NCBI GenBank assembly: GCA_903834765.1
Contig: CAILKE010000056.1
Span: 1 to 64,000, forward strand
Reading direction: 5' to 3'
Source: an uncultured Bacteroidota bacterium
GTDB lineage: Bacteria; Bacteroidota; Bacteroidia; B-17B0; Aurantibacillaceae
Length of the DNA: 64,000 bases
Shown here: in pieces, positions 1 through 64,000 of the stretch
Numbering within the stretch: position 1 is the first letter of the stretch
Layout of the letters: each line of letters opens with the position of its first letter
Program-made: the position numbers and the translations under genes
Notes under the pieces: model-generated
Told to the model about the DNA's origin: nothing
Databases searched by the model: none
What the model saw: the letters and a program-made list of their open reading frames with translations, nothing else

Positions 1-23
1 ATAAAATAATAAAAATATAAAAT

Positions 24-584
24 ATGGCTATAAATACAAATAAAACAGCTACTGCTTATGAATACTATTGTTTAATTAACTAAGTTCAATATGGGCCTTA
101 TGATTTGGCTATATTAATATCTAAAATTGATAGAGATACGTTAGTATGGAGAGAAGGCATTGATTGGATAAAAGCATCAGATATACCTGAACTCAAAAAG
201 TTTTTTCCTGAGCCTATAGTAAAAGTAGTTGAAAAAGAAGTAAGACATTCAACAAATTATCAATCAGTAAATGCTAAAAATGTTCCCAATAAAATGTTTT
301 CATCTGCTTTTTCTTTCGATGGAAGAATCAGAAGAACAGAATATGGCTTAAGTTTTATTATTTATATTTTTGCTTATGGAATAATAATAGGACTAATTCA
401 AGCAGCTAGCGTTTTTGGATTAGCATTTATACCATTAATTTGGTTTTTATGGGCACAAGGTGCTAAAAGATGTCATGATAGAGGAAACTCTGGATGGTAT
501 CAAATTATTCCGTTTTATGTATTTTGGATGATTTTTGCTGAAGGAGAAAAGGATACAAATGAATATGGAAACTCTCCTAAATAA
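24..584 (+). pseudogene. GYF_2-DUF805 membrane protein interrupted by an in-frame TAA
   Basis: Reading from the ATG at 24 gives MAINTNKTATAYEYYCLIN, then a TAA at 81-83, then VQYGPYDL and onward in the same frame to the stop at 582-584. The GYF_2 (DUF4339) signature continues straight across the stop (YYCLIN, VQYGPYDL, DTLVWREG), so the stop lies inside the domain and not between genes. A charged linker follows, then a DUF805 domain (about 300-580) with several hydrophobic segments and the AKRCHDRGNSGW motif near its end. The only restart is a TTG at 105, which would lose half of the GYF_2 fold. It is the first visible gene of the Ter operon, 37 bases before a TerD gene. The cause could be a real nonsense mutation or a base-calling error. 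The function of DUF805 proteins is unknown; a membrane role is inferred. Confidence 0.75.
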
Positions 585-621
585 TTATAATACCTTTAAA
601 CAAATAACAAAAAAAAATAAT

Positions 622-1182
622 ATGATAAGTTTAGAAAAAAAGAAACCAATTAATTTAAATAAAACAGTTCCGAGTCTAAACCATGTAAAAGTGGGTTTAA
701 GTTGGGACCAAACAAATTTAAATGGCCAATCACCAGATGCAGATGCCTCCATTTTTATGTTAGGAGAAAATGGAAAACTTCCATCAGAAGATTTTTTTGT
801 ATTTTACAATAATTTAATTAGTGGTGATGGTTCTATTAAACATTCAGGCGATAATAGGACTGGAGCAGGAGATGGTGATGATGAAGAAATTAACATTTCA
901 CTTGGACAGATAAGTTCTCAGGTTGTTCAAATTATGCTAACTATAACAATTAATAATACCGATGATGGATTTAATTTTGGAAATGTAAAAAACTCAAGTG
1001 TTAGGGTATATAATTCTTCAAATAATAGTGTTATTTGTGAATATAAATTAACAGAAAACTTCGATGGTTGTGATTCGCTAATTATTGGTAGATTCTATCG
1101 TAATGGCTCAGAATGGGAATTTGAAGCAATAGGTCAAGCTTTTTCTGGCGGCTTAGGAGCAACAGTAGAACTTTATCAATAA
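622..1182 (+). CDS. TerD family stress protein (first copy)
   Basis: A cytosolic protein of 186 residues in the TerD/TerE/CABP family, which binds calcium and takes part in Ter stress responses. The N-terminus has two LxLxK strands (ISLEK, INLNK), followed by VKVGLSWD, the acidic SPDADASIFML segment and the SGDNRTGAGDGDDEEI motif, which matches the family's acidic calcium-binding signature. It ends with the usual FSGGLGATVELY. The ATG at 622 was chosen because it places the TerD N-terminal strand at the protein start; an in-frame ATG at 535 lies inside the preceding gene and would add 29 unrelated residues. The acidic motif is closer to the family consensus than that of the second TerD copy downstream. 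Family assignment is firm; the exact stress sensed is unknown. Confidence 0.9.
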   Translation: MISLEKKKPINLNKTVPSLNHVKVGLSWDQTNLNGQSPDADASIFMLGENGKLPSEDFFVFYNNLISGDGSIKHSGDNRTGAGDGDDEEINISLGQISSQVVQIMLTITINNTDDGFNFGNVKNSSVRVYNSSNNSVICEYKLTENFDGCDSLIIGRFYRNGSEWEFEAIGQAFSGGLGATVELYQ

Positions 1183-1185
1183 ATA

Positions 1186-1359
1186 ATGAAATTTATATTA
1201 AATTTATTAATAAAAATTAGTGTAATATTTACTGTAATTTTAGGTATTCTTAAAATATCTGGAATTCAAAGTAGGGGATGGATTTCCGTTTTTACTCCAC
1301 TAATTTTTGCGATAATTTTAATATTTATAGTAAATTTTATAATCAATAAAACTAAATAG
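1186..1359 (+). CDS. small two-helix membrane protein between the TerD genes
   Basis: A 57-residue reading frame starts 3 bases after the first TerD stop and ends 3 bases before the second TerD start, which is strong positional support for a real gene. The protein begins MKFILNLLIKISVIF and has two hydrophobic segments (about residues 4-24 and 33-53) joined by a short SGIQSRGWIS turn, ending in a basic tail INKTK. No family is recognised. It is probably an inner-membrane peptide made with the Ter proteins, perhaps an accessory to TerC or to the OmpA anchor protein; that is inference from position only. Confidence 0.6.
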   Translation: MKFILNLLIKISVIFTVILGILKISGIQSRGWISVFTPLIFAIILIFIVNFIINKTK

Positions 1360-1362
1360 AAA

Positions 1363-1995
1363 ATGGCATTAAATTTAAACAAAGGAGGCAGATTCAATCT
1401 AGCCAAAGAGGCACCAAAATTAAAAGTAGCAGGAATAGGTTTAGGATGGAATCCAAACGAAGAAGAAAATGGACCGGATTTCGATTTAGATGTAAGCGCT
1501 TTTCTTATCGGAACAGATGGCAAAATTCCAGCTGATGAGTATGTAGTTTTTTACGGATCAGAATTAAAAATGGATACGACTGAAGGTAAGAGACCATATT
1601 CTGGAGATGGAGCTGTTATAGGTGCTGTTGATGCAATTGATGGAACAGAAAGCGATGGAGAAGATGATGAAGATATGAAAATTTATTTTGATAAAATATG
1701 GGAAGGCGTTCAGCAAATTGTAATAACAGTTACTATTACAAAATATCCTAACGATAAAAAGAAAGACAAAAGGACACTGCTTCAAAATTTTGGAATGGTT
1801 GAAGATTGTTATATTAGATTATGGGATGATGAAACAGGAGTTGAAATATTAAAATATGACTTAAAAGAAAAATTCAATAGCGAAGATGCAGTTGAATTCG
1901 GAAGATTTGTTAGAGTAAATAACTCCTGGGAATTTATTGCTACTGGAGAAAAATATACTGGTGGCCTTAATAAATTCATTGAATTATTCACTTAA
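1363..1995 (+). CDS. TerD family stress protein (second copy)
   Basis: A TerD-family protein of 210 residues. It opens MALNLNKGGRFNLAKEAPKL, with two LNL/FNL-x-K strands, then GIGLGWNP, the acidic PDFDLDVSAFLIG segment and an enlarged acidic loop (DAIDGTESDGEDDEDMKI) where calcium ligands normally sit. The C-terminus GRFVRVNNSWEFIATGEKYTG and GLNKFIELF is typical. The loop is longer and more acidic than in the first copy, so the two paralogues may differ in metal affinity (inference). The start is supported by the conserved N-terminal strand. It is 13 bases upstream of the OmpA-domain protein, whose N-terminus repeats the same MALNLNK sequence. Confidence 0.92.
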   Translation: MALNLNKGGRFNLAKEAPKLKVAGIGLGWNPNEEENGPDFDLDVSAFLIGTDGKIPADEYVVFYGSELKMDTTEGKRPYSGDGAVIGAVDAIDGTESDGEDDEDMKIYFDKIWEGVQQIVITVTITKYPNDKKKDKRTLLQNFGMVEDCYIRLWDDETGVEILKYDLKEKFNSEDAVEFGRFVRVNNSWEFIATGEKYTGGLNKFIELFT

Positions 1996-2008
1996 AAAAA
2001 TAAATAAA

Positions 2009-2923
2009 ATGGCATTAAATTTAAACAAAGATGGCAATGAAAATAACAGCTCATTACCAAAACAAGAAAAAAAAAGCCTTAATCTTAACAAAGAAGAAAA
2101 TAAGTCCGCAAGTAAATTAAATCTTTCAAAAGATTCTATTGAGTCTGAAAAAAATAATTCTATCCCAGAAAAAAAGAATCTTAACCTTAGTAAAGATCAA
2201 AATAAGTCAGTTAGTAAATTTAATCTTTCTAAAGATCCAATTGAGCATGCAAAAGATACTATAGCTGCAGAAAAAAAGGAAAGTAATATAAGCACTTCAA
2301 AAGTTATAGAAGATCAACCCAAGAAAAAATCAAAAACACTGATGTATTCTTTATTAGGTCTTGTTATAATAGCTTTAGCAGTTTTATTTATAAGTAATAA
2401 TAAAAAACCATCTGAAGGACCTCAAAATGGAGAAATACCCGTTGCTGAAGCGCCAACAACTTCACCTGCAGTTATAGAAACACCAACAGTTGTAACTCCA
2501 GTTACAGAGAATCCAGCAGTTGAAAATACAGTTACTGAAACTTCAGCAGCTGCAAATACAGTTGCTGAAACTCCAATAGTTGAAACTTTAGTTGCGGAAA
2601 ATAGCATTGAACAATTTGCTTCTGGAACATCAGTTGTTAATTCACCTAATAATCAGCAAGTAAAATCTATTAAAGATTATTTAGAAAAAAATGCAAGTAA
2701 TAAAATTATTTTAATAGGTTACGCAAGTAGTGAAGGAGAAATTAACTTTAATAAATTACTTTCAGAAAAACGAGCACAGTCAATGAAAGATTATTTAACT
2801 TCAAACGGAATTGACGGTACAAGAATTTCATCACAAGGTGGTGGAATAGAAAACCCAGTAGGAGATAACAATACTGAAGAAGGTAGAACGAAAAATCGAA
2901 GAGTTGAGGTAATGTTTAAATAA
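2009..2923 (+). CDS. inner-membrane anchored OmpA-domain protein with TerD-like LNLxK repeats
   Basis: A 304-residue protein in four parts. Residues 1-110 are a charged, probably cytosolic region with five copies of an (L/F)NL(N/S)K motif at residues 3, 24, 37, 58 and 71. Residues 111-130 are one transmembrane helix preceded by KKKSKT, which predicts an N-in, C-out topology. Residues 140-205 are a P/T/V/E-rich linker. Residues 206-304 are an OmpA-type peptidoglycan-binding domain (LSEKRAQSMKDYL, RTKNRRVEV). The usual OmpA aspartate region reads YASSEGEINFN, so one ligand may be altered, while the conserved arginine is kept. The start at 2009 is used because MALNLNK matches the TerD start; in-frame upstream codons lie inside terD. 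The protein could link cytosolic TerD to the cell wall (inference). The domain calls are firm. Confidence 0.85.
   Translation: MALNLNKDGNENNSSLPKQEKKSLNLNKEENKSASKLNLSKDSIESEKNNSIPEKKNLNLSKDQNKSVSKFNLSKDPIEHAKDTIAAEKKESNISTSKVIEDQPKKKSKTLMYSLLGLVIIALAVLFISNNKKPSEGPQNGEIPVAEAPTTSPAVIETPTVVTPVTENPAVENTVTETSAAANTVAETPIVETLVAENSIEQFASGTSVVNSPNNQQVKSIKDYLEKNASNKIILIGYASSEGEINFNKLLSEKRAQSMKDYLTSNGIDGTRISSQGGGIENPVGDNNTEEGRTKNRRVEVMFK
2078..2281 (+). repeat. 102-base in-frame tandem duplication encoding LNLxK motif pairs
   Basis: Two adjacent 102-base units (2078-2179 and 2180-2281) encode 34-residue repeats. They begin LNLNKEENKSASKLNLSKD and LNLSKDQNKSVSKFNLSKD. Each unit carries two LNLxK motifs spaced 13 residues apart, and the units give an alternating 21/13 spacing together with the N-terminal motif. 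The duplication has diverged at the DNA level, so it is not recent. Confidence 0.8.
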
Positions 2924-2930
2924 AAGATTA

Positions 2931-3605
2931 TTGAAAGATTTATTTTTATATAACGCTAACATATCTCATTTGTCATTTGACTTTTGGGATACATTAGCGT
3001 TTTCTAACCCTGAATTTAAATTTGAACGATCTAAACTTATTTCAAAATATTGTTCTCAATCTCATTTCGATATTGATCAATGCATTAAAAATGTTGGAAA
3101 AAAATATAATTCGCTACAAGAATCTTCAAATGTTTTTATTTCACCAATTGATTTATTGCAGCAAGCAATAAATGAAATTATAAAAAAACCTGTAATTTAT
3201 ATTGAACCGCTTTATGAAGAAATATGTAAATTATTTGAAAAACATAAGCCATTATTAAATTATACTTGTGAAGATTTTATAAATAAATGTATAATCAACA
3301 AGAAAAAAATTTCTATTCTTAGTAATACAGCATTTATTCCAGGTAGTCTTATTAAAGATTATTTGGTTTCAGTATTTGGAGCTAATTCATTTAGCTTCTA
3401 TTTATTTTCTGATGAAACGAAATTTGCCAAGCCGAATATTAAAGCATTTGATTTATGTTATCAAAAAATAAATTTGGCGCATAACAAAACAATTTCTAAA
3501 ACTTCAATAGTTCATATTGGAGATAATTATATAAATGATTTTGACGCTGCAAAAAAATTTGGATTTCAATCTCATTTAATTTTAAAAGATGGAGTTGAAA
3601 TATAA
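2931..3605 (+). CDS. HAD superfamily hydrolase of the Ter cluster
   Basis: A 224-residue haloacid-dehalogenase-fold phosphatase. Motif I is DFWDT at residues 17-21 (nucleophile Asp17, general acid Asp20), motif II is the SILSNTAF strand, motif III is the lysine in TKFAKPN, and motif IV is HIGDNYINDFDAA near the C-terminus. The only start near the N-terminus is a TTG at 2931, 7 bases after the previous stop. Its end overlaps the next gene by 17 bases. HAD and phosphoribosyltransferase pairs are known from the Ter-associated biosynthetic modules described for stress-response loci; the natural substrate is not known. Fold assignment is firm, cluster role is inferred. Confidence 0.85.
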   Translation: MKDLFLYNANISHLSFDFWDTLAFSNPEFKFERSKLISKYCSQSHFDIDQCIKNVGKKYNSLQESSNVFISPIDLLQQAINEIIKKPVIYIEPLYEEICKLFEKHKPLLNYTCEDFINKCIINKKKISILSNTAFIPGSLIKDYLVSVFGANSFSFYLFSDETKFAKPNIKAFDLCYQKINLAHNKTISKTSIVHIGDNYINDFDAAKKFGFQSHLILKDGVEI

Positions 3606-4419
3606 TAGCCATTTTGTCCATAGCTTTACTGAAATAGATGTTCCTTTTAATATGGAATCATTTAGCGAATTTAAGTATGGTAATATAGATATTGCAAAAG
3701 AAATGGCGTTTGAACTTGTTAAATTATTTAAAGTCAGAATTTTAGATAAACATTTCAATAAACGCTTTATTATTTATAGTTCTCCATATAGTAAAATTCC
3801 AACCTCAAGTCTATTTTTAAGTCAGTATTTTATTGAAATATTACAAAGTGATTATCCAGATATAGATTTTAATTTAGAAAAAATTGAAAGAAATAATACT
3901 TACTCACAAGATTATGGATTAATGACCGCAGAACAACGATTTCAATTAATATCAAAAGACACATACTCTATAAATAATTTACCAGATAAAGAAGCTATTT
4001 TAATTTTCATTGATGATGTTTCAATTACTGGAACTCATCAAAGAGTAATAGAAAATTTAATTTTCGAAAATTCAATTGAAAATGACCTTGTATTTTTATA
4101 TTATGCTAAATTAATAAACAATTCTGATCCCAAATTTGAAAGTACCTTAAATAATTTTAAAATTAAAAAATGGGAAGATTTAGTTAAATTAATTCTTACT
4201 CCTTCCTTTAAATTTAATACTCGCGCAATTAAATATATCTTATCATTAAGTAAAGAAGAATTTTATTTAATGATAAATGTTTTGAAAAAAAATAAGCCTT
4301 TACTAATAAATATTATATTCTTATTAGCTGAATCTAATAATTATAACACTATCGAAGCCTATAAAGATAATATGGGTGCATTAACAAAAATATTAAAACA
4401 ATTAAATTCTTATGTATAA
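3589..4419 (+). CDS. phosphoribosyltransferase-like protein of the Ter cluster
   Basis: A 276-residue cytosolic protein. Its clearest motif is ILIFIDDVSITGTHQ at about residues 137-151, the PRPP-binding loop of type I phosphoribosyltransferases (two acidic residues followed by a TGT turn). The N-terminal half (FIIYSSPYSKIPTSS) resembles the first strand and flexible loop of the fold. The C-terminal 100 residues are helical and unassigned. It overlaps the HAD gene by 17 bases, and its stop overlaps the ATG of the lipoprotein gene (ATGTATAA), so translation is probably coupled. With the HAD enzyme it may make or process a nucleotide-like product, as proposed for Ter loci. The substrate cannot be read from the sequence. 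Confidence 0.75.
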   Translation: MELKYNSHFVHSFTEIDVPFNMESFSEFKYGNIDIAKEMAFELVKLFKVRILDKHFNKRFIIYSSPYSKIPTSSLFLSQYFIEILQSDYPDIDFNLEKIERNNTYSQDYGLMTAEQRFQLISKDTYSINNLPDKEAILIFIDDVSITGTHQRVIENLIFENSIENDLVFLYYAKLINNSDPKFESTLNNFKIKKWEDLVKLILTPSFKFNTRAIKYILSLSKEEFYLMINVLKKNKPLLINIIFLLAESNNYNTIEAYKDNMGALTKILKQLNSYV

Positions 4420-5945
4420 ATCATTATATTGTTTAATAGGTTTTTTTTTTGTTACAATCTTGCAATGATAACATTATTAAAAAAAACAAGATTGAATCCA
4501 ATGATTCAGATTATACTCAAATTAATAAAGGCGAAGATCAAATTGAACTTGAAGATACGTTTTCATTTAGTTCAAATGTTAAATCTAAAATTGATTTTGG
4601 TCGGCAATTAATTAAATTAAGTCATCACATAAATACTTCTGCAAACGAATATCTACCTGCATTATCATCAGATGAAAATTTAATCTATTTTTCGGCAATG
4701 GATAGAACAGGTTTTTTTGATTTTAAATTAGATTTCACTAAGCAAAAGTCATCAGGTGGCGAAGATATTTTTATTTCTGAATTTAAAGATGGTATTTGGA
4801 TGGATGCACGTCCAATTAATAATTTGAATACAAATGGTCATGAGGTAGTTAACCAAGTTCTAAATAATAATGATTTACTAATTACTGCAAATTACTCTGA
4901 AAAACTAGGCCCAAAGCCTTCTAGTAATGGAACTGAAACAACAGATTTATTTTTGGCAAAAAAAAATAAAACAAAACAGTTTCAAATTGTACATTTTCCT
5001 GAGCCTGTTAATTCAATTTTTGATGAAGCTGACGGATTAATGGCAGAAGATGAATCTTATATTTTATTTGTTTCCGATAGGCCTGGGCATAAAGGTGAAT
5101 ATCATAAAAAAGGATGGAAATGGAATTCTAGTTTTTGGGGTAATACTGATGTATATGTAAGCATTAAAGAAGGTGATTTTTGGTCTGTACCAATAAATTT
5201 AGGGGATCTTGTAAACACAGGTGGGGCAGAGAGATCACCATGGCTTTCTAAGGATGAACTAACTTTATTTGTTAGTTCTAACGGACATGAAGGTAAGCGG
5301 AATGATTTGAATATATATGCATTTAAACGTGTCGATAAAAATAATTGGACCGAATGGGAAGGGCCATATTCTATTTCTGATGCAAACTCAAATTATGATG
5401 ATTGGGGTTATAAAGAAACTAAAATTGGTAATGCCTATTTTGCCAGAGTAACGCCACTAGGATTTAAACCTACACAAGGTGGCTCAGCAGGTGATGGGGG
5501 GATTCGTGAAACAAATTATAGAACTGGATACGAAATTCTTGGTCAACAAGTAGCTTCTTTAAATGCTGAAAACACCACTGATATTTATTTTTTAAAACAA
5601 TCAAATGAACCAATTTTTGCTTTACCTGATGTGTTTTTTGATATAAATTCGGCTTCACTTAAATCTAAGATGTTAAAAGTACTTGATAGATTATTAGATT
5701 TAATAAAACAAAATAAAAATTACAAAATAGAAATAAAAGGATTTACTGATGATGTTGGTAAAGATGATTATAATTTAAATTTATCCCAAAAACGTTCTGA
5801 AGCAGTCAAAGAATATCTAATAAAAAACAATATTTCAAATTTAGTTACTGCAAAAGGTTACGGCGAAAACAATCCAAAATATGATAATACTGATGTTGGT
5901 AAAAAAGCAAAAAACAGACGAGTAGAAATTTATTTTAATAAATAA
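4412..5945 (+). pseudogene. PD40-OmpA lipoprotein, frameshifted in a T10 tract within its signal peptide
   Basis: From 4449 the frame encodes LQSCNDN, then a WD40-like PD40/TolB propeller (about 4640-5480; motifs such as LSSDENLIYFSAMD and LFVSDRPGHKGE), then an OmpA peptidoglycan-binding domain (about 5620-5940; GFTDDVGKDDYN, LSQKRSEAVKEYL, AKNRRVEIYF). The natural start is the ATG at 4412, which overlaps the previous stop. As written, that frame hits TGA at 4466 because 4441-4450 is a run of ten T. With nine T it would read MYKSLYCLIGFFLLQSC, a textbook lipoprotein signal with its lipobox Cys. So the gene is either phase-variable, decayed or affected by a homopolymer error. A TTG at 4449 could restart, but it leaves no signal peptide. 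The expected location is the periplasmic face of the outer membrane. Confidence 0.8.
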
Positions 5946-5953
5946 CTTAAAAA

Positions 5954-6187
5954 ATGGAAAATTTAATTAGTACTATTTTATCAAATCCAATATATTTAAT
6001 TATTACAGGATTAGCAATTGTGATTATATTTTTTTTATTAATTAAAAAGTTATTTAAAATTTTAATTTATGCCTTTATTCTTTTCATTGCTTTTCTTACC
6101 TATATTTATTTAACAGGTAGTAATGTTAATGAAACAATAAAAGATGTAAAAAATAATAGTCGCGAAATAATAAATACAAACAATTAA
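5954..6187 (+). CDS. small membrane protein next to TerC
   Basis: A 77-residue protein, 8 bases after the lipoprotein stop and 40 bases before terC. It has two long hydrophobic segments (about residues 12-30 and 33-54) separated by a short basic turn (IKKLFK), and a polar tail rich in Asn. No family is recognised. It is the second tiny membrane protein in the operon. Placement and clean spacing support a real gene; the function is unknown. Confidence 0.6.
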   Translation: MENLISTILSNPIYLIITGLAIVIIFFLLIKKLFKILIYAFILFIAFLTYIYLTGSNVNETIKDVKNNSREIINTNN

Positions 6188-6227
6188 ATAAATATATCTA
6201 AAACAATAATCAAATTAAAAAATAAAT

Positions 6228-7007
6228 ATGGAAGAATTAATTCAACAAATCATTGACAATCCTGGGCCATCATTAGCAATAATTGGAAATCTTATCATAA
6301 TCGAAAGTTTACTTTCTGTTGATAATGCAGCTGTTTTAGCAACCATGGTGATGGACTTACCAGAAAAACAAAGAAATAAAGCGCTTAAGTATGGCATATG
6401 GGGTGCATATATTTTTAGAGGATTGGCAATGGTTTTCGCTGCATATCTAATTCAAATTTGGTGGCTTAAACCTTTAGGTGGACTTTATCTGCTATATCTA
6501 GTTTATGACTTTTGGAAAGGGAAACAAACTGAAGAAAAAGATGATGACGTTCTTGATAAAAATAGTAATTGGCTTTATCGTTCTACAGTTGGTGCATTAG
6601 GTAATTTTTGGGCCACGGTAGCACTTGTAGAGCTTATGGACATGGCTTTTTCGATAGATAATGTTTTTGCTGCTGTTGCATTTACCCCTAATATTATTTT
6701 GGTTTGTATTGGAGTGTTTATAGGAATTTTAGCAATGCGGTTTATTGCTCAATGGTTTGTTAAATTAATGGGTAAATATTCATTTCTTGAAACCGCTGCA
6801 TTTATTGTAATTGCTATACTAGGCATCAAACTTTTACTTTCGTTATATGAGCATTTTTATCCTGATGCTATATTAAGTAAATTTTTAAGTAGTCATATTG
6901 CTGATATAGGAATTTCAATTTTAACTGTAGCAATATTCTTTATACCAATAATATCTAGTTTGATATTTAATTTTCCGAAAAAATTGATATCTGAAAACGA
7001 AGAATAA
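6228..7007 (+). CDS. TerC family integral membrane protein
   Basis: A 259-residue polytopic inner-membrane protein with about seven hydrophobic helices. The TerC signatures are present: ESLLSVDNAAVLA near residue 26 and ELMDMAFSIDNVFA near residue 135, each with the paired acidic residues (E..VDN, E.MD..FSIDN) thought to handle a metal ion. Length fits the shorter TerC/YkoY-type members. It is the last gene of the operon and is followed by about 500 bases without genes. TerC is the membrane partner of TerD in tellurite and metal-stress systems; recent work on homologues supports manganese export, so a role in metal homeostasis or in loading secreted proteins with metal is possible here. Confidence 0.93.
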   Translation: MEELIQQIIDNPGPSLAIIGNLIIIESLLSVDNAAVLATMVMDLPEKQRNKALKYGIWGAYIFRGLAMVFAAYLIQIWWLKPLGGLYLLYLVYDFWKGKQTEEKDDDVLDKNSNWLYRSTVGALGNFWATVALVELMDMAFSIDNVFAAVAFTPNIILVCIGVFIGILAMRFIAQWFVKLMGKYSFLETAAFIVIAILGIKLLLSLYEHFYPDAILSKFLSSHIADIGISILTVAIFFIPIISSLIFNFPKKLISENEE

Positions 7008-7308
7008 TCTTAAAAGACCTTTATTTAATAGAGCTCTAAATAAAATAGGAGAAAAGATATACTGTTAAGATAGAATAACGGCTGAATTAATAACTGAAAT
7101 TGGTTTAAAATCATTTAATACGATTGAAAAGTAAGACTATTATTCCATATACTTTTAGTTTTTTTATGTTTAAATTAATTTTTATTTCATGTTTATAACA
7201 TTTGGGCAATTCTCTTTTTAATCAAATATATTATTGGAAAATCACTTTAAAAATCTATTTCTAGTGAAGCTTTTTAATCAACTAATTTTATCATTTAAAT
7301 CAATTGGT

Positions 7309-7354
7309 ATCGATTGCTAATAATCTTCCGCGGTTAATAACGATTATCATCGAT
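7309..7354. repeat. interrupted palindrome centred on CCGCGG
   Basis: Left half-sites ATCGAT (7309-7314) and ATAATC (7320-7325) are mirrored by GATTAT (7342-7347) and ATCGAT (7349-7354), with a CCGCGG palindrome close to the middle. Spacings between the half-sites differ (5 and 1 bases), which is more like protein-binding arms than an RNA hairpin. It could be a recombinase or regulator site; that is inference. Confidence 0.45.
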
Positions 7355-7436
7355 GTTAATCTGCTGCTTTTCAACAGTATCAGTGCAATTCCGCTAGGAT
7401 TAGTATTTTGAAATTTTTTCCTGAAATTTTTATTTT

Positions 7437-7471
7437 TTGCACAATTGTCCAATTTTAATACAATTGTGCAA
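7437..7471. repeat. perfect 12-base inverted repeat
   Basis: TTGCACAATTGT (7437-7448) is mirrored exactly by ACAATTGTGCAA (7460-7471) around an 11-base AT loop. There is no U-tract after either arm, so a terminator is unlikely. Each arm also contains the self-complementary CAATTG. It lies 35 bases from the integrase remnant, so a recombination or operator site is plausible. Confidence 0.6.
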
Positions 7472-7505
7472 TAAATAGCTCAAATCCATTGTATTTACTA
7501 GGTTT

Positions 7506-7895
7506 TTAAAAATTTAACACGTCAGATAAAGCGCCATCCACATCTTTATGAATAAAATTGGATTGGTAACCAATGGTTGTTTTTAAATCGGAGTGGCGAT
7601 ATAGTTTTTGCAATAACTGTGGTGCTATTTTATCGCCTGCTATTTGACCAAAACTGTGACGAGAAATATGCATTGTCATTTTCTTATCAATCTTTAAAAC
7701 AGCAGCTAATTTATTCAGCTGTTTGTTGATTAGAGAATTAAATACTTCTAGGTTTATTCTTTTGCCAATTTTCCAGTACAAAATAGAAAGTGTAGTATTT
7801 ACGGTATGAGCTATATACTTTTTGCTTTCCTCAATTAATAATGCTACGTCAGTAAAAAGCAATTGCTCGGTATCTATTTTTTTGAGTTTACCCAT
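7506..7895 (-). pseudogene. chimeric remnant: DUF1016 nuclease N-terminus joined to a tyrosine recombinase C-terminus
   Basis: A 129-residue frame made of two unrelated pieces. Residues 1 to about 49 (IEESKKYIAHTVNTTLSILY, WKIGKRI) match the N-terminal domain of DUF1016/YhcG-type PDDEXK proteins, which stop here just after the IGKRI motif. From about residue 50 the sequence is the C-terminal catalytic part of a tyrosine recombinase (MHISRHSFGQIAGDKI, LQKLYRHSDLKTTIGYQ), carrying the HxxRH and the GY tyrosine. The junction is near base 7750. The fused piece lacks the first catalytic Arg and the core-binding domain, so it cannot be an active recombinase on its own. It looks like scar tissue from an earlier insertion or deletion. 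Partial genes are the simplest reading. Confidence 0.7.
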
Positions 7896-7960
7896 TTTTC
7901 ATTTATTACTATTTCAGATTTATTATAAATCATTAAATATAAAGTGTATAAAAGCAAAAG

Positions 7961-8001
7961 ACACGCCCTGGGACGCTGTACTTATGGGTAGCGTGGCGTG
8001 T
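7961..8001. repeat. imperfect inverted repeat with an asymmetric bulge
   Basis: ACACGCC (7961-7967) and ACGCT (7973-7977) are mirrored by AGCGT (7990-7994) and GGCGTGT (7995-8001). The left arm has five unpaired bases between its two blocks and the right arm has none. It is much more GC-rich than its surroundings. It lies between the integrase remnant and the ATPase gene. It has the look of a folded single-strand recombination site or of an element end; no U-tract is present. Confidence 0.5.
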
Positions 8002-8075
8002 ACTGTTGATGTAAATGTAAGATTTTTATTAATTATACTATTCATTTAACGCAATTATTTTTTACTTGAAAATTT

Positions 8076-8125
8076 ACGAATGCAGAGTGCAAACCCTTAT
8101 ATATGGGTCTGCACTTTGCACTCGT
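8076..8125. repeat. long imperfect hairpin downstream of the AAA ATPase gene
   Basis: Arms 8076-8096 and 8105-8125 pair at 18 of 21 positions around an eight-base AT loop. The blocks are ACGA, TGCA, AGTGCA and ACCC on the left, with their complements on the right, separated by three single mismatches. The arm sequence shares GAGTGCAAA with a repeat inside the ATPase gene. It may act as a transcription terminator, an origin structure or a recombination site. Confidence 0.6.
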
Positions 8126-8206
8126 GGTTAATTTTAGTTTAAACATTTGATTTTAAAGGATTTAAGTAGTAAACGATTTCTTTGTTTTCTGCACGAGTGC
8201 AAAGTG
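8112..8206. repeat. 15-base inverted repeat pair (iteron-like)
   Basis: CACTTTGCACTCGTG (8112-8126) is repeated exactly, in inverted orientation, as CACGAGTGCAAAGTG at 8192-8206. The second copy lies inside the last codons of the ATPase gene and encodes part of HTLCTRAE. A related GAGTGCAAA occurs at 8085-8093. Repeats of this kind next to a RepA-like gene suggest replication-initiator binding sites (inference). Confidence 0.55.
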
Positions 8207-9305
8207 TGTGATTTACCTCATTTTGCTCGATGACAATAGCGGTATCTGTAATTTGTTTTAAGCGAGTTATGACAGTTCGCTTACTACAATCTAACTCATC
8301 GGTTAAAAGTTCAATTAGCTCCTTGCGTGGCATTTCTGAGAGTAAAATTTGAGCCAGTAAGTCTAAAGTTTCAGAAAGTGCCGCTTTATGGTTTTTCTTA
8401 TCTAAAATGGTTTGAGTTGTATTTGGATCGGACATTACCAACCCTTTTTCGGTATCGGAATATTGAACGTAAAAAGGGTCGTGTTTTTTTGAACTCCGGC
8501 ATTTTAGATAAGCCACTTTTAATAAATTGGTATTATGGTTTTGCGCATCTTTCTCAAAACCAATTTGAATAACGGTACTGGCTTTGTTTAATATTTCAGT
8601 TCCTAAATGTCCGCGAGCTTTATCCGCACTTCCCGGGTTTTCATGTATCAAGCATAAAAAGGTTACATCGTACCGATTGATTGTTTGATTCATCATATCT
8701 ATTAATTTCATACTATCCTTGGTATCATTGAAATTAAAGATGCAATCCGTTATGACATCCAAAATAATAAAGATGTGTATCGGGAATTTTTTACGCGCAT
8801 GTTCTAAATAAATATTAAGCATATCAAAGCGATCTTCTCTGCCAAATTCTAATAATGAAATATAATCGAAACCGTAAGGCTCTTCGTTTATTTCATAACC
8901 TGCTTTTAGCTGTATTTGTTGCAAGGAGTATGGTAATTGCTCCGATAAATTTCGTTCGGTATCTACATAACAAATAGCATAGCGTATGAGTAAATTCGTT
9001 TTAAAACCTAATAAATCTTTATGACAATCTGGCTTCTTTAATAAAGATGCACAAATGGTTTCAGCAAGGCGTGACTTGTGCACGCCTGCTTTGCCTTGTA
9101 TGACATTGATGGTTTTAGGAAAGAAAACCGGGTTTTCTTTTTGCCAAACGATGGGCTGAGAAAATGAAATCGGTTTGCATTTATTCTCAGCTATTTTGCG
9201 CTGTGATGCCAATAACTGCTCCAATTTATTTTTTGCGTTTTCAAGACTCGGCAAAGCCGAGTTTGAAACGTTGTTATGATTTTGAGGTATTGGAATATCG
9301 AACAT
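8139..9305 (-). CDS. AAA family (RecA-like, AAA_25/RepA type) ATPase of a mobile element
   Basis: A 388-residue cytosolic ATPase. The Walker A motif is GKAGVHKS at residues 71-78, with His where Gly usually precedes the Lys. The Walker B strand is FIILDVITDCIF, and a later LIHENPGSADKARGHLG segment corresponds to the RecA-like sensor loop with its GTEI motif. The C-terminal quarter looks like a winged-helix DNA-binding region (ELLTDELDCSKRTVITRLKQ). Proteins of this type encode RepA-like helicases in Bacteroidota integrative and mobilizable elements. It is the last gene of a minus-strand set starting at the integrase, and iteron-like repeats sit at its 3' end. The family call is good; a direct role in replication is inferred. 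Confidence 0.75.
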   Translation of the reverse strand: MFDIPIPQNHNNVSNSALPSLENAKNKLEQLLASQRKIAENKCKPISFSQPIVWQKENPVFFPKTINVIQGKAGVHKSRLAETICASLLKKPDCHKDLLGFKTNLLIRYAICYVDTERNLSEQLPYSLQQIQLKAGYEINEEPYGFDYISLLEFGREDRFDMLNIYLEHARKKFPIHIFIILDVITDCIFNFNDTKDSMKLIDMMNQTINRYDVTFLCLIHENPGSADKARGHLGTEILNKASTVIQIGFEKDAQNHNTNLLKVAYLKCRSSKKHDPFYVQYSDTEKGLVMSDPNTTQTILDKKNHKAALSETLDLLAQILLSEMPRKELIELLTDELDCSKRTVITRLKQITDTAIVIEQNEVNHTLCTRAENKEIVYYLNPLKSNV

Positions 9306-9340
9306 AATTTATTTTGTTTTTTAATTATCTATGAATACTG

Positions 9341-9365
9341 TCGGGGTGGCCAGATTCGAACTGGC
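9341..9365 (-). other. tRNA-Pro-like 3' end fragment (possible attachment site)
   Basis: On the minus strand, a five-pair T-arm with loop TTCGAAT (GCCAG, loop, CTGGC; 9349-9365) is followed by CACCCCG and a discriminator A (9341-9348). That is the 3' quarter of a tRNA, and CACCCCGA fits tRNA-Pro of Bacteroidota. No anticodon arm, D arm or 5' acceptor strand (CGGGGTG in the right place) is nearby, so it is not a functional tRNA. Tyrosine recombinases commonly use tRNA 3' ends, which leaves such copies in elements. It lies between two element genes rather than at an edge. Confidence 0.6.
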
Positions 9366-9384
9366 ACCCTTAAAATTTGTATTA

Positions 9385-9768
9385 TTAATAATAAGATAAT
9401 GCCATGAAATAGACTTTGATTTGACCATTCTCGAAACGAACAGTAGCTACCCAATCTTTGGGTGTTTTGTCTTGTATATTCGTTTCTTGTCTGATACAAC
9501 TTTCAATACTCATGATCATCATTTTGTAATTCTGCTCTTCCAATCGTACAAACAGCTCAGAGAAATAAGCGTACCGCAATTTATCGAGCTGTAGCTTTTC
9601 AAAAAGCTTGTTTAATTGGTTCTTATCGGCATTGTTATCATTAAATAATTTCATGTAATAGTTTACATTACTTTCTAATGTTTTTTCATCTCTGCCAATA
9701 ATTGAGGCAACTTGTTGCATCAATTCCGGCCAAGTAAGGTCGTGTAGAGTTTCTTTATAAGTATTCAT
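9385..9768 (-). CDS. hypothetical protein of the mobile element
   Basis: A 127-residue protein with no recognised family. It is helical and charged in its first 100 residues (for example KNQLNKLFEKLQLDKLRYAY), with a short beta-like C-terminus (WVATVRFENGQIKVYFMAL). It has no signal peptide or membrane segment. It lies between the HTH gene and the ATPase gene on the same strand, so it is probably co-transcribed and involved in element maintenance. Confidence 0.6.
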   Translation of the reverse strand: MNTYKETLHDLTWPELMQQVASIIGRDEKTLESNVNYYMKLFNDNNADKNQLNKLFEKLQLDKLRYAYFSELFVRLEEQNYKMMIMSIESCIRQETNIQDKTPKDWVATVRFENGQIKVYFMALSYY

Positions 9769-9864
9769 TTTTATAATAAGGGATAAAGGTGTTCGCTTGC
9801 TACAGATTTAAAAACATAATGAAGTAGCAAGCTCGGTTCACTATATTTTTCCATTTGGAACAGT

Positions 9865-10143
9865 TTATTTTTTAAAAGCCTTTATGTAATGTTTTTGCAT
9901 CAGTTCTTCTACATCCGATAGCTTGTAGTAAATTTTGTTACCAACTTGAGAGAAGGAAATTTTGCCTTCATCGCGCCAGGTTTGCGCTGTGCGTTTGGAA
10001 ATTTTCATTAATAGTAAAAACTCTTGATTGTCGAGATAAGTGTCCGATGGTTTTTTGCTATCGGTAATTACTCTTTGCTTGATTTCCTCAATTGAGGTTG
10101 CTAAGTTGTTGAATTGGTCTTTCGATAAGATGATTGCTTCCAT
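9865..10143 (-). CDS. helix-turn-helix excisionase-like protein
   Basis: A 92-residue DNA-binding protein. The C-terminal half contains a MerR/excisionase-type winged helix-turn-helix (LLLMKISKRTAQTWRDEGKI, then FSQVGNKIYYKLSDVEELM), as in the HTH_17 family. The first 40 residues form a polar helix (MEAIILSKDQFNNLATSIEE). The ATG at 10143 is preferred over an in-frame ATG at 10173, which would add a basic ten-residue extension; both are possible. Such genes follow integrases in Bacteroidota elements and act as recombination directionality factors or regulators. The specific role is inferred. Confidence 0.75.
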   Translation of the reverse strand: MEAIILSKDQFNNLATSIEEIKQRVITDSKKPSDTYLDNQEFLLLMKISKRTAQTWRDEGKISFSQVGNKIYYKLSDVEELMQKHYIKAFKK

Positions 10144-10207
10144 TTTCTTTTTGGTTTTAAGATTATGGAGCAAAAGTGCGCAGAGTGGAAAAGTCTATTG
10201 GTCTCTG

Positions 10208-10551
10208 TAGGACCACTTTAGGACTTTTTACTTTGGTATGTTTCTGATATTCAGATTGATTCTTTTTTCTACAGAGGGACGTTTTTCAGGACGCGAAGTA
10301 TTTAGAATTGTTTTAACCGTATTTAAACTTAACGCCTTTCCGTTTTTATCAATAAAATTATCTGTTATAAATTGTGCTAACTCATTAAAACCTGCATTTA
10401 GTAAAGGTTTACCGTCAACTGTTATTTCTTTCGTTAGCTGAAAAAATACATCAACAAATACATTTGTTTGGCAATTAAATTGAAAAAGTCCTACGGTAGT
10501 CCTATAGAAATCTGTAGGACTTTTTGTGTTTTTTGTAGGACTTTTAGGACT
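10208..10551. repeat. cluster of TAGGACT/AGTCCTA heptamers
   Basis: Seven copies of TAGGAC-type sequence lie in about 340 bases: two direct copies at 10208-10213 and 10219-10225, just past the stop of the 312-residue gene, and five at 10487-10493, 10498-10504 (inverted), 10515-10521, 10536-10542 and 10545-10551 inside it. The internal group encodes a repeated KSPT stretch, so protein repetition could explain part of it, but the copies beyond the stop cannot be explained that way. Confidence 0.45.
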
Positions 10552-11166
10552 ATTAACTACTTGATTATTAGCAGTGTTTTGTTTTTTATTTAATTTTTGT
10601 TGTGATTTGATTAGGTCTAATTCTAAATTTATTTTTTCATCAAAAGGAATTTCATTTACATCAATTATTTTAGGTTTGTTTTGTAAATATTCTGTCTTGG
10701 CTTCCATTAAACAGGAAACTTTTTCTTCATAACCATATCCTTTGATTTCGGATTTTAATTTAACGAAGTTAAATTTAGAATCCGGTGCTTGTTTCTTTTG
10801 TTCAATGACATCGCGCAAAACTTCAATGATAATTAGTGCTTTATCAAACTTGGTAATATGTTCTTTTGAATTAAATAGTCCTCGATTTAAGTCAATTAAC
10901 TTTTCGAGTTTATTAAGCCAAACGATGGGCTCTTCCATCTTATCGCATTGATACTGGATGAACGGTTTTATTTTAGATTTAGAGATAGTAAAAATTTTGT
11001 GTAACAAACATTTACAATATAACTCCTTATTAAATTTACCACCATTTAGAAAATTAGAAGGTTGCCCTGCTTCAAATACAACAATATCATACTCCCCTTT
11101 ATCAAATTGGGCTATATCAACAATAGGATGCTCGACAAAAGGTGAACAAATAACAAAGGTGTACAT
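10228..11166 (-). CDS. mobile-element protein with RteC-like C-terminal motif
   Basis: A 312-residue protein without signal peptide or membrane helices. The N-terminal 150 residues are unassigned. A polar linker rich in K, N, S and T (about residues 190-220) precedes a C-terminal domain with FNELAQFITDNF and LSLNTVKTILNTSRPEKRP, a pattern seen in Bacteroidota element proteins of the RteC type and their relatives. It lies immediately downstream of the integrase gene on the same strand. A regulatory or mobilization role is likely; the function is not established from sequence. Confidence 0.6.
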   Translation of the reverse strand: MYTFVICSPFVEHPIVDIAQFDKGEYDIVVFEAGQPSNFLNGGKFNKELYCKCLLHKIFTISKSKIKPFIQYQCDKMEEPIVWLNKLEKLIDLNRGLFNSKEHITKFDKALIIIEVLRDVIEQKKQAPDSKFNFVKLKSEIKGYGYEEKVSCLMEAKTEYLQNKPKIIDVNEIPFDEKINLELDLIKSQQKLNKKQNTANNQVVNSPKSPTKNTKSPTDFYRTTVGLFQFNCQTNVFVDVFFQLTKEITVDGKPLLNAGFNELAQFITDNFIDKNGKALSLNTVKTILNTSRPEKRPSVEKRINLNIRNIPK

Positions 11167-11293
11167 ATCAATAAATTTAATAATTCGTTAAACGAATTTA
11201 AAAGAAATTGAGTGTATAAAAAAGTGAATGTTTATAAATATAGCATTAAATTGCTACAAAATATAGCAATATTGTTAATAAAATATTTTGTAA

Positions 11294-12505
11294 TTAATCA
11301 TTAAAAACATCCATTGCATTATCAAGCTCCTCGTTTACGATTTTAGCGTAAATCTGAGTTGTTTTTATATTTGAATGTCCCATTAATTTTGAAACATATT
11401 CTATTCTCATTCCTTTTTTTAAGGCTCTTGTTGCAAAAGTATGGCGTGAAGTATGAAAATGTATATTTTTCTCGATTTTAGCTAAATCCGCTATGTTTTT
11501 AAGCTCTTTATTGCACATTGTGGCACAAGACCCAACAGCACGGTATAAAATCCGTCCATCTGAATAATCTTTATCGTTTTCGAGAAATGGAAAAATAAAA
11601 TCATTTTGTTTTATTTCTCTATTGCGGTATAAATTAATAATATCAATAGCCTTTTTCGGTAATTTAATAGAGATGGTACTTTTTGTTTTTTGAGTTTCCA
11701 TCAAAACTCTTTCTCCATTAAAATTTGACCATTTTAATTGTGTTATATCTGAAATTCTCATACCTCCGACATAAGTAGCAAAAATATATATGTTTCGAGT
11801 ATTATACATCCAGGGCTCACTTTCTATTTCAAGAGCTTCAACTTTTGCAAGTTCTTCCTCTGTTAAGAATTCTTTTTTGGGCGCATCCCATTTGAATTTA
11901 AACTTTGTAAAAGGGTTTTTTTCATAAGTGATAATTTCGTCTTTGATTGCTTCATTAAATATTCTTCTTAAAATTTTATAGTTTGCAAATACTGTATTAC
12001 TCACATTATTTAATTCTGAGCGCATATACGTTTCATACTTTTTGAGCCATTGTAAATCAATATCATTGATCATTACATCCTTTTCCTTTGTGTATTTTTT
12101 CATTTTAGAAATCACACCTCTCATTTTATCTACAGTTGAAGGCTGTATTTTAGTTTCCATTAAATCTAAATAATCTTCAGCGTATTTAAAAAAGCTTGTT
12201 GGTGCTTCACCAATAATGGCGGATTTAATATTTTTAGGAGTTATAGTTTTAGATGTTGCTTCCATTTCTAAAGCAACACCTTCAGCTTCTGCAATTTTAT
12301 GAGATATGAAATTATTAATGCGTTGTGAATTTTCCATGCCTTTTTTGACACGTTTATTCTCAGCATCCCAATATTTCTCAGGAACTGCAATTCCTAAAGA
12401 AATTAGTTTAGAACTTCTGAATTTTATTATTCTTAAATACAGTGGTATTTCACCTTTTTTATTAATTTTATCCTTGCGAAAAAGTAGTTTAACGGAAGCC
12501 GACAT
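11294..12505 (-). CDS. tyrosine recombinase/integrase of the mobile element
   Basis: A 403-residue phage-integrase-family protein, full length for the Bacteroidota conjugative/mobilizable-element type. It has an N-terminal arm-binding domain (MSASVKLLFRKDKINKKGEI), a SAM-like core-binding domain (about residues 105-205) and a catalytic domain. Catalytic residues are visible: Arg in GGMRISDITQLKW (near 248), the HTSRHTF box (near 350), GHSNIKTTQIY with the nucleophilic Tyr (near 384). It is intact, in contrast to the recombinase remnant at 7506-7895. It sits at the right end of the element and reads inward, the usual arrangement next to an attachment site. Confidence 0.93.
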   Translation of the reverse strand: MSASVKLLFRKDKINKKGEIPLYLRIIKFRSSKLISLGIAVPEKYWDAENKRVKKGMENSQRINNFISHKIAEAEGVALEMEATSKTITPKNIKSAIIGEAPTSFFKYAEDYLDLMETKIQPSTVDKMRGVISKMKKYTKEKDVMINDIDLQWLKKYETYMRSELNNVSNTVFANYKILRRIFNEAIKDEIITYEKNPFTKFKFKWDAPKKEFLTEEELAKVEALEIESEPWMYNTRNIYIFATYVGGMRISDITQLKWSNFNGERVLMETQKTKSTISIKLPKKAIDIINLYRNREIKQNDFIFPFLENDKDYSDGRILYRAVGSCATMCNKELKNIADLAKIEKNIHFHTSRHTFATRALKKGMRIEYVSKLMGHSNIKTTQIYAKIVNEELDNAMDVFND

Positions 12506-12548
12506 GTTCTTTTTTTATTTCAAATGTAGTATTGATTATAAAGATAAG

Positions 12549-12701
12549 GGTACAACATGAGGTACAACATTTGAACAGTTCCTTTACTTTTGATTGCATT
12601 TGAAATATTTAATAATTTTACAAATCCCTTGATAACAAAGGATTTTGGAGCAAATCGGTAAAATCTGATAAAATTAGATTAATACTGGAGGTACCACAAT
12701 C
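12549..12701. repeat. GGTACAACAT repeats upstream of the integrase gene
   Basis: Two exact direct copies of GGTACAACAT (12549-12558 and 12561-12570) are 12 bases apart, about one helical turn. A third, imperfect GGTACCACAAT begins at 12690. The spacing and place between the integrase start and the chromosomal genes fit integrase arm-type binding sites at an attachment region. That function is inferred. Confidence 0.5.
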
Positions 12702-12710
12702 AAAACAAAT

Positions 12711-12744
12711 AAAACCCCTGATAGCAAAGCTTTCAGGGGTTTTT
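12711..12744. terminator. bidirectional hairpin terminator
   Basis: AAAACCCCTGA and TCAGGGGTTTTT form an 11-pair stem around an 11-base loop, with A- and T-runs on the two sides. It follows the minus-strand SnoaL-like gene and also caps plus-strand readthrough from the element side. As a normal chromosomal terminator it sets the latest likely right boundary of the mobile element. Confidence 0.85.
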
Positions 12745-12779
12745 GATTTAATAAGATTATTAAAGAAGTGTGCACTTAA

Positions 12780-13151
12780 TTACCCATGATATACTCTTGA
12801 AAACACAATCGAGCTATTTTTAATTTCTAATACTTCACCAACAGATAAATCTTCTTCACCCTGAACATGTCGTATATACTCCATAAACACTTGCTCATCA
12901 TCAGCCGTTAGCTTTTTTACTTCATATTTCAACGTTGGTAATCTAACGAAAGCATCTTGCCACCAGCTCCTAAGAGCTACCTTACCTTTAATTAAGCCTT
13001 GAGTTTCTGGTAATCGTATTTTTAATTTTGGACTAAAATGCTCTGCATTTTCATCATATAGTGATAATAGCTTTTCTAAATCATGTTCGTTAAATGCTTC
13101 GAACCAAAGTTTAGCAATGTGCTTGTTTTGTTGTGGTAAGTTTGTAGACAT
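12780..13151 (-). CDS. SnoaL-like / NTF2-fold protein
   Basis: A 123-residue protein of the SnoaL-like polyketide-cyclase/NTF2 fold. The opening helices KLWFEAFNEHDLEKLLSLY, followed by a DENAEHFSP strand, are the hallmark of this fold. The remaining strands (GKVALRSWWQDAF, VFMEYIRHVQGEEDL) fit the curved sheet. It has no signal peptide. Members are small-molecule enzymes or binding proteins with many substrates, so no reaction can be assigned. It stands alone, divergent from the UbiD gene, which is 155 bases away. Confidence 0.8.
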   Translation of the reverse strand: MSTNLPQQNKHIAKLWFEAFNEHDLEKLLSLYDENAEHFSPKLKIRLPETQGLIKGKVALRSWWQDAFVRLPTLKYEVKKLTADDEQVFMEYIRHVQGEEDLSVGEVLEIKNSSIVFSRVYHG

Positions 13152-13288
13152 AAAATTAGTTTATAATATCTTTTTACAATTCAACTTTTGCTTCAAATAG
13201 ATTGTTTAAAGGACCATTTCGTTATTACATTTTATAATATTATTGCAAATTACAAAAAAACAATTTATTAAACATAACTTTCTTGTCT

Positions 13289-13296
13289 TACATTTG
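13289..13296 (+). promoter_or_regulatory. promoter -7 element before the UbiD gene
   Basis: TACATTTG matches the Bacteroidota -7 consensus TAnnTTTG exactly. It ends 10 bases before the ATG, which predicts a very short leader. No TTG was found at the usual -33 distance, so this is a partial match. Confidence 0.4.
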
Positions 13297-13306
13297 TTAA
13301 TCAATT

Positions 13307-15142
13307 ATGGGGTATAAAAGTTTAAAAGCTTGTTTAGATGATTTAGAAAAACACAATCATCTTATTAGAATAACTGAAGAGATTGATCCGCATTTGGAAA
13401 TAGCATCTATTCATTTAAGAGTTCATCAAATGGGCGGCCCGGCGTTATTATATGAAAATGTAAAAGGCTGTGAATTCAAATGTGCTTCTAATATTTTTGG
13501 CACACTTGATAGAAGTAAGTTTATGTTTAGAGATACACTCTCTAAAATGCAAACCCTTATTGATATAAAAAACAATCCCATAAAGGCCCTCAAAAATCCT
13601 TTCAAATATTTATCTGTTTCGGGTACCGCTCTATCTGCTTTACCTAAAAAAAACCCCCTATCTAAACCCGTTTTATTTAAAGAAACCACCATTGACAAAT
13701 TACCATTAATTAAACATTGGGATATGGATGGTGGCGCTTTTGTAACCTTACCGCAGGTATATAGCGAGGACATCGATAAACCAGGGGTAATGCATTCTAA
13801 TTTAGGAATGTACCGTATACAATTAACGGGTAACGATTATGAATTGAATAAAGAAATTGGCTTGCATTATCAATTGCATCGTGGTATTGGCGTGCATCAA
13901 AGTAAGGCTAATCAATTAGGCAAACCTCTCAAAGTATCAGTATTTATTGGTGGTCCGCCAAGTCATAGTTTAGCAGCCGTGATGCCATTACCTGAAGGGT
14001 TGAGCGAATTAACCTTTGCAGGTGCTTTAGGAAATAAGCGATTTGGTTATTCGTATGTAGATGGATATTGTGTAAGCACCGATGCTGATTTTGTTATTAC
14101 CGGAGAAGTATACCCGAACGAAACCAAGCCAGAAGGCCCTTTTGGAGATCATTTAGGTTACTATAGTTTAAAACATTCATTTCCCTTAATGCGTGTTCAT
14201 AAAGTGTATCATCGACAAGATGCTATATGGCCATTTACAGTGGTTGGCAGGCCACCACAAGAAGATACAAGTTTTGGACAATTAATACATGAAATTACTG
14301 GTGATGCCATTAAGTTTGAATTACCTGGTGTAAAAGAAGTACATGCAGTTGATGCAGCAGGCGTTCATCCTTTACTGTTAGCCATTGGCAGCGAACGCTA
14401 TACACCTTATAGCCAAACAAAACAACCGGCGGAATTATTAACTATTGCCAATCATATTTTAGGAAAAGGTCAATTAAGTTTAGCGAAATATTTATTCATA
14501 ACCGCTGATGACACCAATAAATTAAGTACTCACAACGAATCAGAATTTTATCAATATATTTTAGAACGCCTCAATTTAAAACGAGATTTGCATTTTTATA
14601 CCAACACAAGTATCGATACGTTAGACTATAGTGGTACTGGATTAAATAGCGGAAGCAAATTAGTAGTAGCGGCTTATGGTGAAAAATTAAGAGATTTAAG
14701 TAGTACAATAAATACTACACTGAACGACCTAAAAACTTTTGTAAATCCTCAAGTTGCGCTTCCAGGAGTTTTAGTTTTACAAGCCTCTAAATTTGAAACT
14801 TACGAAAAAGAAAAACTAGTATTCGATCAGTTTAATGAAGAAGTTAAACAAAAAAACATTGATTTATCAGGCTTCCCAATGATAGTGATTGTTGACGATG
14901 CAAGCTTTACAGCTGCTACTTTAAAAAATTGGTTATGGGTAACTTTTACTCGCTCTAATCCAAGTCATGATGTATACGGCATAAATTCATTAACGGAATA
15001 CAAACATTTTGGTTGCGACAATGTGATTATAGATGCGCGCATTAAACCTCATCATGCGCCAGTTTTGGAGCTTATTCCTGAAATAGAAAAACGCGTTGAT
15101 AAACTCTTTGCTAAAGGTGGTAGTTTAAGCGGGTTGAAATAA
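13307..15142 (+). CDS. UbiD family decarboxylase (possible menaquinone decarboxylase)
   Basis: A 611-residue cytosolic protein of the UbiD family, which uses prenylated FMN to remove aromatic or unsaturated carboxylates. The family is recognised from the start (SLKACLDDLEKHNHLIRITE), the IFGTLDRSKFMFRD region, the GAFVTLPQVYSED strand, EIGLHYQLHRGIGVH and the catalytic-region VVGRPPQEDTSFGQLIHEIT. The length exceeds E. coli UbiD (about 500) but is normal for the long Bacteroidota form. The window also encodes MqnE, so this could be the decarboxylase of the futalosine menaquinone route (MqnL-type). No UbiX flavin prenyltransferase is encoded in the window. Family call firm, pathway inferred. 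Confidence 0.88.
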   Translation: MGYKSLKACLDDLEKHNHLIRITEEIDPHLEIASIHLRVHQMGGPALLYENVKGCEFKCASNIFGTLDRSKFMFRDTLSKMQTLIDIKNNPIKALKNPFKYLSVSGTALSALPKKNPLSKPVLFKETTIDKLPLIKHWDMDGGAFVTLPQVYSEDIDKPGVMHSNLGMYRIQLTGNDYELNKEIGLHYQLHRGIGVHQSKANQLGKPLKVSVFIGGPPSHSLAAVMPLPEGLSELTFAGALGNKRFGYSYVDGYCVSTDADFVITGEVYPNETKPEGPFGDHLGYYSLKHSFPLMRVHKVYHRQDAIWPFTVVGRPPQEDTSFGQLIHEITGDAIKFELPGVKEVHAVDAAGVHPLLLAIGSERYTPYSQTKQPAELLTIANHILGKGQLSLAKYLFITADDTNKLSTHNESEFYQYILERLNLKRDLHFYTNTSIDTLDYSGTGLNSGSKLVVAAYGEKLRDLSSTINTTLNDLKTFVNPQVALPGVLVLQASKFETYEKEKLVFDQFNEEVKQKNIDLSGFPMIVIVDDASFTAATLKNWLWVTFTRSNPSHDVYGINSLTEYKHFGCDNVIIDARIKPHHAPVLELIPEIEKRVDKLFAKGGSLSGLK

Positions 15143-15162
15143 ATTGTTATTACTCAATTTTT

Positions 15163-17064
15163 CTAATACGCTCTTTCGTTTTTACCTTCCATATAATTTA
15201 CAAATGCTTTATTTGCTACTTTAGTTCCGCCAGGCGTTGGATAATTACCTGTAAAGTACCAATCACCAGTATTTTCGGGGCATGATTGATGCAGGCCTTC
15301 AATTGTTTGGTAAATGATTTGTAAGTCGGCTTTTAAATCAGATGGGCGTAATAACTCTCCAATTTTTTGAGAAATTTCTTCGTTTGTAAACGTGCGGTAA
15401 ATTTCTTGTACGATATTAATTTGTTCTTCTTTTGGTTTTAATAATTCCGCCTTTGCTTTTTCGTATAAATTCTTCAACAAATTCTCTTTCCCTGTTTCTT
15501 TAATTAATTGAATAGCTGCATCAAAAGCAATAAATTTACCTAAAACTGCCATATCAATACCGTAACAATCAGGATAACGAATTTGAGGTGCTGATGAAAT
15601 AATAATAATTTTTTTAGGATGTAATCTATCCAGTATTCTTAAGATGCTCTGTTTAAGAGTAGTTCCACGCACAATACTATCATCTAATATTACTAAGGTA
15701 TCAATATTTTTTTTGACTGTTTCGTAAGTAATATCATATACTAAATTCACTAAGCTATCTCTGCTTTCATCTGCTGTAATAAAGGTACGCTGTTTTGCAT
15801 CTTTTATAACTACTTTATGAATGCGAGGATGTCTTTCTAAAATTTTACTGAGTGCGGGTTCAGAAATATTTACTCCTAATTTTAAAATATCAGTGGCCTT
15901 CTGCTTATTAATATGTTCATCAATACCTTCTACAAATCCACCAAAAGCAACTTCTGCTGTATTTGGAATATAACTAAAAACTGTATTTTCTAAATCGTAA
16001 TCAATAGCTTTTAATAATTGAGGAACTAAATAACGTCCTAATTGCTGACGTTCTTTATAAATGTCAGCATCGTTTCCTCTACTAAAATAAATACGTTCAA
16101 AGGAACACGCTTTTCTCTCTAATGGTTCTATAATTTCTTGTTGAGTAATAGTACCATCTTTTTTTATAATAACTGCACTACCTGGGTGTAATTCTTTAAC
16201 CAAACTAATATCAACATTAAATACAGTTTGTATTACCGGTCTTTCGCTTGCTACAACAACAACTTCATCATCTTGATAAACATAAGCAGGTCTAATACCA
16301 ACTGGATCACGCAACACAAATGCATCGCCATGTCCCATCATTCCAGCCATCACATAACCACCGTCCCATCGCTTACTACTTTCAATTAAGATAGATGCAA
16401 CATCAATATTTTTTTGAATCTCTTTCGAAATCTCTAAATTAGTTAGGCCTTTTTCTTTAAAAATTTTAAACAAACGATCATTCTCCTTATCTAAAAAATG
16501 ACCAATTTTTTCCATAACAGTAATTGTATCTGCTCGTTCCGTGGGATGTTGACCAAGTTCTACTAAATGCCCTAATAATTCGTCAACGTTAGTTAAATTG
16601 AAATTACCTGCTACTAATAAATTACGCGCTTGCCAATTGTTTTGTCGGCGAAATGGATGACAACTTTGCACGGTATTACCGCCAAAGGTACCGTAACGCA
16701 AGTGTCCCATTATAAGCTCTCCCATGAAGGGAATATTTTTTTTCTGCCACTCTATATCATTATATGCTTGCGGATTTTTATCTTTTGCATTAATGTATAA
16801 ATCATTTATTTTCGAAAAAATATCTTGTGTGGCTTTTGGCTCTACTGAACGTAAGCGATCAATGTATGGGAATCCAGCTTCTACATCTAATTTTACAGTT
16901 GCTACTCCTGCACCATCTTGGCCACGGTTAATCATCTTATCCATGAGCTGATACATTTTGTGCAAGCCGTATCGGCTACTGCCGTATTTTTCTTTGTAAA
17001 AACTTAAAGGCTTTAATAATCTAATTAAAGCTACTCCGCATTCGTGTTCAATTTTATCACTCAT
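15163..17064 (-). CDS. purF: amidophosphoribosyltransferase (long form)
   Basis: A 633-residue enzyme that makes phosphoribosylamine from PRPP and glutamine, the first committed step of purine synthesis. The N-terminal glutaminase domain carries the nucleophile Cys9 (EHECGVALIRL) after an eight-residue leader, plus RGQDGAGVAT, LRYGTFG and GNFNLTNV. The C-terminal PRTase domain has the PRPP loop VILDDSIVRGTTL near residues 458-470. The protein is longer than E. coli PurF (505), with an insertion in the glutaminase domain and a C-terminal tail ending YPTPGGTKVANKAF, as in other Bacteroidota. It is monocistronic on the minus strand and converges with the UbiD gene 20 bases away. Start and function are firm. 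Confidence 0.92.
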   Translation of the reverse strand: MSDKIEHECGVALIRLLKPLSFYKEKYGSSRYGLHKMYQLMDKMINRGQDGAGVATVKLDVEAGFPYIDRLRSVEPKATQDIFSKINDLYINAKDKNPQAYNDIEWQKKNIPFMGELIMGHLRYGTFGGNTVQSCHPFRRQNNWQARNLLVAGNFNLTNVDELLGHLVELGQHPTERADTITVMEKIGHFLDKENDRLFKIFKEKGLTNLEISKEIQKNIDVASILIESSKRWDGGYVMAGMMGHGDAFVLRDPVGIRPAYVYQDDEVVVVASERPVIQTVFNVDISLVKELHPGSAVIIKKDGTITQQEIIEPLERKACSFERIYFSRGNDADIYKERQQLGRYLVPQLLKAIDYDLENTVFSYIPNTAEVAFGGFVEGIDEHINKQKATDILKLGVNISEPALSKILERHPRIHKVVIKDAKQRTFITADESRDSLVNLVYDITYETVKKNIDTLVILDDSIVRGTTLKQSILRILDRLHPKKIIIISSAPQIRYPDCYGIDMAVLGKFIAFDAAIQLIKETGKENLLKNLYEKAKAELLKPKEEQINIVQEIYRTFTNEEISQKIGELLRPSDLKADLQIIYQTIEGLHQSCPENTGDWYFTGNYPTPGGTKVANKAFVNYMEGKNERAY

Positions 17065-17079
17065 ATTTTTAAGAAAGTG

Positions 17080-17111
17080 TAAAGTTACTATTTACTTAGC
17101 CGTTTTACCAA
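17080..17111 (-). promoter_or_regulatory. promoter of purF
   Basis: On the minus strand, TTG (17111-17109), a 21-base spacer and TAACTTTA (17087-17080) match the Bacteroidota pattern TTG-N19-22-TAnnTTTG at all but the last base. The start codon is 15 bases downstream of the -7 element. Confidence 0.5.
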
Positions 17112-17217
17112 AGGTTTTTCAATAAATATTAAGTAAGTTGGGAATCCCATAATTAATAGATAACATAACTAATTTAACGAAGTTTATTCGTATATTTAAA
17201 TTTGGAATAAAGATAAT

Positions 17218-17532
17218 ATGATATATAAATTTTTTGCGATTATTTCTTTTTTAATTATTATGAATGCCTTGTCGGCACAAGTGAAAATTAATGAATATTC
17301 AGCTTCTAACTCCGGCACTTCTATTCTTGATAATCAGGGAAATAATTCTGATTGGATAGAATTATTTAATGCGAGCTCGCTTTCTATTAATGCAGGCGGT
17401 TGGACATTAAGCGATGATCCTGCTAATCTTACAAAATATTCATTACCAGCTGGAACTAATGTTCCTGCTCGAGCACGGCTTAAATTAATGAATACTGTAT
17501 CAAGGATTCATCCTATTAAATACATTTTTTAA
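17218..17532 (+). pseudogene. truncated lamin-tail-domain surface protein
   Basis: A 104-residue frame with a clear signal peptide (MIYKFFAIISFLIIMNALSAQ) and the first two-thirds of a lamin tail domain (VKINEYSASNSGTSILD, SDWIELFNAS, WTLSDDPANL, PAGTNVPARARLKL). The family normally continues for another 30 residues and then hundreds more, often to a T9SS sorting domain. Here the frame leaves the domain at about base 17485 and reads into the 3' end of the convergent SDR gene, overlapping it by 33 bases. A deletion that removed the rest of the gene is the likely explanation. A -7-like TAAATTTG lies at 17197-17204, so it may still be transcribed. Secretion of a product would be into the periplasm. 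Confidence 0.7.
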
Positions 17533-18222
17533 ATCTTCAGAGGAAGCTTTTACCATAGCTTCACTAAAACCAAACGTTAATTCGTTACTTCCATTTTTTA
17601 ACTGCTCGAAAATAGATTCGATAAAGTCGCTAACAGGTGGGGCCACATCGTGTAAACCTTTTCCACCAAGGTCGGTATTAAGTGCGGGTGGAATTATTTC
17701 AATCACTTCTATATTTTTTGATTTCAATAAATGTCTTAAAGACAATGTAAATGAATGAAAAAAAGCTTTAGTAGCAGAATATACGGGTATTTTAGTTAGT
17801 GGCGCAAAAGACAATCCCGATGTAACATTCAAAATTGTTTTTAATGATGGTAAGTTTATAAACAATGATGTTAAATGAAGAGGCGCTTCTACATTAGTAG
17901 CTATTTCAACTTTGGCACGTTTGAAAAAATTATCATCAGTAACGTTCATCCATTCCTGAATGCCAGCGTTATTGATTAAAACAGTTAAGTCGCTATGATT
18001 TTTTGTGATCCATTGATATAATTCTTCTCTTTCTGTATCAATAGATAAATCACACTGCTTAGTAATTACTGCGGGAAATTTAGTAACCACTTCTTGCAAG
18101 GCAGACTCTCTTCTGCCACAAATGATGACTGTATTATTTTCTTTTAAAAATCGCTCAGTAAGTCCTAAACCTATACCTGTTGCACCGCCTGTAATTAGTA
18201 TTTTATTGTTTGAAATATTCAT
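17500..18222 (-). CDS. short-chain dehydrogenase/reductase (DltE-like)
   Basis: A 240-residue Rossmann-fold oxidoreductase. The NAD(P) motif is TGGATGIGLGL near residues 11-21, followed by ICGRRESALQE, LINNAGIQEWM, a catalytic Ser in NVTSGLSFAP and the YSATKAFFHS Tyr/Lys pair. It resembles the DltE/YvaG-type classical SDRs. The Arg-rich strand after the first motif (GRRES) suggests NADP(H). The substrate is unknown. It converges with the truncated lamin-tail gene, and its last 33 bases overlap that frame; its own stop looks intact. Confidence 0.85.
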   Translation of the reverse strand: MNISNNKILITGGATGIGLGLTERFLKENNTVIICGRRESALQEVVTKFPAVITKQCDLSIDTEREELYQWITKNHSDLTVLINNAGIQEWMNVTDDNFFKRAKVEIATNVEAPLHLTSLFINLPSLKTILNVTSGLSFAPLTKIPVYSATKAFFHSFTLSLRHLLKSKNIEVIEIIPPALNTDLGGKGLHDVAPPVSDFIESIFEQLKNGSNELTFGFSEAMVKASSEDLKNVFNRMNP

Positions 18223-18318
18223 AAGTTATTGAAGTTATTTTTTCATCTATCAAATTGATTCGTGTCAATTTTAAATAATTGATAATTTTATTTAAAACAA
18301 CTATATAGCTTAATACAA

Positions 18319-18618
18319 CTAATGATTCTCAATCACCTTAGGTACTTTAAAATAATCCGAATCTTTTTTAGGGGCATTTTTCAATGCTTCTTTTTGAGTT
18401 ATCGTTTGTTTAGATTCATCATCACGTAATACATTACGCTCGTCTGTCATATAAATTAATGGCTCCACATCAGTAGTATCCATTTCATTTAATTTATCCA
18501 CAAAAGCCAACATACGATTCATGTCGTTTAATATTTCAGCTTTGCCTTCTTCGTTAAATTCTAAACGCGCTAAATGCGCAACTTCCTCAACGGTTTTGAT
18601 ATCAATTTTCTGTGCCAT
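18319..18618 (-). CDS. gatC: Asp/Glu-tRNA(Asn/Gln) amidotransferase subunit C
   Basis: A 99-residue subunit that stabilises GatA in the GatCAB complex, which converts misacylated Glu-tRNA(Gln) and Asp-tRNA(Asn) to the amides. Recognised by VEEVAHLARLEFNEEGK, the central MLAFVDKLNEMDTTDVEPL and the C-terminal LRDDESKQTITQKEALKNAP followed by DSDYFKVPKVI. Full length for the family. It overlaps the upstream plsC gene by 17 bases, so the two are co-translated. GatA and GatB are not in the window. Confidence 0.92.
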   Translation of the reverse strand: MAQKIDIKTVEEVAHLARLEFNEEGKAEILNDMNRMLAFVDKLNEMDTTDVEPLIYMTDERNVLRDDESKQTITQKEALKNAPKKDSDYFKVPKVIENH

Positions 18619-19354
18619 AATAAGTAGTTAAAGTATCATTAATTAAATTGTAAACTTTTTCTCTGAGCGCATTGACGTTATCGTCTGTTAATCCTTTAGT
18701 GGCAATAGGTTCAAGTATTACTGTTTTAGCAAAACCAGGCCTTCCATTACTTTTAAAATAACCTCCATTTTGTAATAATTGCCAATTATTTAAATTCACA
18801 ATAGGAACAATAGGAACTTGCTTATCAATGGCTAATTTAAAGGGGCCATTTTTAAACGGCTTTAATTTACCAACTTCCGAAATAGTTCCTTCAGGATAAA
18901 TAATCATACTGCGCCCTTTATCAATTTCTTGTCCTGCTTTGATAAAAGCGCGATGCGAGTCTATACGACTTTTTCTATTCACAGGAATATCCATTCCTTG
19001 AAAAAATATTTTAAATAAGGGTGCTTTGATTAATTCAGCCTTAGCCATATATAATGCTAAATGATCGATGTATAAAGTACTTAATACAATATCTAAATAT
19101 GATGTGTGATTACCAACAAAAACACAAGGTTGAGGCATCTTTTTAGATTTTGACTTATAAATTAAAATAGGAATTATTCCTGAGCCATAAGCAATACACC
19201 TAGTCCAAATTCTTTTAATTTTAAAAGCAGTTTCTAATCTTTGAAATTTGATAGTAAAATAAAAAAATGGATATAGCACTAAAAAAGAACTAGAAAAAAC
19301 TAAGAAAAACCAAGTTTTCCAAATAGTAGCTAATATGCGTTTAATAATTACCAC
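18602..19354 (-). CDS. plsC: 1-acyl-sn-glycerol-3-phosphate acyltransferase
   Basis: A 250-residue inner-membrane acyltransferase that adds the second fatty acid to lysophosphatidic acid. The catalytic HX4D motif is NHTSYLD, followed by a substrate-binding FFQGMDIPVNRKSR block and YPEGTISEVGK. One or two N-terminal hydrophobic segments (TWFFLVFSSSFLVLYPFF) anchor it. The start is a GTG at 19352-19354. On the same strand a TATCTTTG -7-like element (19366-19359) lies so close that the transcript would have almost no leader. It overlaps gatC, so lipid synthesis and tRNA amidation share a transcript. Confidence 0.9.
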   Translation of the reverse strand: MVIIKRILATIWKTWFFLVFSSSFLVLYPFFYFTIKFQRLETAFKIKRIWTRCIAYGSGIIPILIYKSKSKKMPQPCVFVGNHTSYLDIVLSTLYIDHLALYMAKAELIKAPLFKIFFQGMDIPVNRKSRIDSHRAFIKAGQEIDKGRSMIIYPEGTISEVGKLKPFKNGPFKLAIDKQVPIVPIVNLNNWQLLQNGGYFKSNGRPGFAKTVILEPIATKGLTDDNVNALREKVYNLINDTLTTYYGTEN

Positions 19355-19466
19355 GGGGCAAAGATAACATTTTTACCTTTCGTTTTGAGGAGTAAGTCAT
19401 TTACTAAATTACTCCGTTTTTAAGTTAAAAAAATATGTATTTTTACCCATAAACTTACTTTATATT

Positions 19467-20108
19467 TTGCAAACACCCATAAACATAACCCTTACTAATG
19501 CTGGAAAAAAATTTGGTAAAGAATGGATTTTCCGACATGTAACACTAAATGTGAAGCAAGGCGAAAAAGTGGTAATTTTAGGCTTAAATGGCTCTGGTAA
19601 ATCTACTCTATTACAAGTCCTTACGGGATTTTTGAGTTTAAATGAAGGTAATCTCAATTATGAACATAATTCCAAAACGATCGATTTAGAAGAGTTGTAT
19701 TGCTATCAAAGCTTAGCATCTCCATATTTAGAATTGATTGAAGATTTTACGTTACAAGAATTAATTGAGCACGCTGTAGTTTATAAACCATTTTTAAATC
19801 AGTTGACCACTGCTCAAATTATTGAATTATCGGGTCTTTCGGCACATAAAGATAAATTCATTAAACTATTTTCGAGTGGCATGAAACAACGCTTGAAGCT
19901 GACATTGGCAATATTAGCTGATATGCCAATTTTATTTTTAGATGAACCTACCACCAATTTGGATGCCACCGTTATTAATTGGTACCAAAAACTTATATCA
20001 GATTACGCTTCCGAAAAAACCATAATTGTTTGCTCTAATTCCATCAAAGAAGAATATACTTTTTGTGAGCGTATAATTATTATGGAAGACTTTAAGCTTT
20101 TAATTTAA
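19467..20108 (+). CDS. ABC transporter ATP-binding protein
   Basis: A 213-residue ATPase subunit. Walker A is GLNGSGKST near residues 38-46, the signature is SSGMKQRLKL, and Walker B is ILFLDEPTTNLD. The Q-loop region reads LYCYQSLASPYLELIED. It lacks membrane helices, and no permease is next to it. The start is a TTG at 19467; no ATG is available upstream in frame. It is short and resembles CcmA-like or lipid/drug-export ATPases, but the substrate cannot be assigned. It is divergent from plsC and 48 bases before the M16 gene, which may share its transcript. Confidence 0.85.
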   Translation: MQTPINITLTNAGKKFGKEWIFRHVTLNVKQGEKVVILGLNGSGKSTLLQVLTGFLSLNEGNLNYEHNSKTIDLEELYCYQSLASPYLELIEDFTLQELIEHAVVYKPFLNQLTTAQIIELSGLSAHKDKFIKLFSSGMKQRLKLTLAILADMPILFLDEPTTNLDATVINWYQKLISDYASEKTIIVCSNSIKEEYTFCERIIIMEDFKLLI

Positions 20109-20156
20109 TGATACTTTAAAGGAAATTATTTACATTCGCTACAAAATTTACAAACC

Positions 20157-23132
20157 ATGATTCAATTAAAAAATGTATTACCGCTTGCGATAGCTATTAC
20201 CGTGTTTCAATTATCGGCACAAACTCAAAAGCCTAGCGTAACAAAATCTAAAAATTCAGAAACCACAATTAAAGAGGGATCCAAAGTATCATCTATTAAT
20301 TTCGAATATGCGCTAAACGATCCTTTTAAAGCTCGAATATATACGCTAAAAAATGGATTAAAAGTATATATGACGGTTTATAAAAATGCACCACGCATAC
20401 AAACTTACATCGCTGTAAAAGCAGGTAGTAAAAACGATCCCTCTACAGCTACTGGATTAGCCCATTATTTGGAACATATGGTATTTAAGGGTACTGATAA
20501 ATTTGGTTCTAAAGATTTCGCTAAAGAATCTGTTGAAATTACAAAAATTGAAAATTTATACGAAGTATATCGCGGCACTAAAGACGAAGCTGCTCGAAAA
20601 AAAATCTATCATCAAATTGATAGTATCTCCGGAGTAGCTGCAAAATATGCTATTGCAAACGAATATGATAAAATGCTAGCCGGTATAGGTGGGCAAGGCA
20701 CTAACGCTTATACTTCATTCGATCAAACAGTATACGTAAATGATATTCCTTCTAACCAACTAGAAAACTGGTTAACAATTGAGGCGGAACGTTACCGTAA
20801 ACCAATATTACGCTTATTTCATACAGAGTTAGAAGCTGTATACGAAGAAAAGAATAGAGGATTAGATAGTGATAACAGTAAAGTATGGGAGGCTGTATTT
20901 GAAGGATTATTTATAAAACATACATACGGAACTCAAACAACTATCGGAACTATCGACCATTTAAAAAATCCGTCGATGAAAGAAATTATAAAATATTTTA
21001 ATGCCAATTATGTTCCAAACAATATGGCAATTTGCTTAAGTGGGGATTTTGATCCAGATGCAACTATTAAATTGATAGAATCGAAATTTGGCTCTATGCC
21101 AACAAAATCAGTAGCTCCATATACATTCGAAAAAGAAACTCCTATTACTCAAAAAGTAAAAAAAGAAATTATTGGGCCTGATGCCTCAAACTTAATTATG
21201 GCATGGCGTTTCGAAGGTGCTAGTTCTAAAGACGCAGACATGATTACCTTAATAAATTTATTATTAAGTAATGGAAGAGCTGGTTTATTAGATTTAAATT
21301 TAAATCAGCAACAAAAAGTATTAAGTAGTGGCGGTTATGCATATGTATTGAAAGATTATAGCTCGCACCTTTTATACGCAGAACCTAAGGAAGGCCAAAC
21401 ATTAGAAGAGGTTGAAAAATTATTACTGGACCAATTAGATTTATTAAAAAAAGGAAATTTTCCTGATTGGTTAATGAGCGCTGTTATTACAGATATGAAG
21501 TTGCAAAAAACTAAGGAACTTGAAAATAATCAATCACGCGCATCTGCTATGGTCGATGCGTTTGTGAATGATGTTAAATGGCAATATGCAGTTAACACAA
21601 TAGATCGTTTATCAAAAATTACCAAGCAAGACGTGATGGATTTTGTAAATGCAAATTACAACGACCATAATTATGTAGTAGTTTATAAAAGAGTTGGCGA
21701 AGATAATAATATTCAAAAAGTAGAAAAACCTCAAATCACGCCTGTAGAGGTAAATCGCGATGATCAATCTCCTTTTGTAAAATCTGTATTAACTCATTCG
21801 GCTGCAGTTATTCAACCAAAATTTATAGATTACGATAAGGATATCATTAAAACAACCATGAATGGCAATGTTCCAGTACTATATAGCCAAAATACAGAAA
21901 ATCAATTATTCGAATTATATTATGCTTTTGATATGGGTACTAACAATGATAAATTGTTACCTATAGCTATTGATTACATTCCTTATTTAGGAACATCTAA
22001 AATGAAACCTGCCGAAGTGCAACAAGAGTTTTATAAATTAGGGTGCTCATTCAACGTTTTCAATTCCGATAATCAAACATGGGTAAGCCTTTCAGGGCTA
22101 AGCGAAAATTTTGATAAAGCAACCCAATTATTTGAAAGTTTATTTACTGATCCTAAAATTGATTCGGTAGCACTTAAAAATTTAGTATCTGATATTCTTA
22201 AAAAACGTAGCGATGCTAAGCAAGACAAAAGAACGATCTTGCAAAAAATGATGGTGAGCTTTGCAAAATATGGAGCAAACAACCCAGCAACACATATTTT
22301 GTCTGAAGAAGAATTAACCAAATTGCAACCTAATCAAATTTCTAATTTAGTAAAATCATTAATGACATTCGAGCATAAGATTTTATATTATGGTCCTAAA
22401 TTAATTGGAGATGTGAAAGAATCTTTAAATAATTACCATACAGTATCAAAGACTGGATTAAAGCCTGTTCCATTAGAAGCTAATTTTGTTTTAGAACCTT
22501 TTAATAATACGGTTTATGTGGTTGATTATGATATGAAGCAAGCTGAAATAGTTTTCTTAACTGAAGGCGAAAAATACCAAGCTTCAAACGTACCACTAAT
22601 AACAATGTATAACGAGTATTTTGGCGGAGGCATGAGTTCTGTTGTATTTCAGGATTTAAGAGAGTCTAAAGCCCTAGCTTATTCATGTTATTCAGTTTAT
22701 CGTATACCACGTGACCCTAAATTACCTTATTATAATTTCTCATACATTGGATCTCAGGCTGATAAATTACCCGAAGCTATGGCAGGAATGACAAATTTAT
22801 TAAATGGTATGCCGAAATCGGATATAGCTTTTGGTGCGGCTAAAGAAGCAATTTTACAAAACATCAATACTGAACGAATCAATAAAGCGGAAATTTTATT
22901 TGACTATATTAATGCTCAAAAATTTGGCTTAAAAACTGATATCCGTAAAGATGTGTATAGTAAAGTATCTAATATGACATTTACAAATGTAAAAGCATTT
23001 CAAGATGCTCAGATCAAAAATAAACCAGCTTCTATTTTAATTTTAGGAAAAAAAGAATTACTAGATATTAAAACTCTTGAAAAATATGGTAATGTGAAAT
23101 ACCTTACACTAAAAGATGTATTTGGATATTAA
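20157..23132 (+). CDS. M16 family zinc metalloprotease (double-length)
   Basis: A 991-residue secreted or periplasmic protease with signal peptide (MIQLKNVLPLAIAITVFQLSAQ). The inverted zinc motif HxxEH is seen in GLAHYLEHMVFKG (near residue 102), with the distal glutamate in ELEAVYEEKNRG (near 224). A second M16-like half (from about residue 540) has no HxxEH and is the non-catalytic partner of a clamshell. Length matches Bacteroidota two-domain insulinase-like enzymes. The likely role is degradation of peptides in the periplasm. A strong terminator follows. The TACATTCG at 20131-20138 is a -7-like element 18 bases before the ATG. Confidence 0.9.
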   Translation: MIQLKNVLPLAIAITVFQLSAQTQKPSVTKSKNSETTIKEGSKVSSINFEYALNDPFKARIYTLKNGLKVYMTVYKNAPRIQTYIAVKAGSKNDPSTATGLAHYLEHMVFKGTDKFGSKDFAKESVEITKIENLYEVYRGTKDEAARKKIYHQIDSISGVAAKYAIANEYDKMLAGIGGQGTNAYTSFDQTVYVNDIPSNQLENWLTIEAERYRKPILRLFHTELEAVYEEKNRGLDSDNSKVWEAVFEGLFIKHTYGTQTTIGTIDHLKNPSMKEIIKYFNANYVPNNMAICLSGDFDPDATIKLIESKFGSMPTKSVAPYTFEKETPITQKVKKEIIGPDASNLIMAWRFEGASSKDADMITLINLLLSNGRAGLLDLNLNQQQKVLSSGGYAYVLKDYSSHLLYAEPKEGQTLEEVEKLLLDQLDLLKKGNFPDWLMSAVITDMKLQKTKELENNQSRASAMVDAFVNDVKWQYAVNTIDRLSKITKQDVMDFVNANYNDHNYVVVYKRVGEDNNIQKVEKPQITPVEVNRDDQSPFVKSVLTHSAAVIQPKFIDYDKDIIKTTMNGNVPVLYSQNTENQLFELYYAFDMGTNNDKLLPIAIDYIPYLGTSKMKPAEVQQEFYKLGCSFNVFNSDNQTWVSLSGLSENFDKATQLFESLFTDPKIDSVALKNLVSDILKKRSDAKQDKRTILQKMMVSFAKYGANNPATHILSEEELTKLQPNQISNLVKSLMTFEHKILYYGPKLIGDVKESLNNYHTVSKTGLKPVPLEANFVLEPFNNTVYVVDYDMKQAEIVFLTEGEKYQASNVPLITMYNEYFGGGMSSVVFQDLRESKALAYSCYSVYRIPRDPKLPYYNFSYIGSQADKLPEAMAGMTNLLNGMPKSDIAFGAAKEAILQNINTERINKAEILFDYINAQKFGLKTDIRKDVYSKVSNMTFTNVKAFQDAQIKNKPASILILGKKELLDIKTLEKYGNVKYLTLKDVFGY

Positions 23133-23147
23133 TTAATCACTCCCATA

Positions 23148-23185
23148 AAAAAACGCCTAACAGATTTAACTGTTAGGCGTTTTTT
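23148..23185. terminator. strong bidirectional terminator between the M16 and OsmC genes
   Basis: AAAAAACGCCTAACAG (23148-23163) and CTGTTAGGCGTTTTTT (23170-23185) are perfectly complementary around a six-base loop. The A/T runs on both sides serve the two convergent genes. Confidence 0.95.
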
Positions 23186-23196
23186 ATAATTAATTT

Positions 23197-23601
23197 TTAC
23201 CAAATAAATTCGATTACTTGTTTTATATCTGGATGTAAGCTCTTAGCAACAGGGCAGGTATGAGCAGCATGCTCATATATCTTTTTTTCTTTATCCGAAT
23301 AAGTAAGTTTAGGAAAAAAAAGTTTCACATGTATTTCTCCAATACGACGAGGCTCGGCATACATAATCTTTGTTATTTCAGCTATAGTTCCGTCTACGGA
23401 AGTAATACCTTCTTTCATAGCAACTATCCCCATAATCGAAATCATACAACTACCTAAGGATGTAGCAACTAAATCTGTAGGAGAAAATGCTTCTCCTTTG
23501 CCATGATTGTCTTTTGGAGCATCCGTGTATATTACAATATTGGATTGAAGATGAGTAGCCTCTGTTCTTAATTCACCTTTATAAATAATGTTACTGGTCA
23601 T
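23197..23601 (-). CDS. OsmC family protein
   Basis: A 134-residue cytosolic protein of the OsmC/YhfA-like family of thiol-dependent peroxide reductases. The two redox cysteines are seen in SLGSCMISIMGIVAM and in AHTCPVAKSLHPDI. The AFSPTDLVATSLG segment is the family hallmark. Length is normal. It is the only gene between the terminator and the glycosyltransferase gene on this strand. It would reduce organic hydroperoxides; the reducing partner is unknown. Confidence 0.88.
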   Translation of the reverse strand: MTSNIIYKGELRTEATHLQSNIVIYTDAPKDNHGKGEAFSPTDLVATSLGSCMISIMGIVAMKEGITSVDGTIAEITKIMYAEPRRIGEIHVKLFFPKLTYSDKEKKIYEHAAHTCPVAKSLHPDIKQVIEFIW

Positions 23602-23663
23602 GATAGTATTGTATGTTAAATTAAGTTAGTATATCTTTTATTATTATTATCACTCTCAAACAA

Positions 23664-24839
23664 TTAAACATTTCGCTTTGGTGGTTCCCAGGCACTTTCG
23701 TGTGATGCTACAATAAATTTAAAGTAGCCAATTAGTAAGGCTAAATTCATTAATATGAAATGCCCCAATGAATTTACTAAAGGCAATTTTAGTTTAACCT
23801 TTTCAAGCAAGATGGTTAGAAATGGTAATAAAATCAGCAAGCTATACATGATGAGTATCCAATTAAAAAACGAGCAATACATACTCATTCCGAATGCTAG
23901 AAAAAAAGAAAACACTATCGTAAATGGAGTAAACCAGCGACATACTTTATGCGAAAAAAAAGCAAATCCAAAACCCTTGTAAATAGGGAACAATAAATGT
24001 TTATAGTATTTTAAATTTCTAAAATTACCTAAAGAAATTCTAATTTTTCGTTTGAATTCAATCATCGGAGCATCATTCACATCTTCGTAACATAAGGCTT
24101 CCGGCTCAAATAACACTGAAGCTTTTTTTGAAATAACATCGAGTGTAATAAAAAAATCATCCATTAAAAATCCATCAGGCACTTTCACGAAGTTTTCTTT
24201 TTTTATGGCATAACAACCTCCCTCAACTCCTACAATAAAGCCATATACAAGACTCTCATTATACTTCAATTGATTTTCAAAATTCATATAAAATATTTCT
24301 TGACTTGAAATACCTTCATTTTTTGGAGAAAATTTTAAAATATTTCCACAAACCATATCTGCTTTTTTCTTAACTAGATTATAAACTAAAGCCTTAATGG
24401 TGTTTGGTTCAAAAAACACATTTGCATCTGTAAATACTAAATGCTGAGATGTTGTTAAATCAACTAACTCATTAATAATTTTGAGTTTGCCATGACGGGT
24501 ATTTTTTTTTATTAATTTAATAAAAGGAAATTTAGTTATATACTCTTCTATAATAGCATTTGTTTTATCTGTAGAATTATCAGAACCAATTAATATGTGC
24601 AATTTATCTTGAGGATAATCAGAATGAATTAATGATTCTAATTTCCTATTAATTACAAGCTCTTCATTAAATACAGAAAACACAATGGTTACGATAGGCC
24701 AATCAGAAATGCTAGTGTAATTGTTTTTTTCTGATTTTATTTTATCACCTCTCTGTTTCATCAACCACGGAAAAACAACGTAACTATAAATAGGAACGAA
24801 TAAACAAATTATAAAAAGTATCAGAAAAAAATAACTCAT
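23664..24839 (-). CDS. family 2 glycosyltransferase, membrane-bound
   Basis: A 391-residue inner-membrane enzyme of the GT2 family. An N-terminal hydrophobic segment (FFLILFIICLFVPIYSYVV) is followed by the GT-A domain: IVFSVFNEELV, LIGSDNSTDKT, a DxD-like FTDANVFFEP and the acceptor-site MDDFFI. Several hydrophobic helices fill the last 120 residues. A KRKIRIS segment stands where processive enzymes have QxxRW, so it is probably not a cellulose-type synthase. The gene ends near mqnE (start 8 bases after its stop on the other side), on the same strand, so they may form an operon. The sugar and acceptor are unknown. Confidence 0.85.
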   Translation of the reverse strand: MSYFFLILFIICLFVPIYSYVVFPWLMKQRGDKIKSEKNNYTSISDWPIVTIVFSVFNEELVINRKLESLIHSDYPQDKLHILIGSDNSTDKTNAIIEEYITKFPFIKLIKKNTRHGKLKIINELVDLTTSQHLVFTDANVFFEPNTIKALVYNLVKKKADMVCGNILKFSPKNEGISSQEIFYMNFENQLKYNESLVYGFIVGVEGGCYAIKKENFVKVPDGFLMDDFFITLDVISKKASVLFEPEALCYEDVNDAPMIEFKRKIRISLGNFRNLKYYKHLLFPIYKGFGFAFFSHKVCRWFTPFTIVFSFFLAFGMSMYCSFFNWILIMYSLLILLPFLTILLEKVKLKLPLVNSLGHFILMNLALLIGYFKFIVASHESAWEPPKRNV

Positions 24840-24847
24840 TTAAAATT

Positions 24848-25984
24848 CTAGTTAACAGAATAATCTTTCACAATATGATAGAGCGTATCTCTTTCTACAG
24901 GCGTTCGTTTTACTTGTGTTATTAAGTCTACTAATTGTTGTGTTGTTAATTTAGGTGTTTGTTCCTCGGCACCCGCCATGCTATATATTTTAGTAGTATC
25001 GTCAATTGTTCCATCAATATCATCAACACCAAAATTAAGTGATAACTGCGCCGTACTTCTACCAATCATTGCCCAATAAGCTTTGATATGGTCAAAATTA
25101 TCTAAGTAAATTCTACTAATAGCATAATTACGTAAGTCTTCAATTACGCTCACTTCAGGCACATCCGACATGTCGTTATTACCATTTCTAAATTTCAATG
25201 GAATAAATGCATTAAAGCCCTTCGTTTTATCTTGCAATTGACGTAATCTTTCAAGATGATCTACCCTGTTTTCAAAACTTTCTATATGACCATATAACAT
25301 GGTTGCATTAGATTGCATGCCCAGTCCATGCCATATTTCATGAATACTCAACCATTCTTCGGCGCTACACTTTCCACCTGCAATTTTATCTCGAATCTCT
25401 TTATCAAAAATTTCGGCACCACCTCCAGGCATTGAATCTAATCCAGATTCCTTCAATAGTTTCATGCCTTCAGCATAGGTCACTTTTGCTTTTTTAAATA
25501 TATAGTGGCACTCAACGGGTGTTAAAGCTTTCACATGTAATTCTGGTCGATGTTTCTTAATTTCAGAAAACAAGGTTGTATAAAATGCCAAATCTTGTTT
25601 AGGAATGACTCCGCCTGTAATATGAACTTCGGTCACTTCTTGTCCATCATACTTTTTAATAATATCCATCATTTGCTCAATAGATAGTTCCCAACCCTCT
25701 TCTCGTTGCTTAATAAGTCGAGAATAGGCGCAAAACGAACAAGTGTATACACAAATATTTGTAGGCTCTACATGGAAATTTCTATTAAAAAAAACATAAT
25801 TACTATTTTTTTGTTCTCTAATATAGTTTGCCAATGTGCCTAAATAAGATAAATTGGCGTACTTATATAAATACAGACCTTCATCAAAACTAATACGTTC
25901 GCGATTAAAAACTTTAGTAGCTATAGTTTTTAATTCAGGTGAAAGTGCTTGAGATGCAAAAATAAGTTCTTGTGTATTTTCCAT
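24848..25984 (-). CDS. mqnE: aminofutalosine synthase (radical SAM)
   Basis: A 378-residue radical-SAM enzyme that makes aminofutalosine in the futalosine pathway of menaquinone synthesis. The iron-sulfur motif is CVYTCSFC, preceded by NRNFHVEPTNI. The SAM-region VHITGGVIP, VKALTPVECHYIF and MPGGGAEIF follow the MqnE pattern, with the ATMLYGHIESFENR stretch in the second half. The related MqnC is less likely, because VKALTPVE and the N-terminal YKYANLSYLG are MqnE-type. The ATG at 25984 is preferred; an in-frame ATG at 26014 would add ten residues and overlap a terminator. The gene may be co-transcribed with the downstream glycosyltransferase. Confidence 0.87.
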   Translation of the reverse strand: MENTQELIFASQALSPELKTIATKVFNRERISFDEGLYLYKYANLSYLGTLANYIREQKNSNYVFFNRNFHVEPTNICVYTCSFCAYSRLIKQREEGWELSIEQMMDIIKKYDGQEVTEVHITGGVIPKQDLAFYTTLFSEIKKHRPELHVKALTPVECHYIFKKAKVTYAEGMKLLKESGLDSMPGGGAEIFDKEIRDKIAGGKCSAEEWLSIHEIWHGLGMQSNATMLYGHIESFENRVDHLERLRQLQDKTKGFNAFIPLKFRNGNNDMSDVPEVSVIEDLRNYAISRIYLDNFDHIKAYWAMIGRSTAQLSLNFGVDDIDGTIDDTTKIYSMAGAEEQTPKLTTQQLVDLITQVKRTPVERDTLYHIVKDYSVN

Positions 25985-26012
25985 ATTGCAAGTAAAGATA
26001 TAGCTATAAAAC

Positions 26013-26044
26013 AAAAAAGTCCTGCTTTTGTGCAGGACTTTTTT
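26013..26044. terminator. bidirectional terminator between mqnE and the T9SS cargo gene
   Basis: AAAAAAGTCCTGC (26013-26025) and GCAGGACTTTTTT (26032-26044) pair perfectly around a six-base loop. It follows the minus-strand T9SS cargo gene and lies just upstream of the mqnE start. Confidence 0.92.
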
Positions 26045-26070
26045 AAATAAATTGTGAACTTAATATTGGA

Positions 26071-27387
26071 TTAGTTAAAATTCAATTTTTTAACAGTAAT
26101 CTTTCCTTCGTTAGAAGTCATTTTTAAATAATAGTTTCCTTTTGCAATAGAAGAAAAATCAATTGATTTAGAATCAGTAGCTACCTTTTCTTTATAAATA
26201 GATTCTCCTAAAATATTAATTAATTCTATTGTTGAATTATATGGCATATTATTTAATGTAATTATACCATTAGATGGGTTAGGATATACCATTAATTCGC
26301 TTGAAGTCAATGCGTTTACTCCAGTACAAACACTAATTGTATAGGATTTAATTTCTTGCTGGTAACAATAGTCAAATGAATGATTTAATTTAACAACAGT
26401 TAATGTATCGAAAGATGTACCTGCAGAAGAAGCAACTATGTATGAAGCATTAGGAGTTACAGATTGAGTAAGGTTTCCTAAATTCCAATTATAAATCGAA
26501 TCTTGTGGTAAAGTTGTAGTTGGAATATTCCATCTCTTACCAAAACGACTTAAATTGAAAAATGGACTTTCAAACAATTCTGTTCCAGTTGATGCATTTG
26601 TTAAAGACAATTGCGTACTAGGGCAAAGTAAATTTGAAGATTGAGTATAATCTACAGAAAATGCATGAGATACAATTGGAGAAACAATATATTCGAAATC
26701 ATTTGTCCCAGTAAATAAAGCGTTTGAAGTATTCCAAACACCAGTTCCAAATCTTCTATATGACAATCCTTCTCCATAATTATTAACTGTAGAAGTGCTA
26801 GTTTGAGCTGAATTATATATAAATATTATTACATCAGTTGCAGAACCCTGAGCTTGAAAAGCAACAGCGAAGTTGGCAGTATATGTTTTAGGAGACGAAA
26901 ACATTGCATAATACCTTTTAATGGTTGTTGTTAAAACAACAGATGCTGAATCTATTTTTACTAATGGTTTCATTTGAGCATCTACTGAGTATACATAAGC
27001 TTTAGTATTTACTGTAGATGTAGGAACTGCAGTATTACTAACTCCAGAATATAATTCAATTCCCTGAATTACAACTGCGCCACCAGCAGGAACTTTGTAA
27101 CCCATTGAACATGAACGTAAATTACCTGCTGCAGTTTCTCCAGCATAGCCTGTATTTGTACCAGTATAGATTGCAGCTTCTTTTAATTCTTGGTATCTAA
27201 CAGTGTCATTACAAACTCCTGATGTTAACGCAACCTTAAATGCTGCATTATTAGTTGCTAATTTTGTTATCTGATTACTAATTTTTCTTTTAGCTAAATT
27301 TACATTTGCTGGATGAATAGTTTCTTGGGAAACTATATTCCCAACAGCTATGAATAAAGTACAAATAGAAAGTAAGATTTTTTTCAT
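26071..27387 (-). CDS. T9SS type A sorting domain protein
   Basis: A 438-residue exported protein. Signal peptide MKKILLSICTLFIAVGNIVSQ is followed by a Ser/Thr/Asn-rich body with no recognised enzyme domain. The C-terminal 75 residues (VYPNPSNGIITLNNMPYNST, then GNYYLKMTSNEGKITVKKL) are a clear type A T9SS sorting domain, which directs the protein through the type IX secretion system and is removed at the cell surface. It is monocistronic. A -7-like TATATTTG lies on the minus strand at 27424-27417, 30 bases before the start codon. It is probably a surface adhesin or structural protein; function unknown. Confidence 0.88.
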   Translation of the reverse strand: MKKILLSICTLFIAVGNIVSQETIHPANVNLAKRKISNQITKLATNNAAFKVALTSGVCNDTVRYQELKEAAIYTGTNTGYAGETAAGNLRSCSMGYKVPAGGAVVIQGIELYSGVSNTAVPTSTVNTKAYVYSVDAQMKPLVKIDSASVVLTTTIKRYYAMFSSPKTYTANFAVAFQAQGSATDVIIFIYNSAQTSTSTVNNYGEGLSYRRFGTGVWNTSNALFTGTNDFEYIVSPIVSHAFSVDYTQSSNLLCPSTQLSLTNASTGTELFESPFFNLSRFGKRWNIPTTTLPQDSIYNWNLGNLTQSVTPNASYIVASSAGTSFDTLTVVKLNHSFDYCYQQEIKSYTISVCTGVNALTSSELMVYPNPSNGIITLNNMPYNSTIELINILGESIYKEKVATDSKSIDFSSIAKGNYYLKMTSNEGKITVKKLNFN

Positions 27388-27741
27388 GTGTGTGTGTTTT
27401 TAAAATTGTTAAGCGACAAATATAATAATACTTTTTAATTAAAAAATGATTAAAAACTAAAATTTTAGTGAGTCTATTCTAATATGAGAGCAAAAAAATA
27501 ATGTTTTTTTATAGTTTAATTATATGATTTTATGATATCCAAATAATATTAAAAAACTTATACTACTTTTTATTAAAACAATAGAATTATACCTCTATAA
27601 ACAATCATATTTTAACAATATTAAAAATATGCGGTTCATTTTTATGTAAATTCTTGTTAATTAGCATCATTATACTAAATATTTTAGATAAATTTGAGTT
27701 TGAATCTGAAGCCTATTAGACATATCTTCCGTATAAGTGGC
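27388..27741. other. AT-rich intergenic region with divergent promoters
   Basis: About 350 bases separate the minus-strand T9SS cargo gene from the giant plus-strand gene. No reading frame or RNA structure was found. It is very AT-rich, with a GTGTGTGTG run at 27388-27397 beside the cargo gene start. A minus-strand -7-like TATATTTG is at 27424-27417 and a plus-strand TAAATTTG is at 27689-27696. Confidence 0.5.
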
Positions 27742-30700
27742 ATGCGAATTTGCGGCATTATCTTTTTTTTAGCAATAGCCTATTGCTCAGTTGGTTATGC
27801 TCAAGTCAAAAATGAAGACGATTTAAAAAAACAAGCTGAAAAATATTTTGAAGATGAAGATTATAATTTAGCATATAAATTATACGCCCAATTAGTTTCT
27901 AATTATCCCAAAGATCCTGAATTCAATTACCGTCTCGGAGTTTGTATGCTTTATACAGAACCTGATAAAAAGAAACCTTTCTCATATTTAAAAATAGCCA
28001 TAAACAATCCAAAAGATGCTCCAAAAGATGCCAAATTTTATTTAGCAAAAACATACCATATGAATTACAAATTTGATGAGGCGCTCAAATTGTATAACGA
28101 ATACAAGCAAATTGGAAGCTCATCATCTATCAAAAAATTACAAGTTGATAGAGAAATTGAAGCTTGTAAAAATGGGAAACGACTATTAGCTAATCTATCC
28201 GACTTGGTTGTTATCACTAAAAAACAATTGAATGAAGCAGACTATTTTAGAAGTTACGACTTGCATGATGTAGGTGGCAAATTATTAGTAAAGCCTGACG
28301 AATTTAGATCATCAAGTGATAAAAAGAAAAAAGAAAAATCAGTAATATACTTACCTCGCAATGGCGAACGTATTTATTATTCGAGTTATGGAGAAAATGG
28401 AGACAAAGGAAGAGATATATTTTATGTAAATAAACTCCCTAATGGTAGTTGGAGTAAGCCACAACCGATGCCTGGGCCAATAAACACAGAATACGATGAA
28501 GATTATCCATTTTTACATCCAAATGGGAAAACACTCTATTTCAGCTCTAAAGGCCACAACAGCATGGGGGGCTATGATGTTTTTAAAACAAGTTATAACG
28601 AAGAAACCCAAACGTGGGATAAACCTATTAATTTAGATTTTCCAATAAACTCACCTGATGATGATATTCTTTTCGTAACAGATTCATTGGAAAAGACAGC
28701 CTATTTTAGTACAGGAAGATATAGTCCTTATGGAAAAATCGATGTGCTTAAAATTAACACAGAGCGCCGTCCAATGAACTTTGCTGTATTAAAAGGTACT
28801 GTTGTGAAAGAAGAAGTAACACAGAGTTTAAAATCAAAAATAACAGTAAAAAATATTGCTAATGGGGAAATAGTTGGCGTTTATCAAGCGCAAGATAACG
28901 GAGATTATGGAATGGATTTACCGAATGGAGGTAAATTTATATTTACAGTTGAAACGCCAGGAATAACAACACAATCGGAAGGAGTAACAATCCCAATAGC
29001 ATATTCACTTAAACCATATAAGCAAGTTATTTCTTATGATAAAAAAATATTAAAAATCATCAATTATTTTGACGGTCAAATTAAAGATGACAATTATGCC
29101 ATGATGATTGATTTAATTGAGAAAAAAGCTAAGTTAGAAGTAAATGAAAATGAACCTTATAATAATAGTTTAAAAAATCCAACGAACACTCAAAACTCTG
29201 GAAATGATAACACAAATTTAAATGCTGTTAACACAGGAAACCCTACTATTAACAGTGATGGTGGAGATAATTCCTCAAAAACGAATACTAATAAAAATAT
29301 TACTAATGAGCAATTACTTGAAATGGCAAAAACAGATGCCAAGGAAGCAAGCGATGAGGCCATTAAATTAAAAAAAGAAGCAGAGGATGCTTTTGGATTA
29401 GCTACGCAAAAAACAGCTGAAGCTACCTCTAAACAAAAAGAAGCAGATGATATGCTTGCAAACGCTAATGCTATTAATAATGTTTCTGAAAAAAACGAAG
29501 CATTAAAAAAAGCAAATGACTTAAAAGAAGATGCTAAAATAGCAACAGATGTTGCCAATACTGCTACTAATATGGCTAAGAAATTAGAAGTTGATGCTAA
29601 TATACAACAGCAAGAGGCGAATTTAACAAATCAGTACATTAAAGAAATTGAGGCTGTAACAAAAAATAAAAACAATAAGGAGGCACTCGCAAAACTTGAA
29701 CAAATACAAAAACAATTGGATGATATCTCTAAACAAAAAAAACAATCGGATGAGCTTTACACTTCGTTGAAAGCTGAATTAGAACTTAAACTAAACGAAT
29801 TAAAGAAATCAGAAAAGAAAAGTAATGATATTGCAACTGAAATAAATACTATTAATAATGAGGCAAAAGATTTAGAAAAAGATCTATCTAACGAAACAGA
29901 TAATTCGGTAAAAGAAAATATAAAATCCCAAATCAAGGAATTAAACAATGAAATAGAATTAAAAAATAAAGAACTAGCAATTAATAATCAAAAAAATGAT
30001 AACCTCAAAAATGAAGTGGAGGGAGTTAACAAAGAAATTGAAATCGCCGCCAAAATGTTAAATGAAAAAACGGATGGCCTAGTTGTAAATGATGATAATA
30101 ATGACAAAACGGAAGGGGCTGTTAATTCAAATACATTAGAAACAAATACTAGTAATAATTTAAACTATGATGAAATTTATTCTAAATATAAAAACGATAT
30201 AACTACTAATGCAATAAACAAAGAAGATATAGTTAAACAAAACGATGCTATCACTAATTATAATACAGATATTACTAATTTAATTACAATTGATAAAAAT
30301 GAAATTGTAAAGTCTAATGACGCATCGGAAAAGAAGAAATTAAATGAAGAAATTAACAAACTAGAAAAACAAAAATCAGAAAATGCCAAACTGATTGCAT
30401 TAAACAACTCTAAATTAAAAGAAATAGAATCTAAGCAAATAGCTAATAATACAACCAATACAGATAATAATACGAATAGTATAACTTATGAATCTATTGA
30501 AGCTAAATATAAAGACGAATTAAAAAATAATCCTACAACGAAAGAAGAAATATTAAAACAAAACGAGAATATTACTAGTTATACTAAGGAGGCTGTTGAT
30601 TTAATCAATGCAGATAAGAATAAATTATCTTCATCCAAGAATTCTTCGGAAAAACAGAAACTAAAAGATGAAATTCAAAAATTAGAGAAACAAAAATCAG

Positions 30701-33700
30701 AGAATGATATTTTAATGGCTCTAAACAACACTAAAATAAATCAATTAGAGAATAATACGGTAACCAGCAATTTAACTAATACAGCTTCTGTAAGCAATAA
30801 TATCGCAAATAACAACAGTAATAATAATGAATCGGATAATACTATTAAAAATGTATCTGCATTAAACACTGAATTAAATAATGAAAACGGCGTCAATAAT
30901 AGTGCTTATATAAATGAATTAGAAAAATTAAAAAACAGTTTAAATGAAAATTTAAAAACTGCAAACGATTTATTTAATTACAATAATTATAAAGAAAATT
31001 CATCTCTAACTTTAAAAGAAAGTGCTAGTCAAAAATACAATAACGCAATAAAAAACGAATCTGATTTAACTTCATTGATTAATAAAACAGAATCTGATTT
31101 AAAATTCACAACGAGTGCAGATGTCTTATCAAATGAAGCTGATGCGTTAATTGAAAAAGCTTTTAAAGAGAGACAAGAATCATTAAAAAAAATAGGTTCT
31201 GAAAAGGAATCTCTATTAAATCAAGCCGTTGTAGATGAAAAATTAGCACTTGATAAAAAAATACAAGTAGCAGAAATTAATCAAAAAGATAATAATCAAA
31301 AATTCGAAAATAATGTCACAAATTTAGAAGAGCTAAAGAAACTAACTGGAACTAAAGAGAGTAATGAAATTTCTCAAGCTTATATGCTAATTGATGAAGC
31401 TAATATTAACTTTAATCAAGCAAAAAAAATAAGACAAGAAGCAAATGCTTATCCAAATGGATCTGCTAAACTTGGCGGATATAGCAATGCGGAAGAAAAA
31501 GAGAATGAAGCTTTATTAAAACAACAAAAAGCTCTGGATTTTTTGACCAAGTTTAATCCAAGTTACAAACTAAAAACGTTAAGCAAACCTGCTAATCCAT
31601 CTGATGCATTAGCTGCTGTAAACAATGAATTATCAAAAACATCGCAAACTCAAGTAGATGCGTTCTTAGCCTTAAGCAAGGCTAATCAGAATGAATTAAA
31701 ATTACAAGGAGAAAAATTGACGGCTAATCCTAATTTTAAAAATGCAACAAACAAAACTGCTCAAGAATTAAAAGCGAAGTCTGACAAACTTAAAAAAGAA
31801 GCGCTGGATATTATTGAAACTAAAACTTTAACATTAAATCCTACAGAAAAAGCAACAACATTATTAGACGCTAACAAAAAAGAAATTGAGGCTATAAAAT
31901 TATTAAATGAGGCGAATGATGCATTAAATAATAACAATGCAATAGCTAATATCAATGAGCCTTCGATAACTATAAACACAAACACAACAACAGCTATAGC
32001 AACTCAAACAAACGCTAATCAACCTGAGATTACTAATACCATTAACAAAAACAAAGATGCTTCTAATACTAATAACACAGAGGTAGTATTAAATAATAAG
32101 AAGGATAATGCGACATCATCTAATTCTGTTGCAGCAAGCCAAACAAAAATTAATAATCAGGCAGATAATAACTTGAACAATAATAAGACATATAACGCTA
32201 CTTCATCAAATTCAGTTGTAACTAACCAAACGAACGAAAATAATCAAGTCAATGATAACCTTAACAATGCTAAAACGGATAACGTTTCAAATTTAGCTGT
32301 AGCGAATAATAATCAAGCTAATGATAATGTTTCTAATAATGGCATAGGTGATGAGGCCAAAAAATTAAAACAAAGTTTAAATAATACTAGCGAAAATAAT
32401 TTAACTCAATTTAATGCTTATACAAACGAAGAAGCTATTTCAATTAAAAATAATGCGCTAGAAAAAATTAACAAAGCACTTAGTGAAGATAAAAATCTAA
32501 GCTCAACAATAGATAATGTGGTGAAAGATGCTTCACAAAACCTATCAGGAGGGACGCTCGATCAAAAATCGATTAATATACTTATATCTGATGCAGACAA
32601 ATTAAATGATGACGCATTTAAGCTTCGCAAATCAGCGGCATCAAAAACAGGCGATGAAAAAGAGAAAGATTTAAATGATGTAAAAAATATAGAAACACAA
32701 GCTATTACTAAAAAAATAGAAGCAGCCAATAAGCAACAACAATTAAATACAGCAACGTTTAATGCTAATAAACAAAGCCTAGAAGAGCTTGCGTTAATGG
32801 CTAAAGGAAAAAATATTGCCGAATTAAACGCGATTGATATGCCTTTAAATGAAGCAGACTTATTTATCAAACAAGGAATTGATTTGAGAAATGAAGCAAA
32901 TAATTATCCAAGTAATGCTGCAAAATTAGGTGGATATGGAAATGCAGAAGAAAAAGAGGCATTAGCTATTCAAAGACAGCAAGATTTATTAGCCATTTAT
33001 AAAAAATATTTTTCAAATTACGTACCTAAGCAACCAAACATCACTGTCGACAATCCTGAATCAGTTAATAAATTCAATGAAACACAAGCTAATTTCAATG
33101 CCAATACACAGCAGCATATAGATGGGTTAGTTTTACTTAGCGAAGCAAATAATAAAGAATATAAAAGTCGCTTTTTAAATTTATCGGTAAACCTTAATCC
33201 AACTCAAGCTGGATTAAAAACAAAAGCACAAGCTGCCTACAAAAAAAATCAAACTTTAATAACTCAAGCTAACCAAGAGACAAATTTGATTAGTAAGAAA
33301 AATATTTTAATTGAAGCAAATCAAAATGGGCAAGATGCTATTAACTATTTAAATCAAATAAATGGAAATGCTCCAATCGCTTCTAATACAAATAACAATC
33401 AGGCAGCAAATAATAATAAGCAAAGCAATAACAACGCTAATGTTGAAACTAACAATCAAGTAGTCAACGATAATACAAACACGAATAATAATAACGTAGC
33501 AAACAACAATAAACAAAACAATAACAATACTAATGTTGAACCTAACAATCAAATAACAAACAATAACAATCAGGGCAATAACAATGCAAATGTTACTAAC
33601 AATAATTTAGCTGCAAACAACAATAAACAAGTCAATAACACTGATGCAACTAATAATGTAATTACTAAAACTGTAAAACTAAATACTCAAGAATTATTGG

Positions 33701-34914
33701 TAAAAAATACAAATGCCTATAGCAACGAAAAGCCAATCCCGATTGATGAAAAAATACCAGATGGCCTTGTGTTTAAAGTTCAAATTGGTGCCTTTAAATC
33801 TCCGCTACCTAATAATACATTTAAGGGTTTAAGTCCTGTTATTGCTCAAACAACACCAAGTGGCTATATCCGCTATATGGCCGGTAATTTTCAGCAATAC
33901 GAAAATGCGAATGCTGTGAAAAATGATTTGAAAAACTTAGGATACAATGATGCCTTTGTTGTAGCGTATTATAACGGTATACGTATCAATTTAAGTGAAG
34001 CCTCTAGTAAGGCTAAAGAAGCTGGACAAAATATAGAACTCGCCACAAGTAATAGTATCAGTGCTGGTTTAGCTAATAACGTAAATATTCCCAAAAACAA
34101 TATCGCAACTAATACAACAACTATTAACAGCTCAAATAATGCAGAGCCTGTTGTTGTAACCAATGAATTAGAAAAATTAAACGGTTTATTATATACCGTT
34201 CAAATTGGCGTATATTCAAAACAAGTAACACGTTCACAGTTATTTAGTCTAAAACCAATTTACACAGAGCAATTGCCAAGTGGCTTGTACCGTTACACAG
34301 CGGGTATTTATAATCAAGCTGATAAAATAGTTGAAGATAAGCGCAAGGTAGTAGATTTAGGCGTTAAAGACGCTTTCATTTCAGCTTATTATAACGGCAA
34401 GCGCGTTCCATTTAATGATGGAAAAAAACTACAATTAGAAAATTCTAATCTAAAAATGGAAACACAAAATCCAATTATTTTTAATGGAACTGACAATACG
34501 CCAATCATTAACAACAACCCAAATACAAACACTAATATCCCTGTTGCCAATACTCCAACTAATAATGTTGTTGCTTTTACAAATGGCGTAACTACAGGGC
34601 CAACTCCTACCCCAGAAAATGGAGTTAAAGCGGATGATGCTGGTATTTCTTATAAAGTTCAGGTAGGTGCATATCGTTATCAAGTACCTAATGATGTAGC
34701 GGCAAAATATCTTTCTATAAAAACATGGCCAGTAAATAATGTAATTATTAACGGCTTGTACATTTATACTTTTGGTAATTTTAATGGCGTTTCTTTTGCT
34801 AAAAAATTAAGAGATGAGGCTGTATCCCTTGGTATTACAGATGCCTTTATTACAGTTTATAAAGATGGCAAAAAAATATATGGGGCAGAAGCCACTCAAT
34901 ATTTGAATAAATAA
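27742..34914 (+). CDS. giant PorE-like protein with TPR, propeller, CRD, duplicated coiled coils and three SPOR domains
   Basis: A protein of about 2390 residues. The ATG at 27742 begins a clean signal peptide (MRICGIIFFLAIAYCSVGYAQ). A TTG at 27694 in frame would add 16 residues, but it falls inside a -7-like TAAATTTG, so I prefer the ATG. Domains in order: TPR (about 24-150), PD40 propeller (about 199-336; RDIFYVNKLPNGSW, YPFLHPNGKTLYFSSKG), a carboxypeptidase-regulatory-like beta domain (about 344-425), K/E/A-rich coiled coils (about 515-785), two internal duplications, Asn-rich spacers, then three SPOR domains (about 2006-2084, 2146-2224, 2301-2379), each with VQIGA/VQIGV/VQVGA and ending DAF-x-x-x-Y. 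The first three domains follow PorE of the T9SS, but OmpA is replaced by SPOR. SPOR binds peptidoglycan, so this is probably a long periplasmic tether. Role in T9SS is inferred. Confidence 0.82.
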   Translation: MRICGIIFFLAIAYCSVGYAQVKNEDDLKKQAEKYFEDEDYNLAYKLYAQLVSNYPKDPEFNYRLGVCMLYTEPDKKKPFSYLKIAINNPKDAPKDAKFYLAKTYHMNYKFDEALKLYNEYKQIGSSSSIKKLQVDREIEACKNGKRLLANLSDLVVITKKQLNEADYFRSYDLHDVGGKLLVKPDEFRSSSDKKKKEKSVIYLPRNGERIYYSSYGENGDKGRDIFYVNKLPNGSWSKPQPMPGPINTEYDEDYPFLHPNGKTLYFSSKGHNSMGGYDVFKTSYNEETQTWDKPINLDFPINSPDDDILFVTDSLEKTAYFSTGRYSPYGKIDVLKINTERRPMNFAVLKGTVVKEEVTQSLKSKITVKNIANGEIVGVYQAQDNGDYGMDLPNGGKFIFTVETPGITTQSEGVTIPIAYSLKPYKQVISYDKKILKIINYFDGQIKDDNYAMMIDLIEKKAKLEVNENEPYNNSLKNPTNTQNSGNDNTNLNAVNTGNPTINSDGGDNSSKTNTNKNITNEQLLEMAKTDAKEASDEAIKLKKEAEDAFGLATQKTAEATSKQKEADDMLANANAINNVSEKNEALKKANDLKEDAKIATDVANTATNMAKKLEVDANIQQQEANLTNQYIKEIEAVTKNKNNKEALAKLEQIQKQLDDISKQKKQSDELYTSLKAELELKLNELKKSEKKSNDIATEINTINNEAKDLEKDLSNETDNSVKENIKSQIKELNNEIELKNKELAINNQKNDNLKNEVEGVNKEIEIAAKMLNEKTDGLVVNDDNNDKTEGAVNSNTLETNTSNNLNYDEIYSKYKNDITTNAINKEDIVKQNDAITNYNTDITNLITIDKNEIVKSNDASEKKKLNEEINKLEKQKSENAKLIALNNSKLKEIESKQIANNTTNTDNNTNSITYESIEAKYKDELKNNPTTKEEILKQNENITSYTKEAVDLINADKNKLSSSKNSSEKQKLKDEIQKLEKQKSENDILMALNNTKINQLENNTVTSNLTNTASVSNNIANNNSNNNESDNTIKNVSALNTELNNENGVNNSAYINELEKLKNSLNENLKTANDLFNYNNYKENSSLTLKESASQKYNNAIKNESDLTSLINKTESDLKFTTSADVLSNEADALIEKAFKERQESLKKIGSEKESLLNQAVVDEKLALDKKIQVAEINQKDNNQKFENNVTNLEELKKLTGTKESNEISQAYMLIDEANINFNQAKKIRQEANAYPNGSAKLGGYSNAEEKENEALLKQQKALDFLTKFNPSYKLKTLSKPANPSDALAAVNNELSKTSQTQVDAFLALSKANQNELKLQGEKLTANPNFKNATNKTAQELKAKSDKLKKEALDIIETKTLTLNPTEKATTLLDANKKEIEAIKLLNEANDALNNNNAIANINEPSITINTNTTTAIATQTNANQPEITNTINKNKDASNTNNTEVVLNNKKDNATSSNSVAASQTKINNQADNNLNNNKTYNATSSNSVVTNQTNENNQVNDNLNNAKTDNVSNLAVANNNQANDNVSNNGIGDEAKKLKQSLNNTSENNLTQFNAYTNEEAISIKNNALEKINKALSEDKNLSSTIDNVVKDASQNLSGGTLDQKSINILISDADKLNDDAFKLRKSAASKTGDEKEKDLNDVKNIETQAITKKIEAANKQQQLNTATFNANKQSLEELALMAKGKNIAELNAIDMPLNEADLFIKQGIDLRNEANNYPSNAAKLGGYGNAEEKEALAIQRQQDLLAIYKKYFSNYVPKQPNITVDNPESVNKFNETQANFNANTQQHIDGLVLLSEANNKEYKSRFLNLSVNLNPTQAGLKTKAQAAYKKNQTLITQANQETNLISKKNILIEANQNGQDAINYLNQINGNAPIASNTNNNQAANNNKQSNNNANVETNNQVVNDNTNTNNNNVANNNKQNNNNTNVEPNNQITNNNNQGNNNANVTNNNLAANNNKQVNNTDATNNVITKTVKLNTQELLVKNTNAYSNEKPIPIDEKIPDGLVFKVQIGAFKSPLPNNTFKGLSPVIAQTTPSGYIRYMAGNFQQYENANAVKNDLKNLGYNDAFVVAYYNGIRINLSEASSKAKEAGQNIELATSNSISAGLANNVNIPKNNIATNTTTINSSNNAEPVVVTNELEKLNGLLYTVQIGVYSKQVTRSQLFSLKPIYTEQLPSGLYRYTAGIYNQADKIVEDKRKVVDLGVKDAFISAYYNGKRVPFNDGKKLQLENSNLKMETQNPIIFNGTDNTPIINNNPNTNTNIPVANTPTNNVVAFTNGVTTGPTPTPENGVKADDAGISYKVQVGAYRYQVPNDVAAKYLSIKTWPVNNVIINGLYIYTFGNFNGVSFAKKLRDEAVSLGITDAFITVYKDGKKIYGAEATQYLNK

Positions 34915-34919
34915 ACTCA

Positions 34920-34949
34920 TTGTTTTATTCTAATAATTCATTACTTTTA
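34920..34949 (+). promoter_or_regulatory. promoter of the sugar-phosphate isomerase gene
   Basis: TTG (34920-34922), a 19-base spacer and TACTTTTA (34942-34949) match the Bacteroidota pattern except at the final base. The ATG lies 16 bases after the -7 element. Confidence 0.45.
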
Positions 34950-34965
34950 CTACTCTAAAATTATT

Positions 34966-35949
34966 ATGAAGACATTAGTAGAAGGATTTCCAAAACAATT
35001 ACAAGAAGCTTTAGATATTGCTCATTCAGCAACTCTTACTTTAAAACATCACATTCAAAATGTTGTTGTTACAGGACTTGGAGGCTCTGGTATTGGTGGC
35101 ACTATATTATCTGAACTTGTTCAAGCAGAATGTACTGTTCCAATAATTGTAAATAAGGATTATTTTTTGCCAGAATTTGTAAATGCAAACACTTTAGTTA
35201 TTATATCGTCATATAGCGGAAATACAGAAGAAACGATATCTGCTATGAATCAAGCCATTAGTAAACAAGCGCAAATAGTTTGCGTGACAAGTGGCGGTAA
35301 AGCTCTTGAAATAGCTAAACAACATCAATACGATTCTATAATCATTCCTGGCGGTCATCCCCCACGTTCTTGCATCGGTTACTCATTAGTACAATTATTT
35401 AAGATTATTCAATTTAACGGATTTGTTAAAACGGATTTACTAAAACAAGTATCTGATAGTATTACGTTATTAAACAAAGAAAATACTCTTATCAAGCAAG
35501 AAGCCACAACAGTTGCTAAATCATTAGTTGGAAAGATTCCTGTCATCTATTCTTTAGGATCTTGCGAAGGCGTTGCGGTAAGATTCAGACAACAAATTAA
35601 TGAAAATAGTAAAATGCTTTGCTGGCATCACACATTTCCAGAAATGAACCATAACGAATTAGTTGGTTGGACTGAAAGAAATGAAAATTTAGCAGTTGTA
35701 ACTTTCAGAACAGCTTATGATTATGAAAGAACCATCAAACGTTATGATATTTGTAAACCTTTATTTACTAAATACAGTGCATCTGTAACTGATATTACTG
35801 CAAAAGGAAATACTAAACTTGAACAGTTTATGTATTTAATTAATTTGGGAGATTGGATATCTTGTTACATCGCTGATATTAAAAACATTGATGCTATTGA
35901 AGTAGATGTTATTACTAATTTGAAAAACGAATTAGCTAATCTATCTTAA
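34966..35949 (+). CDS. bifunctional phosphoglucose/phosphomannose isomerase
   Basis: A 327-residue SIS-domain enzyme of the archaeal-type PGI/PMI family, which interconverts glucose-6-P or mannose-6-P with fructose-6-P. Family motifs: GLGGSGIGGTILSEL near the start, SSYSGNTEETISA, a catalytic region with PEMNHNELVGW and CYIADI near the C-terminus. Length matches the family. This differs from classical Pgi (about 550 residues), so this organism may use it for glycolysis or for mannose supply. It is 11 bases before lipB on the same strand. Confidence 0.85.
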   Translation: MKTLVEGFPKQLQEALDIAHSATLTLKHHIQNVVVTGLGGSGIGGTILSELVQAECTVPIIVNKDYFLPEFVNANTLVIISSYSGNTEETISAMNQAISKQAQIVCVTSGGKALEIAKQHQYDSIIIPGGHPPRSCIGYSLVQLFKIIQFNGFVKTDLLKQVSDSITLLNKENTLIKQEATTVAKSLVGKIPVIYSLGSCEGVAVRFRQQINENSKMLCWHHTFPEMNHNELVGWTERNENLAVVTFRTAYDYERTIKRYDICKPLFTKYSASVTDITAKGNTKLEQFMYLINLGDWISCYIADIKNIDAIEVDVITNLKNELANLS

Positions 35950-35960
35950 TTTATCAGCTT

Positions 35961-36668
35961 TTGAAAAACAATCAGGTTATATTTAAAGACCTTGGAATAC
36001 TTGATTATAAAGCTTGTTGGGATTACCAAGAAACATTATTTAACGAAACAGTAGCTTTAAAAATCGCTAATCGTTCGGCAGAACCCGAATCTCAAATCCT
36101 GACGAAAAATTATTTATTATTTGTAGAACATCCTCACGTTTTTACCTTAGGGAAAAGTGGCGACACATCACACTTATTAATTAACGAGCATCAGCTCGAA
36201 GAAAAAGAAGCCACTTATTATAAAATTAATAGAGGGGGTGATATTACCTATCACGGACCTGGACAATTAGTTGGTTATCCCATTTTAGATTTGGATCATT
36301 TTTTTACAGACATTCATAAATACCTGCGTTTATTGGAAGAGACCATTATTTTAACCTTAGACGAATATGGCATAAAAGCTGGTCGTAGCAAAGGCGAAAC
36401 AGGAGTGTGGCTAGATGAAGATAATCTTTTTAAAGCACGAAAGATTTGTGCCATGGGTGTGCGTTGCAGTCGCTGGGTAACGATGCATGGCTGGGGCTTT
36501 AATGTTAATTCAAATTTAGATTATTTTAAAAACATTGTTCCATGTGGCATACAAGATAAAGCGGTTACTAGCCTTAACAAGGAATTAGGACAGGATGTAG
36601 ATATGACTGAAATAAAAGAAAAATTAAAAAAACATTTCGCTACTCTGTTTGAATGTGAGTATTTATAG
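35961..36668 (+). CDS. lipB: lipoyl(octanoyl) transferase
   Basis: A 235-residue enzyme that moves octanoate from acyl carrier protein to E2/GcvH domains, the first step of lipoate attachment. Motifs: LFVEHPHVFTLGKSG, NRGGDITYHGPGQLVGYPI, and ICAMGVRCSRWVTMHGW with the catalytic Lys just before it (ARKICAMG). The catalytic Cys lies in NIVPCGIQDKAVT. The start is a TTG, 11 bases after the isomerase stop. Slightly longer than E. coli LipB (213). LipA is not in the window. Confidence 0.93.
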   Translation: MKNNQVIFKDLGILDYKACWDYQETLFNETVALKIANRSAEPESQILTKNYLLFVEHPHVFTLGKSGDTSHLLINEHQLEEKEATYYKINRGGDITYHGPGQLVGYPILDLDHFFTDIHKYLRLLEETIILTLDEYGIKAGRSKGETGVWLDEDNLFKARKICAMGVRCSRWVTMHGWGFNVNSNLDYFKNIVPCGIQDKAVTSLNKELGQDVDMTEIKEKLKKHFATLFECEYL

Positions 36669-36698
36669 CACATTACTTTAATGAATTTAAAATACAAA

Positions 36699-36734
36699 AA
36701 AAAGGCTTGAATACAGATGTATTCAAGCCTTTTT
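36699..36734. terminator. strong bidirectional terminator between lipB and fumC
   Basis: AAAAAGGCTTGAATAC (36699-36714) and GTATTCAAGCCTTTTT (36719-36734) are perfectly complementary with a four-base loop. It serves both convergent genes. Confidence 0.94.
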
Positions 36735-36749
36735 AATTAATTGTAATAT

Positions 36750-38147
36750 TTATTTTAAACTACCGATCATATCTTCTGGTCTTACCCAAGCATCAAATTG
36801 TTCGTTAGTTAAATAACCTAATTCGATGGCCGCTTCACGCAAAGTTTTATTTCCTTTATGCGCTGTCTTAGCAATTTTAGCTGATTTCTCATAACCGATA
36901 TGTGTATTTAAAGCGGTTACTAGCATCAACGAATTTTCTAAATGTTTTTTAATTTCAGGTAAGTTAGCTGTAATACCATCACTACATTTTTCTGTAAATG
37001 ATACACAAGCATCTCCAATCAATCGTGCAGATTGCAATACATTAGCTGCGATTAAAGGCTTAAATACATTTAATTCAAAATGTCCATTCATGCCACCAAC
37101 TGTTGCTGCTACATCGTTTCCAATAACCTGAGCGCATACCATTGTCAATGCTTCTGGCTGTGTTGGATTTACTTTACCTGGCATAATAGATGAACCTGGT
37201 TCGTTATCTGGAATCACAATCTCCCCTATTCCACATCGAGGGCCAGAAGACAACATACGAATATCATTTGCGATTTTAAATAAGGCAACCGCACTGCGTT
37301 TCAATGCTGCACTTAACTCAATCATTGCATCATGAGCTGCTAATGCTTCAAATTTATTTGGAGCAGTAACAAATGGTAAACCTGTTAGTTCAGCAATTTT
37401 TTTAGCAACTAATACATCATATCCTTTTGGCGTATTTAATCCCGTACCTACTGCTGTTCCGCCTAATGCCAACTCTTTAACTGCTTCTAAGGCATTTTTT
37501 AAAGTGCGAATACTCATGTTGATTTGTTGCACATATCCACTAAACTCTTGACCTAAAGATAATGGTGTTGCATCCATAAAATGTGTACGACCAGTTTTAA
37601 TGATACCGTCAAACTCTTTAACTTTTTTAGCTAACGAATCACGTAACTTTTCCATTCCAGGAATAGTGATTTCAACAACTTGCTTGTAAGCCGCAATATG
37701 CATAGCTGTTGGGTAAGTATCATTAGAAGATTGAGATTTATTCACATCATCATTTGGATGTAATACTTTAGGCTCATCTGTTAATTTACCACCATTAATT
37801 ACATGTGCACGGTAAGCAATCACTTCATTAGCATTCATGTTACTTTGAGTGCCCGAACCAGTTTGCCATATTACTAAAGGAAATTGATCATCTAATTTTT
37901 TCGCCAAAATTTCATCGCATACGTTACCGATTAAATCTGATTTTTCTTTCGATAAAACTCCTAACTCGCAATTAGCTAAAGCAGCTGCTTTTTTTAAATA
38001 CGCAAACGCATAAATAATTTCCTTTGGCATACTCGCTTCAGGACCTATTTTAAAATTGTTGCGAGAACGCTCTGTTTGTGCTCCCCAATAAACATTGGCA
38101 GGTACTTTTACCTCGCCCATTGTGTCTGTTTCTATTCTAAATTCCAT
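36750..38147 (-). CDS. fumC: class II fumarate hydratase
   Basis: A 465-residue TCA-cycle enzyme that hydrates fumarate to malate. Motifs: [43 protein letters not shown], the catalytic [17 protein letters not shown] and C-terminal [11 protein letters not shown]. Full length for class II. The ATG at 38147 starts [16 protein letters not shown], as in the family; an in-frame ATG 99 bases upstream would add an unrelated 33 residues. A TAAATTCG -7-like element on the minus strand (38176-38169) fits the 38147 start. Homologues form tetramers, and it does not need an iron-sulfur cluster. Confidence 0.95.
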
Positions 38148-38253
38148 GATGGTTATTTTTTTATGGTGCGAATTTACTAAAAGATTTGATGTTAGTGTTC
38201 CATAATAACTAACTTTATTTATGATAAAAATTAGTTGTTGACTCATTAATTTG

Positions 38254-40428
38254 CTATTCTTTTTCTAATGTAGCTTGGCATAATTCATTCAATATAATGC
38301 TTTCATTAACTTTAATACCGTTTAGCACAAATCCTCTAATGATAGGTGTTTTCTTTTTTTGAATAAGTGTAAATATTTGTTTCTCAGTTAATTTTTTTTG
38401 TAAGAAATCAAATTCTATTTTAAAATCACAACCTGCCTTAAATGCATTGCATCCATAAGCATTTCGGCCTTTGATGATGATGCCTTGTTTACATTTAGGG
38501 CAATTAATTTTTTCTTCAACTATTGTTTTTGTAACAATAGCATCTGTTTTTTTAACTGCCTGTTTTTTTTCTTGTACATTATTATCACTCTGCAAAGTCT
38601 CACCCTTTGGGGGAGATTTAGAGGGGGCTTCTTTTTTCGCAACTTCTTCAATGGTAATTTTAGCAAGGTTTTCATACTTCACTTCATTCACCAACTCACT
38701 CACCATTTGTTTCATTTCTTCCAAAAATAATTGCGGATTATATTCTCCTTTTTCTATTTGTCGAAGTTTCTTCTCCCAAATGCCTGTTAATTCAACAGAC
38801 TTAAGCAATTCATTATTTATTGTTTTTATTAATTCAATGCCTGTAATCGTCGGTATCAAATTCTTTTTCTGACGGGTTACGTAACTACGTTTAAATAATG
38901 TTTCAATAATATTGGCCCTAGTAGATGGTCTTCCGATGCCATTGTCTTTCATCAACTCTCTCAATTCCACATCATCTACTTGCTTTCCCGCAGTTTCCAT
39001 AGCTCTTAGCAAGGTTGCTTCGGTATGCTGCTTGGGCGGTTGCGTTTGTTTTTCTTGTAAATCAGGGATATGTTTTCCTCTTTCGCCTTTCACAAATAAA
39101 GGCATGGTTTGCACATCATCGTCTTTTTCATCCGACTCTTTTTTAGAATACAACACACGCCATCCTTCTTCTAAAATCACTTTACCAGTTGCTGTAAATT
39201 CATTACCATCTACATCTCCCAAAACAGTGGTATTAGAAACCACGCAGTCAGGATAAAAAGCTGCCACAAATCGCCTGGCAATTGTATCATATACTTGTTT
39301 CTCCGCTATTGGCATGCTAGAGTATGGCTCGATGCCTGTTGGGATAATTGCGTGGTGATCTGTTATTTTTGTATCATCAAATACCTTTTTACTTTTTCGA
39401 ATTGGCTTATCTAATAATACGGCTGTGTATTTTCCGTATGGGCGCATGTCCTGTAAAATTTGTTTGATTTTAGGATGCATATTTTCAGGCAAATAGGTAG
39501 TATCAACTCGGGGATAGGTGACTAATTTTTGTTCGTATAATTTTTGAATATGTTTTAATGTATCGTCTGCTGTGAAATTAAATTTCTTATTACACTCTAC
39601 CTGAAGACCAGTTAAATCAAATAACGGCAAGGGATGCTCATTCGCATTTTTTTTAGTAGACGAAACAATTTCAAATTCTTTATGCTTAATTTCTTCTAAA
39701 ATTTTTACAGCATCTTCTTTAACCGTAAATTTTCGTTTAGTTGAATTAAAAATAACTTCTCGGTAATTTGTTTTTAATTCCCAATAGGTTTCCGATTTAA
39801 AATTTAAAATATCATTATAACGGTTAACAATTAGCGCTAATGTAGGCGTTTGAACGCGACCAATGGATAGCACGCCTTTACCATTAGCATATTTTACGGT
39901 ATACAAACGACTCGCATTCATTCCTAATAACCAATCTCCAATTGCTATGGCATTTCCTGCAGCATACAATAAATCGTAAGCAGAACCTTCTTTTAAATTT
40001 TGAAATCCTTCTTTAATTGCCTCATCAGTCATCGATGAAATCCATAAACGTTTAACTGGCTTGTTACATAAGGCTTTTGCAAGAACCCAACGTTGTATTA
40101 GTTCGCCTTCTATCCCAGCATCACCACAATTAATCACTTCTGTGCATTGAGCAATAAGCGTTTGTAAAACCGAAAATTGTTTTTGTACACCTGAATTATC
40201 AATTAACTTGATTTGAAATTTAGGAGGAATCATCGGCAAAAAATTCAAATCCCAACGTTTCCAATCATCGCTGTAATCGTCGGGTGATTTGAGTGTACAA
40301 AAATGACCAAATGTCCAACTGATTAAATAACCATTGCCTTCATAAAAACCGTCGCGACGATTATTCGCTCCTAAGATGCGTGCAATCTCTTTTCCAACAC
40401 TGGGCTTTTCAGCAATACACAATTTCAT
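38254..40428 (-). CDS. topB: DNA topoisomerase III (type IA)
   Basis: A 724-residue type IA topoisomerase that relaxes and decatenates DNA. The N-terminal Toprim has [15 protein letters not shown] and the [15 protein letters not shown] box, where Ile replaces the Arg that is usual after DAG. The catalytic Tyr is in [15 protein letters not shown] zinc-ribbon follows near the C-terminus ([18 protein letters not shown]), and a K/A/E-rich linker at about residues 590-630 precedes it. It lies between fumC (107 bases from its start) and the KirBac gene (6 bases away), all on the minus strand. It is probably co-transcribed with the channel gene. Confidence 0.92.
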
Positions 40429-40434
40429 TGCTAA

Positions 40435-41379
40435 TTATAAACGATCAATTAAATGAATATCTCTCATGTCAATGGAAATACTGCCATCTTTATTAGGGAT
40501 TTGCTTAATTGGTGTAAATTTAGCATTCCACACAACTTCATTTGCTTTGTATGATATTCGTGAAAATACAGGTTGAGAAATGGTATCATTAATAGATTTA
40601 ATTGCAACTATAAATTCGGCATCGCCATCCAATAATTCTTTTTCTGTTACACCGAATAATGGACTTCTTTCATCAATAGGATGTACAATAGTCCAACTAA
40701 AAGCCAAGTAATTAATTCGTTTACGTTCCAATTCCAAGTTATGAAATTCACGCTTTTTTGTTTCTTTATTATTAATCGTGACTGATAATTCACATTCATT
40801 TTCAATAAGCTCATATTGACCTTTATTACCTAATCGAAACATAAAACCTGTCATGCCTTGATAAGGTGCAATGACTGCATCATTACTGTATTCAATATCT
40901 GCTTTAGGACGAGAAAACCGCCCATATAAAATACCTGTTGCCAATGCAAAGCCTAATAATCCAAACATAGATTCAATAGCAGCAATAGAACTTATAATAG
41001 TATGATTTGGATAAATATGTCCATAACCAACCGTAGTTAGAGTTTGTGCGCTAAAGAAAAATAATTGCAAAAAATCATCAATCCCATCACTCATTTTTAA
41101 ACCGCCAAATTTATCAGCACCAATCACATAATACACTATCGCAAATAATGTATTAATAAATACATAACCACATAATACGAGTGTTATAAAGCGAGTCCAT
41201 GAAGTTGTAATTAACCAATGATAAATGTCAAAACCCGCATATCTATTAGCTATTTTACGTTTAATATTCAACGAGCCATCACGGTTTAAAAACCGAACAG
41301 AAGAATGATAATTTTTGGTTCCAAAACCAAGCTCTGTTTCTACTTCCCTTTTTTTGTTGTTAAATATCTCTTTAATCAT
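40435..41379 (-). CDS. inward-rectifier-type potassium channel (KirBac-like)
   Basis: A 314-residue inner-membrane channel. Two transmembrane helices flank a pore loop with filter TVGYG (in TLTTVGYGHIYP, near residues 113-117). A cytosolic beta-rich domain follows (GFMFRLGNKGQYELIENE, then LAFSWTIVHPIDERSP), as in KirBac. An N-terminal amphipathic slide-helix region (RYAGFDIYHWLITTSW) precedes helix 1. It would conduct K+ and be gated through the C-terminal domain. The divergent SCO gene starts 11 bases away, so the promoters overlap coding sequence. Confidence 0.9.
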   Translation of the reverse strand: MIKEIFNNKKREVETELGFGTKNYHSSVRFLNRDGSLNIKRKIANRYAGFDIYHWLITTSWTRFITLVLCGYVFINTLFAIVYYVIGADKFGGLKMSDGIDDFLQLFFFSAQTLTTVGYGHIYPNHTIISSIAAIESMFGLLGFALATGILYGRFSRPKADIEYSNDAVIAPYQGMTGFMFRLGNKGQYELIENECELSVTINNKETKKREFHNLELERKRINYLAFSWTIVHPIDERSPLFGVTEKELLDGDAEFIVAIKSINDTISQPVFSRISYKANEVVWNAKFTPIKQIPNKDGSISIDMRDIHLIDRL

Positions 41380-41386
41380 ACCTTTG
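41357..41386 (+). promoter_or_regulatory. consensus promoter of the SCO-family gene overlapping the KirBac start
   Basis: TTG (41357-41359), a 19-base spacer and TACCTTTG (41379-41386) match the Bacteroidota consensus at every position. The ATG begins 5 bases after the -7 box, so the transcript probably has no leader. The -7 box includes the last base of the divergent KirBac start codon, so binding here could affect both genes. Confidence 0.65.
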
Positions 41387-41390
41387 TTTA

Positions 41391-42056
41391 ATGGATTCTA
41401 AAGGTAAATATTATTGGTTGTTATTAATGATACCTACTGTGTTTATAGTATGGTTTTTTATTACAAAAAACGAACAAAAGCCAATCAGAACCTTAGCCTA
41501 TTTTGGCAGAAAAAAAACCATACAAAAAGGTGACACGAATTATCATACCGTTAAGCCTTTTTGCTTTATTGATCAATACAACGAAAAAGTAACAGAAGAA
41601 ACAGTAAAAGGAAAAATATATGTCACTGATTTTTTCTTCACCACCTGTCAATCTATTTGCCCCTTGATGAGCAACCAATTGGAGAGAGTTTATAAAACTT
41701 TTTCAAATGAATCTTCCGTGATGATTTTATCTCATACAGTTGAGCCCGAAATAGATTCCATAGAAATATTAATGCAATACGCCAAGCTTCATAACGTTAC
41801 CAATAAGAAATGGTTATTTGTAACTGGCGATAAAAAACACTTATATGATATGGCTCGCACTGGATATTTATTAAATAATGAAACAGGTAATGGCGATTCA
41901 GAAGATTTTATTCATACTCAGAACTTTGCGCTTGTTGATAAAGAAAGGCATCTAAGAGGTTTTTACGATGGCACGGATACAGCGGAAGTATCTCGGTTAA
42001 TTACTGACATTAAATTATTATTGGAAGAATATGCTTACAATGAAAAACACCCATAA
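41391..42056 (+). CDS. SCO1/SenC family copper-binding protein
   Basis: A 221-residue membrane-anchored periplasmic protein with thioredoxin fold. An N-terminal helix (YYWLLLMIPTVFIVWFFI) anchors it. The copper ligands are CxxxC in TTCQSICPLM (near residues 86-90) and the His in DFIHTQNFALV (near 174). SCO proteins load copper into cytochrome oxidase or act as thiol reductases. It overlaps the TlpA-like gene by 17 bases or more, so both are co-translated. No cytochrome oxidase genes are in the window. Confidence 0.92.
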   Translation: MDSKGKYYWLLLMIPTVFIVWFFITKNEQKPIRTLAYFGRKKTIQKGDTNYHTVKPFCFIDQYNEKVTEETVKGKIYVTDFFFTTCQSICPLMSNQLERVYKTFSNESSVMILSHTVEPEIDSIEILMQYAKLHNVTNKKWLFVTGDKKHLYDMARTGYLLNNETGNGDSEDFIHTQNFALVDKERHLRGFYDGTDTAEVSRLITDIKLLLEEYAYNEKHP

Positions 42057-42516
42057 TTATATTATTATTGCTTTTATTTTTGCTTCAGTCATGCTGAGTG
42101 CCCAGCATGTAGCAGTGTATAAAATTGACAATTTACTAAAACGCATAAATAATAATAGCGATACAACTTATGTCGTTAATTTTTGGGCAACCTGGTGTAA
42201 GCCCTGTGTAGCTGAACTTCCAGAATTTGAGAGATTTCACGTCGATTTAAAGACAAAAAAAGTAAAAGTAATTTTAGTGAGTATGGATTTTAAAGAAGAA
42301 CTTACTAGGCGCGTAAAACCATTTTTACAAGAAAATAAATACACTTGCGAAGTCATTTTATTAGACGAAATAAATGGAAATGATTTTATTAATAAAATCT
42401 CAGAGCAATGGAGCGGCGCTATACCGGCCACACTCATAACTAAAAACAATAAAACATTGTTTGAGTTTTATGAAAAAAAACTGACGTATGACTTTTTAGT
42501 GGAAAGGGTTAAATAA
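42040..42516 (+). CDS. TlpA-like periplasmic thioredoxin
   Basis: A 158-residue secreted or lipid-free periplasmic thioredoxin-fold protein. The signal peptide is NYIIIAFIFASVMLSAQ, and the active site WCKPC lies near residue 52 in VVNFWATWCKPCVAELPEF. A cis-Pro region (AIPATLITKNN) follows. An in-frame ATG at 42031 would add three residues; I chose 42040 because it gives a compact signal peptide. It overlaps the SCO gene and probably reduces its cysteines or those of a cytochrome (inference). Confidence 0.88.
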   Translation: MKNTHNYIIIAFIFASVMLSAQHVAVYKIDNLLKRINNNSDTTYVVNFWATWCKPCVAELPEFERFHVDLKTKKVKVILVSMDFKEELTRRVKPFLQENKYTCEVILLDEINGNDFINKISEQWSGAIPATLITKNNKTLFEFYEKKLTYDFLVERVK

Positions 42517-42544
42517 AAAGCATCAACTCAATTCGAATCTATTA

Positions 42545-43645
42545 TTAAGCAGCTGTAGCGGCAGGCTTACCCAATATATAAAGCAACTTAGCATGAGCTA
42601 ATACAGCACCTACAAATGTTTTTTTAGAATGGTAAGGTAAATTAAATTCCAAAGCGGTTTGCTTAATTATTGGCGCTAGTTTTTTATAATGAATGTGGCA
42701 AATATTTGGAAATAAATGATGCTCAACTTGAAAATTTAATCCTCCAACAAACCATGAAAAAGCCCAGCTTTTTGTAGCAAAATTAGTTGTCGTTTTCAAC
42801 TGATGAGCTGCCCAATCATCTTGCATATTTCCAGTAGCATCTGGTACAGGAAATTCTGTTAAATCAACTACATGAGCCGGTTGAAATATTAATGCTAATA
42901 TTAAGCCGCATGTAAAATGCATAATTAACCAACCAGCAACTACTAAATACCAAGGCTGATGAATCAATAAAATCGGCAATCCCAAGCTATAGCTCAAATA
43001 AAATATTTTATTTAAGATCAATAAGTAAAGTTCTTTTTTGAAAGTAGTTTTCTTAATTGCTAACAAGCCCATTTTGTTATAACGCACTAATTGCATGAAA
43101 TCCTTAGTAGTGGCCCACATCATCGTCATCATGCCATAAAAGAACCAAGCATATAAAAATTGGAAACGGTGAATTTTTTTCAATTCAGCATGTGGTTCAA
43201 AACGTAAAAAACCTGGAGGTGCTATGTCTTCATCATGGTCGTGAATGTTTGTATAGGTATGGTGTAACGTGTTGTGTTGTAATTGCCAGTTAAGAGAATA
43301 ACCTCCAACAAAATTCATACTACGACACATTAATGCGTTTAGCTTTGCATTACGAGCATAAGCCCCATGATTGGCATCATGCATAACAGACAAACCAATA
43401 CCGCTCATTCCTATACCTGCAATTGACCATAATATTGCTTGAGCCCAAAAACTATCAACCGTATTAAAAATCAATAGAATAAAAGGTGTGAAATAAAGCG
43501 TAAACATAAAAATGGACTTAATAACCATTTGATAATTACCATAACGAGAAAGATTATTTTCTTTAAAATACTCGTCTATTCTTTTTTTAGCCGTTAAATA
43601 AAAAGAGCGATTTGCGTTGTTAAATCTAATTGATTGAGTACTCAT
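42545..43645 (-). CDS. membrane fatty-acid desaturase
   Basis: A 366-residue integral membrane di-iron desaturase of the fatty-acid desaturase family (linoleoyl-CoA/delta-5/6-like). The three histidine boxes are HDANHGAY (near residue 87), HNTLHHTYTN (near 125) and QVEHHLFPN (near 303). Four to six hydrophobic segments surround them. It adds double bonds to acyl chains, which alters membrane fluidity. It stands alone with its own consensus promoter and converges with the TlpA-like gene 28 bases away. The position of the double bond cannot be predicted here. Confidence 0.9.
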   Translation of the reverse strand: MSTQSIRFNNANRSFYLTAKKRIDEYFKENNLSRYGNYQMVIKSIFMFTLYFTPFILLIFNTVDSFWAQAILWSIAGIGMSGIGLSVMHDANHGAYARNAKLNALMCRSMNFVGGYSLNWQLQHNTLHHTYTNIHDHDEDIAPPGFLRFEPHAELKKIHRFQFLYAWFFYGMMTMMWATTKDFMQLVRYNKMGLLAIKKTTFKKELYLLILNKIFYLSYSLGLPILLIHQPWYLVVAGWLIMHFTCGLILALIFQPAHVVDLTEFPVPDATGNMQDDWAAHQLKTTTNFATKSWAFSWFVGGLNFQVEHHLFPNICHIHYKKLAPIIKQTALEFNLPYHSKKTFVGAVLAHAKLLYILGKPAATAA

Positions 43646-43670
43646 TATGTTTGTGTTAATTTAATATTTA

Positions 43671-43701
43671 CAAAGGTACGGTTAAAAGGATTGATAGCCA
43701 A
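43671..43701 (-). promoter_or_regulatory. consensus promoter of the desaturase gene
   Basis: On the minus strand, TTG (43701-43699), a 20-base spacer and TACCTTTG (43678-43671) match the Bacteroidota consensus exactly. The start codon lies 25 bases after the -7 box. Confidence 0.65.
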
Positions 43702-43777
43702 CAAATATAATTATATGATTATCAACAATTTACATATTTTATGTTAAAAATCATAGGTTTTTACATTGATTTAAAAC

Positions 43778-44959
43778 CTATTTCAAATTATAAAATGACA
43801 AAATCAACGTAACTAGAATTTGAATCTCTTCCATCGTATTTTGTTTCCCAAACGAAAAACGAATGCAATTTTCGGATTCTTCTTTACTTAAACCCATCGC
43901 GATAAGCACATGAGATGGCTCTGCATTGGCAGAAGTACATGCTGAACCCAAAGAAACAGCATATTTTGTTTTAATATGAGAAAAAACCGTACTTCCATCT
44001 TTCAAAGGCGGGAAATACAAATTAGATGTATTATATAAACGATAGCGAGTTGAGCCATTAATAAGCAATTCGGGAATCTCCAATAATTGATGTTCTATAA
44101 ATCCTCTTAATTTGGAAATATACATATTCGTATCCCAAAATTCTTGAGCTGCTATTTCGCAAGCCTTCCCTAGGCCAACGATACCTGCAGCATTAAGAGT
44201 TCCACTTCGTTTGCCAAACTCATGTTTACCTCCATGAAACAAAGGAATCAAATTAACTCTTGGATTTTTTCTTCTAACATAAAGAGCACCTGCGCCTTTT
44301 GGTCCATATAATTTATGTGCTGATAGACAACAAATATCAATCCCCATTTCATTAACATCAATGGGCAATTTACCTGCTAATTGAGTTGTATCGCTCATAA
44401 ACAAAGCCTCATTTTGGTGAGTAATTTGGGCTATTTTTTCAATATCTTGTAAAACTCCGGTTTCATTATTAGCTGCCATGACGCAAACTAATATGGTCTT
44501 TTCAGTAAAGCTATTGTTAATTTCATCCACATCAATACGCCCCTCTCTATCTACATCTAAATAAGTAATTGTTGCTCCTTTTTCTTCCAAATAAGCGCAG
44601 GTATCTAATACCGCCTTATGCTCAGTTTTACAAGTTATGATATGATTTCCTTTTGTGTGATAAGCTTCGAAAGTACCTTTCAGAGCCATATTAATGGATT
44701 CGGTTGATCCAGATGTGAAAATAATTTCAGAAGTTTCTGCTCCAATAAAATGGGCAACTTGGTCACGAGCTTTATCAATGGCGCCATTGGCATACCAACC
44801 AAAGGCATGCGTGTGACTAGATGCATTGCCGAAATGTTCAGTAAAATAAGGAAGCATTTCTGCTAAAACACGAGTATCTACTGGTGTAGTAGAATTATAA
44901 TCTAAATATGTCAATTGCTTGGTGTGTTTGATTTTGAATGATATGTTTTGTTTTTGCAA
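43778..44959 (-). CDS. cysteine desulfurase (NifS/IscS-like)
   Basis: A 393-residue PLP enzyme that releases sulfur from cysteine for iron-sulfur clusters and tRNA thiolation. Motifs: YLDYNSTTPVD, FGNASSHTHAFG, FTSGSTESINMALKG, the PLP-lysine region SAHKLYGPKGAGALYV (near residue 216) and the active-site Cys in SLGSACTSANAEPSHV (near 334). Length matches the class. Its start lies inside the end of the COQ7-like gene (49-base overlap, different frame). The tight coupling to a ferritin-fold protein is unusual. Confidence 0.92.
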   Translation of the reverse strand: MQKQNISFKIKHTKQLTYLDYNSTTPVDTRVLAEMLPYFTEHFGNASSHTHAFGWYANGAIDKARDQVAHFIGAETSEIIFTSGSTESINMALKGTFEAYHTKGNHIITCKTEHKAVLDTCAYLEEKGATITYLDVDREGRIDVDEINNSFTEKTILVCVMAANNETGVLQDIEKIAQITHQNEALFMSDTTQLAGKLPIDVNEMGIDICCLSAHKLYGPKGAGALYVRRKNPRVNLIPLFHGGKHEFGKRSGTLNAAGIVGLGKACEIAAQEFWDTNMYISKLRGFIEHQLLEIPELLINGSTRYRLYNTSNLYFPPLKDGSTVFSHIKTKYAVSLGSACTSANAEPSHVLIAMGLSKEESENCIRFSFGKQNTMEEIQILVTLILSFYNLK

Positions 44960-45510
44960 TACAAATTTGAATCAGTTACTGATATGTTTTTTTCTAAATC
45001 AATATCATTTAAACTTTTGATAGCTCCCCACGAAAATATTTTTTCGAAAAAAGGAAGTAGTCTGTGATTTTTTATTTGCTCGTAAAAATATATTTCATGT
45101 TCTTTTTCTTTTATACCCATGTCGTAAAACAACTGATCGTGCTTGGTAATTCCTAATTCATTAAAATAATGTTTAATATGAAAATACTCGCACACATTGC
45201 CACTTTCTAGGCGTCCAGCAAAATAAAAAGGAATAAACCAACCTATAATATAACAACTATAGCAAATAATTTTCCCTATGACTTCAAATCGAAATTCGTA
45301 ATAAGATGAAATAGGAATATCATACTCCTTCATCACATGTAAAACTTCAGCACGATGATTCCATTCATCAATTTCAATTTGTTTAATCACTTTTTTTTCT
45401 TCGGCTTTTTTCACACAATTCGCGTGTCCCTGATATGCATAAGCGGCTGCTTTTTCAGCGGAATAAGCCATCTGAAGCGATTTTATTAATCTGGGATGTT
45501 TAAGCGACAT
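44911..45510 (-). CDS. COQ7-like ferritin-fold di-iron protein
   Basis: A 199-residue protein with a four-helix ferritin-like fold. Helix one has YSAEKAAAYAYQGHANC, and helix two has IEIDEWNHRAEVL with the ExxxH pair. A second acidic set, KEKEHEIYFYEQI, appears near residue 140. This E/ExxH pattern is that of COQ7 and related di-iron proteins. A hydrophobic stretch (CYSCYIIGWFIPFYFAG) may dip into the membrane. Since the organism makes menaquinone rather than ubiquinone, demethoxyubiquinone hydroxylation is unlikely; an alternative quinone or fatty-acid substrate is possible. Its 3' end overlaps the cysteine desulfurase gene by 49 bases. Confidence 0.75.
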   Translation of the reverse strand: MSLKHPRLIKSLQMAYSAEKAAAYAYQGHANCVKKAEEKKVIKQIEIDEWNHRAEVLHVMKEYDIPISSYYEFRFEVIGKIICYSCYIIGWFIPFYFAGRLESGNVCEYFHIKHYFNELGITKHDQLFYDMGIKEKEHEIYFYEQIKNHRLLPFFEKIFSWGAIKSLNDIDLEKNISVTDSNLYCKNKTYHSKSNTPSN

Positions 45511-45656
45511 GTGATTAAATTATTGTTATATGAAATCGTAATATTTAAATAATCCTAAACTTCAAATTTGTTTTAGTCCATCAAATCCCCTCATTCCATT
45601 TACTAATTCTTGTCTCTTTTGAATCTTCTCTCCCTTTTGTCTTATGAGTCCCTTTA

Positions 45657-47447
45657 CTACATTCTATCTGGAACATCAATCCCTAAACACAACATGCCAT
45701 TTTTAATAATGGAAGAGGTTGCCACAATCAACATAATTCTAAAGTCCTTAATGGCAATATTCTCTTCTTTTAAAATTGGGCATTCGTTATAAAACTGATT
45801 AAACACTTTTGTTAAATCGTAAATATAGTTGGCTACAACAGCAGGATTCAAAGTGTTTGCAGACTCTTCTAATATTTTTGCGAAATCATATAGATGTTTA
45901 ATAAGTTCCTTTTCTTTGTCATGTAATTCGATACTATCGTTAATTGAAATTGATGCCACATCAGTCCCATACTTTCTCAAAATAGATTTAATACGCGCAT
46001 GAGAGTATTGAATGAAAGGTCCCGTGTGCCCATTAAAATCAATACTTTCTTTAGGGTCGAATAACATTTTCTTTTTTGGATCAACTTTTAAAATAAAATA
46101 TTTTAACGCACCCATTCCAATAGTACGATATAAATTTTCTAATTCATCTGTTGTAAAACCTTCTACTTTGCCTAATTCTTCGGTAGTTTGTTTTGCAGTG
46201 TCGACCATGCCGTCAATTAAATCATCAGCGTCAACTACAGTACCTTCACGACTTTTCATCTTTCCTTCGGGTAATTCTACCATTCCGTATGATAAATGAT
46301 AACACTCCTTAGCCCAAGTATATCCAAGTTTTTCAAGAATTTTAAATAATACTTTAAAATGGTAATCTTGTTCGTTTCCAACTGTATAAATCATTTGGTT
46401 TAGATCCGGAAACTCCTTAAAACGTTCAATAGCAGTGCCTAAATCTTGAGTAATATAAACGGATGTGCCATCGCTACGTAATACTACCTTTTCATCTAAA
46501 CCTTCATTTGTTAAATCAATGCAAATACTTCCATTATCCTTTTTATAGAAAATCCCTTTCAACAATCCTTCTTGAACAACTGACTTTCCTAAAATATAAG
46601 TATTGCTTTCATAATATAGTTTGTCAAAATCAACACCTAACTTTTTATACGTTACATCAAATCCTTCATAAACCCAACCATTCATGGTTTTCCAAAGATT
46701 AATAGTTTCGCTATCGTTAGCTTCCCATTTCAATAACATTTCTTGAGCCTGTATAATTAAAGGCGCATGTTTTTCAGCTTCCTCTTTAGTTTTTCCAGCT
46801 TCAAGCAGCGATTGAATTTCCTTTTTATACGCTTTATCAAATTCTACATAATATTTGCCAACCAAATGATCACCTTTCAATCCAGACGATTGGGGCGTTT
46901 CACCATTGCCAAGCAATTGCCAGGCTAACATACTTTTACAAATATGTATGCCTCTATCGTTTATGATGTTTACTTTAATCACATCATGGCCTTGTGTTTT
47001 TAAAATTGAGGCAACAGAATACCCTAATAAATTATTGCGAATATGACCTAAGTGTAAAGGCTTGTTCGTATTGGGAGATGAGTACTCCAACATAATTTGT
47101 TTACCACTGCTTAATGCTGGTTTAACACCATAATCTTTGGTACTAACAACACTTTTAAACTCTGACAACCAAAATGTATTGGATAAAGAAACATTTAAAA
47201 AACCTTTAACAATATTAAATTTAGTAATAGCCGGATTTGCTTTCAAAATGGCAGCTCCAATTAATTCGCCAGTTTTTTCAGGTGTTAATTTAGCAGCTTT
47301 AATAAACGGAAAAGTAACTAAAGTATAATCACCTTCAAATTCTTTTTTTGTTTTTTGAAGAATAATATCTGTTGGAACGGTTGCTAAATCAAATAAATGG
47401 TTTACTTGCGAAGAAATGGTTTCAGCTAAAAAGAGTTCTATATTCAT
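45657..47447 (-). CDS. argS: arginyl-tRNA synthetase
   Basis: A 596-residue class I aminoacyl-tRNA synthetase. The HIGH motif is in NTNKPLHLGHIRNN (HLGH near 131), the second signature reads KMKSREGTVVDADDL (near 395), and an N-terminal Add-1 domain (about residues 1-110) precedes the catalytic core. The C-terminal anticodon-binding domain ends in NGMLCLGIDVPDRM, as in bacterial ArgS. Length is normal. It is monocistronic, with 102 bases to the divergent epimerase gene. Confidence 0.95.
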   Translation of the reverse strand: MNIELFLAETISSQVNHLFDLATVPTDIILQKTKKEFEGDYTLVTFPFIKAAKLTPEKTGELIGAAILKANPAITKFNIVKGFLNVSLSNTFWLSEFKSVVSTKDYGVKPALSSGKQIMLEYSSPNTNKPLHLGHIRNNLLGYSVASILKTQGHDVIKVNIINDRGIHICKSMLAWQLLGNGETPQSSGLKGDHLVGKYYVEFDKAYKKEIQSLLEAGKTKEEAEKHAPLIIQAQEMLLKWEANDSETINLWKTMNGWVYEGFDVTYKKLGVDFDKLYYESNTYILGKSVVQEGLLKGIFYKKDNGSICIDLTNEGLDEKVVLRSDGTSVYITQDLGTAIERFKEFPDLNQMIYTVGNEQDYHFKVLFKILEKLGYTWAKECYHLSYGMVELPEGKMKSREGTVVDADDLIDGMVDTAKQTTEELGKVEGFTTDELENLYRTIGMGALKYFILKVDPKKKMLFDPKESIDFNGHTGPFIQYSHARIKSILRKYGTDVASISINDSIELHDKEKELIKHLYDFAKILEESANTLNPAVVANYIYDLTKVFNQFYNECPILKEENIAIKDFRIMLIVATSSIIKNGMLCLGIDVPDRM

Positions 47448-47549
47448 GGTTTAAAAGTACATATTTTTTTAAACACAGCTCTAGTTTTTAAAATCTGATG
47501 AAGCTATTTTATTATAAAAACTGTATATTCGCTATGTAATTAAATAGTT

Positions 47550-48497
47550 ATGACTAAAATTTTAGTAACAGGTGGTGCGGGTAATGTTGGCGGTGCATTA
47601 GTTGAAAAACTAATAAAAGATCCAACAAATTTTGTAGTAATAGTTGATAATTTATCTACAGGTTTTTTATCAAAATTACCAAGTAATGCCTTTACTAATT
47701 GGAAATTTATAAAAGCTGATGTAAATAATTATCATGAAATTTCATCTATTATGTTGTCCTATAGCTTCGGCTATGTGTATCATTTTGCAGCTGTAGTGGG
47801 CGTTTTACGAACACAAGAAAATCCGGTTAGCGTTTTGGATGACATTTCAGGAATAAAACATATATTAAACTTATCTAAAAACACGTCAGTAAAACAAGTA
47901 TTTTTCTCATCATCATCAGAAGTATATGGTGAGCCTGTAGAATTACCTCAGCACGAACACCGCACTCCTCTTAACTCTCGTGTACCATATGCTGTTGTAA
48001 AAAATGTTGGTGAATGTTTTTTCAGAAGCTACCAACAAGAGTTCGGTTTATCTTATACAATTTTCAGATTCTTTAATACATACGGGCCTAATCAAAGTAC
48101 TGATTTTGTAGTATCACGTTTTATTGCATTAGCACTTAAAAATGAAGATATCACTATTTATGGCGATGGCTCTCAAACCCGCACCTTTACTTATGTTGAC
48201 GATACAGTAGATACTTGCATAAAAATTATGAAAGATAATTTACTAGAAAACGACGTGATCAATATTGGAAGTGACAAACTAATGACTGTATTAGAATTAG
48301 CACAGTTAGTTATTAAGTTAACGAACAGTAAATCTAACATCGTTCATTTACCTCCATTGAAAGAAGGCGATATGACTCGTCGCCAACCAGACAATAGCAA
48401 AATGAAAGAAATATTAAACAGAGATTTAATATCCATTGAAGATGGCATTAAACGAATGATCTCTGACAAAAAATATTTAACTTCTATAGGATTATAA
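47550..48497 (+). CDS. NAD-dependent sugar epimerase/dehydratase
   Basis: A 315-residue short-chain (extended SDR) sugar-nucleotide enzyme. The Rossmann motif TGGAGNVGGALV (residues 7-18), the catalytic FSSSSEVYGEP and PYAVVK (Tyr147, Lys151), and the substrate-region FFNTYGPNQ are all present. It resembles UDP-glucose 4-epimerase or UDP-glucuronate decarboxylase. It heads an operon with asnB, a glycosyltransferase and bioD. A -7-like TATATTCG lies at 47524-47531. The substrate is not assigned, but the neighbours suggest surface glycan synthesis. Confidence 0.87.
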   Translation: MTKILVTGGAGNVGGALVEKLIKDPTNFVVIVDNLSTGFLSKLPSNAFTNWKFIKADVNNYHEISSIMLSYSFGYVYHFAAVVGVLRTQENPVSVLDDISGIKHILNLSKNTSVKQVFFSSSSEVYGEPVELPQHEHRTPLNSRVPYAVVKNVGECFFRSYQQEFGLSYTIFRFFNTYGPNQSTDFVVSRFIALALKNEDITIYGDGSQTRTFTYVDDTVDTCIKIMKDNLLENDVINIGSDKLMTVLELAQLVIKLTNSKSNIVHLPPLKEGDMTRRQPDNSKMKEILNRDLISIEDGIKRMISDKKYLTSIGL

Positions 48498-48503
48498 TTT
48501 GAT

Positions 48504-50390
48504 ATGTGTGGCATAACTGGCATCGTTGGTAATACTATAAACTCAGACGTTTACCAAACTGCTATACAAAAAATGACTAATGCCATTGATCATCGTGGAC
48601 CAAATTCACAAGGATTATGGAATGATGAACATTGCTTATTTGGACATCGTCGTTTGTCAATTATCGATTTATCTGAAGCTGGCAATCAACCTTTTATTTC
48701 TCAAGATGGGCGATATATTCTAATCTATAATGGCGAATTATATAATTACAAAGATTTAAAATTTGAATTACAGCGAGCAGAACACGGTTCAACAAACATC
48801 CCTTATATCTTCAAAACAAATACCGATACTGAAGTTATTTTAGCGTCGTACTTACGTTGGGGCAATAACTGCATGAAACGTTTTAATGGTATGTTTGCCT
48901 TTGCTATATGGGATACTGTTCAGCAAAAATTATTAATTGCTAGAGATCGATTAGGTGTAAAGCCCTTGTATTATCAATATAAAAACAATATTCTAGTATT
49001 TGCATCTGAAATAAGAGCTCTCATTTATTCAGGTATTATTGATAAAAAAATTAATCAATCGTCAGTTGCAGAGTATATACAATATGCAACTGTTCACGCT
49101 CCAAATACCATGTTGCAAGACGTTAACGTTTTAATGCCTGGAAACTTTTTGGAATTGCATCAAAACAACCTAACTTTTTCTCAGTATTGGAATATTAGCG
49201 ACTATGCAACATCTAAACACGATTTATCGTACAAAGAAACTTGCGAGAAAGTAAATGAATTACTAACAGCATCTGTTGAAAGACGCTTGATTGCTGATGT
49301 TCCGTTTGGCGCTTTTTTATCAGGCGGAATTGATAGCAGTGCAATAGTAGGATTAATGAGTAAGGTATCGTCTGAAAAAGTACAAACCTTTAATGTTAGT
49401 TTTGATGAAAGTGAATTTTCTGAAGCAAAGTATGCCAAACAAATTGCACAAAAATTTAATACGCAACATCACGAAATTAAATTAACACCAACTGATTTTT
49501 TAAACCAATTACCCGAAGCATTAGCTGCCATAGATCATCCAAGCGGCGATGGACCTAATAGTTATATCGTTTCAAAAGCTACTAAAAAAGAGGGGATTTC
49601 GATGGCTCTTTCAGGTTTGGGGGGTGATGAAGTATTTGCAGGTTATGATATTTTTAAACGTTTTTACGAACTCGAAAAAAAAGTATGGCTTAATATTATT
49701 CCCGCTAAAGGGCTAGCAGGTAAACTCATTAGCGCAAAAAATAAATCGGTACAAGGAGATAAAACATCTGAAATATTAGCATTAAATAGCATTAACGGAT
49801 ATCAGGCATATCCTATTAATCGTAAATTATTTAATCAAACAGATTATCATTCATTACTTAAGAATAAATACAACGATTCTAATTTTATTTTTAATGTTAT
49901 AAAAAATAGCACTACCGATAAACAACATATACTCAGCAGAGTGTCTTTATACGAAATAGAAACATACATGCAAAATGTATTATTGCGAGATGCTGATCAA
50001 ATGAGCATGGCCGTGGCATTAGAAGTACGAGTTCCTTTTTTAGATTATCTGCTGGTTCAGTTTGTTTTGGGCGTGAAAGATGAATACAAATTTCCACATA
50101 CTCCTAAAAAATTATTAATAGATTCATTAGGAGATTTATTACCAAATGAAATTATTAATCGACCAAAAATGGGATTTACATTGCCATGGAAAGATTGGTT
50201 GAAAGGTGATTTGAGAGAGTTTTGTGAAGATAATATCATTCAATTTTCTAAAAGTTCGTTTGTAAACAGAGAAGCTATTTTAATTATTTGGAATCGTTTT
50301 TTAAATAATGATCCAAAAATTACATGGAGTAGAATTTGGCACTTAGTTGTTTTAAATAATTGGATAAACACACATCATATTGAGTGCTAA
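48504..50390 (+). CDS. asnB: asparagine synthetase (glutamine-hydrolysing)
   Basis: A 628-residue AsnB-family enzyme. The glutaminase nucleophile is Cys2 (MCGITGIVG), with RGPNSQGLW and NGELYNYKDL. The ATP-pyrophosphatase loop is FLSGGIDSSAIVG (near residues 271-283), and the C-terminal domain has LEVRVPFLDYLLV and RPKMGFTLPWKDW. It makes asparagine or, in glycan clusters, amidates sugars (WbpS/AsnB-like). It is 7 bases after the epimerase, and its stop overlaps the next glycosyltransferase start by 11 bases. The context favours a role in surface polysaccharide, although a housekeeping role is not excluded. Confidence 0.92.
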   Translation: MCGITGIVGNTINSDVYQTAIQKMTNAIDHRGPNSQGLWNDEHCLFGHRRLSIIDLSEAGNQPFISQDGRYILIYNGELYNYKDLKFELQRAEHGSTNIPYIFKTNTDTEVILASYLRWGNNCMKRFNGMFAFAIWDTVQQKLLIARDRLGVKPLYYQYKNNILVFASEIRALIYSGIIDKKINQSSVAEYIQYATVHAPNTMLQDVNVLMPGNFLELHQNNLTFSQYWNISDYATSKHDLSYKETCEKVNELLTASVERRLIADVPFGAFLSGGIDSSAIVGLMSKVSSEKVQTFNVSFDESEFSEAKYAKQIAQKFNTQHHEIKLTPTDFLNQLPEALAAIDHPSGDGPNSYIVSKATKKEGISMALSGLGGDEVFAGYDIFKRFYELEKKVWLNIIPAKGLAGKLISAKNKSVQGDKTSEILALNSINGYQAYPINRKLFNQTDYHSLLKNKYNDSNFIFNVIKNSTTDKQHILSRVSLYEIETYMQNVLLRDADQMSMAVALEVRVPFLDYLLVQFVLGVKDEYKFPHTPKKLLIDSLGDLLPNEIINRPKMGFTLPWKDWLKGDLREFCEDNIIQFSKSSFVNREAILIIWNRFLNNDPKITWSRIWHLVVLNNWINTHHIEC

Positions 50391-51528
50391 AAAAACAATA
50401 TTAATTTTAAGCGATTGGTTCTTACCGGGTTGCTTAGCGGGAGGGCCTATACAGTCTGTTGCCTCGCTTACCAAGCAATTAGAAACTGAGTTTAATTTTA
50501 AAATAATTACAACTGATCGGGATTTTAAAGCCAAGGAACCGTACAAAACAATTACTCCTAATTGCTGGACTATGTTTGATGACAGGTCAGTTTTTTATAT
50601 TAGTCAAAATAATTTAACGCCTGAATTTTTATTGAATATCATTCAAACTACATCACATGATGTTATTTATTTGAATAGTTTGTTTTCAAAACATTTTGCC
50701 ATCAATCCATTAAAATGGAAGCAACAAGGTAAAATTAAAGCGCCCATTATTTTAGCACCTCGCGGAATGTTTGGTAACAGTGCGTTATTGGTTAAACCTC
50801 TTAAAAAGAAATTATTTTTTATTTACACTAAATTATTCGGGTTATTTAAAAATATACACTGGCAATCAACTTCGCCTCAAGAAACATTAGATATAAAAAA
50901 GCACATTGGCAATAATGTTAAGTTAACGGAGATCACTAATTTAGCCCATACACCTGAAGCAGTTACTTTCATTGAAAAAAAATCTGGTGAGTTAAAATTA
51001 TGTTTCATTGCACGAATTTTAGGAATCAAAAATTTAGACGTTGCAATTGATGTATTAAAAGGCATCACTAAATTCCCGTTAATTTTTGATATATATGGAC
51101 CCAAGGAAGACACAGATTATTGGAACCTGTGTGAAGCAAAAATTAAAACCTTACCACCAAATATTATCTGTGCCTACAAAGGTGTTTTACATCCAAATGA
51201 AATTGGCAAAACACTAAGCGCATATCATGCTTTATTATTACCAACTCAGACCGAAAATTTCGGACATGTAATTGTAGAAACTTTTTTACAAGGACGACCT
51301 GTGATTATCTCTGATAATACTCCTTGGCGAGGATTAGAAACAAAAAAAGTTGGTTATGATATCTCTTTAATATATAAAGAAAAATTTACGGAAGCTATAC
51401 AACAACTTATTAAGCTTGATAATGAAGAATTTCAAGTGATGAGTAAAAATTGTATAAGCTATATTAATAAGGAATTAAATATAGAAGATATCAAAGCCAA
51501 ATACATCACTTTATTTAACCAACCATGA
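50380..51528 (+). CDS. family 4-type glycosyltransferase
   Basis: A 382-residue cytosolic or membrane-associated glycosyltransferase. The N-terminal half (SDWFLPGCLAGGPIQSV) and the C-terminal nucleotide-sugar domain, with LCFIARILGIKNLDVAIDVL and the E-x7-E region LLPTQTENFGHVIVE, mark the GT-B fold. The start is a TTG overlapping asnB by 11 bases. It ends with an ATGA overlap into bioD. Probably adds a sugar in the same glycan pathway as the epimerase. The donor and acceptor are unknown. Confidence 0.85.
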   Translation: MSAKKTILILSDWFLPGCLAGGPIQSVASLTKQLETEFNFKIITTDRDFKAKEPYKTITPNCWTMFDDRSVFYISQNNLTPEFLLNIIQTTSHDVIYLNSLFSKHFAINPLKWKQQGKIKAPIILAPRGMFGNSALLVKPLKKKLFFIYTKLFGLFKNIHWQSTSPQETLDIKKHIGNNVKLTEITNLAHTPEAVTFIEKKSGELKLCFIARILGIKNLDVAIDVLKGITKFPLIFDIYGPKEDTDYWNLCEAKIKTLPPNIICAYKGVLHPNEIGKTLSAYHALLLPTQTENFGHVIVETFLQGRPVIISDNTPWRGLETKKVGYDISLIYKEKFTEAIQQLIKLDNEEFQVMSKNCISYINKELNIEDIKAKYITLFNQP

Positions 51529-52130
51529 ACTATTTTATAACAGGTATAGGCACCAATGTTGGTAAAACAATTGTATCAGCTATTTTAACCGAGGCTTTAA
51601 ATGCTGATTATTGGAAGCCTATACAAAGTGGGACAAATGAAGGGTTAGATTCTGTTACTGTTAAAGAATTAATTTCTAATTCCAAAACAACTATTCACCC
51701 TGAAGTGTATTTATTGAAAGAGCCTTTATCTCCTCACATGGCGGCTAAAATAGATGAAATTTCAATTGAATTACAAAACATACAATTACCCAAAACACAA
51801 AACGATTTAATTATAGAAGGAGCTGGAGGGCTAATGGTTCCCATTAATAGCAAGCACTATGTGATTGATATCGCGAAAAAATTTGACTGTGAAATTATAT
51901 TAGTTATATCTAATTATTTAGGTTGCATTAATCATTCTCTATTAACAATTGATTACCTAATAAAACTTAATTTTAAAATTAAAGCATTCATTTTTAATGG
52001 GGATTTTAATGCAGAAGTAAAAGAATCTATTAGCAATTACGCTCCTAATATTAGAAACATTGATATTCCAACATTAACAATGATAAATAAAGAATCTATA
52101 CTTAGTGTTTCGGAAACCGTTGCTCTTTAA
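51525..52130 (+). CDS. bioD: dethiobiotin synthetase
   Basis: A 201-residue enzyme that closes the ureido ring from diaminopelargonic acid and CO2 using ATP. The P-loop is GIGTNVGKT (residues 7-15), followed by YWKPIQSGT, the substrate region LIEGAGGLMVP with acidic residues, and ISNYLGCINHSLLT. It is somewhat shorter than E. coli BioD (225). The start overlaps the glycosyltransferase stop (ATGA). Its presence in a glycan operon is probably accidental; bioA, bioB and bioF are not in the window. Confidence 0.9.
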   Translation: MNYFITGIGTNVGKTIVSAILTEALNADYWKPIQSGTNEGLDSVTVKELISNSKTTIHPEVYLLKEPLSPHMAAKIDEISIELQNIQLPKTQNDLIIEGAGGLMVPINSKHYVIDIAKKFDCEIILVISNYLGCINHSLLTIDYLIKLNFKIKAFIFNGDFNAEVKESISNYAPNIRNIDIPTLTMINKESILSVSETVAL

Positions 52131-52328
52131 TTTTTATTATCTTACAATTAATCAATAGGTATAAACTATCAATCAAAAAACATGGATCACTTAAGTAAAA
52201 TTCAACATATTTTTTCTTCTATATACTATTAAGGATGTAGAATTGAATAAAAAAATAATGACAGAAATTTTAGAAGAACGAAACTCAAAATTTTTATCTA
52301 ACGATTATATGCTATAAATCATTATAAC

Positions 52329-52805
52329 TTATATTCTTTTTCTAGAAATCTCATAGCCCTCATCAATTAATAGATGCGTGCTTTTACTAGCAGCAACTGC
52401 TAATTCATCGCATCGGTTATTTTCTTTATTAGACGCGTGACCTTTAACCCACATAAATTTGATATGGTGTTTTTTATGAACAACTAAAAAACGTTTCCAC
52501 AAATCCGCATTAGCCTTGTCTTTAAAATCTTTTTTTACCCAATTATAAACCCAACCTAAATTAATGGCATCTATCACGTATTTACTATCTGAATAAACAA
52601 TCACATCCGAATTTTCTTTTTTCAAAGATTCTAACGCCACAATAACCGCAATAAGTTCCATTCGGTTATTGGTAGTTAATTTAAAACCATAGGCTAATTC
52701 CTTACGCTGTTCTTTATATTTCATAACAATCCCAAACCCACCGGTACCAGGGTTTCCACTACAGGCACCGTCAGTATAAATCTCTATAACAGAACTATTC
52801 AACAT
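52329..52805 (-). CDS. rnhA: ribonuclease HI
   Basis: A 158-residue endonuclease that cuts RNA in RNA-DNA hybrids. The catalytic acids are Asp12 (IYTDGACSGNPG), Glu50 (NNRMEL), Asp73 (VYSDSKYVID) and Asp133 (NRCDELAV), with His123 (VKGHASN) in the flexible loop. Full length. It is monocistronic and is flanked by about 200 gene-poor bases on its 3' side. The start is 75 bases from the divergent M42 gene. Confidence 0.95.
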   Translation of the reverse strand: MLNSSVIEIYTDGACSGNPGTGGFGIVMKYKEQRKELAYGFKLTTNNRMELIAVIVALESLKKENSDVIVYSDSKYVIDAINLGWVYNWVKKDFKDKANADLWKRFLVVHKKHHIKFMWVKGHASNKENNRCDELAVAASKSTHLLIDEGYEISRKRI

Positions 52806-52879
52806 TATGGTAAATATAGTTTTTTTACGCCATTTTATACCAGATTTTTTTTATATTTAAAGTCTATATCATACCTAAT

Positions 52880-53986
52880 ATGGCTAAGAAAACAACTAAA
52901 AAAGAGAAAAGTATTTTCAATCAAAATTCTTTAAACTTCCTAAAAGATTATTTAAATAATCCATCACCAACTGGTTTTGAAACTGCTGGTCAAAAATTAT
53001 GGTTAAATTATATTACGCCATATATTGACGAGCATTTTGTAGATACCTACGGAACTGTTGTTGGTGTGATTAATCCAGAAGCACCTTATAAAGTAGTCAT
53101 TGAGGCGCATGCGGATGAGATTTCTTATTTTGTGCATTACATTACTAAAGATGGCTTTATTTATTTACGTCGAAATGGTGGAAGTGATCATCAAATAGCA
53201 CCTTCGAAACGTGTTAATATTCATACAGACAAAGGTATAGTAAGAGCTGTATTTGGCTGGCCAGCAATACATGTGCGTGATGCGGCTAAAGAAGAAACAC
53301 CTACTCTTAAAAATATCTTCTTAGACTTAGGTTGTAAATCTGATAAAGAAGTAGAAGAATTAGGTGTTCATGTAGGTTGCGTTGTAACTTACGAAGATGA
53401 ATTTATGGAATTGAACAATCGTTATTTTGTAGGAAGAGCCTTAGATAATAGAGTTGGTGGTTTTATGATTGCTGAAGTTGCTCGTTTATTAAAAGAATCG
53501 AAAACAAAATTACCTTTTGGATTATATATCGTTAATGCTGTTCAGGAAGAAGTTGGATTAAATGGAGCTACGATGATTGCACATCGTATCAAGCCTAATG
53601 TAGCTATCATTACAGACGTCTGCCACGATACACAAACACCAATGATGAATAAAATAGCCAGTGGTGATTTAGCCTGTGGTAAAGGTCCTGTATTATCTTA
53701 TGGGCCGGCAGTACAAAATAATTTACTGAAATTAATAATTGATGCTGCTAAAAAAAATAAAATTGAATTTCAACGTCAAGCGGCGAGTCGAAGTACCGGA
53801 ACAGATACAGATGCATTTGCATATAGTAACGAAGGTGTTGCTTCAGCGTTAATTTCTTTACCATTACGCTATATGCATACTACTGTTGAGAGTGTTCACA
53901 AAGAAGATGTAGAAAATGTGATCAAGCTAATTGTAAGTTCATTAAAAAGTATAAAAAATAATCAAGATTTTAGATACCTAAAGTAG
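52880..53986 (+). CDS. M42 family aminopeptidase
   Basis: A 368-residue cytosolic metallo-aminopeptidase of the M42 (glutamyl aminopeptidase/deblocking) family, which forms large tetrahedral complexes. Metal-ligand regions include VIEAHADEISYF (His), VGRALDNRVGGFMI (Asp), the glutamates in AVQEEVGLNGA and the Asp in AIITDVCHDT. A C-terminal His (RYMHTTVESVH) fits. Length is normal. An N-terminal basic stretch (MAKKTTKKEKS) is an oddity. It begins the run to GH3, LysE and DUF493, with 12 bases to GH3. Confidence 0.9.
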   Translation: MAKKTTKKEKSIFNQNSLNFLKDYLNNPSPTGFETAGQKLWLNYITPYIDEHFVDTYGTVVGVINPEAPYKVVIEAHADEISYFVHYITKDGFIYLRRNGGSDHQIAPSKRVNIHTDKGIVRAVFGWPAIHVRDAAKEETPTLKNIFLDLGCKSDKEVEELGVHVGCVVTYEDEFMELNNRYFVGRALDNRVGGFMIAEVARLLKESKTKLPFGLYIVNAVQEEVGLNGATMIAHRIKPNVAIITDVCHDTQTPMMNKIASGDLACGKGPVLSYGPAVQNNLLKLIIDAAKKNKIEFQRQAASRSTGTDTDAFAYSNEGVASALISLPLRYMHTTVESVHKEDVENVIKLIVSSLKSIKNNQDFRYLK

Positions 53987-53998
53987 AATTTTCATAAG

Positions 53999-55534
53999 AT
54001 GCAAATACTAGGTTCCATATTAAAACGTGCTGTCGACCTTAGGGGTAAAATTCCTAAACGAAGTAACTTTGATGTGCAACAAAAAAAAGTATTAAAAAAA
54101 TTATTAAAAAAGGCTGAATTCACAGCCTTTGGCGAACATTTTCATTTCACCAAATTATTACAAGAAAAAGATCCGATTAATGTTTTTCAACAAACCGTAC
54201 AAATGTACGATTACAGTAGCATCTATAAACAATGGTGGTATAGAGCAATAAAAGGAGAACCCTATGTGTGTTGGCCAGGACATATTAAATATTTTGCATT
54301 AAGTTCAGGCACGTCAGAAGCTTCTAGTAAATATATCCCAGTTACCAAAGAAATGTTAAGTGCTTTTAAAAGAGGCAGTGTTAGGCAAATTTTAGCTCAA
54401 GCGCATTACAATCTGCCTAAAGAACATTTCGAGAAAGGAATGTTAATGATTGGAGGAAGTACATTATTAGATTTTAATGGAAGTCATTATTCTGGCGATT
54501 TAAGCGGAATTACTGCTGCTAATATCCCTGTGTGGTTTCAACGATTTTACAAACCAGGAAAAAACATTTCGCGTTACAAAGATTGGGAAACAAAATTGAT
54601 TGAAATTATTAGAAATGCTAAAGACTGGGATATAGGCGTTATTGTTGGGGTTCCGGCTTGGATACAAATTATTTTAGAACGTATCATTGAATTTTATAAA
54701 GTAGAAACAATACATGATATTTGGCCAAATCTTCGAATATATGTACATGCAGGAGTTTCCATTGAACCTTACAGAAAAAGTATAGGTAAGTTAACCGCAT
54801 TTCCACTTATCTATTCAGATACTTATTTAGCTTCAGAAGGATTGATAGCGTATCAAGAACGTCCTAATCCCGATAACGGTATGCGTATGTTACTTGATAA
54901 TGGGATTTTTTACGAGTTCGTGCCTTTTAACGAACAAAATTTTGATGCAGATGGTAATTTTAAACCTAATGCATTGGCATTAACTATTAAAGATGTTGAG
55001 TTAGGCAAAGAATACGCCTTATTAATGTCTACATGTGCTGGTGCCTGGCGTTATTTAATTGGAGACACTATCCGTTTTACAGATATAGAGCGCGCTGAGA
55101 TTGTCATTACAGGGCGCACCAAACATTACCTCAGTTTATGTGGCGAACATTTATCAGTAGAAAATATGAGTCGTGCTATAAAACTAACGGCCGATGATTT
55201 AAAATTAGAATTCAATGAATTTGCTGTAGCAGGAATTCCTTATCAAAACTTATTTGCACATCAATGGTATATTGGATCAAATAAAGCTTGCTCAGGAGAT
55301 GAAATTAAAGAACGTTTAGATTTTCATTTGAAAGAAATTAATGATGATTACAGAGTAGAAAGAATAGCTGCTTTAAAAGACATATTTGTAAAAGTATTAC
55401 CAGATAGCGCATTTATAGATTTTATGGCAACTAAGGGCAAATTAGGCTCAGCACATAAATTCCCAAGAGTATTAAAAGGAACTCTTTTAAAAGAGTGGCA
55501 AACATTTATTAACGATTATAAACATACATTTTGA
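53999..55534 (+). CDS. GH3-family acyl-adenylate amido-synthetase
   Basis: A 511-residue protein of the GH3 auxin-responsive promoter family (ANL superfamily). Motifs: FALSSGTSEASSKYIPVTKE for ATP binding, YLASEGLIAYQ, YRYLIGDTIRF-like (here WRYLIGDTIRFTDIE) and ITGRTKHYLSLCGEHLSVEN. Plant members link amino acids to plant hormones. The bacterial substrates are unknown. It is 12 bases after the M42 peptidase gene and overlaps the LysE start (TTGA), so the three form a transcription unit. A peptidase, an amino-acid ligase and an exporter together suggest handling of amino-acid conjugates (inference). Confidence 0.9.
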   Translation: MQILGSILKRAVDLRGKIPKRSNFDVQQKKVLKKLLKKAEFTAFGEHFHFTKLLQEKDPINVFQQTVQMYDYSSIYKQWWYRAIKGEPYVCWPGHIKYFALSSGTSEASSKYIPVTKEMLSAFKRGSVRQILAQAHYNLPKEHFEKGMLMIGGSTLLDFNGSHYSGDLSGITAANIPVWFQRFYKPGKNISRYKDWETKLIEIIRNAKDWDIGVIVGVPAWIQIILERIIEFYKVETIHDIWPNLRIYVHAGVSIEPYRKSIGKLTAFPLIYSDTYLASEGLIAYQERPNPDNGMRMLLDNGIFYEFVPFNEQNFDADGNFKPNALALTIKDVELGKEYALLMSTCAGAWRYLIGDTIRFTDIERAEIVITGRTKHYLSLCGEHLSVENMSRAIKLTADDLKLEFNEFAVAGIPYQNLFAHQWYIGSNKACSGDEIKERLDFHLKEINDDYRVERIAALKDIFVKVLPDSAFIDFMATKGKLGSAHKFPRVLKGTLLKEWQTFINDYKHTF

Positions 55535-56172
55535 TTTTTAGTTTAATATCCCAAGCCTTTGTGCTTATTATATTGCTGACCTTTTCTTTCGGGCCGGCTT
55601 TCTTTTCCCTTATCAATACCGGAATTAAATACGGATACAAAACGGGTGCATTTTTAGCAACTGGTGTTGTTCTCAGCGATTTTTTCTTATGCATTTTGGT
55701 GTGCATATTAGTTCATTTCGGGATGTCAAATTTATTACACTCTTCGCAAGCACAAACTTTTTCAGCTATTATTGGAGGCATTATTTTAATCGTATTCGGA
55801 GCCTTCTTTTTCAAAAAACACCCAGTAAAAACAGACGATACAATTGATATCGAAAACAAATTGCCTAGCCCATCAGTAATGATTATTAAAGGATTTGTTC
55901 TAAACTTATTTAATCCTACTGTTTGGTTATTATGGCTCGCAAATGTCACTGCCATCAGTAAAACACTTGATTACTCCTTATTTAAAATGTTGGTGTTTTT
56001 TAGTTTAATATTAACGGCTGTATTATTTGTGGAATTATTTAAGGTCAAACTCGCTGGAAAAATAAAACACTTATTAACTGATAAATTAATGACCGTTGTA
56101 AATTATGTGACTGGCTCTGCGTTAATTTCATTCGGAATTATTTTAATTTATAATCATTACTTCAATAACTAA
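55531..56172 (+). CDS. LysE family amino-acid/homoserine exporter
   Basis: A 213-residue inner-membrane protein with about six hydrophobic helices. Family motifs include LTFSFGPAFFSLINTGIKYG, GAFLATGVVLSDFF and LNLFNPTVWLLWL. The start is a TTG that overlaps the GH3 stop by 4 bases. It ends by overlapping the ATG of the DUF493 gene by one base. LysE/RhtB proteins export amino acids or their derivatives; the substrate is not assigned here. Predicted topology and motifs support the family. Confidence 0.87.
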   Translation: MIFSLISQAFVLIILLTFSFGPAFFSLINTGIKYGYKTGAFLATGVVLSDFFLCILVCILVHFGMSNLLHSSQAQTFSAIIGGIILIVFGAFFFKKHPVKTDDTIDIENKLPSPSVMIIKGFVLNLFNPTVWLLWLANVTAISKTLDYSLFKMLVFFSLILTAVLFVELFKVKLAGKIKHLLTDKLMTVVNYVTGSALISFGIILIYNHYFNN

Positions 56173-56447
56173 TGGCAAACGGTATTTACGACGAATTAAG
56201 AAAAAAATTAGAAGAAAGTATTTCTTCTTTTCCTTATGTATATATGTTTAAATTTATTATTAAAGCTGATAATAAAACATTAGCGTTAGTTGAAGTATTA
56301 TTTGAAGATGATGCTGATATTTTACAGAAAGAATCAGCTAAAGGAAATTACATAAGCATTACTGTAAAACAAGTGGTTATGAGCGTTGATGAAATCATCT
56401 CTATATATGAAAAAGCTGCCGAAATTAAAGGCGTGATGACCTTATAA
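56172..56447 (+). CDS. DUF493 family protein
   Basis: A 91-residue cytosolic protein of the DUF493/YbeD family. The alternating FPYVYMFKFIIKADN and SAKGNYISITVKQVVMS strands and the helix VDEIISIYEKAAEI define an ACT-like fold. YbeD-type proteins have been linked to ligand binding, and the function is uncertain. It is 2 bases before the aldose-epimerase gene and overlaps the LysE stop, so it is in the same operon. Confidence 0.8.
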   Translation: MANGIYDELRKKLEESISSFPYVYMFKFIIKADNKTLALVEVLFEDDADILQKESAKGNYISITVKQVVMSVDEIISIYEKAAEIKGVMTL

Positions 56448-56449
56448 AA

Positions 56450-57322
56450 ATGGTTTACGAATTAAAAAATAATTTTTTATCAGTTAAAATAAATTCCTTT
56501 GGTGCCGAATTATGTTCTGTTATTTCAAATGAAACAAACATAGAATACATTTGGCAAGCTGACAAAAGAATATGGAATAGACATGCGCCTAATTTATTTC
56601 CTATAGTCGGAAAATTAAAAGATGGCACTTATACTTATAAAAACAAATCCTATCAACTACCTCAGCATGGCTTTGCAAGAGATAATGAATTTATTTGCAT
56701 AGAAAACTCTGATTCCATAGTCGCATTTGAATTAACAGCCAACGAAAAACTATTAACTGTATTCCCCTTTCATTTTAGTTTGCAAATCAAATACACCCTA
56801 GTGCAGAATAATCTGAAAGTAAGTTACTCCGTATTTAATCCTGATAATAATAGTTTATATTTTTCGATAGGTGCTCACCCTGCATTTAATTGTCCATTAA
56901 AGGATGACGAAACATTTGAAGATTTTGAATTCATTTTTCCAAATAAAAATTCATTAACTATTAATGAATTAAATGATGGGTTAATTGCAAAACAAACAAA
57001 AACTATTGAATTACATGATCACAAACTTTCTGTTTGCGAAAAATTATTCGATAAAGATGCGCTTGTATTTACTGGCAATCAAATAGACGAAGTGCAGTTG
57101 ATTTCTAAAAAAACAAAAAAAGGAGTTGCTCTTAAAAGCCTTAACTGGCCTTACTTTGGAATTTGGACAAAAAAACAAACTTCTCAGTTTGTCTGTTTAG
57201 AACCCTGGTTTGGCATAGCCGATTATGAAAATGCTACAGGAGACTTAACAACAAAAACAGGAATAATAAAATTAGAACCTGAACAAAATTTTGATTGTGA
57301 ATTTGAACTAATTTTTATGTAA
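56450..57322 (+). CDS. aldose 1-epimerase family protein
   Basis: A 290-residue protein of the galactose mutarotase-like fold. A start like VKINSFGAELCSVI, a catalytic histidine in KSYQLPQHGFARDNEF, GAHPAFNCPL, and a C-terminal CLEPWFGIADYE fit the LacX/aldose-epimerase subgroup. It would interconvert alpha and beta sugars. No signal peptide. It is 2 bases after DUF493 and ends 41 bases before gmhA. Confidence 0.85.
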   Translation: MVYELKNNFLSVKINSFGAELCSVISNETNIEYIWQADKRIWNRHAPNLFPIVGKLKDGTYTYKNKSYQLPQHGFARDNEFICIENSDSIVAFELTANEKLLTVFPFHFSLQIKYTLVQNNLKVSYSVFNPDNNSLYFSIGAHPAFNCPLKDDETFEDFEFIFPNKNSLTINELNDGLIAKQTKTIELHDHKLSVCEKLFDKDALVFTGNQIDEVQLISKKTKKGVALKSLNWPYFGIWTKKQTSQFVCLEPWFGIADYENATGDLTTKTGIIKLEPEQNFDCEFELIFM

Positions 57323-57326
57323 TAAA

Positions 57327-57359
57327 TTGGATTATTTAGCTTACGAATTACTAATTTTA
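57327..57359 (+). promoter_or_regulatory. promoter of the heptose cluster
   Basis: TTG (57327-57329), a 22-base spacer and TAATTTTA (57352-57359) match the Bacteroidota pattern except at the last base. The ATG of gmhA starts 5 bases after the -7 box, which would give a leaderless transcript. Confidence 0.45.
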
Positions 57360-57363
57360 CAAA

Positions 57364-57945
57364 ATGATACAATTACTTAAAAAACGCTTACAAGAATCCA
57401 TTGATTTAAAAACACGTTTATTAAATAACGATATTCTTTTAAATACCGTTCAGGATATTGTGAAAGATATAGTGACTTGCTATAAACATGACGGAAAAGT
57501 ACTTTGGGCTGGGAACGGTGGTTCTGCTGCTGATTCTCAACATTTAGCTGCCGAATTAAGCGGGCGTTTTTATTATGACCGACCACCATTATTTAGCGAA
57601 GCGTTGCACGTTAACACAAGCTATACAACTGCTGTCGCTAATGATTATAGTTACGATGTGATCTATAGCCGTCTAACGCAAGCTATGGGGCGTAAAGGTG
57701 ATGTGTTAATTGGTTTATCTACAAGTGGCAATTCAGTAAATGTAATTAAAGCATTAGAAGTTGCTAATCAAATAGGAATGGTAACTGTTGCCTTTACAGG
57801 CGAAACTGGCGGCAAAATGAAAGACGTCTCTAAATATTTAGTTAATATTCCATCAAAAGATACACCTCGCATACAAGAGTGTCACATGATTTTAGGTCAT
57901 ACCATTTGTGAATTAGTAGAAATGCACTTATTTCCAAAACCCTAA
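57364..57945 (+). CDS. gmhA: sedoheptulose-7-phosphate isomerase
   Basis: A 193-residue SIS-domain enzyme that makes heptose-7-phosphate, the first step of heptose synthesis. Motifs: WAGNGGSAADSQHLAAEL, the PLFSEALHVNTSYTTAV region, and STSGNSVNVIKALE; the C-terminal ends QECHMILGHTICELVEM with a catalytic His. The length is that of E. coli GmhA. It is 6 bases before the HddC gene. Heptose ends up in LPS core, S-layer glycans or, in Bacteroidota, protein O-glycans. Confidence 0.93.
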   Translation: MIQLLKKRLQESIDLKTRLLNNDILLNTVQDIVKDIVTCYKHDGKVLWAGNGGSAADSQHLAAELSGRFYYDRPPLFSEALHVNTSYTTAVANDYSYDVIYSRLTQAMGRKGDVLIGLSTSGNSVNVIKALEVANQIGMVTVAFTGETGGKMKDVSKYLVNIPSKDTPRIQECHMILGHTICELVEMHLFPKP

Positions 57946-57951
57946 TCGTAA

Positions 57952-58662
57952 TTGCTAAAAGAAGCCATTATACTTGCCGGAGGATTTGGAACCCGTTTAC
58001 AATCTGTTGTAAGCGATGTTCCTAAACCAATGGCTCCTATCAATAATTTTCCATTTTTAAATTACATATTTGATTACTTAAAATTTTTTAAAATCGAACA
58101 TGTTGTTCTATCTACTGGTTATTTATCAGAAAAAATTTCAGAGTATTATAAAGACGAATTTAAAGGGATTAAAATTTCCTATACTAAGGAAGAAAGCCCT
58201 TTAGGCACAGGTGGAGGCATCCGTTTAGCTATGGAAAAATGTTCGACTCAAAACATATTAGTTTTAAACGGCGATTCATTTTTTGATGTGGACTTACAAG
58301 CATACTATCCGCTTCATGCACAGTTTAATTCTGATTGCACACTAGCTTTAAGGAAAGTAAGTAATGCTTCTCGTTACGGCACCATTAAGCTAAGCGATAC
58401 TTCAGCGATCAATGAATTTAAGGAAAAAGATGGGGTAGAACAAGAAGGCTTAATTAATGGTGGTGTTTATATTTTAAACAGAAACTTATTTTTATCTCAA
58501 ACTAAACCAGATATTGCTTTTTCAATTGAAAAAGATTTTTTTGAAAACAGAATTAATGAATTACATATTTTTGGATTCAAATACGATGGATACTTCATCG
58601 ATATTGGCGTTCCCGAAGATTATAAAAAAGCACAAGATGACTTTAAAAGATTTAAATATTGA
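57952..58662 (+). CDS. heptose-1-phosphate nucleotidyltransferase (HddC-like)
   Basis: A 236-residue sugar-phosphate nucleotidyltransferase. The start LKEAIILAGGFGTRL and VPKPMAPI are the nucleotide-binding signature, followed by ESPLGTGGGIRLAM, VLNGDSFFDVDL and NGGVYILNRN. Resembles HddC, which makes GDP-D-glycero-alpha-D-manno-heptose, though GTP over other NTPs is inferred from context. The start is a TTG 6 bases after gmhA. Its end overlaps the GmhB gene by 26 bases. No heptose kinase (HddA) is encoded alongside. Confidence 0.88.
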   Translation: MLKEAIILAGGFGTRLQSVVSDVPKPMAPINNFPFLNYIFDYLKFFKIEHVVLSTGYLSEKISEYYKDEFKGIKISYTKEESPLGTGGGIRLAMEKCSTQNILVLNGDSFFDVDLQAYYPLHAQFNSDCTLALRKVSNASRYGTIKLSDTSAINEFKEKDGVEQEGLINGGVYILNRNLFLSQTKPDIAFSIEKDFFENRINELHIFGFKYDGYFIDIGVPEDYKKAQDDFKRFKY

Positions 58663-59185
58663 TAATACCTGGACTTTATTTTTGGATAGAGATGGTGTTA
58701 TTAATAAAAAATTAGAAAACGATTACGTTAAACATACTACAGAATTTGAATTTATAGATGGTGTCATTCCTGCTTTAGCCTCATTAAATAAGGTTTTCGG
58801 AACCATTGTTATTGTTACAAATCAACAGTGTATTGGTAAAGGAATCATTACTGTCGAAGATTTAGAGTTGGTGCATAAAAATATGTTATACGAAATTTCT
58901 TATTTAAAAGGACGTATCGATAAAATATATTTTTCTCCTTACTTGGCTTCTGAAAACCATCCTACTCGTAAACCAGCTATAGGTATGGCATTACAAGCAC
59001 AAAAAGATTTCCCTCAAATTGATTTAAAAAAATCAATCATCGTTGGAGATAGTATAAGCGACATGGAATTTGGAAGAAACGCAGGAATGAAAACAGCATT
59101 TATTTCTAAAGAAGAAACAAAAGATGAACGCATTGATTTTAACTTTAAATCACTTTCCTTTTTTAATTACGCTCTAACAAAATGA
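58637..59185 (+). CDS. heptose bisphosphate phosphatase-like HAD protein (GmhB-like)
   Basis: A 182-residue HAD phosphatase of the GmhB/HisB-N type. Motif I is LFLDRDGVINK, with IVTNQQCIGKGI, and the Lys/Asp region includes PTRKPAIGM and IIVGDSISDMEFGRNAGM. The zinc-binding loop of E. coli GmhB (CxH, CxC cysteines) is replaced by a cysteine-free SPYLASENHPTRKP, so it lacks the zinc site. The ATG at 58637 starts the HAD fold at once; upstream in-frame codons lie in the HddC gene. It removes the 7-phosphate in the heptose pathway (inference from family and neighbours). Confidence 0.85.
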   Translation: MTLKDLNIDNTWTLFLDRDGVINKKLENDYVKHTTEFEFIDGVIPALASLNKVFGTIVIVTNQQCIGKGIITVEDLELVHKNMLYEISYLKGRIDKIYFSPYLASENHPTRKPAIGMALQAQKDFPQIDLKKSIIVGDSISDMEFGRNAGMKTAFISKEETKDERIDFNFKSLSFFNYALTK

Positions 59186-59202
59186 TTTGTAAGTTTAAGC
59201 GA

Positions 59203-60480
59203 TTATGTTTTTTGTTTCTTCTTTTTCGCTGCTGGAAATAAAATATTATTCAAAATCAACCGATAACCAGGAGAATTGGGATGTAGGCTCAAATCCGTTG
59301 GAGGATCCTCTACCCGATGCTGATAATCTTCCGGATCATGCCCACTATAAAATGTCCAAGTGCCTTTACCGTGGTCGCCATGTATATAGCGTGCTTCGTT
59401 AAATGCTTTTGCTTCTCCTAATATTAAAATATTTTTTTTGATGTATGCTTTATTAAAAGCCGTTGTTTGTCCATAAAACCCTTTAATTGTTTGCTCATGA
59501 TTTTGACAAAGCATTGTAGGAACTGGATCCCATTTTGCAGAAAAATCAAATAACGTAAATACATCGGTTTTTTCGGTTACACCATACTGCATTCGTGGTC
59601 CAGTAGCATCAATCTGCGAAAACTCGTATTCATAAGGGTTTGAAACAAGTAGATATTTTTCAAATGCATAACCCTTTGTATAATCTAATTTTTTATTCAT
59701 GTTAGGATCTGATGCATCATGATCAAACATCGTTTCACAAATGTCAATACCTTCGGCTGCTAAAGCAATATCATAACTATCAGTGGCGCTGCACATGGCA
59801 AATAAAAAGCCTCCTGTAAATACAAAATCATTTATTTTTTTTGCAACAGCTAATTTCAATTGAGATACCTTAGTAAAACCTAACTTTTTAGCAGATGCTT
59901 CGTTATCCTTTACTTCAGCTTGGTACCAAGCTGCTTGATTAAATTGTCCGTAAAATTTACCATACTGCCCTGTAAAATCTTCGTGATGAAGATGCAACCA
60001 ATCGTAATCTTTTAATTTATCAGTTAATATTTCTTCATCATATACGACTTCGTATGGGATCTCGGCATACTTCAACACCAACGTTACAGCATCATCCCAA
60101 GGCTGTTTTATTTTAGGGGAATAAACCGCAATTTTAGGGGCTTTTTCTAGTTTAACAGCATCTTGATTAACTTCTGGGTTTGCAATATCTACTAAAATTG
60201 AATTTTTTTGAGCATCAGAAATAATTTCATAACTCACGCCTCTTATAGTGCATTCATTGGTAACAGGTTTTGCATTAGGTATTAAAAAACTACCTCCACG
60301 GTAATTAACTAACCAATTTATTTCTAATTCTCCTTTTAGCGACCAATAAGCAATGCCATAAGCTTTTAAATGATTTTTTTGAGTATCATCCATAGGGATT
60401 AAAATATAACTACTAAAGCAATTATATGAAAACAATAGGAGACTTATGGATAAAATAAAATTCTTCATTATCATTTGCAA
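59203..60480 (-). CDS. asparagine synthetase B-annotated exported protein with amidotransferase-like fold
   Basis: A 425-residue protein with N-terminal signal peptide (MKNFILSISLLLFSYNCFSS) and a conserved start SYILIPMDDTQKNHLKAYGI. In Bacteroidota databases such proteins are called asparagine synthetase B, but it has no AsnB motifs (no MCG start, no SGGxDS). The central part (KIAVYSPKIKQPWDDAVTL, then FLFAMCSATDSYDIALAAEG) resembles class I glutamine-amidotransferase/ThuA-like folds, with a Cys in the nucleophile position. The C-terminal GTWTFYSGHDPEDYQHRV looks like a sugar- or metal-binding loop. Secreted location argues against cytosolic amide transfer. The function is unknown. Confidence 0.7.
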   Translation of the reverse strand: MQMIMKNFILSISLLLFSYNCFSSYILIPMDDTQKNHLKAYGIAYWSLKGELEINWLVNYRGGSFLIPNAKPVTNECTIRGVSYEIISDAQKNSILVDIANPEVNQDAVKLEKAPKIAVYSPKIKQPWDDAVTLVLKYAEIPYEVVYDEEILTDKLKDYDWLHLHHEDFTGQYGKFYGQFNQAAWYQAEVKDNEASAKKLGFTKVSQLKLAVAKKINDFVFTGGFLFAMCSATDSYDIALAAEGIDICETMFDHDASDPNMNKKLDYTKGYAFEKYLLVSNPYEYEFSQIDATGPRMQYGVTEKTDVFTLFDFSAKWDPVPTMLCQNHEQTIKGFYGQTTAFNKAYIKKNILILGEAKAFNEARYIHGDHGKGTWTFYSGHDPEDYQHRVEDPPTDLSLHPNSPGYRLILNNILFPAAKKKKQKT

Positions 60481-60537
60481 GATAACTATTTTTTTATTTT
60501 TTCAGCGTTAATAGCTGTTAAATTACTTTGACTAAAA

Positions 60538-60566
60538 AAATGCGTACCGATTAGGGATACGCATTT
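60538..60566. terminator. hairpin terminator after the lipoprotein gene
   Basis: AAATGCGTA (60538-60546) and TACGCATTT (60558-60566) pair around an 11-base loop that can add a further CC/GG pair with a bulge. The flanks carry A- and T-rich runs. It follows the minus-strand lipoprotein gene. Confidence 0.65.
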
Positions 60567-60588
60567 ACATTTTTATAAATTATATTGC

Positions 60589-61542
60589 TTAATATGTACC
60601 AATATAATACTTAGCCACGCCATTAGGTGATGTCCAATTGATAATATAATTAGTTGGACAGCCGGTAGAGACAATATTCCCATTAGCATCCGTACCAAAA
60701 GTAATTGTTGAAACTCTGCTGTTAAATGAATGAGTTTTCATTCCACTAATTGGCGCATACCATCCACATGTAGAATTGACAACTAATGGCGTATTTAAAA
60801 CAGTAGTAAAGGCATTTCCTGCTCTGTTAGTTCCCCAAACTTCCGTATTTGAAACGCCTGCTAAAGTTGTATCTCCTTCGATAGTTAAACTGTTAGGAAC
60901 TCCTGCAGAACCTGTCCAAGTTCTTTTTCTGGCAGCAGACCAAGATCTTACAGTTCCATCATCAAAAGTGATACTCATATTAATAGCTCTAATTTTTCTT
61001 GTAATAGTTGTAGGATTAGTATTTAAACCAATATGATTTACAATACCACCTGTTACATTTGTAATTACATGTACTCCATTTAAAGTAGTCGATTTACCAG
61101 TTGAAATAGTTGTAACTTTAAAATTAGTATATGTAATCGTAAGAACCGCACCTACATCTTTCCATCTATTACCAGTTGTTAATTGAACTGATATAACTCC
61201 AGATCGGCTTCTTAATCCATCACAAGACGTTCCAGTGTATGTTATAACAACTGTTTTATTTGAAGAAATCTGAGTTGTATCCACACTAGCGCCACAAATA
61301 TTAGTATAAAGGCTAGAAACTCTAGAACCACTTAAACTTGAAGGAGCTATAGAGTTTTCAGCATCTTCCATAGACATGTCCGCTGTGTTATTTGATGTGT
61401 TTACATCCGCAGAATGCTGAGCAAATGCTGGAGCTTCATCTGCTTCCGTTGCAGGCGATGCCACTTTATCTTTTTTACATGATGTAAATACTAATCCTGC
61501 TATTAATAGAGCAAAAGAAGCTAATTTTAACTTGGTTTTCAT
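60589..61542 (-). CDS. hypothetical lipoprotein
   Basis: A 317-residue lipoprotein with signal peptide and lipobox LVFTSC (MKTKLKLASFALLIAGLVFT then SCKK). The body is Ser/Thr/Asn-rich and beta-strand-like, with NGVHVITNVTGGIVNHIG and a DGTVRSWSAARKRTW stretch. No domain is recognised. It is probably anchored in the outer membrane. It is monocistronic. Confidence 0.75.
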   Translation of the reverse strand: MKTKLKLASFALLIAGLVFTSCKKDKVASPATEADEAPAFAQHSADVNTSNNTADMSMEDAENSIAPSSLSGSRVSSLYTNICGASVDTTQISSNKTVVITYTGTSCDGLRSRSGVISVQLTTGNRWKDVGAVLTITYTNFKVTTISTGKSTTLNGVHVITNVTGGIVNHIGLNTNPTTITRKIRAINMSITFDDGTVRSWSAARKRTWTGSAGVPNSLTIEGDTTLAGVSNTEVWGTNRAGNAFTTVLNTPLVVNSTCGWYAPISGMKTHSFNSRVSTITFGTDANGNIVSTGCPTNYIINWTSPNGVAKYYIGTY

Positions 61543-61706
61543 ATTATTAATTTTTTATAATTTGTAGGTAAGACTATGTAATGTTTTAAAGGTTTAATTT
61601 AGTAAAAATAAAATTAAAAGCATGGCTTTTTGTACTTTTAATATTCATAATTAGCTTTTTTAACAACTCAAAGGGTTACTTTTCCCGTATAAGGAATAAA
61701 TAGGTA

Positions 61707-62333
61707 ATGAAAATTAAACACATAACATTTACTAAACTGGTATTATTATCTGTTTGTTTTCCCATGTTTATTTTTTCTCAAACAGATGATGTGATTGTAA
61801 CTACTAATACTATGAAAATGCAATATAAAGTAGTAGCAGTTATTATTGATGGAGATACGATACCATCTTTTAATCTTGATGAATTTATAGTGTATGGCGA
61901 TTTCCCTGCAAAAAATAAGAGACAATATGAAGCTTGGACCCGAATAAAATTTAATGTAAAAAAAGTATATCCTTATGCTATTTTAGCTGCCGCTAAATTG
62001 AAAGAATATAACCTCGTTTTAGAAAAATTACCAAATGAAAAATCTAAAAAATTGTACATGAAAGTAGCGGAAAAAGAATTAAAAGTCCAATTTGAAGATC
62101 AATTAAAAAATTTAACGATGAACCAAGGGCGTATATTATTAAAATTAATAGATAGGGAAACAGGGAATACTAGCTATCAATTAGTAAAAGATTTTAGAGG
62201 AGGATTTCAAGCTTTTATGTGGCAAGGAGTGGCAAGATTATTTGGAAACAATATGAAAGCTGAATACGACCCAGAAGGTGAAGACATGATGATAGAACGA
62301 GCTATTAAACTCGTAGAAGCTGGACAGTTTTAG
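61707..62333 (+). CDS. DUF4294 family protein
   Basis: A 208-residue exported protein with signal peptide ITFTKLVLLSVCFPMFIFSQ. Its MKMQYKVVAVIIDGDTIPSF and EFIVYGDFPAKNKRQYEAW followed by RIKFNVKKVYPYAILAAAKL define DUF4294, a Bacteroidota family of unknown function. A Cys-free body suggests no disulfides. It is followed by the convergent TMTC-like gene, 10 bases away. Confidence 0.85.
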   Translation: MKIKHITFTKLVLLSVCFPMFIFSQTDDVIVTTNTMKMQYKVVAVIIDGDTIPSFNLDEFIVYGDFPAKNKRQYEAWTRIKFNVKKVYPYAILAAAKLKEYNLVLEKLPNEKSKKLYMKVAEKELKVQFEDQLKNLTMNQGRILLKLIDRETGNTSYQLVKDFRGGFQAFMWQGVARLFGNNMKAEYDPEGEDMMIERAIKLVEAGQF

Positions 62334-62343
62334 AACTTGTATC

Positions 62344-64000
62344 CTAATTATTTTTTAATTTTTCTTTATCCAAAAATTGTCTTAGTTCGTTCGTTGGATT
62401 TATTAGGTATGCTTCATCAAATACGGTAAATGCTTTTTCTTTTTCATTCCCCAACAAATAACTATTAGCTAAATAAATTAAAAGATAATAATCGCCAGGA
62501 AAAATGGTTAGAGCCATCTGACTCACTTTAGCACTTATTGCATATTGTTTTTTATCCATTAATAGCCCTAATAATGATGTATATCCTGAATAATGTTTAT
62601 TCTTACTTTCTATCGCTAACTTGTAATATTTAAAAGCTTCCTTTGCATTTCCTTCTCTTTTATAACAATTTCCAATATTTTCGTATGCTTGTGCATATTT
62701 TTTTTTGTGGTGTGTTGCTAAAGAAAAATAATGCTTGGCTGTAGATATGTCATTTAAGTTTGAATAGAATATAACACCTGCATTATTATATGCTGTATAA
62801 AAACTTGAGTCAGCTGAAACAGCTGCATTATAATGCTTTAAAGCTTTTTGAATCAAAACTTCTGAGGAATATTTCTTTTCAGGCGACAATCCAGTTAGCA
62901 TTTCAAAATATTCATTTGCCAACATGCTATTGGCTTTAGCAGAATTTTCAGTATATGAAATATCATGTTCAAATAAACTTAATTTATTATACCATTGTGA
63001 ATTTCTACCCCAAATATAGAGTACACAAATTATTAAAATAGGTAATGTATAGATGAAGGGCTTGGTTGTAAATTGCTTTAATTTAAACTCCTGTATTATA
63101 GGCATAAAGGGTAATAAAATTGTCATCAGCATCAAACAAAATCCCATCGAAGCTTGGAAAACTAAACGCTCACCGACAACACCAGCGACTGGTGTCAGAA
63201 AATTAACAAATGGAAAAATACTTCCTAAAAACAATAAAAATGAAAATAAGAATAATTTATTTTTAGATTTTAAATAATACACGACTCCTATTACTAAAAA
63301 CAATAATCCTATGATTAAATAAAAATCGATGGAAGTTGACATATCAAGCGTATTACCTCCATAATAAAAACGAAAAGGAAACGGAAACAATAAAAACTTA
63401 ATATAGAAGCCAAATGTTTTTAGTCCAACTATTATTTTTCCGCCAAAATTTAAAGGCTCTGTATATAAAGGATTTTCGAAATGATAAAAAATGCGTATCG
63501 ATTTTTCTATTAAAAAATTTGTCCGAATGAGAGAGTTAAGGGTGACAAGGACGGACACTAAACCACTGAAGTATAGAATAATTTTTATTTTAAGTTCTCT
63601 ATAAAAAATAAAACAAAGAGGTGTGATAGCTATAAATATTATTGCTGAACGTTTTGATAATATTCCTAATAATAAAAAAAACAATATTAATATGGTATTT
63701 TTTATTGTAGGCTTTTGATGAAAAATCAAACAATACCATAAAGATATTAATGGAAATAAAAAAGCAAATAATTCATCTCTGCATTTTATGCTTGCTACAA
63801 CCTCTGTATGTATAGGATGTACTAAAAATACAAAAGCAACTAAAAATGATAAGATAAAATTAAATTTATAGGCTTCAAATAATTTAAATAACACACAAAA
63901 CAATAACCATATACATAAAAAATATAAGATGATGTTTATTAAATGGCTCATAAACGGGTTCTGACCAAAAACAGCATATTCTATGGCAAATGAACTCGTG
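62344..64000 (-). CDS. TMTC-like membrane protein with C-terminal TPRs, cut by the window edge
   Basis: The visible part is at least 552 residues, and the frame stays open to the right edge. Residues MSHLINIILYFLCIW near 63951 are not the start: the upstream 49 bases read on without a stop as SSFAIEYAVFGQNPF. About ten transmembrane segments contain the luminal loop FLVHPIHTEVVASIKCRDEL, typical of TMTC-like GT-C O-mannosyltransferases and relatives. The C-terminal 200 residues are TPR repeats (YENIGNCYKREGNAKEAFKY). Gene begins outside the window. It may glycosylate exported proteins, but the catalytic acidic residues cannot be confirmed here. Confidence 0.8.
   Translation of the reverse strand, partial: TSSFAIEYAVFGQNPFMSHLINIILYFLCIWLLFCVLFKLFEAYKFNFILSFLVAFVFLVHPIHTEVVASIKCRDELFAFLFPLISLWYCLIFHQKPTIKNTILILFFLLLGILSKRSAIIFIAITPLCFIFYRELKIKIILYFSGLVSVLVTLNSLIRTNFLIEKSIRIFYHFENPLYTEPLNFGGKIIVGLKTFGFYIKFLLFPFPFRFYYGGNTLDMSTSIDFYLIIGLLFLVIGVVYYLKSKNKLFLFSFLLFLGSIFPFVNFLTPVAGVVGERLVFQASMGFCLMLMTILLPFMPIIQEFKLKQFTTKPFIYTLPILIICVLYIWGRNSQWYNKLSLFEHDISYTENSAKANSMLANEYFEMLTGLSPEKKYSSEVLIQKALKHYNAAVSADSSFYTAYNNAGVIFYSNLNDISTAKHYFSLATHHKKKYAQAYENIGNCYKREGNAKEAFKYYKLAIESKNKHYSGYTSLLGLLMDKKQYAISAKVSQMALTIFPGDYYLLIYLANSYLLGNEKEKAFTVFDEAYLINPTNELRQFLDKEKLKNN

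Follow-up and report, generated by a model that had tools for sequence, protein, structure and literature searches.

A short N-terminal motif of TerD proteins recurs on an OmpA-domain envelope anchor and on GYF_2 membrane proteins in Bacteroidota operons

The nearest described context for the operon analysed here is that of the FtsZl1 (FtsZ-like 1) operons, in which a gene of the tubulin superfamily is clustered with genes for OmpA-domain and membrane proteins, and for which a role in membrane remodelling was proposed by the authors (Makarova and Koonin, 2010; PMC2875224). A vWA-domain protein is encoded in the majority of these operons and an OmpA-domain protein in several genomes (PMC2875224). 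The operon described below likewise combines a tubulin-like gene with a gene for an OmpA-domain protein, but its Tubulin_2 match falls under the Pfam cut-off. No vWA match was obtained among the operon genes scanned with Pfam in three loci (L009, L178 and L219), the operon genes put through Pfam included none recognised as a kinase, and TerD occurs 0 times in the text of PMC2875224. The Ter clusters (tellurium resistance/stress) provide a second comparison. Two proteins of the Pfam TerD family, TerC and nearby HAD and PRTase genes are common to both, whereas our operon differs by its peptidoglycan anchor and GYF_2 membrane proteins, which bear the TerD N-terminal motif, and by a tubulin-like gene upstream. 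The anchor resembles the single-transmembrane (TM) OmpA proteins of the MotB/ZorB type in its N-in TM helix and periplasmic OmpA domain (with a weak ZorB match in PADLOC, 7.7e-11), but differs from them by a long cytosolic tail of TerD-like tags, and no MotA/ZorA-like channel gene was found among the neighbouring genes listed or scanned. With a C-terminal OmpA domain behind the TM segment, it also fits the OmpA-like peptidoglycan anchors. In the TerD structures 2kxt, 3ibz, 2qz7 and 9a6r_B, the N-terminal arm is part of the TerD chain, whereas here it is also found alone, repeated, and on other proteins.

TerD, TerC and OmpA proteins are of known kinds. In the open-access literature we found no description of a TerD-arm tag on a wall anchor and on GYF_2 proteins, although an earlier mention is possible, and none of TerD combined with an envelope operon of tubulin-like, OmpA and TerC proteins.

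The window, by which we mean the whole stretch of 64,000 nucleotides analysed, comes from an uncultured Bacteroidota bacterium and carries the TerD/anchor operon at its beginning (Table 1). From N- to C-terminus, the anchor consists of a cytosolic tail, a single TM segment, a linker and the OmpA domain. The earlier note had described five copies of the motif (L/F)NL(N/S)K ahead of this TM segment, a 34-residue tandem duplication behind them, and two TerD proteins of the same operon opening with the same kind of sequence. All three descriptions hold, as judged from the translation, Pfam, hydropathy and alignment of the two repeat units. The copies, spaced 21/13/21/13 residues apart, read MALNLNK...SLNLNK...KLNLSK...NLNLSK...KFNLSK and all precede the sole TM segment. 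The anchor has no Pfam TerD match; it shares the arm motif only, without the full TerD beta-sandwich. Composition shuffles of the tail gave 0.0082 expected copies against 5 observed, and 0 of 20,000 shuffles reached five. We reject a chance or low-complexity origin of the repeats on the grounds of these shuffles together with conservation in 28 other loci.

Table 1. Features of the TerD/anchor operon and its neighbours in the window.
Feature	Position	Strand	Details
GYF_2-DUF805 membrane protein gene, start MAINTNK	24..584	+	Pfam DUF805 2e-13, GYF_2 3.6e-6
Short TerD, 186 aa, N-terminal arm MISLEKKKPINLNK (I-type)	622..1182	+	Pfam TerD PF02342 1.3e-58
Long TerD, 210 aa, arm MALNLNKGGRFNLAK (L-type)	1363..1995	+	Pfam TerD PF02342 9e-45; PDB relatives 2kxt, 3ibz
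OmpA-domain envelope anchor P0001, 304 aa	2009..2923	+	Pfam OmpA 4.8e-16; alignment A1
Tag copy 1, LNLNK, residues 3-7	2015..2029	+	
34-codon repeat unit A, residues 21-54	2069..2170	+	75/102 nt identical to unit B
Tag copy 2, LNLNK, residues 24-28	2078..2092	+	
Tag copy 3, LNLSK, residues 37-41	2117..2131	+	
34-codon repeat unit B, residues 55-88	2171..2272	+	Tandem duplicate of unit A
Tag copy 4, LNLSK, residues 58-62	2180..2194	+	
Tag copy 5, FNLSK, residues 71-75	2219..2233	+	
Predicted TM helix, residues ~110-128, after PKKKSK	2336..2392	+	Hydropathy scan, mean 2.62
OmpA peptidoglycan-binding-type domain, residues 203-297	2615..2899	+	Pfam PF00691 4.8e-16
HAD-like hydrolase gene, adjoining the TerD/anchor core	2931..3605	+	Weak Pfam HAD matches, 2.3e-4
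PRTase_3 (ComF-like phosphoribosyltransferase) gene	3589..4419	+	Pfam 1.1e-38
TerC membrane protein	6228..7007	+	Pfam PF03741 2.2e-50

Relatives of the operon were retrieved through similarity to the long TerD protein, without consulting the tail, and come from Pedobacter-type, Chitinophaga-type and other Bacteroidota; a single further anchor locus, L056, was added when the Pfam TerD family was surveyed. No relative of the anchor was found in the 86 other genomes of the window's own taxonomic family, so the operon is patchily distributed. We found no viral relatives of the long TerD, and searches for plasmid or phage relatives of the anchor returned OmpA-domain matches only, none spanning most of the query. 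The gene order, short TerD (185-189 aa), long TerD (210-218 aa) and OmpA anchor, is the same in all loci except L010, and the gap between long TerD and anchor is 10-17 nt in all operons but L006 (165 nt). In the exceptional locus, from Pedobacter duraquae, a deletion has left a fusion in which the tubulin-like gene supplies the start and the long TerD the C-terminal portion (L010:9839-10390); the short TerD and the intervening genes are missing, and the anchor is intact with both of its tags.

All 28 anchors outside the window carry the tag, and none of their tails was found to lack the motif beside a retained TerD. Each has one to four copies, which amount to 57 against 0.06 expected from shuffles, counted with a motif pattern that was broadened after inspection to allow D/E/T/Q/H. 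Most anchors have two copies, two Chitinophaga anchors have one (L008 and L154), L005 has three and L056 four. The first copy in L056 lies at residue 20 rather than at the gene start. A translation-start or mRNA signal can be discarded on account of this displaced copy and of the internal copies in general. The leucine and lysine of the first and last tail motifs are unchanged in 26 loci, across which the pairwise codon differences at these four positions (92, 25, 168 and 69, or 354 together) are all synonymous, with 0 nonsynonymous. Because these residues stay fixed while their codons differ synonymously, we read their invariance as purifying selection acting on the protein. The invariant residues of alignment A1, which predates the inclusion of the D/E variants of the motif, are M1, N4, L5 and K7 of the tail plus three in the OmpA part. 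In TerD, alignment A2 gives L6, K8, L14 and K16 as invariant, which are the same residues as in the tail.

These data bear on a reading in which the repeats serve no particular function: a disordered tail, AT-rich and K/N-rich, would have grown by replication slippage, and gene starts would have been homogenised by recombination between neighbours. The low complexity of the tail, the tandem duplication that gave its two units and the identity of the first 22 nt (the first seven codons) of the long TerD and anchor genes would all fit such a history. It is nevertheless very improbable in our judgement, given the excess of copies in the 28 other loci, the invariance of L and K despite codon differences and the position of the first copy in L056, away from the start; moreover, the internal tail copies of the window anchor are encoded by codons unlike those of the gene start.

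The tail also follows the adjacent long TerD in the identity of its motif. Residue 1 of the motif is the same in the tail and in the neighbouring long TerD in 28 of 28 operons (F/F in 25, L/L in three), whereas that of the short TerD is I in all 28 operons tested and never equals the tail. Since the operons are related, this match represents about one F/L change and not 28 independent events. A stronger test of covariation was provided by the divergent operon L219, which was reached only through its 1289-aa protein (30% identical). Its anchor (OmpA 6e-17) starts with MSDNVTLKRK and its TerD-like protein with MSEITLKRK, and the probability of sharing a pentamer of the TLKRK kind at random is about 2e-5 by simulation; the covariation as a whole comprises the one F/L change and this one switch to TLKRK. 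The TerD affinity of the L219 protein is suggested by its match to PHROG 5698 (3.9e-4, compared with 1.5e-27 for the long TerD), to which tblastn adds a weak hit on a protein annotated as TerD (7e-4). Pfam gave no TerD match for the L219 protein, and hhalign against the TerD alignment was not significant. Together, the presence of the motif in all 28 anchors, the tracking of the long TerD by residue 1 and the joint switch to TLKRK bear out the likeness between tail and TerD N-terminus that the earlier note had claimed, and they support a functional tie between the two. That part of its interpretation stands; the proposal that the tail supplies or substitutes for the N-terminal strand of TerD fared less well, as the structure models suggest.

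The models were built for L009, where the long TerD and the anchor are in frame and separated by no more than a stop and five codons, for which reason a read-through chain was chosen: the stop was read as glycine, and TerD plus tail were folded by AlphaFold2 as one chain. The alignment (A2) had 33 rows, seven of them containing the tail, with a linker of 5-6 residues after TerD. In the resulting model, TerD's own arm occupies strands 4-6 and 11-13 (block pLDDT 79-84) and tail residues 221-261 are disordered (pLDDT < 50). When the TerD arm was omitted (alignment A3, 61 rows), TerD was again confident and the tail undocked, with residues 208-227 and 231-239 below pLDDT 50 and no strand. Foldseek assigned the long TerD model to the TerD fold, with matches to 2kxt, 3ibz, 2qz7 and 9a6r_B (SCP2 model) at E-values of 3.9e-19 to 4.6e-08. 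In the AlphaFold2 model the arm belongs to the TerD fold, and folding alone could explain its conservation within TerD.

Strand exchange, in which tail copies would donate or replace the N-terminal beta strand of TerD and one anchor would hold several TerD molecules, has some appeal: the tag has the same sequence as the TerD arm and varies along with it, the arm is a predicted beta strand in the AlphaFold2 model, and the LxLxK alternation resembles an edge strand. Yet neither of the two one-chain read-through models, with their seven tail rows, showed strand addition, and the tail was disordered whether the TerD arm was present or omitted. This is a weak test, made with single chains, seven tail rows and no oligomers, and it argues weakly against simple strand donation; with few tail rows and TerD as the only partner, it is likewise weak evidence against binding in general. 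On balance we consider strand exchange improbable.

The motif is not confined to TerD proteins and anchors. The GYF_2-DUF805 membrane proteins of L004 and L005 start with MAISLTK (L004:8812) and MAIEINK (L005:8846) and both genes are intact, a GYF_2-TM protein in L004 starts with MALNINK, and contig C38 of the window's own genome ends in a GYF_2-TM-TPR gene with the start MALNLDK. The start of the first gene of the window is a degenerate form of the same tag; this gene, beside the contig end, contains one in-frame TAA (81-83) within its GYF_2 domain, either a nonsense mutation or a contig-edge sequencing error. A search of the own genome (3.6 Mb) for gene starts of the form MA[LIFM][NS][LIFM][NSDG]K returned three, those of the long TerD, the anchor and the GYF_2-TM-TPR protein, and the reversed control returned 0. 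From the gene order in L004 we infer that C38 joins C56 directly, in which case all three starts would belong to this operon. In the intact tagged proteins the GYF_2 domain begins at residue 14, which makes the tag an extra 13 residues ahead of it. A GYF_2 protein unlinked to the operon in the same genome begins directly with the domain and is untagged, and the tag is likewise absent from all 19 GYF_2 proteins used as controls. Nor did we find convincing tags on other proteins of anchor-less TerD clusters.

Because these GYF_2 membrane proteins carry it, the motif appears to be a shared N-terminal tag, which widens its scope beyond mimicry of TerD. It also seems to come in flavours: the GYF_2-DUF805 proteins have I, like the adjoining short TerD, and the GYF_2-TPR and L004 GYF_2-TM proteins have L. 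Drawn from five proteins only, this apparent split is a lead. We raise, as a tentative and rather doubtful extension, that the TerD arm is a lineage-specific address label, in which an L/F-type (long TerD, anchor, GYF_2-TPR or similar) and an I-type (short TerD, GYF_2-DUF805) direct membrane partners to one or the other TerD paralogue. With the tubulin-like and actin-like NTPases, these would form a machine tethered to peptidoglycan, and the number of tag copies would set its capacity.

Upstream of the TerD genes, 27 of the 29 anchor loci have in common a tubulin-like protein, a protein of 1250-1300 aa and one of 395-495 aa, and many add a small TM protein and a lipoprotein-like protein of ~510 aa. 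Neither PADLOC nor NCBIfam put a name to these upstream genes. In the window's own genome they are found on a separate contig from the window (L178, G000:C38:1-10610), which holds the upstream portion of an operon of this kind: lipoprotein-like, small TM, tubulin-like, 1301-aa actin/Hsp70-like and 495-aa proline-rich-tailed proteins, followed by the tagged GYF_2-TM-TPR protein. The tubulin-like protein contains a GGTG motif (in the sequence GSIFGGTGASS) and has both Tubulin_2 and Tubulin matches, under the Pfam cut-offs (Tubulin_2 PF13809, 23.6 bits and E 3.6e-5 in the own genome and 26.6 bits in L219, with the cut-off at 27). The 1250-1300-aa protein has no Pfam match and contains IDFGS(N/T)N, which on our own reading may be an actin/Hsp70-like signature. 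The 395-495-aa family (for example L178:1220-2707 and L004:7270-8730) has proline-rich C-terminal repeats in nearly every TerD-type operon; they end in PPLPPKK (most loci) or PPPPKKK. Three copies of LSDE(E/N)LF take the place of these repeats at the C-terminus of the protein in the divergent L219. The C-terminal repeats are another short repeated motif of the operon, and its GYF_2 domains may be their readers. GYF_2 proteins were rejected as an explanation of these tails, which occur across the TerD-type operons even where GYF_2 genes are absent, and the link between the two is only loose.

The upstream genes supply the main rival to our preferred reading, namely that the tag is a ligand of another operon component (the tubulin-like, ~1300-aa or 440-495-aa protein) and that TerD, anchor and GYF_2 proteins are its clients. 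Candidate receptor genes are present in those 27 loci and on contig C38 of the own genome; the 1289-aa protein occurs in three of 395 genomes of the phylum, each time with a TerD or TerD-like protein and an anchor; and a common receptor would accommodate both the tag's presence on several unrelated domain types and the lack of TerD-tail contact in the AlphaFold2 models. We nevertheless hold it to be unlikely, if worth keeping in view, as TerD proteins outside this operon type retain the same N-terminal motif, which is therefore not specific to these components, and the tail matches the long TerD and not the short one.

Our preferred reading is that the repeats are extra copies of an N-terminal assembly tag, Mx[LIF]xLxK, common to proteins of the TerD/tubulin-like operon, by which cytosolic machinery is gathered at the envelope; we think this somewhat likely. 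The tag appears portable, probably serves envelope assembly, and is either derived from the TerD arm or convergent on it. The anchor presumably resides in the inner membrane and, as is known of its family, on peptidoglycan through its OmpA domain. By the positive-inside rule its tail would lie on the cytosolic side, with the OmpA domain fixing the protein to peptidoglycan, so that a disordered tail may display one to five tags. These tags would bring the cytosolic machinery of the operon to the envelope, with the long TerD as the most likely cargo, and there the tagged membrane proteins may join TerD in one envelope-bound assembly; the five copies in the window anchor would raise valency. Tag binding, TerD recruitment and valency are what we infer here, and the single-copy Chitinophaga anchors imply that multivalency is not required.

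The role of TerD proteins is a long-standing question. A motif common to TerD, a wall anchor and membrane proteins, and varying in step with TerD, points to TerD action at the cytosolic face of the envelope, and the tag supplies short peptides for testing TerD function. The operon context, with tubulin-like, actin/Hsp70-like, OmpA and TerC proteins, suggests that Bacteroidota have an envelope machine of several parts.

Some further observations concern TerD proteins elsewhere and the genes downstream of the anchor. Some TerD paralogues of L061, L063, L064, L171 and L050 have three successive arm motifs (e.g. MAINLSKVTLEKQGDSHKIDLTK), so that duplication of the arm has also occurred within TerD proteins. 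TerC lies downstream of the anchor in eight loci (the window and seven other operons). Just downstream in the window, positions 4449-5945 encode a second OmpA-domain protein (OmpA 1.1e-19), with PD40 repeats and without the tag. Downstream of TerC, positions 7506-12505 hold an apparent mobile element, recognised from translations only, which is bounded by two tyrosine-recombinase-like proteins, one a C-terminal fragment of 129 aa and the other full-length at 403 aa, with plasmid/ICE-like genes between them.
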